Source of the DNA: Bolinopsis microptera
Lineage: Eukaryota > Ctenophora > Tentaculata > Lobata > Bolinopsidae
Assembly (NCBI RefSeq): GCF_026151205.1
Contig: NW_026971802.1
Location: forward strand, 1 to 46,368
Length of the DNA stretch: 46,368 nucleotides
Direction of reading: 5' to 3'
In this document: piece after piece, positions 1-46,368 of the stretch
Layout: the number at the start of each line of letters is the position of its first letter
How positions within the stretch are numbered: position 1 is the stretch's first letter
The notes under the pieces: model-generated
What the model saw: only the letters and a program-made list of their open reading frames with translations
Database searches by the model: none
Told to the model about the DNA's origin: nothing
Program-made: the position numbers and the translations under genes

Positions 1-69
1 AGAAAATGAATTGGTACCGTGTTTAAGTTACCTGACAGATACATTTATTGACATAAGGTAAAATGAAGG

Positions 70-75
70 TTTATT
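70..75 (-). promoter_or_regulatory. Polyadenylation signal AATAAA (minus strand)
   Basis: TTTATT on the plus strand reads AATAAA on the minus strand, 19 nt beyond the stop of the small secreted-protein ORF. A second AATAAA lies at 44-49 on the same strand. Both fit 3'-end formation of that gene, but the hexamer is common in AT-rich DNA. Confidence 0.35.
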
Positions 76-93
76 TTAAAAAAAACAAAATAA

Positions 94-363
94 TTATAAA
101 TTTTTAAATTTCTGTTCTTTATCATAATTTCCATCAACCCTGCTTGCTATCTTGACAACATCATAACTTTTAATTACCTTCTTCAGCATTAGATAATTGA
201 AGGTCTGTGGTATTCTGAACAGAGGGTAGCTCTTGGTTGGGGTAACAAACTCAATACAGGGTTCCACCACTACCTTGACAAGGTTTGGGCAGAAGCAAGT
301 TTTATCGTTTGATCCTTCTGAAAACTTGATAGCACTTGCCACCAAAAGACATATCCATAACAT
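94..363 (-). CDS. Small secreted protein, unknown function
   Basis: An 89-residue ORF begins with a typical signal peptide: hydrophobic residues 2-12 (LWICLLVASAI) and a likely cleavage near Ser-Glu-Gly at 15-17. The mature part has three cysteines (23, 25, 36) and a basic, Lys-rich tail. The start codon has A at -3. A polyadenylation hexamer lies about 20 nt past the stop, which fits a real 3' end. I do not recognise the family. The odd cysteine count leaves open that this is a terminal exon of a longer gene or a disulfide-linked dimer. Chance ORF remains possible because the reading frame is short. Confidence 0.42.
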   Translation of the reverse strand: MLWICLLVASAIKFSEGSNDKTCFCPNLVKVVVEPCIEFVTPTKSYPLFRIPQTFNYLMLKKVIKSYDVVKIASRVDGNYDKEQKFKNL

Positions 364-1572
364 TTTTCTGAGTTTGGGATTTTGTTAGATCAATCTTAAC
401 TTCAACATGCTGTATAATACTTTTAATTAAATCTTAATATATTATAACTATGTTAAACTAATTACAACACTACAAATCTTTTACATTTATTGAGAATTAT
501 GTAATGTAACGTGATGGAAATATTTAAACGTGCATATCCTGTCCAAACCAGGATGCACTACACGAAGAATTCGTTGTAAATTTGTTTGAAAAGCATTAAT
601 AACTTCGCTAAGGATTGTAGAATCAAGAAAGAAGAGACATAACATGCGCTGTGTTCCTTGCTAGTGCTTCTATTAACCAGGACTTTTTGATTCTACAGGC
701 CCATTTACTTTCCCCCCGATCAAAAGCATTGTATGTGAATTCATTTTTTATCTAGTCTTAAAATATTTCGTATCAAAGCAGGGAGACAGCCGTCAGAGAC
801 CATCGCTGAAGGAAGACGATTTTTTGAATTTGAAAACCCCCCTGAGATTAGTTTTCAATAGCAAGTATTCATATGTTTATAATTATAAAATATAATTAGT
901 ATGTCACACCTATTTAACTGTTACGTTTGAGTAAGTCGTGCCATGGCCATGGCTAAATCTAACTAGGACCAGTGGTGCCGATTAACATTTAATAGGTGGA
1001 GTCTAAGTGACACAGAATGGAAAATTGTTAAGAAAAGACGGATCAAAACACAGATCCAAGGACAAGGAGACCCCACTGCAGGACCATAGCATGCTATGGC
1101 TGTGCATGGCCCAAAAGGTTACCAGTTGTCCACGGAAACTGTACGTAGCAGTGTCAGAACTAGTTGTGAATTCAGACTATGGCTTGATTGAGTTCTGGGG
1201 TTCTATAGGTAAGATTTGGATAGGTGCCACTGTTGGTACAAGGCGTGACCGAGTGGAAATAATGCTGATAAGGAGTGAGCGGGTTAGGTATATATAATAG
1301 GTATATCAAAATCTATAATAAAAATAGATCCAAAAATAGATCCAAAGATTCACACGGCAGTCAGGGAACTTCCAGACAGGATGCTTTTGAAACAGGTATA
1401 ATTAGCGCTTTTTGTAATTAATTGTATGCAAGGGATGGATGCTGATCAACTAGCTGGTTCAATGCCCCAGCTAGTGTTCCATCTTAGACGACAAACTCCA
1501 CTGTCAAATTATATTTTTAGAAATCCTCCATGACAATTTGACTACAAAAATTTATGAACAAATTTTAGTGTT

Positions 1573-1620
1573 ACATATAGGAGGTATGAGTAGGAGCGGC
1601 GAAAGCTGCAACCTATATGT
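1573..1620. other. Two-level stem-loop with GAAA loop
   Basis: A perfect 9-bp outer stem (ACATATAGG with CCTATATGT) encloses an inner 5-bp stem GCGGC/GCTGC (one G-T pair) closed by a GAAA tetraloop. I looked for a hammerhead core (CTGANGA) and did not find it. It may be a chance fold in AT-rich DNA. Confidence 0.25.
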
Positions 1621-1984
1621 TTATTACGGTTTATATATAGTAGGTCACATAAAAACTTTCAATACTTGGGGCAGAAAGTTGGAATAAATGTTCCAACAGA
1701 GTCTCGAAATCTGCCGATGTTAAAAGCTTTAGTGATTCGTATAAGAAAAAACCTACTCTCATCTATAACAACAGACCCTAATTATACCGTCGACAAATTC
1801 ATATGACAAATTTTTACACTGCAATCATAGTGACGATAACTAAGTATCTTCTATTTCTTTTTTAAATCTGAGGCATATATAATTGAAGTGTCGAAAGGAT
1901 ATTCCCTTTTTTACCACCTTACCATTTCTGATTTGATTCTGCACATGACTGACATGTTTATAAACTGGAGAAGGGGTTTCGCAC

Positions 1985-2081
1985 AGTGGTAGTTTTTATA
2001 AACCCACTTTTAATTTTTATTGACCTATTATACCTAGTGGTAGTTTTACAGACCAATTTAATTTATTAACTTATTATACTT
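1985..2081. repeat. Two-copy imperfect tandem repeat
   Basis: Both units start AGTGGTAGTTTT and end in a TTATTATACCT or TTATTATACTT block. The units span 1985-2035 and 2036-2081 and differ by substitutions and small indels. Confidence 0.5.
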
Positions 2082-2719
2082 AGTATTTATTTTAGGTGAC
2101 TGTAGCACCCGTACTGTTTTACATTTGATAATTGTACAGTTATTGACGGACACATTGACCGAATGTTATTTATATTCTAATTTATATACTAGATATTTTA
2201 TTTATTTCCAACAGGACGACACTTCCTGTTTTTTTCCCTTCTATATTAGTTATCATATCCCTTTGTCAAGAATGTTCTACAAGGACATAGACAGATGATA
2301 CTCATATTAGGCATTCATTATTGCCATCTAAATTATTTCACTTGCATTAGGTGTAGAAATTATTCTCTGGTTACAATTCATTTGTATAGTATGACAGATA
2401 TAAGAAGTTATTTAATTTTGCTTGGCTGTTTGGTTGACAGTTGGGGTTTAGTGGTGGTATGGAATTTGAATTTTATATAATTACACAATGAGGTTGGGGC
2501 ATTTTGCATAGTAAATATTGTTACTACTCCTATATATATCATATTATTTGATTGGTATTCGATTTCTGATTATTTCCCTAGGAATATGATTATTATATCT
2601 CAATTTGGCTTTAGGTAGGGTGCCCCGCTAAAAGAACTGGATTCTTCCAGGAAGCATCCCGTGCACAGAGCATTGGTCTACATATAATATGTAAATTATT
2701 AACCATTCATTCTGTATGT

Positions 2720-4262
2720 GCACGAAAATTTATTTCAATCAATTTAGGGGGACCCAAAATAAAATTTCCCCACCCCCGGGGGTTTGTTTCAATTCCCCGG
2801 CCGGGGTTTTTCAATTTTAAAAAGCCTTTGATGGGCTTTCTTGATAATTGAGAGGGTAAAAAACTGGGTAATCCCTCCCAATGGCAACGAGGACAAAAAG
2901 AGGCCCACAAACCTCACATGCGTCAAAAACCCGGGTTTTTGAAAGTTATGATTTTTGATTTAAAATTTGGGGGAAACTGGCGCGAGGCCCAAGTTTTTTC
3001 TGATAAGGGGGTGAATTTAACCGTAATGCGGAAAAAAAAACTGGTTTTTAATAAAAAAAATTTTAGCGGGTTTAAATTGCAAAAAACAGTTTGAACATTT
3101 TTTAAAAAGCTTTTTGGACTTCTTTAACCGGGTTAAAAAAAAAGGAAAAGATTTGCAGCTACGGGGGAAGGGAAAAAAAAAGTAATAAAACCCAACTTGG
3201 CCCCGGTTTTCCACAAATTTTTTGCACAAAAGGTACAAACTGAAAATTTTGCTTTTTTTGCAGGGGGCGAAAATTATACGAAATTTTGTCTCAAAAACTT
3301 AGGACCACCCTGCAATCGCAAACAAATTTGCGATTTTGTTTAATTTTTTTTTACAACGAGGAAATAGGATAAAACCTGCTCGCTCGCGCTGCTTGTTTTT
3401 ATAATTTGAATTTTGAATGTTTTTTTAAATTTTTTAAATTTTTTTTAACGTTATTTCCCCCCTAGCCCCAAAGTTTACGTTTTAAACCCCAGTTTTGGTT
3501 TTTTTTTCTATTTCTTACGCTATTTACACGGGGGAAAGGGGGAATTTTGTTAAAATAAATTTTTAACTCAGACAGAATGAAAAAAAAGCAAAAAAAGGGG
3601 GGCTTTTTTTTTCGGGAATTTGTATTCTTTGTTGGGGAGAAAAATTGTTAAAAAAAGATTTTTTTTTAAAAAATTTTTCTTTACTAAATTGCAAAAATTT
3701 TAAATCGGGGTTTTTTAAAAATTAAGTTTAAAGGATCGGGAAGGTGGACAAAAAAAGGTCCAATTTTCTTTTGGCACCCAAAAAATTTTTAGAAAGCCCG
3801 GTCCCTTTTAAGGAAACCCGCCTTGCTAATGAAACCCAGAGATTGACTTCGGGGCAGAAAAGGGTTTTTTTTGTCAACGTTTTTAAAAAAAAAAGCACAA
3901 TTTGGGCGGTACCCGGGGTTTTGGGGCCACTACTTATTTGAAACGAATCCAAAAAAAAAAGACTTTTTTTCTAGGGGGTAGAAAGCTGGGAATTTTAAAG
4001 TTTTGGCTGCACAAAAGAAAAGGCCCGGGGTTCCAGATCCCAGTGTCCCCGGGTCTGGGGCCCGCGGGGTGGAAACGTTGCCTTTTGGCAACCTTTAAAA
4101 TTAAGCGCCTTGCCGGTTGGCCCCCCCTTTCCCCTTTTGGTACCCCCCCCCCAAAAAATTGAAAAAATTGGGGATGATAAGAGAAAACCCCCGGTAAAAT
4201 CTCAAAAAAAAAGTGTTTTTTAGAGCAAAATATACCCCCGTTTTTATTCAAATGGGATTTTT

Positions 4263-4317
<55 letters not shown>

Positions 4318-5150
4318 CACAGCGGGTCGGGGGGGGAAATTCATTAACCACTGCTCAAAAGAAAAAATTTTTATGGATCTTTTTGGATTTTTGGTTTCCC
4401 ATTTTTTTCCCCCAAAAAATTTCACATCTGTGTAAAAGTCTTTTAAATTCGACCATCCAAATGGTCGGAGGACTTGTTTTAAAGGTTAAATAAAGGGGGG
4501 GCCCCGGACCTCCCCAAAAAAAAAACCAAAGAATTTCCCTTTGGGGTTTCCCCCTTCTTTCAGTTTTTTCACATTAGTATTTCACGTATTTGTACAGTCC
4601 AACTTTTTGAAAAAAATAAAATCCCGGGTTTTTAGATAAGGATTTTGGTTCCGGTGAAAAAAATTGGCCAAAAGCCGGGTATTTTTTTTGGGGGGTTTAA
4701 TGGGTTTTTTAAATTGGTTAACGCACACAAAAAAAAAAAAATTTAAAAAAATTTTAATTTTAAAAAAAAGGGTTTTTACCTTTTTAAAAAAAAATTTAAA
4801 AATTGGGGTCAAAAGCAACAAAAACGCTTTCAAAAAAAAAACGCGAAATTTTAACTTAGGTCTTTTTGGTTAAAAAGTCTTTGGGTTAAATAAAATTTTA
4901 AAAATTTAAAAAAAAAATTTTTTGAAAAAAATTAATTTGTTTAGTAATTTGGAAATTTTTGGTAAAATTTTAGGGGGGAACACTTTTGGGGGTTTTAAAA
5001 TTTCCACATTACAAAAAAAACCCCCCCAAATAATTTTTTGGGATAGAAATTTTATTATGGGGCCCCCCCCAAGGGAGAGGGGAAGTTTTTCGTTGTTTTT
5101 TTGCTGTGAAAGCTTTTACGGGATTACCGTGCACCTTTTGTTTTTTTTTA
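2720..5150. other. Homopolymer-inflated sequence, content unreadable
   Basis: From about 2720 the texture changes abruptly to back-to-back runs of 3-10 identical bases, including a C52 run, with no sustained frame. Related sequence at 7-9.4 kb has the same texture and can be shown to be distorted LINE coding DNA, so this part is probably also misread sequence. No gene can be supported here. The longest ORFs are low-complexity products of the runs. Confidence 0.6.
4265..4316. repeat. Poly-C run, 52 bases
   Basis: An uninterrupted run of 52 C lies inside the distorted stretch. A glycine-rich ORF reads through it on the minus strand and is an artefact of the run. The length is at the limit of what sequencing can resolve and should not be trusted. 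Confidence 0.8.
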
Positions 5151-5199
5151 GATCATAATTTTGCTGATTTCTACTATGCCCTGGTATTCCCTAAGAGGA

Positions 5200-7500
5200 A
5201 GGGGAAAACAAAGCCCCCCTTTCCCCCTTTTTCCAGTTCCATTTCTACCCATTTTCAACAAAAAACCAAAAACGCTAAGAAGAAACCATAAACACCCCTA
5301 TCGATTTAAGTTGCTTCTTAAATTAGCGCCCCAGGGGGCCCTTTAAAACCCCACACATTGAATTTCCCAAACCATCCCAGCACCCCCAACAGAGAAAAAG
5401 AGGAAATTTTCCCGGGAAAACCCAGTCACTGAAACGTCGGGGAAAAACTAGACTGGCCAAGGGGGTGGCAGTTTTGGCATCGAAACGGCGTGGGCCTTAA
5501 AAGGGGAAACAAAATAGTGGGGTTGTCAAAGGGGGGGATTTTTTTTTTTTTACAAAGGGGGGTTTTTCCCCCTTTTTTTTTGGGGGGTATTCACCAAAAT
5601 TTGGGGGGGGGTTTTTTCCTTTTTTGATTTCCAACCAAATTCCCCTTCCCTTTTTTACACCTTGCAAAACCCCCAACTTTTAAAACCACTACACCCGCAA
5701 ACCGGAACCCGGGAAAAAAGGCACCCCTTTAAACACAACTAGAACCCCTTACCAATTGTTGCAAGCCATTTAAAGGATTTTAAACTTTTTTTAATTAAAG
5801 TAAAAAGAATTGACACACGGGCCCCAATTTTGCCCCAACCCGCCTTAACCCCACCTCCTCCAAAAAGACCACCCCTTTAAAACCCTTTAAGACCCCAGAT
5901 ATAAAGCTCCTTTCAGACCGTTGGCCACCCCCCGGGGGAAAAAAAATTCACTCCCACCACCCCTAAACCCACAATTGAAAACCTCAAAACGGCCTTCAAA
6001 CTCTTGACAAAACTTTACAACCCCCCCCAAAAACCCTAAATAATTAAACCTAAAACAGCAAGCCCACTTCCCTTTAAACGACATGCCACCTCACCAACAT
6101 CGATCAATCTGACAAGTCCTTGAAGGGGTGTAAACAAGAGTCGGGAAGGGTATGAACCCGGAGCTGAAGCAAATCAAAAGAAAATTCGCAGCTTTCCTCA
6201 GAGCCCTTTTGACCCTCCCGGTTAAAAAGGGAGCTCAACACCCAGGTTGTAACCCAGCTGCCCCCCACCCCTCTCCCCCCTGTCTCTAAACACCCCTCTG
6301 GGTTTTTAAATTTGATAAAGGAAGCAGAGAAGGGAAATCCATAAAAATGTTTAAATTAATCGCACATCTGGTTAAATAATGAAAAGGGGCATTGTTTGGG
6401 GGCTTTTGGGGGAAAGATCTCATTTCCACGGCAAAAAATCATCACCCCACCCGACCAACTGCCGGCCCCAACCCAATCACTCATAAACAACGAACAATGA
6501 TCACCCAAATTTCCCCCCAAATTGTCCAACCCCTTTCTAATCAATGGGGAATGAGGGTCCCCTTAAAAAAAAAGCTTTCCTTTCCCACAACACCAGAAAA
6601 ACGAACCCCCTTTCCCACCCTGACTCATCGTACCACACTTTCACAAGGTCCCCCTTTGGAAACGTCACTTTCACAAGACTGGCCCCACGGGAACCCTATC
6701 ACAACCATTCTTGTCCACCACAAACATAAAACCTAGGGCCCAGGGCAAGTCGGTTTTGTACGAACACAAAATTAAACCCCCCGGGATCTGGGAAGACCCC
6801 GGTGTCCGATACTCTGTGACCCTCAGATTTTGTTAGGTTTTTTTAAACCCCGGCCCTCTCATGATCAGGGGGATTGAACACGGGTAAAATTTAAATTTGG
6901 CCGGACCCCAAAGGGGGTTTTTCCTTGGGGTTTTTTTTTTTCCCCTGGAAAACAAGCCCTTCGCACCTATTTAGACCACTTTTGACCCAATTGGGAATCC
7001 GCGGACAAAAACCCGTCATTCCTGCGGACTAAATTTGGAATTTTGGCGGGGTTAAGTCAAACCCATCGGGAAAACAAACAAGTGTTCAATAAATTTCCTA
7101 AAAAATTGCTAAAAATTCAAGCTTTTCAATAAAAAAAAAATGTTTTTATTTATGTCCCGCTCCCAACTAAAATTTTGTTTTAAAAATAAAGAGCCCCAAT
7201 TTTTTTTAAAAAATTTTAACCCCAAACCCCAGTTTTCCCCCTTTAAATTTTGGGTTGTGAGTTTGGTAGAAGGGTTCCAATTTTTTGCTGAGGGAGAACG
7301 GGCTATTAAGCCAAAAACTTGTCAAAAGGGACAAATTCCAAAAACCCTGTTTAATTACCCTTCAATTGGGGGGGGGTTTTGCAAAGTTTAAAGAAATTTT
7401 TTTTTAAAAAAATAAATTCTTCTTAGATTTAAAGGGTGGTCGAGGCACGCAGGCTGGACGGGGGGGGAATCAGGGGGGACCCCACATTTTTTCGGGGGTT
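5200..7500 (+). pseudogene. LINE copy 1 ORF1 (AlkB-SGNH), frame-broken
   Basis: There is no continuous frame, but several blocks align with ORF1 of the open LINE. Around 6600-6690 the frame reads an HPDSS segment followed by a GNVTF strand, in the place of the dioxygenase HxD region. Bases 6806-6829 read RYSVTLRF, matching RYSFTFRS, which carries the two 2-oxoglutarate-binding arginines. Bases 6868-6900 match the SGNH nucleophile block (GDSN-type), followed by KFGRTPKG against KFGEDHKR. Bases 7140-7170 fit the FLCPLLPT strand, and 7351-7386 fit the DYLHLN block with its catalytic Asp and His. The PHD finger could not be located with certainty. The role would be that of a LINE ORF1 protein, which binds element RNA. 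Breaks are probably a mix of sequencing error and decay. Confidence 0.6.
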
Positions 7501-7599
7501 TTATAACGAAAGCCCCTTTTCCTGCTGTAAACGAAACCCGGGTGCCCGGGAACGGGCTCCCAAAACCCGAAAATGTTTTACTCAAACAAAAGAGGTTTG

Positions 7600-10500
7600 A
7601 AAAACACGCTGAAAGGGTACTGGGTTGGGCCAAGCCATATTTCGAGTGTTCCGAAAAAAAACCATGAAACCCTCACCCATAAATGCTACAAATTTTGGGC
7701 CCAATACCGATTTATGGGGTAACTTTTTTCCTGAAAATACATGTTTTAAATTTGCTTTTAAAAACGTCCAACCCGTTAAAAATGATATCTCCGAGAAAAA
7801 TCGACTAGCATACGATAACTAAGTTTCTCGAAAATTTTTAAAATTTTTTGTTTTTTCTTAAAAAAAGTTTTTTTTAAATCAAACCTGAAATTTTAAAAAC
7901 CAAAGGGCCCAAAATGTAAAATGAGGGTTTCAAAACTTAAAAGGGTAAAAAAAAAGAAATTTTTTTGGAACTATGTGAAATAGATCTTCGCCGTTTAAAA
8001 AAAAAAATTTTTTCCCAAAATTTTGCATTTTGTTTGAAACCCAAAATGAAGGACCTGAATTAAGTATTTGTATAAATTTAAAACCGAATCCAATAGTTTT
8101 TCCCAAACCCACCCTTTCGAAAAGGAAAAAGAAGGGCAGGAAAGTTGAAATTTTTTTCCCCGGGTTCATAAATGCAAAAAAACGAAAATTACCCCCCTCC
8201 TATGAAGTGAAAACCAAAAAATTCCAAATTTTTAAGATTCAACAATGGAAACTAAAGCCCCTTTGGGTTGGATTTTTTTAAAACCGCCCTCCAAATGGCA
8301 ATTTTGCCCTTTAAAGCGCTAAGTGAATTAGCCGCCCTCTGGAAAAAAGCCCCCCCCAGAAAACTGGGATATAGGGGGCCCTTTTTTAAAAATTCAATTT
8401 TCAGGGCGACAGAACAAGGTTGCTTAAATAAAAACAGGGTTCTTTACAGTCGAGGGCTTCTATCCCCCCATTTCGGAAATGCCCCCTAAAAACCCGGCGG
8501 TTTTCCCCTTCTTTGCATCGAAAAACCATCTTTTCCAAAGGTTTTTTAGAAAACCCTTTTTAAAAATTTTGGGCACTTTCCCAAAGGGAAAAAAATCCCA
8601 CTTTCATAACCCCAAAATTCTTAGAAACTAAACCCAAAACCTTGCCCAAACATTGAAAGATTAAGTATAAACCATTTTTAAGACTACTTTTAAACTCTAA
8701 CGTAGAAAAATTTCCCAACCGAAAAAACAAATCCAAAAGTTTGTAACACTGTAAAAAATTTTTTTGATCCCTTTGCTGAACTTTTTAACGTTGTTTTTGC
8801 CCAAATGTTTCAAGTTAAAAACCCCCCAAATTAAAAAAAACCACTATGCAAAAAAAAACCCAGGGAAATTTACCCCCAAAGCAATTATAATTTTAAATTT
8901 AAATCACTGTCACGAAATAAAACAAAAAGGGTTTCAAAGTCCCCAAAGTCAAGTGCAATCTAGGAAAACGACACAAAAGGGGGCTTCTGTCATTTCGCAT
9001 TTATGAAACAAAAACGCAGTGAGTACTTAACTTTTTAAATATTTTTAGAAAAGAACTCAAAGATTAACTTTAAAAAAGGTTTCAAATTTTCGAAAAATTT
9101 TGGGTAAATTTTTTTTGAATTTTTAAAGGGTTTGAAGTAAAAAAAAGGCAACTAATCAAAAAGAAACGCGGAAAAAAGGGGAAACCCAGAAATTTAAACC
9201 CCCCCCGGTTTTGTTATTAAAAATTTAGAAAATAAAAAACCGTAGAATTATAGCAAACAAAAAAATTTTTTTTTAAAAAAATTACTTGTATTTTCTTCCC
9301 CCAAAGGGTTGAAGAACCCTTCAAAACAACCGGCCAAATTGACAAAAGTCCCAATTCAATGTTTTACGGACAAACATTCCCAAAGGGGAAAATTCCCTCA
9401 AGTATATTTCTCAGCGATTGTACACCAGAAGAAATAGAGAAAATCATTAGCGAACTCAAGAATGGAAAAGCTAGTGACATCCCTATTCACGTCATCAGAA
9501 CGAACGGTCTAAGATTATAAGCCCACTCCTGTCAGTATTATTTAATGAACACATGAGAAATGGAACTTTTCCAGACCGACGTGAAAATTGGTAAAATTAG
9601 CCCGATATACAAAAAAGACGGTACAGAATATCTCGAAAACTATAGGCCAGTATCTACCCTAGCTGTGTCGGAAAGTTATTTGAGAAAGTAATCTACTCCC
9701 GTTTGTACAGTTTTCTTGTTTCGCAGAACGTTTTGTTTGAGAACCAGTTGGTTTTGGGAAGAGTCACTCAACTAACCACGCCCTTAATTACTCAGGTTGA
9801 CTATGTAAACTCCCATATAAAGGAAAAGCAACATGTATTAGGTATCTTTAATCGACTTATCAAAGGCATTTGACACTATCAGTCACGATAAACTTCTCAT
9901 AAAACTTGACAAATATGGTATAAGAGGTAACGCAAACGAGCTTATTGGAAGTTACCTATCTAACAGACAGCAGTACGTTTCAGTTTTAGGGTGAGGAATC
10001 TGATAAACTCCCTGTTATTTGTGGAGTACCACAAGGTAGTGTTTTAGGACCGCTACTGTTTATAATTTACATAAACGATATCTATAACTCATCAGACCTA
10101 GGAAAATTTATACTTTTCGCTGATGACACCAATATATTTGTAGTCGACAAATCTGTCCAGAATCTCTACCAAAAGCTAATACTATAATGAATTCTGTTTA
10201 CAATTATATGAAATGCAATCTTCTCCACATTAACATCAAGAAAAGCTGTTACATTCACTTTACACCAGGAAAGAAGGAGGATGTAACTAGTAGTAGTAGT
10301 AATAGTAATGATCTTATTTTAACGTTGAATAACACAGTCATTAAACGTGTTGATGAAACTAAATTCCTCGGCGTTATTATAGATAAAAACCTTAACTGGA
10401 AACCTCATACTGCATATCTTAGTTCTAAAATTAAAGTGTGAAGTCGGTAAACTCTGCCGTATGAGAAGATTTATACCTAAAGAGCTGTATAAAGACCTCT

Positions 10501-11073
10501 ACACACCCTCTTCGAATCTCATCTAGGATATGGATCTCAGTGTGGGGAGGCATATCGAACAATAGGCTTGAACCAATATTAAAAATTCAAAAAAAGTGCA
10601 CTCGTATTCTATTTGGTGATCAAGAGGCATACAGTAATAAGTTCAAAACATGTGCTAGAACCCGCCCAATTGGATCCCAAAAACTTGGAGCCGACTTCTA
10701 TAAACGAGAATCAAGTAAACCCCTTCTCAGCAGAAACAAAATACTCTGCGTGCATAATTTGTATAAGTACCACTGTCTACTTGAAATGTTTAAAATAATC
10801 AAACTTCACACTCCAATACCGATGTACAATTTATTTCAAAAGTCACCCCGACGTGATAACTACTTTATTAACCCCGCTGCAACCAATTTGTTTGTATATA
10901 AAACCTCGAATATGTGGAATAAATTCCTTAAACCCTCTAGTAAGATTGACTTCTCGTCCTCAATTGCACTTGTTAAAGGTCGCATTAAAACTATGCTACT
11001 CAATGCTCAAAAAGCTGGAAACACTGATGAATGGTCAGAACTCAACTTTGATGGAAATGACATGTGCCTATAA
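7600..11073 (+). pseudogene. LINE copy 1 ORF2 (endonuclease-reverse transcriptase), frame-broken
   Basis: The endonuclease appears in pieces: the AETN-region match at 8040-8085, the KALSEL helix at about 8317, and the block around the Asp-Asn catalytic strand to about 8560. The NHCHE linker is at 8902-8916. The segment matching WELINKIRGK lies near 9150, and the NRRIIAN block at 9240-9260 is followed by a run of A and T where NKYF should be. Reverse transcriptase follows: NGKASDIP at about 9460, the SKAFDT motif near 9860, [12 protein letters not shown] near 10025 and the catalytic LFADDTN at about 10115. The stretch 10540-11073 is open for 177 codons and holds the conserved C-terminal domain with SPRRDNYF. 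Frameshifts near 9500, 9578, 9845, 9990 and 10435 break the frame. The protein would nick target DNA and prime reverse transcription there. Confidence 0.75.
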
Positions 11074-12151
11074 TTAAGAACACACAAACTAGTCCATATA
11101 GATTTCATACTACACACACAAAATAACACACACAATACACACCACAGTCAAACATAGAAACTATATATTCACACATATAACACAGAACACTGATCACCTC
11201 ATCCGCTTTACACTGGTGTCTGGACTTGTCTGGAGTGTCCGTCTGGAACGTGGGACGGACTCACAAATATATTGTGTAAACGTAGCGCGCGAAACTTAAA
11301 TATTGTATAACTCTATCATTTCATTACCCAGCGTGATTTACCGCGCCAGCTAGAATACTGAAATGAAGCCGCGCTATATCCGTGAACCTACAGTGCAGTG
11401 ACTTATATTTTATATTTTGTATCTCTTACTACGTAACGCGAAATTAAGTTGTATCACACTCCCGGTTTTGGACCCCAATGTTAACCTTGCAGCAACTGTG
11501 TCAGCCCAATATACTCTAGAAGTATGATCACACTTATTTTAATGAACAAAAGACCCATAATTAATATAATCAGATACTCGTCAACAGCAGCAGTTTCCTT
11601 ACGTGTGATGTGTTGTCCTTCTCCTTTCTGTGTCCCCGTCGTTTTGTTTTGTGAAATGTATTGTAGTAGTGTTTTAATATTTAAATCGAACGCAACTCAA
11701 TAGTTAATAATAACAAACACAAATACTATTTTAAATAATTGATTAATATCGATTTATATACGAACCAACATTAATTATTCTTTAATAACCTTTTATATAT
11801 GTGTTAAACGATCCAGGGCATATCCAAAATTCGATAATGAACTTCATATATTATTAGTGCAGCGTCATGCTGATAAATATTCTGGGAATCAATCCACCCA
11901 ATCATGGCGATAACATATTTTTGTGCTTGGCCGGTTTTAGGTTTGAGTTTGTGCTCCAAAAGTGGTAAATCGGGTGCTAGTAAAGCTCTTGCAGGCAACT
12001 GGCTCCTTTTGCCAGCTGCTTTTGGTTTAAGCGCTGACTCACATTTGGAACTGGCACTGGTATAATTGTAATATCCTACGAAGTCAGCATGCTATATTAT
12101 TTTGCAAAACTCGTTTAATATCTTGACAATATTTAAAGTTTATGGTTTTAG

Positions 12152-12266
12152 GTTTAGGCGCGGCGCACGCACCGCTTATATGTTAAGCTCATTCAGCTTC
12201 TGTTTTCAGCGCTGTGTTGCTACACACTGTATAGCATGTGGGTCAAGCGCGGTGCCGCGCCTAAAC
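12152..12266. repeat. Inverted repeat with GC-rich 13-bp arms
   Basis: The arms GTTTAGGCGCGGC (12152-12164) and GCCGCGCCTAAAC (12254-12266) are perfect inverted copies about 90 bp apart. This could be the remnant of a small foldback transposon. No target duplication is evident. Confidence 0.45.
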
Positions 12267-12848
12267 AGCAAAAGAGTTATTTATTCTAAAATTTATTTTT
12301 GTATCTCAAAAATGATGTAAAGTTTTTAATATGACGTAGAATTAAAGCTATTTCCGTACAGCCTAAGTGCTAAGCATGCTCGTTAGAAAAACTATGATCA
12401 ATGAACATAACATGCTAGCTTTCTTTATTTTTGTAAGTCGCGTCGGCTGACATCTTGGGTTGTACTGGATGTAACAAGTTTATTATCGGATGTCTACTTA
12501 TATTTATTATGATATCATTATTCATTGTAATGGCAATAAAATTTAAATTTTGTTTTACCTAAATTTTGTTTTACTTGTAATGTAGAGCTGACGCGCGCAC
12601 GAATGCGCGGCTGCATGGCTACGTATTCAGTATTGTGGCTTTTCCGCCACTATTTAGTGAAACGACAACGGGGGCCACAACGTAATCAGTAATACAAAAG
12701 TTGTAAAATGTTACAAAAATGTAAATTGTTGCAACAACGCAATTTAGTCAAAATTGTGCTTTTTGCAAATGAAGCCGCGACTTATTAAAATTTAATAGTT
12801 TGCAAATAGTTAAAACCATTAACCATGATTGCCATCAATTTTTTGTCA

Positions 12849-12955
12849 TGTCATACGTTTTATGACCCGCCGCGCACGGGTGCGCCGCTCCCCCTGTATC
12901 GTAGAATCTCTACAGGGGTTCCACTATAGTATTTGGGGGTCACGACGTAATACAA
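12849..12955. repeat. Dispersed repeat, copy 1
   Basis: This matches the sequence at 30394-30486 in the same orientation. Shared blocks include TCATACG, ATGACCCGCCGCGCACG, GCTCCCCCTGTATCGT and a final GGGGGTCAC-ACGT-ATACAA. The middle differs in length and sequence. It lies some 1.8 kb downstream of a LINE end, as does the other copy, so it may be part of a long LINE tail or an independent MITE-like unit. Confidence 0.55.
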
Positions 12956-13015
12956 TAATTGATAATCTCCACATAGCATTAAACCCTATACTATATATTT
13001 GATACCGGCTGCGGT

Positions 13016-13071
13016 CTATCTCAAAAAGTAAAAGGAAAGAAAAATTTTGTTCCTTTTACTTTTTGAGATAG
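13016..13071. repeat. Perfect 22-bp hairpin
   Basis: Arms 13016-13037 and 13050-13071 are exact reverse complements separated by 12 nt. The left arm begins CTATCTCAAAAAGTAAAAGG. It could be a small palindromic transposon end, or a folded RNA if transcribed. No promoter or tail signal shows which. Confidence 0.6.
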
Positions 13072-13346
13072 AACTTTCCGGTTTTCAATAAAATTTCCGT
13101 CTGTAGCTTTTAAATCTGAGTTAGCTCCTTACTCCTCAGGAGCAAAATTTGGGACAACCTTGAACCGCGACCGGAACCTGGCCTAAATTTTGAATTAGAC
13201 CAAAAGTTGATTTTGGTCCAAATAAAAGATCGCAGCTTTTTAACTTTGCAATGTCATGACTACTAGGCTAAATGTTTACCTAACCATGTGCTTTCGCGCC
13301 ACTTCGGGCGCGCTTGTTTCACAAGTTTTTACCGCCGTGGGGCGGG

Positions 13347-13588
13347 CGCGCGCTACTGCAAGCGAGAGGGCTCTGGTTAGAGCAAGCTTTGGATAGAGCA
13401 AGGCTTAATGCAGCGTGCAAAAGTGAACTTGACCTGACGCGCGAGGACAAACGCCGCGCGCTGTTGAAAATCGATCACCTGTAGCAAGCCCGGCAGGCGG
13501 TAAGTTTTTTTGGCTTAGAGAGCTGAGAGTTCATAGTTCAGTCTAGTTGTTGCTCTAACCAGAGCCCTCTCGGTTGCAGTAGCGCGCG
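13347..13588. mobile_element. MITE-like element with 39-bp inverted termini
   Basis: Arms 13347-13385 and 13550-13588 are inverted copies with a single mismatch. They contain GAGAGGGCTCTGGTTAGAGC and start with CGCGCGCTACTGCA. The 164-bp interior has no ORF. ACCGCCG occurs just outside both ends (from about 13331 and at 13590-13596 region), but its spacing from the left arm makes a target duplication uncertain. LINE copy 2 begins immediately to the right, so the element marks or sits at that LINE's truncated 5' end. Confidence 0.5.
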
Positions 13589-13799
13589 ACCGCCGAAGTA
13601 TATTCTACTCGAATACTTTAAATAATTGTAACTCATACACTGCATCTGACCTTACCAATATTCTCTGCAACCAAGTAAAGAAACAATCATCTATTCTCTT
13701 TCAAAATATTGATGGAAATAAATCAAATTTTGACAACCTTGCCATTGAAACCTGTAGGTACAAAACAAAATTCTCCGTATTAGCCCTAGCTGAAACCAA
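13589..13799 (+). pseudogene. LINE copy 2, 5' piece of ORF2 endonuclease
   Basis: The frame reads a segment ending SSILFQNIDGNKSNFDNLAI then FSVLALAETN, closely matching residues 110-149 of the open LINE ORF2, up to the catalytic Glu of the endonuclease. It is cut exactly after the first two bases of the Asn codon by the copia element. The other side of the insertion resumes in the same frame at 18840 once one copy of the 5-bp duplication is removed. The 5' end of the LINE is lost, with no ORF1 upstream. Confidence 0.75.
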
Positions 13800-13964
13800 T
13801 GTGAATTGCTATATATTTGGTTTATATATTTATGATAGTCGATATAATATATACTAATTGTGTTCTATTTCAGAATGTACCACAAACATGTTGTCTGTGG
13901 GGTTTGATAATTACTTGTAACAACTGGTGTGTTTCATTGCATAGTGATCCATTTAAAGTTAACA
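13800..13964 (+). repeat. Copia 5' LTR
   Basis: This 165-bp LTR begins TG and ends CA. It contains a TATA-like TATAATATATAC near 13850, a plausible transcription start region. It is identical by eye to 18670-18834. Confidence 0.95.
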
Positions 13965-13966
13965 AG

Positions 13967-13977
13967 TGGTAGCAGAG
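13967..13977 (+). promoter_or_regulatory. Primer-binding site (initiator tRNA-Met type)
   Basis: TGGTAGCAGAG begins 2 nt after the left LTR. It is complementary to the 3' end of eukaryotic initiator tRNA-Met including CCA, the usual primer of copia-type elements. The match covers 11 nt. Confidence 0.8.
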
Positions 13978-13986
13978 AAGGACGCA

Positions 13987-16900
13987 ATGGCACCCCCAGA
14001 GACAGTTAGAGTAACTAGTAATTACAAAGCCCCACCGGCATACAGTGAGGATCAGGACTACTGCAATTGGAAGTTAGACCTGCAGCTGTGGCAAGAGTTC
14101 ACGGGTTTAGAGAAAAAGAGACAAGGAACTGCGTTGCTCTTAGAATTGAAACAAGGGAAGATAAAGGATACAGTACGATCATTGGGGAAAGATGTCCTAA
14201 TTGCAGAGGATGCAATAGCAAAGATTTTAAGTCATCTTGACAAAATCTATTTAGAGGACTCAGCTCAAACCTGTTACCGAGTTTACGGTAAGTTTGAAAA
14301 ATATGTGAGACCAGAAGGGTTGTCTCTACAGAGTTACATATCTGAGTTTGAGAAGTTGCTAGCGGATCTCAGGAGACACAAAATCACTCTTCCTGAAGCA
14401 GTTCTGGCCTACAGATTCCTTAACAGCGCTAACCTTCCGTCAGAAAAATACGATCTCGCTTTGGCAACTGTAAAGGATCTTACTTATAAAGATATGTGTG
14501 AAACGATCGGGAAAATCTTCTCCGTCCAATCGAACCTTTCCACACCGCCTGCGTCAATATCAGTGAAGGTGGAACATGAGGAATGTAACTATACATACAA
14601 CTCAACCCCAAGAGGTGGACGAGGAAACTACAGAAGGATGTCAAGAGGACGTGGGAATCATCATCATCCGTATAATCGACAAAAGAGTGCGTATACTGGA
14701 TGCTATGCTTGTGGCGATAAAAACCATATTGCGAGATGGTGCACAAGCAAGAACAGAGCTTCTTCAAGTTCAACAGAAAATGCACAGTATTTCGCACAAG
14801 ATGGTGCTGAGAATGTTACGGCCATGGAAGCAGAGGGTGCATTCTTAACATTCATGGTGGTGTCTGAATCTGAAGATGTTGTTGAGATTCCTGAAGAGTG
14901 CCTGATGAGTGATACGAACCTTGGTTCTCTTGTATATGAGTCATTAGCATGTGCAGTTATTGATTCCGGATGTACAAAGACAGTTGTTGGTAGGAACTGG
15001 GTGAATCACTACAGAGAAACTCTGGAAGAAAAACAACTGAAAATGATGGTTAGTGAACCTTGCTCGACGCCTTTTAGATTTGGGGATGGACTCGAAGTCA
15101 TTTCCACAGAAAAGACTATCATCCCTGGGCGAATAGGAAAGACCGATGTTCGGATAGAAGCAAACATTGTTGAGAAAGAACTGCCGTTGCTTCTCAGTAA
15201 AGCATCGTTAAAGAGAGCTGGTGCTGTGTTGGATTTCACAAATGATACAATGAGATTCAGTGGAGATTGTGTTGATTTGTTTGAAACTAAATCAAAGCAC
15301 TATTGCGTTCCTCTTTGTAATAAAAGACGCATGACCATTGGGCCGCCAGATCGAAAGACCCCACATCTGGTGATGACAATCAGCGAAGAAGGTTTGTTTG
15401 GTACTGACGAAAAGGAGATTAGGAGGAAAGTGGAAAAAATCCACAAACAATTCTCACACCCTCCTAGTGATAAACTGAAAACATTGCTGAAAACTGCAGG
15501 ATTTAAGAGACCAGAATACATGAAAGCAATTGATGAGGTATCCAGCAGTTGTAAAATATGTCTGATGTACAAGAAACCCAAGTCAAGACCAGTGGTGGGT
15601 CTCCCAAGAGGAAAGGTGTTCAACGAATGTGTTGCAATGGACCTTAAGAATGTTCCTGGCACTCCTAATGTGTATATCTTGCATATGATTGATTCGGTGA
15701 CAAGATATTCAGCAGCTAGAATAATCTACAATAAGAAGAAAGAGACAATCATCCAAGGAATTTGCTCTGGATGGATATCCATCTTTGGAAATCCAAAGAA
15801 ATTTATGGCTGATAATGGTGGAGAGTTCGCCAATGAGGAGTTTACTGAGATGTGTCAAAGATTCAATGTGGATGTGCAAAATTCAGCTGCCGAGAGCCCT
15901 TGGAGCAATGGGATTGTAGAACGTCATCATAAGATGCTGACAGAGATGATGGTAAAAACGAAGGAAGATTCAAAATGCAACTGGGAAGTTGCATTGTGTT
16001 GGGCACTAAGTGCGAAAAACTCCATGCAGATGTTTGGTGGGTTTTCTGCAAATCAGTTGACAATGGGCCGTAACCCTTCACTTCCGAATGTCATCGATGA
16101 TAGACTGCCAGCTTTAGAAGAAACAACGGTGAGTAAAACCGTGGCTGATAATGTTAATGCAATGCACAGTGCAAGGCAAGCATTTGCAAAGTGTGAAAGT
16201 AGCAACAAGATACGTAGAGCTCTGCAAAGCCAAGTTCGGACAAGCAATGATGAGTATTATAGCAACGGTGAAAAGGTGATGTACAAGAGAAAAGGATCTG
16301 CAAAATGGAGTGGGCCAGGTGTTATACTGGGGAGAGACATTACTCATTTATATATTTTAAAGCATGGAAATCAGTATTATAAGTGCAGTGCATGTCATCT
16401 AACCAGGGATACAACAACAGGATATCCCATTACCTCAGAGTCAGTTGTTGGGCAACCTAACCCGAGTATTGTATCAAGTTCACCAAAATCCCCATTAGAG
16501 ACGCAGAGAAATTTCCTAGAGGATCAACCATCTTGCTCTATGGAAACAGCAGTTTCTGTACCGGAAACAGAAACACTGCCTCAAAGTGAGACAACAGCAA
16601 CAATCAGACCTCAGCACAAATCAGGACTTCCTAAAGCAAGAAGTCACGTGGAGTTTCTTCCAAAGTATCCAGAGGAGGATGGTGAGATCTGGCATAAAGC
16701 TTATATCCATAGCCGTGCGGGAAAATCAACTGGCAGTTACAAAAACTGTGTAAATATTCAACTTGATGGTGAGGAGAGCATCCAATGTGTGGATTGGTAT
16801 GAGCTTGCTGTGAATTGGAGAGATGACCTGTCACCAGAAACAGAAGAAGAGGTGTTGCTGTCCAGTGTGAGTATGTATGACCAAGCAGTTGTAGATGCCA

Positions 16901-18351
16901 AGCTAGCAGAGCTTGAGAAGTTCAAAGTAAACAAGGTTTACGTGGAAGTTGATGCAAACGAACAGTCCAATGTTGGTGTTCGTTGGGTAATTACAAAGAA
17001 AGCAGAAGGTTCTGTTAAAGCTCGTTTAGTGGCACTTGGTTATCAAGAAAATAGTAGCAACATACGAAAGGACTCCCCAACATGTAACAGGGACTCTATA
17101 AGACTGCTCCTTACAATAGTTGCAACAGAAAGTTGGAAGTTACAACACATCGATGTTCAGGCTGCCTTCTTGCAAGGCAAGAAGATTTCAAGAGATGTCT
17201 TCATTATTCCTCCGAAGGAAGCTGAAACGAGGAAAATCTGGAAACTGAACAAATGTATTTACGGGTTAGTAGACGGACCTAGAATGTGGTATGTTGAGCT
17301 TCGTGATACTCTAGTGAAGTTAAATGTTGTGGTATCGTCATATGATGAGTCATTCATGTTCTGGTATGATGAAGGAAAACTCGAGGGTATCATTGCTGTG
17401 CATGTTGACGATCTGATGTTCAGTGGAAGCAAGAAGTTTGAAAGGGAAGTTATTGGGGAACTGAAGAAGAAGTTTCGTCTAAGTACGGAGGTCGAAGTTG
17501 AATTTGCTTATACTGGTCTTGATGTAAAGCAAACACAATCTGGAATTCTGGTATCACAACTGGGGTATGCAGACCAGATTTCAAGAATAGAGATCGACCC
17601 CACCCGAGTGAATCGAAATACGCTCCCAATCAACGAGAAAGAAAAGCAACAACTGAGAACTGTGTGCGGACAGTTGTTGTGGGTATCAACACAGACACGG
17701 CCAGATGTAGCTTATGCTACATGTTTTGCTAGTAATTCTGTGACTGAAGGGACCATCGCAGATTTGAAAATGGTAAACAAAACAGTAAAGTTCTTAGAAA
17801 AGAATCCTCTAACACTCAGGTTTAAGAAACTACTGTTGCCTGAGTCAGTCTTAGTGGTTTTCTGTGATGCATCGTATGGAAACTTGAAGGATGGTAGCTC
17901 TCAGGGAGGCTTCATAATTTTCCTTGTTTCGCTTACAGGAAAATCTTGCCCCATTACATGGCAGAGTAGAAAAATCCGGAGAGTATGTAAAAGTACTTTA
18001 GCAGCGGAGAGTTGGGCAATGATCGAAGCAGTGGAAACATGTGAGTTGATCCAAGCTCAGCTGAGTGAGATCATGTTATCTGGAAAACTTGATGTCATTG
18101 TAATGACTGATTGCAAGTCTCTACATGATGCTATCCAAACCTCGAAAAATGTTGATGACAAGGGATTGAGGATACCAATAGCTTGCCTGAGACAGCGAGT
18201 GAACAATAGTGAAATGACAGTTCGTTGGATTTCAACAAAGAAACAGCTTGCAGATTGTTTGACTAAAGCTGGAGCTCCAACTTCACTGCTACGGGAGGTA
18301 TTGTCGTCAGGAGAATTTGACAATGAACTGTTTAGAATTGTATTCCAATAA
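13987..18351 (+). CDS. Copia Gag-Pol polyprotein
   Basis: This single 1454-residue frame starts at the ATG at 13987. The frame is open from 13966, but that region is the primer-binding site. Order: Gag with an N-terminal UBN2-like helical region; a CCHC knuckle CYACGDKNHIARWC at residues 239-252; aspartic protease with IDSG (Asp326); integrase with its His-Cys region and the triad Asp552, Asp609, Glu645 (35 residues between the last two); reverse transcriptase with HVDDL (Asp1141, Asp1142); and RNase H with CDAS (Asp1294) and a later TDCKS. Integrase before reverse transcriptase defines Ty1/copia order. No frameshift or stop is present and all catalytic residues are there. The protein would package, reverse-transcribe and integrate the element. 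How Gag and Pol ratios are set is not apparent, since they are fused. Confidence 0.95.
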   Translation: MAPPETVRVTSNYKAPPAYSEDQDYCNWKLDLQLWQEFTGLEKKRQGTALLLELKQGKIKDTVRSLGKDVLIAEDAIAKILSHLDKIYLEDSAQTCYRVYGKFEKYVRPEGLSLQSYISEFEKLLADLRRHKITLPEAVLAYRFLNSANLPSEKYDLALATVKDLTYKDMCETIGKIFSVQSNLSTPPASISVKVEHEECNYTYNSTPRGGRGNYRRMSRGRGNHHHPYNRQKSAYTGCYACGDKNHIARWCTSKNRASSSSTENAQYFAQDGAENVTAMEAEGAFLTFMVVSESEDVVEIPEECLMSDTNLGSLVYESLACAVIDSGCTKTVVGRNWVNHYRETLEEKQLKMMVSEPCSTPFRFGDGLEVISTEKTIIPGRIGKTDVRIEANIVEKELPLLLSKASLKRAGAVLDFTNDTMRFSGDCVDLFETKSKHYCVPLCNKRRMTIGPPDRKTPHLVMTISEEGLFGTDEKEIRRKVEKIHKQFSHPPSDKLKTLLKTAGFKRPEYMKAIDEVSSSCKICLMYKKPKSRPVVGLPRGKVFNECVAMDLKNVPGTPNVYILHMIDSVTRYSAARIIYNKKKETIIQGICSGWISIFGNPKKFMADNGGEFANEEFTEMCQRFNVDVQNSAAESPWSNGIVERHHKMLTEMMVKTKEDSKCNWEVALCWALSAKNSMQMFGGFSANQLTMGRNPSLPNVIDDRLPALEETTVSKTVADNVNAMHSARQAFAKCESSNKIRRALQSQVRTSNDEYYSNGEKVMYKRKGSAKWSGPGVILGRDITHLYILKHGNQYYKCSACHLTRDTTTGYPITSESVVGQPNPSIVSSSPKSPLETQRNFLEDQPSCSMETAVSVPETETLPQSETTATIRPQHKSGLPKARSHVEFLPKYPEEDGEIWHKAYIHSRAGKSTGSYKNCVNIQLDGEESIQCVDWYELAVNWRDDLSPETEEEVLLSSVSMYDQAVVDAKLAELEKFKVNKVYVEVDANEQSNVGVRWVITKKAEGSVKARLVALGYQENSSNIRKDSPTCNRDSIRLLLTIVATESWKLQHIDVQAAFLQGKKISRDVFIIPPKEAETRKIWKLNKCIYGLVDGPRMWYVELRDTLVKLNVVVSSYDESFMFWYDEGKLEGIIAVHVDDLMFSGSKKFEREVIGELKKKFRLSTEVEVEFAYTGLDVKQTQSGILVSQLGYADQISRIEIDPTRVNRNTLPINEKEKQQLRTVCGQLLWVSTQTRPDVAYATCFASNSVTEGTIADLKMVNKTVKFLEKNPLTLRFKKLLLPESVLVVFCDASYGNLKDGSSQGGFIIFLVSLTGKSCPITWQSRKIRRVCKSTLAAESWAMIEAVETCELIQAQLSEIMLSGKLDVIVMTDCKSLHDAIQTSKNVDDKGLRIPIACLRQRVNNSEMTVRWISTKKQLADCLTKAGAPTSLLREVLSSGEFDNELFRIVFQ

Positions 18352-18429
18352 TAAACATTGTATTCAAAGTTTTTAATATTGTGTGTGAAGGATTTTAATA
18401 ATCTTAATAATTTGAAACTTAAAGAAGTT

Positions 18430-18525
18430 AAAAGAGTGAATATATTGGTATTTGTGATTTATATAATGTGCTCGTTTAAAAGAGTGAATATATTGGTATT
18501 TGTGATTTATATAATGTGCTCGTTT
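18430..18525 (+). repeat. 48-bp tandem duplication in copia 3' untranslated region
   Basis: Units 18430-18477 and 18478-18525 are identical and include GAATATATTGGTATTTGTGA. They lie between the gag-pol stop and the purine tract. It is probably a slippage product; no function is evident. Confidence 0.85.
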
Positions 18526-18652
18526 AAAACGATTTTCTATTACATGTTGTGCATGTATCCACAAAGAGGGAAGTTATATTTAGAAAGATTATAGTCTTTC
18601 TTGTGACACCTTTATTTTATATTTAATATTTTAAATCTTTCAAAGCCTTTTT

Positions 18653-18669
18653 AAGAAAGAACGGGAGAT
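18653..18669 (+). promoter_or_regulatory. Polypurine tract of copia element
   Basis: AAGAAAGAACGGGAGAT lies directly before the right LTR, where plus-strand DNA synthesis is primed. Only one C and the final T interrupt the purines. Confidence 0.75.
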
Positions 18670-18834
18670 TGTGAATTGCTATATATTTGGTTTATATATT
18701 TATGATAGTCGATATAATATATACTAATTGTGTTCTATTTCAGAATGTACCACAAACATGTTGTCTGTGGGGTTTGATAATTACTTGTAACAACTGGTGT
18801 GTTTCATTGCATAGTGATCCATTTAAAGTTAACA
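18670..18834 (+). repeat. Copia 3' LTR
   Basis: Identical by eye to the left LTR (13800-13964). It is followed at once by the ACCAA target duplication and the resumed LINE frame. Confidence 0.95.
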
Positions 18835-19742
18835 ACCAACACTGGGAAAGAATTAAGCAATCTATTTCAGCTCGAGGGTTATAATAGTTACTATCAGGAC
18901 ACAGCACCTAACAAACAAAAGGGCACTGGAGTAGCCCTTTATGTTGACGATAGATTAAATGCTACAGTAATTGAAAATATATCACAAGTCACAGAACATC
19001 TAGAAATACTTGTCTTATCATTAAGTAACGAAAATCAACCTGTTAATGTAGGTGTTTTGTATCGTCCACCAAGTAGCTGTATTTCCCAAGCTCTAGTTGA
19101 ACTTTCTAACCTTCTTGATCACATGCCGAAGTTTAGTTATCTAGCTGGAGACTTTAATATCGATCTTCATGATAAAGACAACAAAAATGTACAAAAATAT
19201 GAAGAAATATCGTTCAGTAAAGGATTTTGTCCGTCAATATCTATTGCTACTCACGAAAAACCAGGCTGTAAAGCATCTTGCATAGACAACATAATTACCA
19301 ACGACATTGAGAATGTTATTACCTCAGGCACCCTAAAAGAACGAATAACTCACCACTCGCCTATTTTTAACAAATTTAACTGGAATGTTAAAGTCAACTC
19401 TGGAAAAACTTCTATTAAACAGTATTACGATTTCTGTCAATCAAATGTTAACGGCTTCCTAGTGGATCTTGAAGATGAGCTTAAAACTAAAATAATCCAT
19501 AACTTTACTGAATTCCATGACACTTACAAAAACTGCATCGAAAAATCGTTTAAACTAGAAACCCCGAAAACCTCTAAGAGAACTGTTAAGGTTAACCCTT
19601 GGATAACTCCCGGTCTCATTTGCTCAATTAATAATCAGCATAAACTGTACGAAAATTGGGTTGAGATAAGAAATAGAAAATGTAAACTCGGGGAAACTGA
19701 TAACAAGGGTGGGATTTGCCAGTGCCCTGAATGCAAAAATAT
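18835..19742 (+). pseudogene. LINE copy 2, endonuclease continuation
   Basis: The ORF resumes after the copia insertion and stays open to about 19740. It carries GTGVALYV, LYRPPSS, the catalytic AGDFNID strand and CIDNIITND, and ends in the Cys-rich linker CQCPECKN, which corresponds to residue 449 of the open LINE ORF2. The HHSPIF block stands where APE-type endonucleases usually read Ser-Asp-His, and LINE B has HHLPIF at the same place. After 19740 the similarity stops at a hairpin. The next 430 or so codons, with most of the reverse transcriptase, are missing before the family resumes at 27911. Confidence 0.85.
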
Positions 19743-19774
19743 GATCACCTAATGTTCATGGTGATCATATTTTT
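19735..19774. repeat. Perfect 15-bp inverted repeat at LINE/insert junction
   Basis: Arm AAAAATATGATCACC (19735-19749) and its exact complement (19760-19774) are separated by 10 nt. It sits exactly where LINE copy 2 loses similarity. It may be a scar of the event that brought in the Penelope/LINE block, or the terminus of that block. Confidence 0.7.
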
Positions 19775-20506
19775 TGATCCCCGGTGGGCAAACACTCGTC
19801 CGAAAGGTCAAGGCAAACCTGTCGATGTTTCACCATACGAAGTAAGGCGATTTGAACATATACTCAGCTTACAACTCAACCCATGGGACGAGACGTCGTG
19901 AGCCTCAAAATTCTTCAAAATATACAGCACATACCTAGTTAGCAAACACTAAACACAACATACATACGATACCAAATAATGTATAATGCCATTACTAATT
20001 CGAAAGAAAATATATCTGCTATCTAATTTAAAAAATTGAAGAATAAACCTGAAGAAAGGGGAAGGAGAGGGGTTTGGGAGAGGCAGAGTAGGAAAACAAC
20101 AGGATCCTGTGCCGCAGGATTTTAAAATTTGTTGTATGATGATTATCTTATATTTGATCCTTCGAACAGCTGTTGAGCAATGAAACGCAAACATAATCTT
20201 AGCAAAATGAATATATTTCTTTTATCTTCAGCATTTAATCAGTCACATAATCTGAGAATATCAATGGTTAGTTTGAAAATGTCAAAAATTCTCATCAAAA
20301 ATGTAGTAAAGTCTCAAAAAATTAATTTAGCATCTCGTAAAAATGGAATAGTTTAAAATCGGAACAAAAATAATCGCATATACTATAATAATGTGGAGTC
20401 TGCAGTAGTTCATTAAATCAAAAAGACGCAATTCAAAAATTGATAGACTGCATATATAAACAAAAAATGGACGATTTAAAAATAAAATTCGGGACACCAT
20501 GAAAAA
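19775..20506. other. Probable 3' region of the Penelope-like element
   Basis: There is no ORF worth reporting. It lies downstream, on the minus strand, of the Penelope-like frame. I searched for the hammerhead core that many such elements carry and found none on the minus strand. The exact 3' end of the element is not visible. Confidence 0.4.
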
Positions 20507-22267
20507 TTAGCTTCCAGAAACGGAATTCACATTGTTCAGGCCAAACGGATAAAGTGTCTTCAATTTGTTAATATAAAACTGTTCTGACTTTCTAATATTA
20601 TCTGGGGATGTAGAACACAAAATATCAAAATGGAAACTTTCATTGAAAACAGATCTCTCCCTCAAATTATGAACTGAAAAAAGATGTGCCCCTAAAACAT
20701 TCTCGTCATCAAAATCTCTGTGGCTCTCAACATTCCCCTTACTACTCGCCTCTAAAATCTCATAATATTTACTGCGATGACCATTCACACGTTGGCTGAG
20801 GCTGGTGACTGTTTTTCCCACGTATACGTTATTAACAGTACAAAGTTTGCATGTCGCGCCGTACACAATGTTGCGTGTCTTACAGTTACCACCTTGAGTT
20901 CTGACTGAGTGTCCATTATTGGAGACCATGGAATTGCCACTAACAAGGTGACAAGTTTGGCAGGGTCTGCCTTTCTTCTTCTCACCAGGTTTGGTGCATG
21001 GGTCAGTTGTTCTTGACTCTGAACCTAAGGCAAGCTTCTTTCTCTTGAATAAAGTGTCCTTTAAGTTAGGGGCTCGCCTGGTCACCACTTGGAGTTTAGG
21101 GATCCTCTCAGGGTTCTCACTGCTCCATGTACGGCTATTTGAGATGATGTTACTGGCCTCTTTAGCCTTTTCCTTGGTTTCCTCATAGCCCGCACCGAAT
21201 GTAACAATCCATGGTGTGAAAGAAGGGGGACCCTGATCCTTTGCCTTGTACTGTAAAGTTCTTGGTATCGATCTGACATCACTGATGACCTCTCTCACCA
21301 TATCAGTAGGATATGAAGACCGTTTAAAAAACAACTGAAGCTCTGCCAATCTCTCATCCAGCAAGACGTCATCATTGATTATCCTTCTGTATCGAAGTGC
21401 CTGTGAGAAGACTATACTCCGGAAGGTATGTCGTGGATGGAAACTTGAGAATTCAAGATACCTGTTGGCGTCAGTAGGTTTCCTAAACAGATCTGTTGTG
21501 AGTCTCCCTCCAACAAACTTGTACTGAATGTCCAGGAACTGAGTGAACTCCGTGATTGGTTTCACTTCGTATGTAATATCTAAGCCATAGTTATCAACCA
21601 TCTTACTGCGTAATGACCCTACCCATTCTTCAAAACCAATCATAGAACCTCTCCACATACCTTGGCCCGAAATATCATCCACAAACCGATCAAGGTTCTT
21701 GAGCTCCTCTGGTCTAACAACCGGGTCGTAAACCAGACTCTTTAGGACAAAGAACAAAGCAATGTTACCGCAATCCACTGAATTGATACCTCCAGTGGGT
21801 ACACCGTTAACGACCTCATACCAGTTGTCTGCATTCTTCAAGACTGCCGAATCAAAACTAAGCTGTATCAGTCCCTTCAGCCAAGTCCTGAACTCCTCAG
21901 ACCAATCTGGTCTACACGACTCCATAGCATCATCTAAGGCTGACATCACCAAGCTATGTTGCAGAGAATCGTATAGAGAAACAATATCAATACTGAAGCT
22001 GATCCAAGTATCGACTACTTGTCCGGAAGCTGCCAATTCCTCGAGTTTTATGAGAGCTGCAGTTGAATCTTTAACAAGATCTATACAGTAATCCCTGGCA
22101 AGAGGTCCCAACCACTTCCAAACAACAAACTTATCTGATCTTGCAGTTACTCCTCTAGAGAGATCAGTCACGAATCGACTGGGTGGAATCTTTTTCTCTC
22201 TAATTTGTATGATGATTCGTTTTGTTTCGTCTCTTAGATTAATATATAGGTCTGATACCCTTGTCAT
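20507..22267 (-). CDS. Penelope-like reverse transcriptase with GIY-YIG endonuclease, 5'-truncated
   Basis: An open frame of 586 residues runs from the first ATG (22267). The reverse transcriptase keeps motif A (SIDIVSLYDS, Asp94), motif B (GVPTGGINS) and the catalytic RFVDD (Asp197, Asp198). The Penelope-type block FRKPTDANRYLEFSSFHP follows. A CQTC zinc-binding pair precedes the C-terminal GIY-YIG nuclease (IVYGATCKLC, then VYVGKT with Tyr469, Tyr482; Arg493 and Glu561 candidate active residues). The N-terminal reverse transcriptase motifs are missing, so the element is 5'-truncated, as is usual for this class. Its 5' edge lies within about 50 bp of the end of LINE B ORF2 on the same strand. 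The frame has no stops, so it is young, but the missing motifs make it unlikely to be active alone. Confidence 0.85.
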   Translation of the reverse strand: MTRVSDLYINLRDETKRIIIQIREKKIPPSRFVTDLSRGVTARSDKFVVWKWLGPLARDYCIDLVKDSTAALIKLEELAASGQVVDTWISFSIDIVSLYDSLQHSLVMSALDDAMESCRPDWSEEFRTWLKGLIQLSFDSAVLKNADNWYEVVNGVPTGGINSVDCGNIALFFVLKSLVYDPVVRPEELKNLDRFVDDISGQGMWRGSMIGFEEWVGSLRSKMVDNYGLDITYEVKPITEFTQFLDIQYKFVGGRLTTDLFRKPTDANRYLEFSSFHPRHTFRSIVFSQALRYRRIINDDVLLDERLAELQLFFKRSSYPTDMVREVISDVRSIPRTLQYKAKDQGPPSFTPWIVTFGAGYEETKEKAKEASNIISNSRTWSSENPERIPKLQVVTRRAPNLKDTLFKRKKLALGSESRTTDPCTKPGEKKKGRPCQTCHLVSGNSMVSNNGHSVRTQGGNCKTRNIVYGATCKLCTVNNVYVGKTVTSLSQRVNGHRSKYYEILEASSKGNVESHRDFDDENVLGAHLFSVHNLRERSVFNESFHFDILCSTSPDNIRKSEQFYINKLKTLYPFGLNNVNSVSGS

Positions 22268-22322
22268 GGTTCTTTGCAATAACACCGTGGTTTACTCATA
22301 TGATTAAGTTTAGTTAATTAAC

Positions 22323-25300
22323 CTATTTCAATGATAATTCATTTGCATCAAAGTTGTAACTGCACCATAGTTGTCTGTCATATTTAGATTGTAGTTCTAA
22401 CAAAGCTTTCTTAAGATTATTCTTGAATATACTGATAGGAGTGGAGAAGTCTATTTCACTCGTTGACTTACGGCAGTGATTCCAAATACTGGTTGATTGG
22501 TAGATGAATAGTGAGGACGGAGTGGGTGGGATGAAGTAGTTGTCTCGTCTTGGTGACCTGTTGAATAAAGAGAACATTGAGACTGGTGATTGGAACTTAT
22601 TAATTTTAAACATTTCCAGTAAACAGTGCAACTTATGAAGATTGTGGACAGTCAGGAAGTTATACTCGTTACAGATTGGTTTACTGTGTTCTAGTTCAAA
22701 GAAATTTTTGCCTAACATCTGCTTGATAACTTTACCGGTCTTATCCCTAGTGATAGGCCTTACTCTGGCACATGTTTTGAACTTATTGAAGTACGCATCA
22801 TTATCACCAAAGAGAATTCTTATGCATTTCTTTTGTGTTTTAAATATGGCTTCTAGTTTATTATTTGATACACCTCCCCAAACAGATATTCCATAACATA
22901 GGTGTGATTCAAAAAGGGTGTGGTACAGGTCCTTATAGAGTGTTTTAGGTACACGGCGTCTGATTCCACATAGTCTACCAATCTCACATTTCAATTTACG
23001 ATTTAACGCTCTCAAGTGAGCATCCCAGTTCAGTTTTTGGTCAATAATGACTCCAAGAAACTTAGTTTCCTCTACCTTTTTAATTATTATATTATTCAGT
23101 GTCAGTTCTAATTCATTAGTGTTTGAATCTGGTTCATTTCTACAGTTCGGCTTAAAGTGGATATAACAACATTTCTTTGTGTTGATATGCAGCAAGTTAC
23201 TCTTCATATATTGATGAACAAGTTTAAGAATTTTGTTAGCTTTGCAGTAAAGTGTTTTTATACATTTATCTACAACAAATATGTTGGTGTCATCGGCAAA
23301 AAGTATAAACTTACCTAGGTCTGATACTCTATAATTATATATTTCATTGATGTAGATAATGAAAAGCAAGGGACCTAATACTGACCCCTGAGGCACACCA
23401 AATATTACAGACAGTTTTTCGGATTCTTCTCCAAGTACTGAAACATATTGCTGCCTATTAGAGAGGTAACTGGCTATTAATTTATTTGCAGTCCCTCGAA
23501 TTCCATAATCATTCAGTTTTTTAAGCAGTTTATCATGACAGATTGTATCAAAAGCTTTACTTAAATCAATGAAGATGCCTAGTACATGATTTTTATCTCT
23601 TAGTGATTTTTCAATGTAGTCGACAGAGAAGTTAAGTGCATGGCTTGTCGAATGATTTTTTCTGAAGCCATATTGATTTTCATATAATAATCCTTGCGAC
23701 TGGAAGAAACTGTAAAGCCTGGAGAATATAATTTTCTCAAGTATTTTACCAAATATCGCTAAGGTTGAGATAGGCCTGTAATTTTCAAGAAGCTCAGCAT
23801 TTTCTTTCTTATATATTGGACTTATTTTACCTACTTTTAGGTCGTCTGGAAAAACTCCCTGTTGCATACATTCGTTATACAATACCGATAGTAGTGGACT
23901 AATTTTGCCTGATACTGCCTTTACTATATGTACTGGTATATCACTAGCCTTGCCATTCTTTAGTTCCGATATGATCTTAGCCACCTCTTCAGGTGAGCAG
24001 TCATGTAGATATATATTAGCTGTATTCGATTTAGGTAAGAGGTCACAGAAACTTGGAAGCTGATTAATTTGTATTTCTCCTAGTTCTGTGTAGGCTGCAT
24101 TAAGGTTAGATGCTAGGGATACAAAATACTTATTGAATTCATTCGCTATAACTCTGCGATTAGTTATCTTTTCATTGTCTATGGTAAATATAGGTCTGAT
24201 CTCACGTTTCTGTTTGCCACGAATTTTATTTATAAGTTCCCAGGTTTTCTTGGAGTTTCCCTGAGTTTCAAGAAACTTGTCAGAATAATATTCAGATACA
24301 GCCATTTTACGAACCTTTTTTAGAGCCTTTCTATATTCTTTGTAGTCATCATAATGGTTTCTTTTATTACAGCAGATAGAACACAGGCATGTGCCCCCTT
24401 TTGTGTCAGTTTCGCCTTGTTTACACTTAACTTTCCTGACTTTCGCCCAGTCATCATACAGTCCATGGCAGTGGTTTACTGAGGCTATAATCCCGCCAGT
24501 AATCCAGGGGTTGTTCTGGATAGTGCGCTTAGTGGTTTTGGGTACAGCTAGTTTGCAGGTTTCGTCAATGCTGTTTTTAAAGATATCATGAAAGTTGGTA
24601 AAATCTATAATTGGTTCATTATCTAGTTTATTACCCAAGACTTCAGCAAATTTATCAGTGTTTGACTTACAATAGTCATAATATTGAGTGTGCTTATGAG
24701 TATTTTTGGTCTTGCTAATTTCCCAGTCAGATATATTAAATATAGGGAGGTGGTGAGATATGTGATCAGTTATGACTCCAGAGGCAGTAACAGAGTCTAG
24801 GTCATTTGTAATGATGTTGTCGATGCATGAGGCATTACATCCAGGCTTTTCATGAGTTGCTAATGATATCAATGGGAAGAAGCCTCTACTGAATAGGACG
24901 TCTTCATACTGTGCAATAATGTTACTGTGTTTACCATGGAGATTAATGTTAAAATCACCTGCAATTTGTGTATGTTTTGGTGCTTTATCAAGGATTGACG
25001 ACAATTCTTGGAGAGCTTGCTCAGCATTGCCACTTGGAGGGCGGTATATTACTCCTATAGAAGTAGAATTTCCTATACTTCCTATGGTTACAAAGAGGGT
25101 TTCTAGATTTTCTGTTACTTGTGACAGGTTGTTATTTTTAACAGCATTAAAGGAGTTAAGGACATATAGAGCTACTCCTGAGCCTTTTACTTTCGAGTCA
25201 AAGGTATCTTGATAGAAGCTCTCATAGCCTGTGAGTTCGTACAAGTTTTTCAATTCAGGGCCAACATTTGTTTCAGCGAGACCAATTACAGAGAATTTGT

Positions 25301-25712
25301 TAGTAAATCTAGCTATTTCAATTGCCAGCGAGTCAAAGTTTGATTTGTTGCCATCAAGATTTTGAAATATTAGTGAGTTTTGCACTTGTAATTCGTGAGC
25401 AAAGGTGTGGTTTATGCCTTTTACAGAATATGAGTCACAGCTTTCAAGTACCTCAGAGATTTTACGTGTAACATCATCTGCATCAGTGTTATCATCATTG
25501 TCATCATTCAGAAGCTTGAATGGGTTATAACGGATTACTGCTAGGTGGAGACAATTATTGCAGTACAAGTCAACTTTTTGATTTTGTTTGTCACTGGTGT
25601 TATAGCATCTAGAGTGAATGGGACAGTTACAGTTGTAGCATTCAAATATAGATTGACCTAGATAGATACTTTTTAAACAGTGGGCACAGACCTCTTTTTT
25701 AAGAACATTCAT
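22323..25712 (-). CDS. LINE B ORF2: zinc finger, APE endonuclease, reverse transcriptase
   Basis: The 1129 residues begin with a C4HC3 finger (Cys9, 12, 25, 28, His33, Cys36, 51, 54). The APE-type endonuclease spans about 112-330: AETN (Glu147), GSGVALYV, IYRPPSG, AGDFNI (Asp253, Asn255), IDNIITND (Asp298) and ISHHLPIF (319-325), where the usual Ser-Asp-His of the fold reads Ser-His-His. The reverse transcriptase spans about 570-880: [21 protein letters not shown] (Asp716), [12 protein letters not shown] and LFADDTN (Asp807, Asp808). After that comes TKFLGVIIDQKLNW and a conserved C-terminal domain with SPRRDNYF. The protein nicks DNA and copies element RNA into the nick. The start ATG overlaps the ORF1 stop. 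Confidence 0.93.
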   Translation of the reverse strand: MNVLKKEVCAHCLKSIYLGQSIFECYNCNCPIHSRCYNTSDKQNQKVDLYCNNCLHLAVIRYNPFKLLNDDNDDNTDADDVTRKISEVLESCDSYSVKGINHTFAHELQVQNSLIFQNLDGNKSNFDSLAIEIARFTNKFSVIGLAETNVGPELKNLYELTGYESFYQDTFDSKVKGSGVALYVLNSFNAVKNNNLSQVTENLETLFVTIGSIGNSTSIGVIYRPPSGNAEQALQELSSILDKAPKHTQIAGDFNINLHGKHSNIIAQYEDVLFSRGFFPLISLATHEKPGCNASCIDNIITNDLDSVTASGVITDHISHHLPIFNISDWEISKTKNTHKHTQYYDYCKSNTDKFAEVLGNKLDNEPIIDFTNFHDIFKNSIDETCKLAVPKTTKRTIQNNPWITGGIIASVNHCHGLYDDWAKVRKVKCKQGETDTKGGTCLCSICCNKRNHYDDYKEYRKALKKVRKMAVSEYYSDKFLETQGNSKKTWELINKIRGKQKREIRPIFTIDNEKITNRRVIANEFNKYFVSLASNLNAAYTELGEIQINQLPSFCDLLPKSNTANIYLHDCSPEEVAKIISELKNGKASDIPVHIVKAVSGKISPLLSVLYNECMQQGVFPDDLKVGKISPIYKKENAELLENYRPISTLAIFGKILEKIIFSRLYSFFQSQGLLYENQYGFRKNHSTSHALNFSVDYIEKSLRDKNHVLGIFIDLSKAFDTICHDKLLKKLNDYGIRGTANKLIASYLSNRQQYVSVLGEESEKLSVIFGVPQGSVLGPLLFIIYINEIYNYRVSDLGKFILFADDTNIFVVDKCIKTLYCKANKILKLVHQYMKSNLLHINTKKCCYIHFKPNCRNEPDSNTNELELTLNNIIIKKVEETKFLGVIIDQKLNWDAHLRALNRKLKCEIGRLCGIRRRVPKTLYKDLYHTLFESHLCYGISVWGGVSNNKLEAIFKTQKKCIRILFGDNDAYFNKFKTCARVRPITRDKTGKVIKQMLGKNFFELEHSKPICNEYNFLTVHNLHKLHCLLEMFKINKFQSPVSMFSLFNRSPRRDNYFIPPTPSSLFIYQSTSIWNHCRKSTSEIDFSTPISIFKNNLKKALLELQSKYDRQLWCSYNFDANELSLK
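25709..25712 (-). promoter_or_regulatory. ORF1/ORF2 stop-start overlap ATGA
   Basis: On the minus strand, ATG (25712-25710) starts ORF2 and TGA (25711-25709) ends ORF1. Such an overlap fits translation of ORF2 by termination-reinitiation, as known for some other LINEs with overlapping stop and start codons. Confidence 0.7.
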
Positions 25713-27841
25713 ACTGGAGGCTGATAGCCTTCAACATGAGGCTGTCCTCCGGCGGCATGAGAATAAAGTGTTGAACCAACCTTACCGTCCCTCCTACCCC
25801 TCTTCCTCCTATCAGTCCCTCCATGCATCCTAACAAGGACAGTATTACGGATTAAAGTAGCAAGTTTGGCCACTCCCTTCCAATTAAGGTGCAGGTAATC
25901 CGTCCGGCCATATTTGTCAAACTCCCTGGACAAGGTTGGGCAAAGTAAGCCAGTGTTATTATCCAGGAAGTCATCAAAGCCATCAACGAACTGGACACCA
26001 AAGTTTTTGGGAAGTAGCTCACGTCGAATAAGCTCTATAAAGTATAGAACTTTCCTATTTAAGTCAGTATTTCGAGTTGGTAAAAGTGGACAAAGAAATA
26101 CTTGAGCAGTTGGATTGGCCTCTTGGATTTGCTCAATCTTGAATTCTAAAAGACTAAATATAGCAAAAATTTCACGTTGAGATTTAACAGATGGTCTTCT
26201 AACATCATTAATACCACACATAATAACAACGTTCTTGTATCCACATGCAAGATATGGGTTAATGTCATCTATTGTCGGAGTCCAAACATTCCGACCAGGC
26301 AGCCATTTACCAAAGCTCCTCTTGTGATCCTCTCCAAATTTCATACCTGATCCGTTTGAATCAGAGAAGATACAAGTACTAGCACGATTCTTTCCGTCTA
26401 TTGATCTGAAAGTAAAACTATATCGTACTGCACCAGTGACTGACCCCTTCTGGATAGAGTGCTTGTAGTGAGCCTGACTCCTTCTGGTCATCCTGTAAAC
26501 TGACCTGGGGGTACACTTGTGTGTGTGAACTGAGTTGTTCATTTCAGTGAAGAGGACTTCGCATTCACCTCCAATGGAAAGAGTCAATATGCTAGATTCT
26601 GGATGTATCACTGGTTCGTTGTCAGAATGTTCTGGCAGGTAACCCTCGCCTTCTTCGTAGCGGTTGATCAACACGCTATTCATTACAGGATTTTCTTCTG
26701 CACAGAACTTCTCATTAATTTTCAGGATGAGCGCAGCCAGTTTCTCCGGTATTTCTGCATTTTTCTTGTTCTCATCCCTGGATCCACTGTATTTGTATTT
26801 CTCTCCAAACGAACACACTGAGTGCCCATTCTCCTTGCTGAACTGAAGAGATTCGCAGTACTGGAGAAGATCTGATTCAGCATCACTGTCTATGAATTCT
26901 TCCACTGTGTCTGCCACAGGTTTTTCTTCATTTTTAAAGATGGTCTTTGATAGAAGGTGCTTATCATTTAATGCAGAGCCAGATGATGGCTTATCGTGAG
27001 GAATTGTAGTCTGTTGGGTAGACAGTTGGTCTAGAGACTGCTTGATATCCTTCAATTCAAGAGAAATGTGCGGTTCCTGCCGAGTATGTTCATCAAGCTG
27101 GTCAATGATATCATGTATCAGTTTCTCAGTGTCAAGCTTGGGAGCAGTAGATGAGACAAGACCTTTGGTGGAAAGATCAGTGATTTGTTTCTGAAGGTCC
27201 TCAATAGCCGTTTTAACACCATTCACATCTTCACTTAGTTCTCCTTTACAGTGGTCTTCTATGCTTTTGACCCGGTTTTGATGGTCTTTCAAACCATGTT
27301 CATTGGTTAGCAGGTGTTGCAGGTGAAGGTCGAGGTTTTGGATCACCTGGATTGACTCTTTCATTTTATCAACATCAATTGTTGATAGTGATTTTGTCAA
27401 GGTTTCTATGTCTTTGAGGTTCTGACAGGCAGAGTGTACCTCATAATCACTATTGGACTGTTGTAGACTCAGGGTGTTCCGACATTTGTAGCAGAAGTTG
27501 TCGTGTGAGTTGGTTGGTACAGGTGCTACGTAGCAAAATGGACATAACCACTGTTCCAGCTTCAATATTGACGGCTTCGTGATACCCTTTAGTCCCAGAC
27601 AATCTGCATGCCAGTTCTGTTTGCATCCTGTGCATACTAGCTTGAAGCTTCCAGTATTCGACTGGCTACATGGGCATCTATCAACATTATGATGCTCTTT
27701 TTTAGTGTTTTGCCCTGTTCCTGTCACAGAGCCACGTCTATTTCCGGTAGATGGTGTTTTTATACCTGTACCTGACATCACACAGCCAAGCAACACACAG
27801 CTAATAAAGACAGCACAGCAAACAAACAACGAATTACTCAC
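25709..27841 (-). CDS. LINE B ORF1: PHD, coiled coil, AlkB-like dioxygenase, SGNH hydrolase
   Basis: In 710 residues there are four parts. (1) PHD finger: Cys56, 58, 70, 73, His78, Cys81, 100, 103. (2) A charged helical stretch at 140-290, probably coiled coil for multimerisation. (3) AlkB-like 2-oxoglutarate/Fe(II) dioxygenase at about 305-480: LINRY strand (Asn393, Tyr395), iron ligands His405 and Asp407 in EHSDNEP and His461 in YKHSI, and arginines 473 and 479 in RYSFTFR for 2-oxoglutarate. (4) SGNH hydrolase at about 488-670: Ser495 in SDSN, Gly543 and Asn545 in CGIND, Asp648 and His651 in DYLHLN. The C-terminus is Arg-rich. PHD and esterase modules are known from CR1-type ORF1 proteins; the dioxygenase is the unusual part. 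Residues 1-20 resemble a signal sequence, so the functional start may be Met22 (27778). The substrates are unknown; reversal of RNA base methylation is a guess from the family. Confidence 0.85.
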   Translation of the reverse strand: MSNSLFVCCAVFISCVLLGCVMSGTGIKTPSTGNRRGSVTGTGQNTKKEHHNVDRCPCSQSNTGSFKLVCTGCKQNWHADCLGLKGITKPSILKLEQWLCPFCYVAPVPTNSHDNFCYKCRNTLSLQQSNSDYEVHSACQNLKDIETLTKSLSTIDVDKMKESIQVIQNLDLHLQHLLTNEHGLKDHQNRVKSIEDHCKGELSEDVNGVKTAIEDLQKQITDLSTKGLVSSTAPKLDTEKLIHDIIDQLDEHTRQEPHISLELKDIKQSLDQLSTQQTTIPHDKPSSGSALNDKHLLSKTIFKNEEKPVADTVEEFIDSDAESDLLQYCESLQFSKENGHSVCSFGEKYKYSGSRDENKKNAEIPEKLAALILKINEKFCAEENPVMNSVLINRYEEGEGYLPEHSDNEPVIHPESSILTLSIGGECEVLFTEMNNSVHTHKCTPRSVYRMTRRSQAHYKHSIQKGSVTGAVRYSFTFRSIDGKNRASTCIFSDSNGSGMKFGEDHKRSFGKWLPGRNVWTPTIDDINPYLACGYKNVVIMCGINDVRRPSVKSQREIFAIFSLLEFKIEQIQEANPTAQVFLCPLLPTRNTDLNRKVLYFIELIRRELLPKNFGVQFVDGFDDFLDNNTGLLCPTLSREFDKYGRTDYLHLNWKGVAKLATLIRNTVLVRMHGGTDRRKRGRRDGKVGSTLYSHAAGGQPHVEGYQPPV

Positions 27842-27910
27842 GGCTCCCCTTTGGGGGTACTAGTACATGCTATTCCTGAACTCAAATTATTTGTTATATA
27901 GCAGCGCTGA

Positions 27911-28671
27911 AAGTATTAACTTTGAACAATGTTGTCATTAAAAAAGTCCAAGAAGCTAAATTTCTAGGTGTCATTATCGATGATCAACTTAATTGGAAAA
28001 CTCACACACGGTCACTTAACTCAAAACTTAAATGTGAAGTAGGTAAGTTATGCAGAATACAACACATTGTCCCTAAACAGTATTATAAGGATTTATATCA
28101 TACTTTATTCGAATCACATTTGGGATTTGGAATATCTGTATGGGGTGGTATTAGCAACAACCGACTCGAACCTCTCTTTAAAACACAGAAAAAGTGTATA
28201 AGAATTCTATTTGGGGATAAAGAAGCTTACTTAGAAAAATTTAGAACTTGTGCCCGGACACGACCATTTGGTGAGCAAAGACTAGGTGTGGACTTCTACA
28301 AAAAAGAACACTCTAAGCCCTTGTTTAAGAATCAGAAATTGTTAACTGTTCACAACCTGTATAAGTACACTTGTCTCTTAGAACTATTCAAAATTAATAA
28401 GTTAGAGGAACCATTATCACTGTACTCATCATTTAACAGGTCACCACGACGAGAGGATTATTTCATCACATCACAACCATCCTCACAATTCATCTACCAA
28501 TCATCCTACATGTGGAACAGCTGTCGACAAACATCAAGTAAGATAAGTTTTAATACTCCGACAAACGGGTTTAAGAATACATTGAAAATTGCTTTACAAG
28601 AATTGCAATTCAAGCATGATACACTTGATTGGTGTGAGCTTAATTTTGCCACAAATGAGCTCAAGTTTTGA
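27911..28671 (+). pseudogene. LINE copy 2, C-terminal piece of ORF2
   Basis: The frame opens LTLNNVVIKKV and AKFLGVIIDDQLNW, matching residues 870-897 of the LINE B ORF2, and runs without a stop to the natural end (NELKF, then TGA). It has the C-terminal domain including SPRRED. It lacks the reverse transcriptase core. Orientation and similarity fit the same LINE as 13589-19742, with the middle lost when the Penelope/LINE B block arrived. A separate truncated copy is the alternative. Confidence 0.8.
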
Positions 28672-30393
28672 TTAATGTGAGTTACTAAAATAACCACTTA
28701 TCTTTCCTCATACATGCAACCACTGCACTCCAACTAAACACATTATTTACCACAGTCCACACACCATACTCCACAGATGATATATATATATATATATATA
28801 CACAAACACACTAGTACCGAACAATTGCACTGTAAAACATGCTCACGATACACTCAAAATTGGAAATATTCAACGGCTCATATATGAAACTTAGCGACTT
28901 ACACTCAGTGTACACCCAGTGTTAACCAGTATTACACACTAGTAAATTCTACGTAACGCGCGAAAACAATAATTCTGTAGCGTTTTCATTGTCACATCTC
29001 ACGTCGACGGGATTGAACGCGCGCGCGCGCGTAACAACTTATCTTACTGCTAACTCAGCGACTAAACACACAACGACTTTGACAATTGACAGATGATAAA
29101 ACAATTGTGAGTTATGACGGACTTAACTGTATGGGTCAACTACTGAAACTGTATTGTTTACTATCTTATTCATTATACTGGACATGAGATGACGAAGTAT
29201 CTTAAGTAGCACTTTATACCCCCACTTAGAACTTGATTAGTCACGAACAATAGAATCATCAAAAACCAATACAATAAAACATCTTGATCAATAAATGCCT
29301 AGCAGCACCAGACAGCAGCCGTGTACCTTTTTCGACTCCGTGGATTCCCTGATGGACTTTTGTTAATAATCGGACCAACCTTTCTTTCTCGAAGCATGTA
29401 TCCTATTGTATTTCATTATAGTATTAAGATGTGAAGCTAGATATACTAGATATTACAACGAAATAGAGGTATACTAAATTGGCCCTTGATATTAACTATA
29501 ACCGTGTTGATGGTTTTAAATTTTGTATGTTGTAAGTACTTTAGTTTGTGAAGCGTTTACTCCTCCCCTCAGCAAGACAGTTTAAGTTAGATTGTAGATT
29601 AATGATAATAATTATCAAATGACGTTATATATTATATAACAGTTATAAATGTTCAATAGTTGTAGAGCGATTTCAAGAGTAGTGGTCCACAGGGGTCCGA
29701 AAAAGCCGTACAGGCACTTGGGTCCTTATCCTTGTCACTAATCTCAATTGGATTCGGTTTACACAAAACATGAACATTTAGACGTACACATTGACACGAT
29801 ATTTATTAGAAAGCAAAAAGTATAAAATAATACGTGCGTGCGCGGCTTGAGCCGCGCCGTATAAGAACGGATGCGTGCAGGGGCTGGAGTACGCTTGTAT
29901 GTTATGTAGTACTTACCTGAGGACCCCAGGCTTTAATGTTGTAAACAATAGAGATTTAGGCGGAATGACAGGCTGAGCGCGGCCCAGTAATGTAATACGC
30001 ATGTATGTTATGTAGATTAATGAAATGTTGCATTGTAAATATTTAGAACTGACGATATATTATGATCTAATAGTAAATTTTACAAAGCTGGCTTTGGATT
30101 TAGGTAAGATTATAATTTATTTCAAAAAACCACGGATAGTTTTAAATTTATTTCTTATATTTGTCGTATAATCATAAACAATTTAATCCTGTTTTCAAAA
30201 ATGCGCGGCTTTGGCGGCCAATTATTGACTTATACATTAAATTGAATTTTAAATAGAAATGTGAATATATCAAAATTTAAAACTTTCAAAACGGAGGCTT
30301 ATAAATATTATTATATTATGATTGTAAAATAAAGGATAAAATTTTAAATTTGTTTCACTTGTGAAACAAGCGCGTCACATAGTACGCGTATAT
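28672..30393. other. LINE tail and intergenic DNA
   Basis: No gene is recognised. Short CA-rich sequence, an (AT)n microsatellite (28780-28800) and a (CG)n run (29018-29031) follow the LINE stop. GTAACGCGCGAAA near 28953 recalls a similar block at about 11284 after LINE copy 1 and may mark a shared 3' untranslated region. Confidence 0.45.
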
Positions 30394-30486
30394 TGTCATA
30401 CGTTGTATGACCCGCCGCGCACGAAGTGCGCGGCTCCCCCTGTATCGTGAAACGACCGTGGGTGGTGGGGGTCACAACGTGATACA
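30394..30486. repeat. Dispersed repeat, copy 2
   Basis: Same orientation and order of blocks as 12849-12955: TGTCATACG, ATGACCCGCCGCGCACG, GCTCCCCCTGTATCGT and GGGGGTCACAACGTGATACAA. It lies about 1.7 kb beyond a LINE stop, like its partner. Confidence 0.55.
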
Positions 30487-30758
30487 ACGCGTATACACAT
30501 GGCTATGTGAAGTTTTGTAGCGCGATGCGTTACTGTGCCGCGCCGCGCACTCAATGAGGCTTCATGCTTGATCGGCGAAATTAAATGCGCTACTGTGCCA
30601 ACGCAAAATTGTTTCAGAAGGTCTGAAGACTAATCGACCAAGACAAGGTCAATCCCCCGTCTGTGCACATATTATGAAACTGGGTACTGGTTATCGTTCA
30701 TACTTACACTAGTGATCTTAGCTGTGGAGTAGATTTGTCTAGAGTAACGGAATCATAA

Positions 30759-30896
30759 TCTCCTCACAAAGCAGCAGAAGAGGTGCTTCTCGATAAGGCT
30801 AACAACTTCGTTACTATTGAGGGAGGGGGCTTTGTTCAGTTAGACGAAGTACTCTTCTCAGGGTTAGATATTATGGAGAGTTCTCATACGAGGTGA
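30759..30896 (+). other. Short ORF, possible exon
   Basis: Forty-five codons between stops read a well-balanced peptide (KAAEEVLLDKANNF then GGGFVQLDEVLFSGLDI). A good donor AG/GTGATA lies at 30892. No Met start opens it and I do not recognise it. Evidence is only composition and a donor site. Confidence 0.18.
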
Positions 30897-30978
30897 TATA
30901 CCAGGTGGTCACATACCACGTGGTCACATACCAGGTGCCAGGTAGTCCCATATTAGGTGGTCACATACAACGTGGTGT
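30886..30978. repeat. 15-bp minisatellite
   Basis: Imperfect repeats of ATACCAGGTGGTCAC occur at 30898, 30913, 30928 (longer), 30950 and 30965. The CCACGTGG variants create E-box-like palindromes, but simple repetition explains them. Confidence 0.75.
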
Positions 30979-31243
30979 GCTCGATCTCAGTAATAGGAAA
31001 TTAAGCAAGTGCTCACAAGCGTGCCTATTCTTAATTACATTTTTCCGGATTACTTTATTTTACTAAGTATAAAAGCAGTAATTATAATGATCTATACTTT
31101 GACCGGTTGATCTGGTGGCAAGTTATAAAGATGTAACTCTGGCTTCAATTATACCTTGAATCAGTGCTGTAAACTAAGGGACTAAGGAGTAAGATTGTAT
31201 TTGTGATATTATTATCATTTTCAACATCATTTTTCCTTTTCAG

Positions 31244-31300
31244 GAGATGAGAGTGATGATCGGGATGGACTGTCGTTTCTACATCTCACTGCTCTTCTTG
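31244..31300 (+). CDS. Candidate ankyrin-repeat exon
   Basis: A 57-nt segment has a pyrimidine-rich acceptor (TTTTTCCTTTTCAG) before it and a GTTAGT donor after it. In the frame needing one base from an upstream exon it reads DESDDRDGLSFLHLTALL, which follows the ankyrin consensus DGxTPLHxAAxxG. Another frame also is open and gives a hydrophobic peptide, so the reading is not certain. No neighbouring ankyrin exon was found. Confidence 0.33.
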
Positions 31301-31499
31301 GTTAGTACTTTAGACAGTTTTTGGGTTTTTCCAAATAGTTTCTGATTATTCTGATTTGCGACAAATGATATTGCACTGTTAGGATAAACGACGTTTCAAA
31401 GTAACAACTTCTTATTCATGCTGACAAAATTGGTAAATATGTGAGAAAACTGTCTCATAAAATTTATTAATCAAAAATGGCTAAACGACAACAAATTGT

Positions 31500-31835
31500 T
31501 CAAATACTCGACTAAAATTAGAATCAAAATCTATATATATACAACACTACTCGATCTGCTATTCAATAAACTTAAAACATCCACTAAACAGCAAGTACGT
31601 GATTGTGATCGTGTGATGGAATGACATGTACAGTGATAACAGATGATTTAAGATGTAAGTGATAACAGATGATAAGGTAAAAGATACAATACATGTGAGA
31701 TGGTGTATACACAATGTGAGTGATAATATAGTGAGTGGTTACTGATTGTGAGCGAGATGTGAAAAAAACATTAAAACTTACTACTGCTAGAAAACTTAAA
31801 CTGTATGCAATAAAAAGGGAATGAAACTAAAATAT
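31500..31835. other. 3' flank of second Penelope-like element
   Basis: No ORF. It contains repeated GTGATAACAGATGAT near 31636 and 31659. It probably includes the 3' untranslated end of the minus-strand element above it, whose boundary is not visible. Confidence 0.35.
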
Positions 31836-32632
31836 CTAAAATTCTTCAGTACTAGCTATGATAAAACGTTTAATAGTATCCAGTTCTTCTCTCTTGTTAA
31901 TTGTAGGGTTCAGATTAATAATAAACATCGCTTCAAAAATCTTTCTTCTGACAGTATTGGGTTCAATTCTTAAAATATCTACTTCTAAACTGGGATTTAA
32001 CCCCTCATGACAGCTCGAATAATGTATGGCAAAAGCTTGACTAACATTAGAAGGGGTAGCAGGGTAGGTAGCGTAACGTAAGTGTTCTCCTACACGAGCA
32101 TGTACTTTCCTACTGCTTTCTCCAACGTACAGCTGGTCACATAATTTACACTTAATCTTATATACAACATTCTTCACTTCACAATCTTTATTACAAACTA
32201 TCAAAGGACAAATTTTACATGAATTAATACTGCACACACGTTTATCATACGGTCTGTTACTACATAAAATATTTCTCAATTTCGAAGTAGGTTTAAAGTT
32301 TACTTTAATAGGTAAATTGTTCTGCTTTACATAATTTCTAATCTTATTGCTAGTACTGTCCGAAATAAAATCTAAATTAAGGACTGTCCTGGAATCATCC
32401 TCAACACTCTGACGCCTGTTAGAATTACTACTGTTACAATAACGTCTTGGGTTCTGGTAACCGTTTTTCTGTAATAGATCATCAAGGAGTCTGAGAGAGT
32501 GCTCCTTTTCCGCTGGACCAGATGAGATACGGCAAGCCTCGCTATATAGGTTCTTCACTGTATTAATCTTAACAGACTCAGGATGGCAAGAGTTGTTGTG
32601 CAGGGTAATATCCTTTTGTTGCGGCTTAGTAC
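31836..32632 (-). pseudogene. Second Penelope-like element: C-terminal GIY-YIG endonuclease only
   Basis: The open frame starts near 32632 with no Met, reads LHNNSCHPES (the Penelope HNN-HP block), then LYSEACRISSGP, and reaches an ATG at 32558. It continues to a Cys-rich zinc region (CSINSCKICPLIVC) and the GIY-YIG nuclease (VVYKIKCKLC, LYVGESSR, RVGEHLRY). An in-frame stop lies just before, so the reverse transcriptase is lost. It is a different lineage from the element at 20507-22267, with little identity beyond the motifs. It is a 5'-truncated, dead copy with an intact nuclease frame. Confidence 0.8.
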
Positions 32633-32832
32633 TTTAGTTAGGGTTTAATTATACGTTAGGGGCTACCTCTATTTTACCTTTCGAGTATTTAATATTAAAC
32701 CAGGTATATAATGTTTGTGATTTGTGTATTACATTACCATTTGGTTCAAGTCCATAATAATAATATAGATTCTAATCTAGAAACCTAGAAACCTAGAGCA
32801 AATAACTTAATAAGATGATTAGCACATTTGTC

Positions 32833-33028
32833 TAGAGTACATAGAGTACATAGAGTACATAGAGTACATATAGTACATAGAGTACATAGAGTACATGGAG
32901 TACACGGAGTACATAGAGTACATAGAGTACACATAGTACCATAGATTACATTTAGAGAACATTTAGAGTACATAGAGTACATATAGAGTACATATAGAGT
33001 ACATATAGAGTACATATAGAGTATATAT
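32833..33028. repeat. 9-bp minisatellite (AGAGTACAT)n
   Basis: About 20 units of AGAGTACAT with variants (ATAGAGTAC, inserted AT) run across 196 bp. The minus strand reads as a false Cys-Thr-Leu repeat protein. Confidence 0.9.
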
Positions 33029-33540
33029 CGTCGTGATTTTTTACTTTCACGAATTATATTGTCTAATGAGCTTCAGGGCAATTTAAGTCCTAATCGTTTG
33101 GGAAGTATCATGATGAACCCACCGTTAAATCGACCGGAAGATACGAGAACAATATATTATACTTACTGTGGTATCATGTTCTTATTTTATCAAACAAAAA
33201 TTTACCGCTACTCGATCTTGAGCAGTTTTTAAAATGTTTTTACATATTCACCTCCAACTTCATAAGTTATTCGTGAAGCTCAATACCACCATCAATGTGT
33301 CTACCAGTGATCAATTGAGATTTAGTGCTATAAACCTACTGCTCTCTGATATTATGTCAGTCTCAAATGGTATCTTTGACTCATAAGAGAGTTTGACAAC
33401 ATGGTTCGACACTAGACTATCATCATAGTTAAAATAATCATCATAGTTAAAATAATCATCAAACGTAAAAATTGTACCAAAGGCAAAATTTTATCAGTCA
33501 AAATTCGTAGCATGTAAGTAATTATGGATGGGGTACATCT

Positions 33541-33810
33541 ATGTTAAGTAATAAGTAGTATGTTAAGCATAATGTTAAGTATTATGTTAAGTATTATGTT
33601 AAGTATTATGTTAAGTATTATGTTAAGCATTATTAAGTATTATGTTAAGTATTATATGAAGTATTATGTTAAGTATTATGTTAAACTTTACGTTAAGCAT
33701 TATGTTAAGCATTATGTTAAGCATTATGTTAAGCATTATGTTAAGCATTATGTTAAGCATTATGTTAAGCATTATGTTAAGTATTATGTTATATTATGCA
33801 TAATGTTATG
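33541..33810. repeat. 12-bp satellite (ATGTTAAGYATT)n
   Basis: Roughly 20 units of ATGTTAAGTATT or ATGTTAAGCATT occur, with the T form mainly to the left and the C form to the right, which implies expansion in two steps. The plus-strand ORF through it is low complexity and not a gene. Confidence 0.9.
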
Positions 33811-33985
33811 GTTAATTGACCCACTGTTCTACCATCAACTGAGTGAGCTGAGTGTTGGGCCCTTAAAACATTGTTTAAAGCCACACCTGGAATCTCAAGT
33901 ACCAGGATCAGTGATGGAAGCTAAGCAGATACATAGATGGAGTTGCTATCGAAAGATATAGAACTCAGGTATCCAACATCGTACC

Positions 33986-34871
33986 TTGATTATATTGTAG
34001 TATTTTCTGTTGAAGAAAAAAAACATTCATTCTTTTTTTGTAATACTAGATGCTCGGTTTTATTACTTGTACTCATATTAAAACACTCAGTCCTCCCAGT
34101 GGTTCCTCCTGCAGTTGAGGGAAGGTTAATTAAAGGAAAATAAATAAACCTGTTTACTTAGTGATTAGCGAAAATTCTAATATATGGCAGATTGGTGTTC
34201 AATTTTAATTGCTCTTGATAACAACATATCCTACCCTGGATGTAGCAAATTGATTGAAGTAGCTGTTAAGTGTTAATCTGTCCGTTCTCCATGTACTCCA
34301 TGATTATGTAGAAGGGCAGAGTCAGAGCACAGGTTCCCAACAAGTTGACGATGTTTTTGTGTTTCAACGTCACCATCACCTCCATCTCCTTCTCAAAATC
34401 AAGCAGTGCCGAGACCTCTATTCCTGGACAGAAGTGTCTTAGAGACCGTAGAGACCCTCATGGCCGAAACAGTTAGCAAAATGGAGTGTCTCCGTAAAAT
34501 GTGTGATAAATAATTTAGTTCTATTTAATATAATATTAGCTTTGTTGGACCATGATATTTCGTATTTGACAAAATTAAAATGGCCTCATGAAACCTTGTA
34601 TTGAACTACAGTACGTGCAATATTTCAATATTAATCAAATTAAATAAGTATACGTCTTATTTATCACAATGATGACAAGCATGATCGCGCCACTTATATT
34701 CTATTTCTCGGTATCATTTTGCATTTGCGAACGGTCATTCAAATTAATATCATTTCCTTTTGAGTTTTGTTTGGGAAAAAGAGATCCTAGCAGCGGTCCA
34801 CTCTACTCATGATTATGGGTTTTGGTCAAATTATATTAAATTTATTTATTCATTATATTTCAATGTATTTA
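33986..34871. repeat. Large tandem duplication, unit 1
   Basis: This 886-bp unit is followed directly by a near-identical second copy. I see one length change in an A run (near 34014) and one substitution (GATTAGCG versus GATTAGCA). Each copy carries the tyrosine-kinase exon. Confidence 0.95.
34266..34423 (-). pseudogene. Receptor-tyrosine-kinase-like exon, copy 1
   Basis: The minus strand, after a TCTGTCCAG acceptor, reads IEVSALLDFEKEMEVM, LKHKNIVNLLGTC, and PFYIIMEYMENG. This is the kinase N-lobe from the alpha-C helix (the Glu in DFEKE that pairs with the catalytic Lys) to the hinge. Sequence type fits receptor tyrosine kinases. Four codons past the hinge a TAA ends the frame, and no GT donor precedes it. 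So it is either a decayed exon, or a truncated or alternative terminal exon. The catalytic loop (HRDL) and the glycine loop were not found nearby. Confidence 0.7.
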
Positions 34872-35758
34872 TTGATTATATTGTAGTATTTTCTGTTGAA
34901 GAAAAAAAAACATTCATTCTTTTTTTGTAATACTAGATGCTCGGTTTTATTACTTGTACTCATATTAAAACACTCAGTCCTCCCAGTGGTTCCTCCTGCA
35001 GTTGAGGGAAGGTTAATTAAAGGAAAATAAATAAACCTGTTTACTTAGTGATTAGCAAAAATTCTAATATATGGCAGATTGGTGTTCAATTTTAATTGCT
35101 CTTGATAACAACATATCCTACCCTGGATGTAGCAAATTGATTGAAGTAGCTGTTAAGTGTTAATCTGTCCGTTCTCCATGTACTCCATGATTATGTAGAA
35201 GGGCAGAGTCAGAGCACAGGTTCCCAACAAGTTGACGATGTTTTTGTGTTTCAACGTCACCATCACCTCCATCTCCTTCTCAAAATCAAGCAGTGCCGAG
35301 ACCTCTATTCCTGGACAGAAGTGTCTTAGAGACCGTAGAGACCCTCATGGCCGAAACAGTTAGCAAAATGGAGTGTCTCCGTAAAATGTGTGATAAATAA
35401 TTTAGTTCTATTTAATATAATATTAGCTTTGTTGGACCATGATATTTCGTATTTGACAAAATTAAAATGGCCTCATGAAACCTTGTATTGAACTACAGTA
35501 CGTGCAATATTTCAATATTAATCAAATTAAATAAGTATACGTCTTATTTATCACAATGATGACAAGCATGATCGCGCCACTTATATTCTATTTCTCGGTA
35601 TCATTTTGCATTTGCGAACGGTCATTCAAATTAATATCATTTCCTTTTGAGTTTTGTTTGGGAAAAAGAGATCCTAGCAGCGGTCCACTCTACTCATGAT
35701 TATGGGTTTTGGTCAAATTATATTAAATTTATTTATTCATTATATTTCAATGTATTTA
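34872..35758. repeat. Large tandem duplication, unit 2
   Basis: An 887-bp copy of the preceding unit, in the same orientation. The near-perfect match indicates a very recent duplication, or an assembly artefact from joining two haplotypes. Confidence 0.95.
35153..35310 (-). pseudogene. Receptor-tyrosine-kinase-like exon, copy 2
   Basis: Identical in sequence to the exon 887 bp to the left, including the acceptor and the early TAA. Two copies in tandem on one strand could be mutually exclusive exons, but both carrying the same stop argues for duplication of an already broken exon. Confidence 0.7.
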
Positions 35759-35986
35759 TACTTTATACTTTATTACAATAGTTTGACAATTTAATACCAT
35801 ATATCAATATTATTAAATTAAGGTAATGAAACTCCATGTTGTAACGGGTCAGTTCTCAACTTTCCATGAGGATGTATTTAAGGACCTGTTCATCGATTTA
35901 ATCATTACTCTTATTTCAGTTATCAACAGCGGAGGAATAGTAGTCTTGTTACTGGATCACCTTGACATTAGAATCCCGAGGAAATC

Positions 35987-36772
35987 ATGCTCATCTGTTT
36001 GCTGCTTTTAGCAGCATTTCAACCCATCTTTGCTGGTGGTCCACGCAAACTCAAAGCAAGCTGTATCATGAAGCTTCATGGAACAGATATTGAAGTTGGG
36101 AAAGTCGTGTTTGAGAGTGACGACATGCTGTTACAATCCATCAGACTAAACATAGACGGGGAGCCAGAGGACATCGTTAAAGGGCCCCACGGGTTTCACA
36201 TCCACACCAACGCAGTTGTAGGGAACAGCTGTGGAAAGGAAAGTACTGGAGGTCACTTCAACCCTCTGAGCACCACCCACGGTGACATAACCTCTATCGA
36301 TGTTGAGCGACATGTCGGAGATTTCGGGAACGTCAATGCTGGAGATAGAGGGGAGATCAACTTCGCCGCTGACATTGCTGTGTACCGGAATGGCGGTGTC
36401 GGAGCTTCCTTCTTGGGGAAACCTGCTATTAACTGTGGTCCCTGGCTACTTGAGGTTGAGAAGAGAAAAAGGAAGGGCAAAAAGGTAAAGAAGTGCAGCA
36501 AGAAAAGAGAAAAGAAAGGACTGTGCATCAACATCCCAACCTTTGAAATAATTCGCCATGATCCTGACTGCTACGTTTCTATGACAGAGAGGTGGGGTTT
36601 CACTCTCAACTCTCTAAAATTCAGACTTAAGGGACCGGACTCAGTGGTAGGCCGAGCAGCGGTCTTGCACGCTGGGAAGGATGATCTGGGACGAGGGGGA
36701 GATGAGGGTAGTGCCGCTACTGGCAACGCTGGGGGCAGGATTGCTTGCTGCACCCTCCAACTGGAGAAATAG
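35987..36772 (+). CDS. Extracellular Cu/Zn superoxide dismutase with basic insertion
   Basis: A single-exon 261-residue protein with a signal peptide (LICLLLLAAFQPIFAGG, residues 2-18). It converts superoxide to hydrogen peroxide outside the cell. Copper ligands His71, His73, His90 and His228; zinc ligands His90, His98, His109 and Asp112; the disulfide cysteines are probably 82 and 254; the substrate-guiding arginine is Arg251 in GNAGGRIAC. So the active site is complete. Between the GDFGNV strand and the GPDSVVGR strand there are about 75 residues more than in usual enzymes, including a Lys/Arg cluster (KRKRKGKKVKKC, 159-170) and four extra Cys (150, 170, 180, 195). The basic stretch could bind heparan-type matrix, as the basic tail of vertebrate extracellular SOD does; that is inference. 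A polyadenylation hexamer AATAAA is at 37151, some 380 nt past the stop. Confidence 0.88.
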   Translation: MLICLLLLAAFQPIFAGGPRKLKASCIMKLHGTDIEVGKVVFESDDMLLQSIRLNIDGEPEDIVKGPHGFHIHTNAVVGNSCGKESTGGHFNPLSTTHGDITSIDVERHVGDFGNVNAGDRGEINFAADIAVYRNGGVGASFLGKPAINCGPWLLEVEKRKRKGKKVKKCSKKREKKGLCINIPTFEIIRHDPDCYVSMTERWGFTLNSLKFRLKGPDSVVGRAAVLHAGKDDLGRGGDEGSAATGNAGGRIACCTLQLEK

Positions 36773-38629
36773 GAGTAACTGTAGGACCAGTAGCACGGAG
36801 AATCTAGAGGACAATTTACCAGCACTCTAATGGATGGTTGATACACCAATTTAACAGTTCGAATTATTTGAATGATTAGAGAAAATTAAAAAAAAAGCAA
36901 TTATTTGAATTTTATTTTTGATGTGACTTCTTCATTTACACTTTTGTTCTCAGTATTTAATTATCAAATTGTGTTGTTTGCGTATATTTGTAAAAAAATA
37001 AGTTTCAAATTATTTGTTCGGCTTGCGACTAATGTTGGTTCAGAAAGAAAAACTTGTTCTACTTAGACTGGCAACTGTTAATCTCAAATATTGGACCACA
37101 AAAGAATGTCATAAATTGTCCTAACTCCTAGCTATAATTGTTGACAAAGGAATAAAAATCGAATGACTGCATGGTTACAAAAACACTTTGGTGATAAAGA
37201 AACACATTTAGGATATACGAAAGACATTTTATTTTTTTGGTCGTTTTCGACCCAATTCCATTTGCATATATTATATAGAGTCATACACAAATTTATCTTT
37301 GTGATTAACCGATGTAAGATTTGCTCAAAGTACGTTGATTTCTGTTCAGTAATTTGAAAATTGGATTTATTTGATAATTATGAGTAGTAGTAGTAAATCT
37401 TTCAAAGTACGAAATATCTCTTTAAAAGAGCATCCTAGGCACCTTATAGATATCAAAACGCATAAAAAAGAAAACAAAAACATCAACCATCTTCTAACTT
37501 CTTCCACTCCTCCCTATCTAAAGCTAAAAATCTAAATTATGAGTACAATATATAAGGTTTAGGCAACAAAACTTGCGCGTGGAAACTGGAAGGTTGCAAG
37601 AAAATGTACAACTAACCGCAAGGAATGACCAAGTAAAACTATACAGAAATACAATGAGGGATAAAACGACTCTGGAAACATTTCAAGCTACTCATTTACA
37701 ATTTTGTACGTAAAATTTCGATATCTTAATCCCTCCTATAAAGCTTAAAATAGGATTATTGGTGGATTTAAAAGGATTGATTTTTCCTTTTCTGATCCGA
37801 ATTTAAAAAACAAAATCTTGAGCTCGCCCGTGCTGCGATGGTATGGTACTGAACTTAAAAACTCATAAGTTCCGTTTTTATCACGGTTTGTAAACCTTAT
37901 TATTACAGTGCAGACAATTATATGTTAAAGTTGTAGCTAGACTTTTACTCTACGGACCTGAACTGAACGTTACACCCTGTCCTCTACAGTCCTATCCTGA
38001 AGATCAGTCTAAAGAGGTATTTTCTCTTATATTCTCCTTTTATTCTGCTTACTTTAATTCGCATAATATTCTTTCGCATTAGATACACAAAAGTTGTATG
38101 TATATATTATGCTGATCAAAGTCTGTCGTCATTATTTTCATGTCTCATCAACTTTGCAAGTTTTGGTCTGAATTCAGTGTAACCAGGCAAAATACGTTTA
38201 TACATTTCCCTGTTTCCGCGCACTGTTCGAGCATAATATGTATCTTTAGTTACGTAAGCGAGCCACTTCAAACACGCAATAAATGCTGCTTCGATTGCGC
38301 GCCAAATGTATAACGCGCGTCCGCCGAATTGTTATCAACTGATGAAATCATGAAAGCGACTAAATAACTGGCAGTGTGGCGGTCATATTTTTTTTTATCT
38401 CAACACTTATTTTACTTCGGACATTCCAACAGCCACATTGTTACACAAGTGTGTAACCAGCCAATTACAGGAAGCCGAAGGATTCAATTATACATTAGGC
38501 CAGTGATGGGCAGCTCCTCATTTAACCCTCACACCCGATTTCTCGAGTATTTGGCTGAGTGGACCGGGGGGCTGCATAGACCACTCAGGATCCTTAGCTG
38601 AGCGTCGACGACGCTCACCCCACGGCTAG
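36773..38629. other. Intergenic DNA and SOD 3' flank
   Basis: No gene is recognised. At 37239-37253 the palindrome GGTCGTTTTCGACCC resembles the motif repeated in the piggyBac-type element at 42.5-45.1 kb. The stretch from about 38450 may be the body of the SINE, whose head is at 38630-38703 on the minus strand. Confidence 0.4.
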
Positions 38630-38703
38630 TGACAGAGTCGGGAATCGAACCTGGTACCTCAAGCAATACCAGGCGGATTAACCAACTGAGCCACTAAGCC
38701 GAT
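38630..38703 (-). mobile_element. tRNA-derived SINE head
   Basis: The minus strand has an RNA polymerase III A box TGGCTCAGTTGG (38693-38682) and a B box GGTTCGATTCC (38651-38641), spaced as in tRNA. The flanks pair poorly as a tRNA acceptor stem and no clear anticodon arm forms, so a SINE is more likely than a tRNA gene. The unrelated body probably continues to the left, possibly to about 38450. Confidence 0.6.
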
Positions 38704-38770
38704 ATGAGCCACTAAGCCGATATATATATAATATATTTATATATTAATATATAATATATTTATTTTAGAA
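38688..38770. repeat. 18-bp tandem duplication and AT-rich microsatellite
   Basis: GAGCCACTAAGCCGATAT occurs at 38688-38705 and again at 38706-38723, followed by irregular TA/TATT repeats. The duplication covers the first bases of the SINE head. Confidence 0.75.
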
Positions 38771-39250
38771 TGCATGTGCAGCACATGTATACTATATAGC
38801 TATTAGCTATAGCAGCTATAGCTGTATATTAGTATACTATAATATATCGTCGATATATGCAAATTGGGATGATTTATATGATAGTAATGTGAAACGCGTT
38901 TCATTTTGCTCGAGACTTATGATGATATTCTCCATTTGAGAGAACTTTTTAGTGATCGTAGATATTGGAGTGAACTTTTCAATTTTATACTTGAGTTGTT
39001 GTATAAGTTTTGGGACATATAATCTTACAAAGGATCACGTTTCGGTTCTAAATTATTTTAGGATTGTTGACATTTATAAAATTTAAATGTTTGATGATAA
39101 TAATGTGGTGAGAGCAATATTTTTTTGGAAAACGAAATTAAATATATTATACAAAATAGTATTACAGGTTATATATTATGAACATCATCATTGTAATATC
39201 AGTAATTTACTCAGATTAGCACAGTTAGTTTAAGTTCCTTATTTTCACAG

Positions 39251-39749
39251 GTATTCGCTTGGATGTTGCTAATGTTCATTGCTGTTGGTTATGAATTCTC
39301 TGACGATGACAGAAGAAAGATAAAAGCTAAATTGTCTGGAGTCGAAAGAGAACTTTTCACGAGATATCTTGAGGCTAACTCAGTGGCGTAACGAAGGGCC
39401 CCGCTGACCCCGCTGTGCAGGGGGGCGCCGTCTTAGGGGGGCGCCAAATCGTCGTTTGAATGTGGGACAATTTCGAAAACTTACCTAAAGTACTAGCAAA
39501 ACTGTGCGTTTTGCTGTAGATACACACTTTTTTAGAGATTTTACCGTCGTATCCTCTAAAATCACCTAATTTGTTCAATTTTAGGGAGGGGCACCAAAAG
39601 GGGAGGGGGCGCCAACAGGTGGCGCCCTTTCGGCGGGGGGGGGGGGGGGGGGGCGCCAACAGGCAACGTTACGCCACTGGGCTAACTCGATGTGTTTAGA
39701 AGAAATAGGAGACACCATTCCGGTTAGCAGTTCACATAATATAATGTAA
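39251..39749 (+). pseudogene. Candidate host exon split by a hAT-type MITE
   Basis: An acceptor (CTTATTTTCACAG) precedes an open frame reading VFAWMLLMFIAVGYEF (membrane-like) and then a charged helix DDDRRKIKAKLSGVERELF. At 39380 the MITE interrupts it and gives a stop within three codons. Past the MITE the same frame continues EEIGDTIPVSSS to a TAA at 39747; a GT donor at 39723 could instead end it. Removing the MITE and one copy of the 8-bp duplication restores the frame, so the exon predates the insertion. The family is not recognised. Upstream at about 38890-39022 a further open frame (RYWSELFNFILELL) could be part of the same gene, but the phases do not join simply. Confidence 0.35.
39381..39679. 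mobile_element. Non-autonomous hAT-type MITE
   Basis: A 299-bp element with perfect 13-bp inverted ends CAGTGGCGTAACG and an 8-bp target duplication GGCTAACT (39373-39380 and 39680-39687). The 8-bp duplication and CAGTGG terminus are of hAT type. The interior has no ORF and holds internal GGCGCC inverted blocks and a G19 run at 39635-39653. Confidence 0.88.
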
Positions 39750-39870
39750 TCTAACTGTCATAGTGAATAGGTGGAATCGCCATAAATCTTTCAATTATTT
39801 ATCAGATTGTTATCAGTTTGTTTCAACCATAGGGATCTACCGAAATTTTAATTGAATTATTACTTATTAG

Positions 39871-39929
39871 ATAAGTCCGTTGAAGTATTAGATAGTAACG
39901 ATAAGAAAGATTTTAACGATGTTGTAAAG
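39871..39929 (+). CDS. Candidate small exon
   Basis: A 59-nt segment between an acceptor TTACTTATTAG and a donor AAG/GTAATG reads KSVEVLDSNDKKDFNDVVK after two bases of a split codon. It ends in phase 0. Not recognised. The short length makes chance possible. Confidence 0.28.
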
Positions 39930-39971
39930 GTAATGATGATAGGTGAAGTGAAGGCTCATTACCTTCCCCAG

Positions 39972-39998
39972 GATTCCATTGACATAAACGGCAGACAG
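39972..39998 (+). CDS. Candidate micro-exon
   Basis: A 27-nt segment with a pyrimidine-rich acceptor (TTACCTTCCCCAG) and a strong donor CAG/GTATGA encodes DSIDINGRQ in phase 0. It would follow the exon at 39871-39929 without a frame change, which is the main support. Confidence 0.28.
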
Positions 39999-40434
39999 GT
40001 ATGACGATACAGACAACAATTTCGTTAAATTCAAGTTAATCATATTATCATAATTTGCATAATGAGAAAACATATTATTATAGCAAGAAAACATATTATC
40101 ATAGCACGCTCAACATTCGTATCTGTACATTAACCTTTAAGCCTTACCCAAAATATTATTCTCCTCATATTCCTTACAATTTCACTATTTTCTTGATTTC
40201 GTCTCATCCATCAAGTGTTGCATTGTGTACGCAAGAACTGTCACACTTCCAACATGGCAGTATCAGCAGTTCTGGAGATAACCAACTCAGAAGAAGGGGT
40301 CTAGCAAGCTTAGTCAGAAGATTCGATCTGTAACTCAGGTTTTTATACTATGTAAGTTATAATTTTACTGCATACGCATCGTTTTAGACGATAAATCTGT
40401 TCTGATCGTGTAATCGTGTAGGGAAGTTGGTCTT

Positions 40435-40742
40435 TTAGCTCCGGACAGTCTATGCACGGTCCCTGCACGGTCCATGCAACAACAAAAGAACACTCCATGC
40501 ACGGTCCCTGAACGGTCCCTGCACAATAAACACTTGATGCACGATCCCTGCACGGTCAGTCCCTGCACACTCCCTGCACGGTCTATGCACGGTATATGCA
40601 CGGTCCCTGCACAGTAACATATGAACACCAGCTATACTATCAAGTGTTCATTGTGCAGGGACCGTGCAGGGACCGTGCATGGAGTGTTCTCATGTTATTG
40701 CATGGACCGTGCAGGGACCGTGCATAGACTGTCCGGAGCTAA
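40435..40742. mobile_element. Foldback element with about 108-bp inverted arms
   Basis: The left end TTAGCTCCGGACAGTCTATG and the right end are inverted copies, and the similarity extends about 108 bp with few mismatches. Inside, GCACGGTCCCT recurs many times in both orientations. TA dinucleotides next to GCTCCGG at both ends would suit a mariner-type target, which is tentative. No ORF of its own. Confidence 0.75.
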
Positions 40743-40760
40743 GCGATTAACTTGCCACAG

Positions 40761-40808
40761 GATCTGTTAGACGAGCAGATAGAACGCTGGAACGCCATTC
40801 GTATCTGA
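40761..40808 (+). CDS. Candidate terminal exon
   Basis: After the acceptor AACTTGCCACAG the frame reads DLLDEQIERWNAIRI and stops at TGA. Read in phase 0 it could follow the micro-exon at 39972. The foldback element would then lie in the intron between them. Not recognised. Confidence 0.22.
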   Translation, partial: DLLDEQIERWNAIRI

Positions 40809-41451
40809 GAGGCTTCACTGGAGAGTGGCCCTGAAATACTCCTCCAACTGTACATAGCTATGTGCGCCAACACATACAGTATTCTCTCGTGAGCTCTGTC
40901 ATTTTTAGCCAGGTTCAGGCTGCTGCTGAGTACTATTACTGCAAAGCTTCATTCATTGCACATGGGTAATACAGGCTGCAGACAAAATACAATGATACCG
41001 AGTACCGACTAATGACTATTCAAGTATTAATCAGAAATTGTAAGTGTATTTCAGTTGCTGGTAATGGTGGGGTGTAATAATTTTACTGCGCCCTGATTAA
41101 GTGAAGAAGAAGAAAATTAAGTGATCAGAGGCGCCGCATTAATCACGTTAGAAACATTCCAGTTGCTGATGCAATGGTTGCCTGATTTGGATAGTCCTAT
41201 CGCAGAAATTATCGGCGTAAAAATATGGCGAACCATGAAAATGATTTAATAAGGTTACAATTTTATAATTGATAACGAAAGATAAAATCAACAAGACACA
41301 ATGTTTGCTGATTAAAGCCATGATTTACTACGCACTGTCGCACAATTTCATACTGACCGGTCTGATAAACATACAAAATATCTGGGATTCAGGGTTCAAT
41401 ATTATTTGGAATCTTAAAGTTCTACAGAAATGACCTGAATGACGGTATGTC
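40809..41451. other. Intergenic or intronic DNA
   Basis: No firm gene. At 41163 an acceptor-like AACATTCCAG precedes LLMQWLPDLDSPIAEII, which could be one more small exon, but there is no supporting donor or neighbour. Confidence 0.35.
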
Positions 41452-41973
41452 ATGGATCTTTACATAGGCCTTTACATAGCTTGCGTCCTGCATGGGGTTC
41501 TCACAACTGTTTGGCTTTACATGGACAGTTCACTGAAACGTAGATTACAGGGCAGATCAAGCCGTCATCTCAACACCGCCAAGAACAACGTCCTGTCGGT
41601 TGATCAGAGAGGTTTAAGTCTGAGCCGTAATCGTCCTCGCCCCCCCCCTGTATTTGATGAGACCCCACCCAACACCCCACCAGCACTACCAGATAGAAAA
41701 TCTAGTTTGGATGCTGGTGTCAGAAAACCTGAACCTATCCAGCCGCGGCGGAGCGAGACACCACTACCTCCTCCTGGACATACACAGCAGAATAATAAAC
41801 AACCCCCTCAGATTCGACCACCACCCCATCCCGCAAGTAATCCTTCAGGAGCTAAAAAGGGTCCTCAACTTGAAAATGGTAACCAATATAATTCCAGAGA
41901 AGGACCGCAAGGTCCACCAACGAAGGGACCTACTCCCCCAAAAGGGCGTCTTATTAAGCTGTTCTATTTATGA
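41452..41973 (+). CDS. Single-pass membrane protein with proline-rich tail
   Basis: A 173-residue ORF begins with a probable membrane anchor (IGLYIACVLHGVLTTVWLY, residues 5-23), then a basic stretch (KRRLQGRSSR) and a long Pro-rich cytoplasmic-type tail. PPALPDRK fits a class II SH3-binding site, with further PPxP clusters. The family is not recognised. The last seven residues (LIKLFYL) depart from the Pro-rich composition. In the sequence right after, another frame reads GPGGHRGMPPSRQRPPPRR to a stop at about 42054, as though a short insertion displaced the true C-terminus. Start choice: the first ATG, with G at -3 and +4. Confidence 0.45.
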   Translation: MDLYIGLYIACVLHGVLTTVWLYMDSSLKRRLQGRSSRHLNTAKNNVLSVDQRGLSLSRNRPRPPPVFDETPPNTPPALPDRKSSLDAGVRKPEPIQPRRSETPLPPPGHTQQNNKQPPQIRPPPHPASNPSGAKKGPQLENGNQYNSREGPQGPPTKGPTPPKGRLIKLFYL

Positions 41974-42092
41974 TCATCCTAGCTACCACCTAGGATGGGT
42001 CCAGGAGGACACCGTGGTATGCCACCAAGTAGGCAGCGTCCACCACCGCGTAGGTAATTCTTATTCGAGCGAATTCTGATCATAAATAGAAC
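41961..42092. repeat. 16-bp inverted repeat around the displaced C-terminus
   Basis: GTTCTATTTATGATCA (41961-41976) and its exact complement (42077-42092) flank 100 bp. That interval contains the out-of-frame Pro/Arg-rich coding segment. The left arm supplies the stop of the membrane-protein ORF. Confidence 0.7.
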
Positions 42093-42449
42093 ATCAGACT
42101 TCAGGTTGCAATCATCCGACTAAAGAATTAAGTTAAAAGCGGTCAAAGATGTGAAAGTGGCCACTGTATTACTGGATAGCATTCTAGTAATGAGGGCCGG
42201 GGTGCGTGATCTATATAATTCTATATTTGTCAAGATTTTCGATTCCATTTCCAAGAAAAACTGTTAAAACTCTGACATCATAAGATTTAATTTGCGATGC
42301 ATATTCGCATATATCAGATGAATTGATAACCTAGTCACTAGTTCCACATGAATCAATTTCGAGACGTTGCTTCTTACCTGAGTTAGATATGGTGGGACTC
42401 TGTATCGGGATTGTCCATTCTAGCAACAGATGATCTTGTCGAGAGTGTC
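42093..42449. other. Intergenic DNA
   Basis: No ORF, repeat or splice site that I can support. Confidence 0.5.
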
Positions 42450-42810
42450 TTAACCCATTAGGGACGATAGGGTCGTTTACGACCCACCTTTTCTAGAGGC
42501 TATAGAGGACAAACCAAAATACTAGACGCCAAGAATATTTCGCACATATGCTCAAAATTTATTGGGCTACATTATTGACTTTCCAGTCGAGACCCAATTA
42601 ATTACTAACAACTAAATAATTAGGCTAATTAGTCGTCATAATTGGAAAATATTTCACTTTACTTCTTGCCTTGATTGGGACATTTAAACTTTATGTAGGC
42701 TTATTTTGTTGAGGACAAAATAGTTGCGGGCAACGATTTCCTTGAGACATATGAAAAGCCCGTGATAATCAGATGTTCACAAACAGAGCTAGACGCTGTT
42801 TACTAACTGC

Positions 42811-43380
42811 GGTCGCATACGACCCACTCGTCCGGGTCGCAAACGACCCATCACGGTTTTTCGGCTTTAACATTTGAAACGAAGACGTTAGGATAAAATA
42901 AAAACTGTAGCATAAGTTAAAACCATATGGTCAATACTGTGTGACTCTAACTTTTAAAAAATTAAGAATTTGGGTCATTAACGACCCACTCGGCTCACTT
43001 ACTTATTACTACATATGTCCATGCAACTTCTTGAATTCAGCCTAATACATGATATAATAAGTGCAAAATCGCCTCTCAGCAAGTGATAATCATCATAAAC
43101 TGCGAAAAATCGGTTAAATGGGTCATTAGCGACCCACTAGGACCACAAAATTGATTAATTAAATATAATGTTGTCAAACTTTTACAAATATTAGTATAAA
43201 AACATGTTATATCTTGGTCATTACTCCTGTACGTTGATTTAACTTTTAAAATCGATCAACTGGGTCAATAACGACCCACTCGGAAGTTGAACCACGACAT
43301 TAATCATCAGTATCATGCTGTTCCACCATTGGCATTAAGAAAGACACTCGTAGGTCTTAATTCCACGCAAACCACGGTGG
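42811..43380. repeat. Left inner inverted arm of piggyBac-type element
   Basis: It pairs with 44429-44992. It carries 16-bp palindromes of the form GGGTC-N6-GACCC (first one C-initial) at 42811, 42834, 42972, 43120 and 43262. One more lies outside the arm at 42470-42485. Confidence 0.9.
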
Positions 43381-44428
43381 CTGACAACTAGCCCTTCTGA
43401 GATCCAGGGCCAACTGAAGGGCCGTCATCACTCATCAAAGAGCTGCGAGAATAACACGACTGCATACATGCCTGAAGTTGCGTCTTGACTATGGTGCGTG
43501 GACATCTGTACAGAAAGGATCGTGGCCGTGCCGCAAAAGAAAAGGAAATCGGCCCTCGTTCCTAACTTGCTAGATAATAGTCATGCTGTTGTTGTTGCTT
43601 ATTATATTCTGTTACCTTTTTCGTCAATTTCGAATCTTGGTAAACGACCTGCTACAACCCACCGCTTGAGACCCAGGGTCCCACGGTGATCAGATCATGT
43701 CACTCAAGAAAAATCCCCTGAACGAAGTATCCGAGATATCCTGTAACCTTGGGTAAATACTGAAAGACGAGTGGTGAAATTGCATATTCTAATCCAACAT
43801 GCCAATCTGTTTGACATTCCTAGAAAGTACGAGAATAACTAAACAACTGCTGCATTCAGATGGCTACATCTACAGCTCTGTAAAGAAGGACAAGGAAAAC
43901 CCCCCCCCCCCCCCCCCCCCCCCATTTGGCTGGCGGTGCTGCAACCTGCAATCTCTCAGACAACTACCTCGTTGTGGGTAACAACAACGAGGCAGCTTTC
44001 AAAACGAAAACAAGTATTACGTAATCGGCCTAGAGGGAGGGGAGTTTCCGAATGATTACGCTTGTGTACTTTTGACATAATAGCTATGTGGTGGGGGGGG
44101 AGGGGGCGTAAAAATTGTCCAATAAGTAATTACGTAATATATGAACGGCCCCTAAGAAGTAAAGAACGGAAGCTGCGAAGAGAGTAGATGCAGCCATCTG
44201 AAATCTGAATCCAGCAGTTGTACAGTTCTTCTTGGACGTTCTATGAATCGGGAAAAGATAGGCATGTTGGTTGCTGTCTCACGACATTACGGTCGTGTAC
44301 TAACAGCTGATAAACTCACCTACCTATCAACCCAATTCTGCCCATTATTCGTCAGTGATTGGGTAACGTGATCTGCAGATCACGGTGAGACTCCAAATCT
44401 CAGGAGGGCTAGTGGTCAAACTGGTCAT

Positions 44429-44992
44429 CCACCGTGGTTTGCGTGGAATTAAGACCTACAAGTGTCTTTCTTAATGGTGGAACAGCATGATACTGATAAT
44501 TAATGTCGTGGTTCAACTTCCGAGTGGGTCGTTATTGACCCAGTTGATCGATTTTAAAAGTTAAATCAACGTACAGGAGTAATGACCAAGATATAACATG
44601 TTTTTATACTAATATTTGTAAAAGTTTGACAACATTATATTTAATTAATCAATTTTGTGGTCCTAGTGGGTCGCTAATGACCCATTTAACCGATTTTTCG
44701 CAGTTTATGATGATTATCACTTGCTGAGAGGCGATTTTGCACTTATTATATCATGTATTAGGCTGAATTCAAGAAGTTGCATGGACATATGTAGTAATAA
44801 GTAAGTGAGCCGAGTGGGTCGTTAATGACCCAAATTCTTAATTTTTTAAAAGTTAGAGTCACACAGTATTGACCATATGGTTTTAACTTATGCTACAGTT
44901 TTTATTTTATCCTAACGTCTTTGTTTCAGAAGTTAAAGCCGAAAAACCGTGATGGGTCGTTTGCGACCCGGACGAGTGGGTCGTATGCGACC
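44429..44992. repeat. Right inner inverted arm of piggyBac-type element
   Basis: Reverse complement of the left arm, with several substitutions and small indels. Matching palindromes are at 44526, 44668, 44816, 44954 and 44978. Confidence 0.9.
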
Positions 44993-45127
44993 ATAGCTGT
45001 ATCTTTTAAAGTAAACGAGATACAGATTAGCTTTTTTGGATATCTCATTTTTGCAGTAAAGTGACCTAGTGTGTTAAACGGCATCAAGATCGGCAAACTT
45101 TAAAACTCGTCGTCCCTAATGGGTTAA

Positions 45128-46368
45128 GACTTGTTGAGGGGGTAGCAAATTGAACTTGTCTGAATTTTGTCGAGACTTTCGACCAGTAAAATTTAACACC
45201 TGTTCCTTATATATATTTAACATTAAGAGAGGTAATCAGCACAAAGTTTTATTGGTGTAGGCACTAGTAGTCTAGTAGAAAGAGCACATATTTTATTTTA
45301 TAATGTGTGAATTTGTAAGACTTGTTTAGATTAACGAGAAACAAAAACGCGAAACCCACTGTTTTTCATTCTGTTCTGTTTGAACAAAAATTATAAGATG
45401 TATAGAGAGAGGCCATTTATTCCTCAACTTTTGGAAAAATGGGCATCGATGGGGCTGCCCCACCCCTTGTTTACTCCGTAATTCTGTAATTAGTGTTAGG
45501 GAAATGGAGATAATTTAATTTCGTAGATATTAGAAATAAGTACCCGGTTTTGAGAAATTAACTTGAATTCATAAAGTATCAATCATAGCATAATTATCAT
45601 CGTCATTTAGAAATAAGAAACAGTGTAAAACATGTCTGAGAGCCATTTATTCCTCAACTTTAGGACAAATGGGCATGGGCATCGATGGGGTTGCGTCTGT
45701 CGAATTCGAAAAGACATGCGACCACTAACTACACAAACATTTTAGCAGGACTTTACCGAAATTTCAGATATAATTTATCAATGCAATCATCTCAGAAACC
45801 TGTCCCAGAATCAAATACTGAGGCCAAAACACATAGTTCTCATAATCGAAAATTATCGAAATTCTGTTGCCTCAATTAAAGTGTCCGTATGATAGAGAAG
45901 GAGGGAAGCCCCGGTTGAGACTGGTCACGTGACTGGTAACGTGGTGGGTGTGGTGGGGGTTCTCGTAGCTGTGTAGAGTTGTCCTACTGATGGAGTAGTC
46001 TTTTAGATTTTAAAATTATAAATACTAGTACTTGTAGTTGTATACAAAACAAGAAAGCAAATGTACAATTGTGCAGATAACAGTTCTTAGGCAAGTGCCA
46101 GGACCTTATGAAAACAGGCTAAAAAAGATTTGAAATATTAAAAATAAAAACCCTAAAAGGAAACCCTAAAAGTGTTCTTATCTACCTGCTGGCACAGTTT
46201 GGAGGGGGTTGAACTTGTCTAGCGGGTCTTCCTGTGACCTGTCTGTGTTCCATTCCTGAGGCACGTGGTTTGTTAACTATTGTAGATTGGAATTTATTTC
46301 CGCAAAGAAATAAGACACAAACAGGTGAATCATCAATAAACAGGACATATAAATTATGCGGATAAATT
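45128..46368. other. Intergenic DNA with a short direct repeat
   Basis: GCCATTTATTCCTCAACTTT with following GGCATCGATGGGG occurs at 45411-45456 and, slightly longer, at 45641-45692. The 64-codon ORF at 45685-45879 overlaps the second copy and has no recognisable features. Nothing else is supported. Confidence 0.5.

Follow-up and report, generated by a model that had tools for sequence, protein, structure and literature searches.

Esterase-type and PHD-type ORF1 proteins of CR1/L2 LINEs were reportedly described by Kapitonov and Jurka in 2003. A survey of 448 Jockey-superfamily elements distinguished five ORF1 types, among which the PHD finger (type III) and the esterase (type IV) are modules of CR1/L2 LINEs; the esterase type was assigned to two vertebrate subgroups only, and esterases are described in LINEs of cnidarians and sponges too (PMC3905857, PMC4120745). 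The words AlkB, 2OG and oxygenase do not appear anywhere in the main text of this survey. SGNH or GDSL hydrolases have also been described in other mobile elements, in a platyfish Helitron that captured an SGNH hydrolase gene (PMC4021074) and in rotifer LTR and Penelope-like elements, which have a common GDSL esterase (PMC5408684); AlkB does not occur in the main text of the rotifer study and is not mentioned in the available text of the platyfish study. Ty3/Gypsy elements of the orchid Phalaenopsis carry an AlkB (2-ODD) domain in an additional ORF, with RNA binding and m6A demethylation in vitro (PMC9289625), and TET/JBP dioxygenases are present in fungal DNA transposons and Helitrons, having moved between element lineages (PMC12730594).

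In this work we focused on a LINE lying in a 46,368-nucleotide stretch of DNA of the ctenophore Bolinopsis microptera (hereafter the window). The initial annotation had proposed that its ORF1 joins an AlkB-like dioxygenase to PHD and esterase modules. It treated the latter two as known parts of CR1-type ORF1 proteins, with which the published descriptions agree (PMC3905857, PMC4120745), and AlkB as non-standard there. On this last point, no LINE ORF1 fusing AlkB, PHD and SGNH was found among the papers that the literature searches listed, a scope that leaves most subscription papers and Repbase outside, and a prior description may exist.

The window element is a LINE of the CR1/L2 kind, the label 'CR1/L2-like' resting on the anatomy of its ORF1 and not on an RT tree (Table 1). 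The ORF1 frame is present on the minus strand over the extent first annotated, but it begins there with GTG, and its first in-frame ATG is codon 22. Because of this ATG and of a TGA near the frame start in three sister copies, the ORF1 protein is probably 689 aa long, in which case the residue numbers used here, which follow the listed frame, are 21 too high. The two frames meet in an ATGA overlap (ORF1 stop 25711-25709, ORF2 ATG 25712-25710). Copy alignment revealed one leader common to the window, L002 and L003 and a different one in L001 and L004 (L numbers denote retrieved loci). No target-site duplication was obvious by eye in the end alignments of the window LINE.

Table 1. Features of the LINE copy in the window and the basis of each
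Feature	Positions	Strand	Basis or remark
Whole LINE copy	19750..27919	minus	5' end: alignment with L002/L003; 3' end: alignment with L002
5' leader, short	27842..27919	minus	Leader alignment among copies
Listed ORF1 frame (710 codons, GTG start)	25709..27841	minus	Probable start ATG 27778 (codon 22)
PHD finger, ORF1 residues 56-103	27533..27676	minus	Pfam PF00628, 4.4e-5, just below cut-off
AlkB / 2OG-Fe(II) oxygenase, ORF1 residues 346-479	26405..26806	minus	PF13532, 1.5e-14, and conservation
SGNH (GDSL) hydrolase, ORF1 residues ~486-672	25826..26386	minus	PF13472, 1.3e-5 (residues 529-656), below cut-off; conservation
ORF2, 1129 aa	22323..25712	minus	Start codon overlapping the stop of ORF1 (ATGA)
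APE-like endonuclease, ORF2 residues 118-324	24741..25361	minus	Matches to Exo_endo_phos and Exo_endo_phos_2 (E 3e-4 to 6e-4), each below its cut-off
Reverse transcriptase, ORF2 residues 635-890	23043..23810	minus	Pfam RVT_1, 2.2e-35
3' UTR, first part	22205..22322	minus	Copy comparison
Later insertion splitting the LINE copy (3' UTR)	20145-22204		
3' UTR, second part, past the insertion	19750..20144	minus	Copy comparison

Profile matches and residue conservation confirmed ORF1 as a predicted fusion of a PHD finger, an AlkB domain and an SGNH hydrolase in one LINE protein. The AlkB match (2OG-FeII_Oxy_2) reached 55.1 bits, well above the Pfam cut-off of 31.2. The ligand set first read from the window alone, H405 and D407 (HxD), H461, R473 and R479, is invariant, together with S495 and N545, across 18 aligned ORF1 proteins, and it is invariant also in 28 transposon AlkB domains. 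Among the 57 AlkB frames labelled transposon, near copies counted, H405, D407, E409 and R479 are kept in 55 and Q456, H461 and R473 in 56; the ligand set is incomplete in four AlkB frames (L062, L069, L071 and L009), of which at least L062, L069 and L009 are partial or broken. The PHD match scored 23.8 bits against a cut-off of 24. With Lipase_GDSL_2 at 26.2 bits, below the cut-off of 32.9, the SGNH assignment is made because of the E-value and the catalytic set. In the 18 ORF1 proteins D648 and H651 are at least 90% conserved and G543 falls in neither conservation class, and in the 46 long SGNH matches S495 and N545 are kept in all, H651 in 45, G543 in 44 and D648, the weakest, in 42. An AlphaFold model of residues 300-490 of the window ORF1, built from one sequence with no relatives in the input, had a pLDDT of 36.5, too low for the double-stranded beta-helix of AlkB enzymes to be read from it. 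Neither an insignificant AlkB match nor a lack of conservation of the ligands, two outcomes that the initial annotation had named as refuting, was observed. The interpretation of ORF1 given in the initial annotation is thus supported, and its function we infer.

Two further copies of ORF1 differ from that of the window by 0 and 1 bases over 2,130, and the ORF1 protein is 100% identical at three places in the genome, the window counted; on sequence grounds, the window LINE is recently active. Stop-free ORF1 frames also exist at 43-46% identity. Between the window and a sister subfamily (L006-L008) the AlkB domain has a dN/dS of 0.06-0.07, from 33.5 silent and 10.5-11.5 replacement changes (window versus L006, approximate Fisher p 2e-17 with site numbers back-calculated). 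Values of 0.04-0.05 were obtained within group C and of 0.11-0.13 between the two L010 subgroups; the very close pair formed by the window and L004 gave 0.43, from 8 changes only. Judged by these substitutions, the transposon AlkB domain is under purifying selection, with its ligands kept across copies and families.

The finding is wider than the initial annotation, since several LINE families and also Helitrons of this genome carry AlkB; its limitation to the window LINE family was thereby rejected. In the additional LINE families, which belong to several RT groups, it lies upstream of EN/RT in the order (PHD)-AlkB-SGNH or AlkB-coil-SGNH-like, the PHD being frequent and not universal, and the Helitron proteins have the order SGNH-AlkB-Rep(-helicase). 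A frame with an RT match lies downstream of ORF1 in the window, L001, L004, L010, L011, L043, L048 and L042. For L029, L038, L039, L027, L026, L045 and L044 the RT frame lies on an adjoining stretch (L041, L055, L056, L057, L058, L059 and L061, respectively), and an EN frame without RT match was found downstream of L052 (L060) and of L053. L032 is a Helitron protein with Rep (Helitron_like_N, 4.1e-22) and a PIF1-type helicase (3.6e-18) in one protein, and L025 has Helitron_like_N (1.4e-6) only, the retrieved stretch stopping there. Relatives were confirmed for none of 156 pattern matches among viral contigs and none of 55 among prokaryote contigs, results that bear little on animals. The host genome also contains 32 matches to Lig_chan-Glu_bd, with animal glutamate receptors as best PDB matches.

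A profile of the 28 transposon AlkB domains had as best PDB matches ALKBH3 (8.3e-29), ALKBH2 (5.9e-24), ALKBH8 (3.8e-14) and AlkB (4.9e-12); none of the 35 PDB sequences with E <= 0.001 was a chain under the name FTO or ALKBH5. The transposon domains appear to be of the ALKBH2/ALKBH3 kind, as assigned by a whole-domain profile, which fixes no substrate and in which ALKBH2 is close behind. The RxNxTxR motif of ALKBH3 reads RxSxTxR in 56 of the 57 transposon frames (Asn to Ser). A 34-row AlkB tree placed its 31 transposon rows on one side of a weakly supported branch (93/77) and split group C and the host rows from LINE groups A/B and the Helitrons (98/96); with an ALKBH3 reference added, the same two branches had 86/78 and 98/96. 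Long branches make these groupings unsafe. The alternative topologies uniting Helitron, reference rows and C in one clade (p 0.405), all LINEs in a clade A+B+C (p 0.132), or A+B without Helitron (p 0.364) were not rejected, and a single origin of the transposon AlkB domains is neither supported nor rejected by these trees. Tentatively, and at somewhat less than even confidence, we suggest that AlkB was captured repeatedly by unrelated elements, that is at least two LINE lineages with differing domain orders and Helitrons, each with an SGNH-type hydrolase. If so, this would point to a defence of the host, or to a strong barrier against copying, that works through base methylation in transposon RNA or ssDNA, and to AlkB as a general reply of the elements.

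ORF1 proteins of other LINEs coat the element RNA, and m1A and m3C lie on the pairing face of the base and halt reverse transcriptase and polymerases. We give about an even chance to the proposal that the AlkB domain of the LINE ORF1 clears such copy-blocking methylation, with m1A and m3C as presumed substrates, from element RNA or ssDNA. The ORF1 protein would coat the RNA of its element, and the AlkB domain would oxidatively strip methyl groups from its bases, or from ssDNA during copying, most likely from m1A and m3C; the template would stay copyable because the marks that stop RT would be removed. The PHD would supply chromatin contact. Helitron transposition goes through single-stranded DNA, a stage that would account for the AlkB and SGNH pair in some Helitrons. 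The SGNH part would supply membrane or lipid contact, as proposed for ZfL2-1 (PMC3905857).

The 7 host matches to MT-A70, the m6A writer family, leave m6A as a possible AlkB target. They agree with a reading that we regard as rather unlikely, in which AlkB lifts a silencing mark of the host (m6A in RNA; 6mA, or 5mC-linked lesions, in DNA) and the PHD, present within the same protein, guides it to chromatin. The LINE ORFs are also CpG-poor (observed/expected 0.44 and 0.42, versus 0.71 for the window and 0.54 for all retrieved loci), and precedents exist in the in vitro m6A demethylase activity of the orchid Gypsy AlkB (PMC9289625) and in the TET/JBP enzymes of fungal DNA transposons including Helitrons (PMC12730594). 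However, the AlkB profile is nearer to ALKBH3 and ALKBH2 than to ALKBH8 or AlkB, with FTO and ALKBH5 missing from its 35 PDB matches, and DNMT1/3-type evidence is thin, comprising one 424-aa frame that may be DNMT2 and one 36-position match, in a search that can miss multi-exon genes. The same ranking of ALKBH3 and ALKBH2, and the presence of the same domains in Helitrons, with their DNA intermediate, would fit an ALKBH2/3-like repair of alkylation lesions in the DNA where integration takes place or in newly made cDNA, including lesions that arise as a by-product of DNA methyltransferases. We consider this improbable: stand-alone AlkB genes (L021-L023), taken as host genes, already exist, so that an extra copy would require a local advantage, and the ORF1 protein is expected chiefly on RNA. 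Some 2OG oxygenases are protein hydroxylases or demethylases, and the PHD neighbour could be taken to point to oxidation of a protein such as a PHD-recognised histone. This, or a role as a mere nucleic-acid-binding module, is in our opinion very unlikely, since retention of the iron and 2-oxoglutarate ligands and of the acidic E409 in 55-56 of 57 frames favours catalysis, and among solved proteins the top matches are ALKBH enzymes acting on nucleic acid. Finally, an artefact, either a chance motif, excluded by the AlkB E-value, the stop-free frames at 43-46% identity and dN/dS, or a single host ALKBH gene in a dead copy, is almost certainly wrong, as nothing supports it and the significant profile match, the intact copies and families and the dN/dS far below 1 between subfamilies oppose it.

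Should the AlkB domain be active, these LINEs would carry their own base-methylation eraser, and it would become testable whether RNA or ssDNA base methylation restricts transposition and whether RT-blocking marks truly hinder LINEs. That one enzyme type is present in both the LINEs and the Helitrons of a single genome would then be a natural trace of such a conflict. The LINE AlkB is also a possible source of demethylases for clearing templates ahead of reverse transcription.

Plant RNA viruses of the Flexiviridae carry an AlkB domain, for which RNA repair has been proposed; they too combine AlkB with a genetic parasite that has an RNA genome, but in a viral replicase context. ALKBH3 and ALKBH2 have neither a PHD nor an SGNH partner, and ALKBH3 differs by its RxNxTxR motif. 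The platyfish and rotifer elements are alike in the uptake of SGNH/GDSL hydrolases by unrelated mobile elements (PMC4021074, PMC5408684). The fungal TET/JBP enzymes are likewise base-modifying 2OG dioxygenases in mobile elements including Helitrons, but they are not AlkB, and their author reports no retrotransposon that carries them (PMC12730594). The orchid Gypsy elements are the closest precedent, as retrotransposons with an AlkB-family domain, but they are LTR elements of a plant, with an acquisition titled as recent, whereas here AlkB lies in a LINE ORF1 and in Helitrons, with SGNH (PMC9289625). With CR1/L2 elements of types III and IV the window LINE shares an ORF1 followed by an APE-RT ORF2, and its ORF1 has the Ser, Gly, Asn, Asp and His set of type IV, but here PHD, AlkB and SGNH are placed in one protein; AlkB in a LINE ORF1 is an addition to the short list of known ORF1 modules.

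The PHD-AlkB-SGNH arrangement that the initial annotation had read in ORF1 of this CR1/L2-like LINE is confirmed. Its AlkB domain (2OG-FeII_Oxy_2, PF13532) was matched by Pfam above the cut-off, and the PHD (PF00628) and SGNH (Lipase_GDSL_2, PF13472) modules were both matched, each under its own cut-off (see the table). As a single sequence, ORF1 also matched ALKBH2 in the PDB set (1e-4). In an alignment of 18 ORF1s including that of the window, the five proposed AlkB ligand residues (H405, D407, H461, R473 and R479) were invariant. The proposed SGNH set held for S495 and N545, likewise invariant, and for D648 and H651, at least 90% conserved, but less well for G543, which fell below this level, Gly being present at this site in 44 of the 46 long SGNH matches. 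The residue numbering probably runs 21 too high, because the frame opens with GTG, has its first ATG at codon 22 and contains a TGA close to its start in three sister copies.

Features of the window, related Helitron proteins and types of AlkB-bearing LINE ORF1 (L numbers, loci of the same genome)
Feature	Location	Strand	Evidence or remark
ORF1	25709-27841	minus	open frame, 710 codons
PHD finger	ORF1 residues 56-103		Pfam, slightly below cut-off
AlkB domain	ORF1 residues 346-479		Pfam, E 1.5e-14, above cut-off
SGNH match	ORF1 residues 529-656		Pfam, E 1.3e-5, below cut-off
Residue 475	26417-26419
ORF2	22323-25712	minus	RVT_1 2.2e-35; weak endonuclease matches (Pfam)
Cys-rich stretch, ORF2 start	25533-25712		weak C1_1 match (Pfam)
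Whole LINE element	27919-19750	minus	alignment with other copies
Later insertion into the LINE	20145-22204		2,060 bases, 13-base duplication
592-codon frame	20507-22285		no match in the Pfam search
Pieces of another LINE's ORF2	18781-19749, 27880-28668	plus	endonuclease, RT C-terminal part
Copia-type polyprotein	13966-18351		RVT_2, rve matches
Weak GIY-YIG match	31836-32558		Penelope-like by look
Cu/Zn superoxide dismutase frame	35987-36772		Pfam search
Helitron proteins	L032:1383-9500, L025:3803-9001		domain order SGNH, AlkB, DUF6570, Rep
Type A	window, L010, L011, L043, L027/L039/L048, L038, L047/L050		PHD-AlkB-SGNH
Type B	L026, L033, L042, L044, L045, L052		AlkB-SGNH, ORF1 without PHD match
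Type C	L029, L034		AlkB, probable coiled coil, SGNH-like region

The ORF2 ATG and the ORF1 stop overlap as ATGA, an arrangement associated with stop-restart translation in other LINEs. Over 2,130 bases, ORF1 of the window differs from its near copies at 0 (L001, C1), 1 (L002, C9), 8 (L003) and 35 (L004) positions. In three of these five copies (window, L001, L004) ORF2 forms a single long frame; in L002 and L003 it is disrupted. The element moved recently. Two unrelated 5' leaders (27842-27919 in the window) occur among copies with nearly identical ORF1 (window; L001, L004). The 3' end lies within an inverted repeat of 15 bases around a 10-base loop (19735-19774), and the alignment with L002 stops in that loop. 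The later insertion sits in the 3' UTR and contains most of the 592-codon frame. The pieces of another ORF2 flank the element on either side, the picture expected had it landed in an older LINE whose middle was lost. A PHD profile built here matched the start of ORF2 in L059, L060 and L064.

A PF13532 search of the 264.65-Mb genome gave at least 151 matches (150 of 587 first-look candidates scored), with internal stops in one among the matches listed. With the window ORF1 as query, 63 matches were obtained, 34 at 43-46% identity and 29 in its own family. The latter, many of them pieces, are 93-100% identical except for one that frame breaks bring down to 75%. In the fetched stretches AlkB was matched in 57 transposon-labelled frames, which are not independent because near copies are included, and in five host-labelled frames in four loci (L021-L023, L054), a label resting solely on the absence of transposon domains in the stretch. 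We also sampled 14 RT matches of differing frame lengths, omitting families already known with AlkB; L063 and L064 were chosen as known RT relatives of the AlkB-bearing L043. AlkB was matched upstream of seven (L062, L063, L064, L065, L069, L071, L075), partially in L062 and L069 and without an intact HxD in L071, and an SGNH fragment alone upstream of two (L068, L072). No ORF1 enzyme domain was found upstream of the other five (L066, L067, L070, L073, L074), several sampled stretches being truncated or not taking in ORF1. None of the 14 stretches held a frame with PHD and SGNH matches and no AlkB. LINEs devoid of AlkB may well exist in this genome.

The AlkB ORF1s fell into three LINE arrangements, each with EN and/or RT downstream. 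L053, assigned to type A by its AlkB, gave no PHD match. In type C the SGNH match came from an iterated profile only, Pfam reporting none in L029 and L034, and coiled-coil family matches were weak. L029, L030, L034, L036, L037 and L051 (ORF2 in L041) form a separate LINE group with AlkB near the N-terminus, then a probable coiled coil; its RT is far from the other RTs and its AlkB groups beside the host-labelled rows. RT and AlkB trees agreed wherever both were resolved (A1-A4 together, B599/B593 together, C apart). B grouped with B551 in both, weakly for AlkB, and type A as a whole was supported by RT and not resolved by AlkB. This agreement fits an AlkB domain inherited with the element inside the resolved groups. 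The AlkB tree is compatible with a single capture of the domain as well as with several.

The ratio of silent to replacement changes between copies, suggested earlier as a check, was computed for AlkB (Nei-Gojobori) and gave dN/dS of 0.06-0.07 for the window against L006-L008 (33.5 silent, 10.5-11.5 replacement changes; p 2e-17 against L006, approximate Fisher test). Values were 0.04-0.05 within group C, 0.11-0.13 between the two L010 subgroups, 0.11-0.12 for L011 against L017-L019 (dS >1.2), 0.11-0.30 in type B with the closest pairs left out and, among Helitrons, 0.15-0.33. Pairs that are very close offer few changes, and their ratios were higher or undefined (0.43 between the window and L004, from 3 silent and 5 replacement changes). 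Silent divergence jumped between domains of one ORF1, which suggests domain exchange between copies: in 25826-26806 against L006-L008, dS was 0.46 for AlkB and 0.13-0.17 for SGNH, and between L010 and L016 it was saturated for SGNH and 0.34 for AlkB.

In the parts of the literature compared (PMC9289625, PMC12730594, PMC9406493, PMC4120745, PMC5408684, PMC3905857, PMC11294593, PMC8141815, PMC4021074), LINE ORF1 itself is a known kind and the PHD-AlkB-SGNH architecture was not found. Nor did the full-text matches listed, with Repbase outside their scope, describe AlkB in any LINE or Helitron; it may have been mentioned before.

AlkB also occurs in Helitrons, in very long frames of L032 and L025 (3388 and 2459 aa), where an N-terminal SGNH match under cut-off is followed by AlkB, DUF6570 and Helitron_like_N, the L032 frame reaching a PIF1 helicase. 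In the tree, the AlkB domains of L028, L031 and L035 are closely similar to these. In Helitrons SGNH stands ahead of AlkB, whereas LINEs have the two in the opposite order.

The profile built from 28 AlkB domains of transposons had ALKBH3 as its best match (8.3e-29), followed by ALKBH2 (5.9e-24), ALKBH8 and AlkB. In single-stranded nucleic acids, ALKBH3 acts on m1A and m3C. Because both marks block reverse transcriptase, we favour clearing of the RNA template for reverse transcription as the inferred function of the domain; such clearing would also fit Helitrons, since these pass through ssDNA. E409, kept in 55 of the 57 transposon frames, corresponds in the alignment to the base-reading acidic residue of AlkB. 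The motif RxSxTxR, with Ser at position 475, was present in 56 of 57 and may be a signature of transposon AlkBs; of the host-labelled rows, four have a letter there, which is Asn in three. FTO likewise has Ser at this position, and a role in m6A removal is a further candidate beside template clearing. ALKBH3, in contrast, has Asn at the place of residue 475, so that the transposon domains do not appear to be simple copies of ALKBH3.
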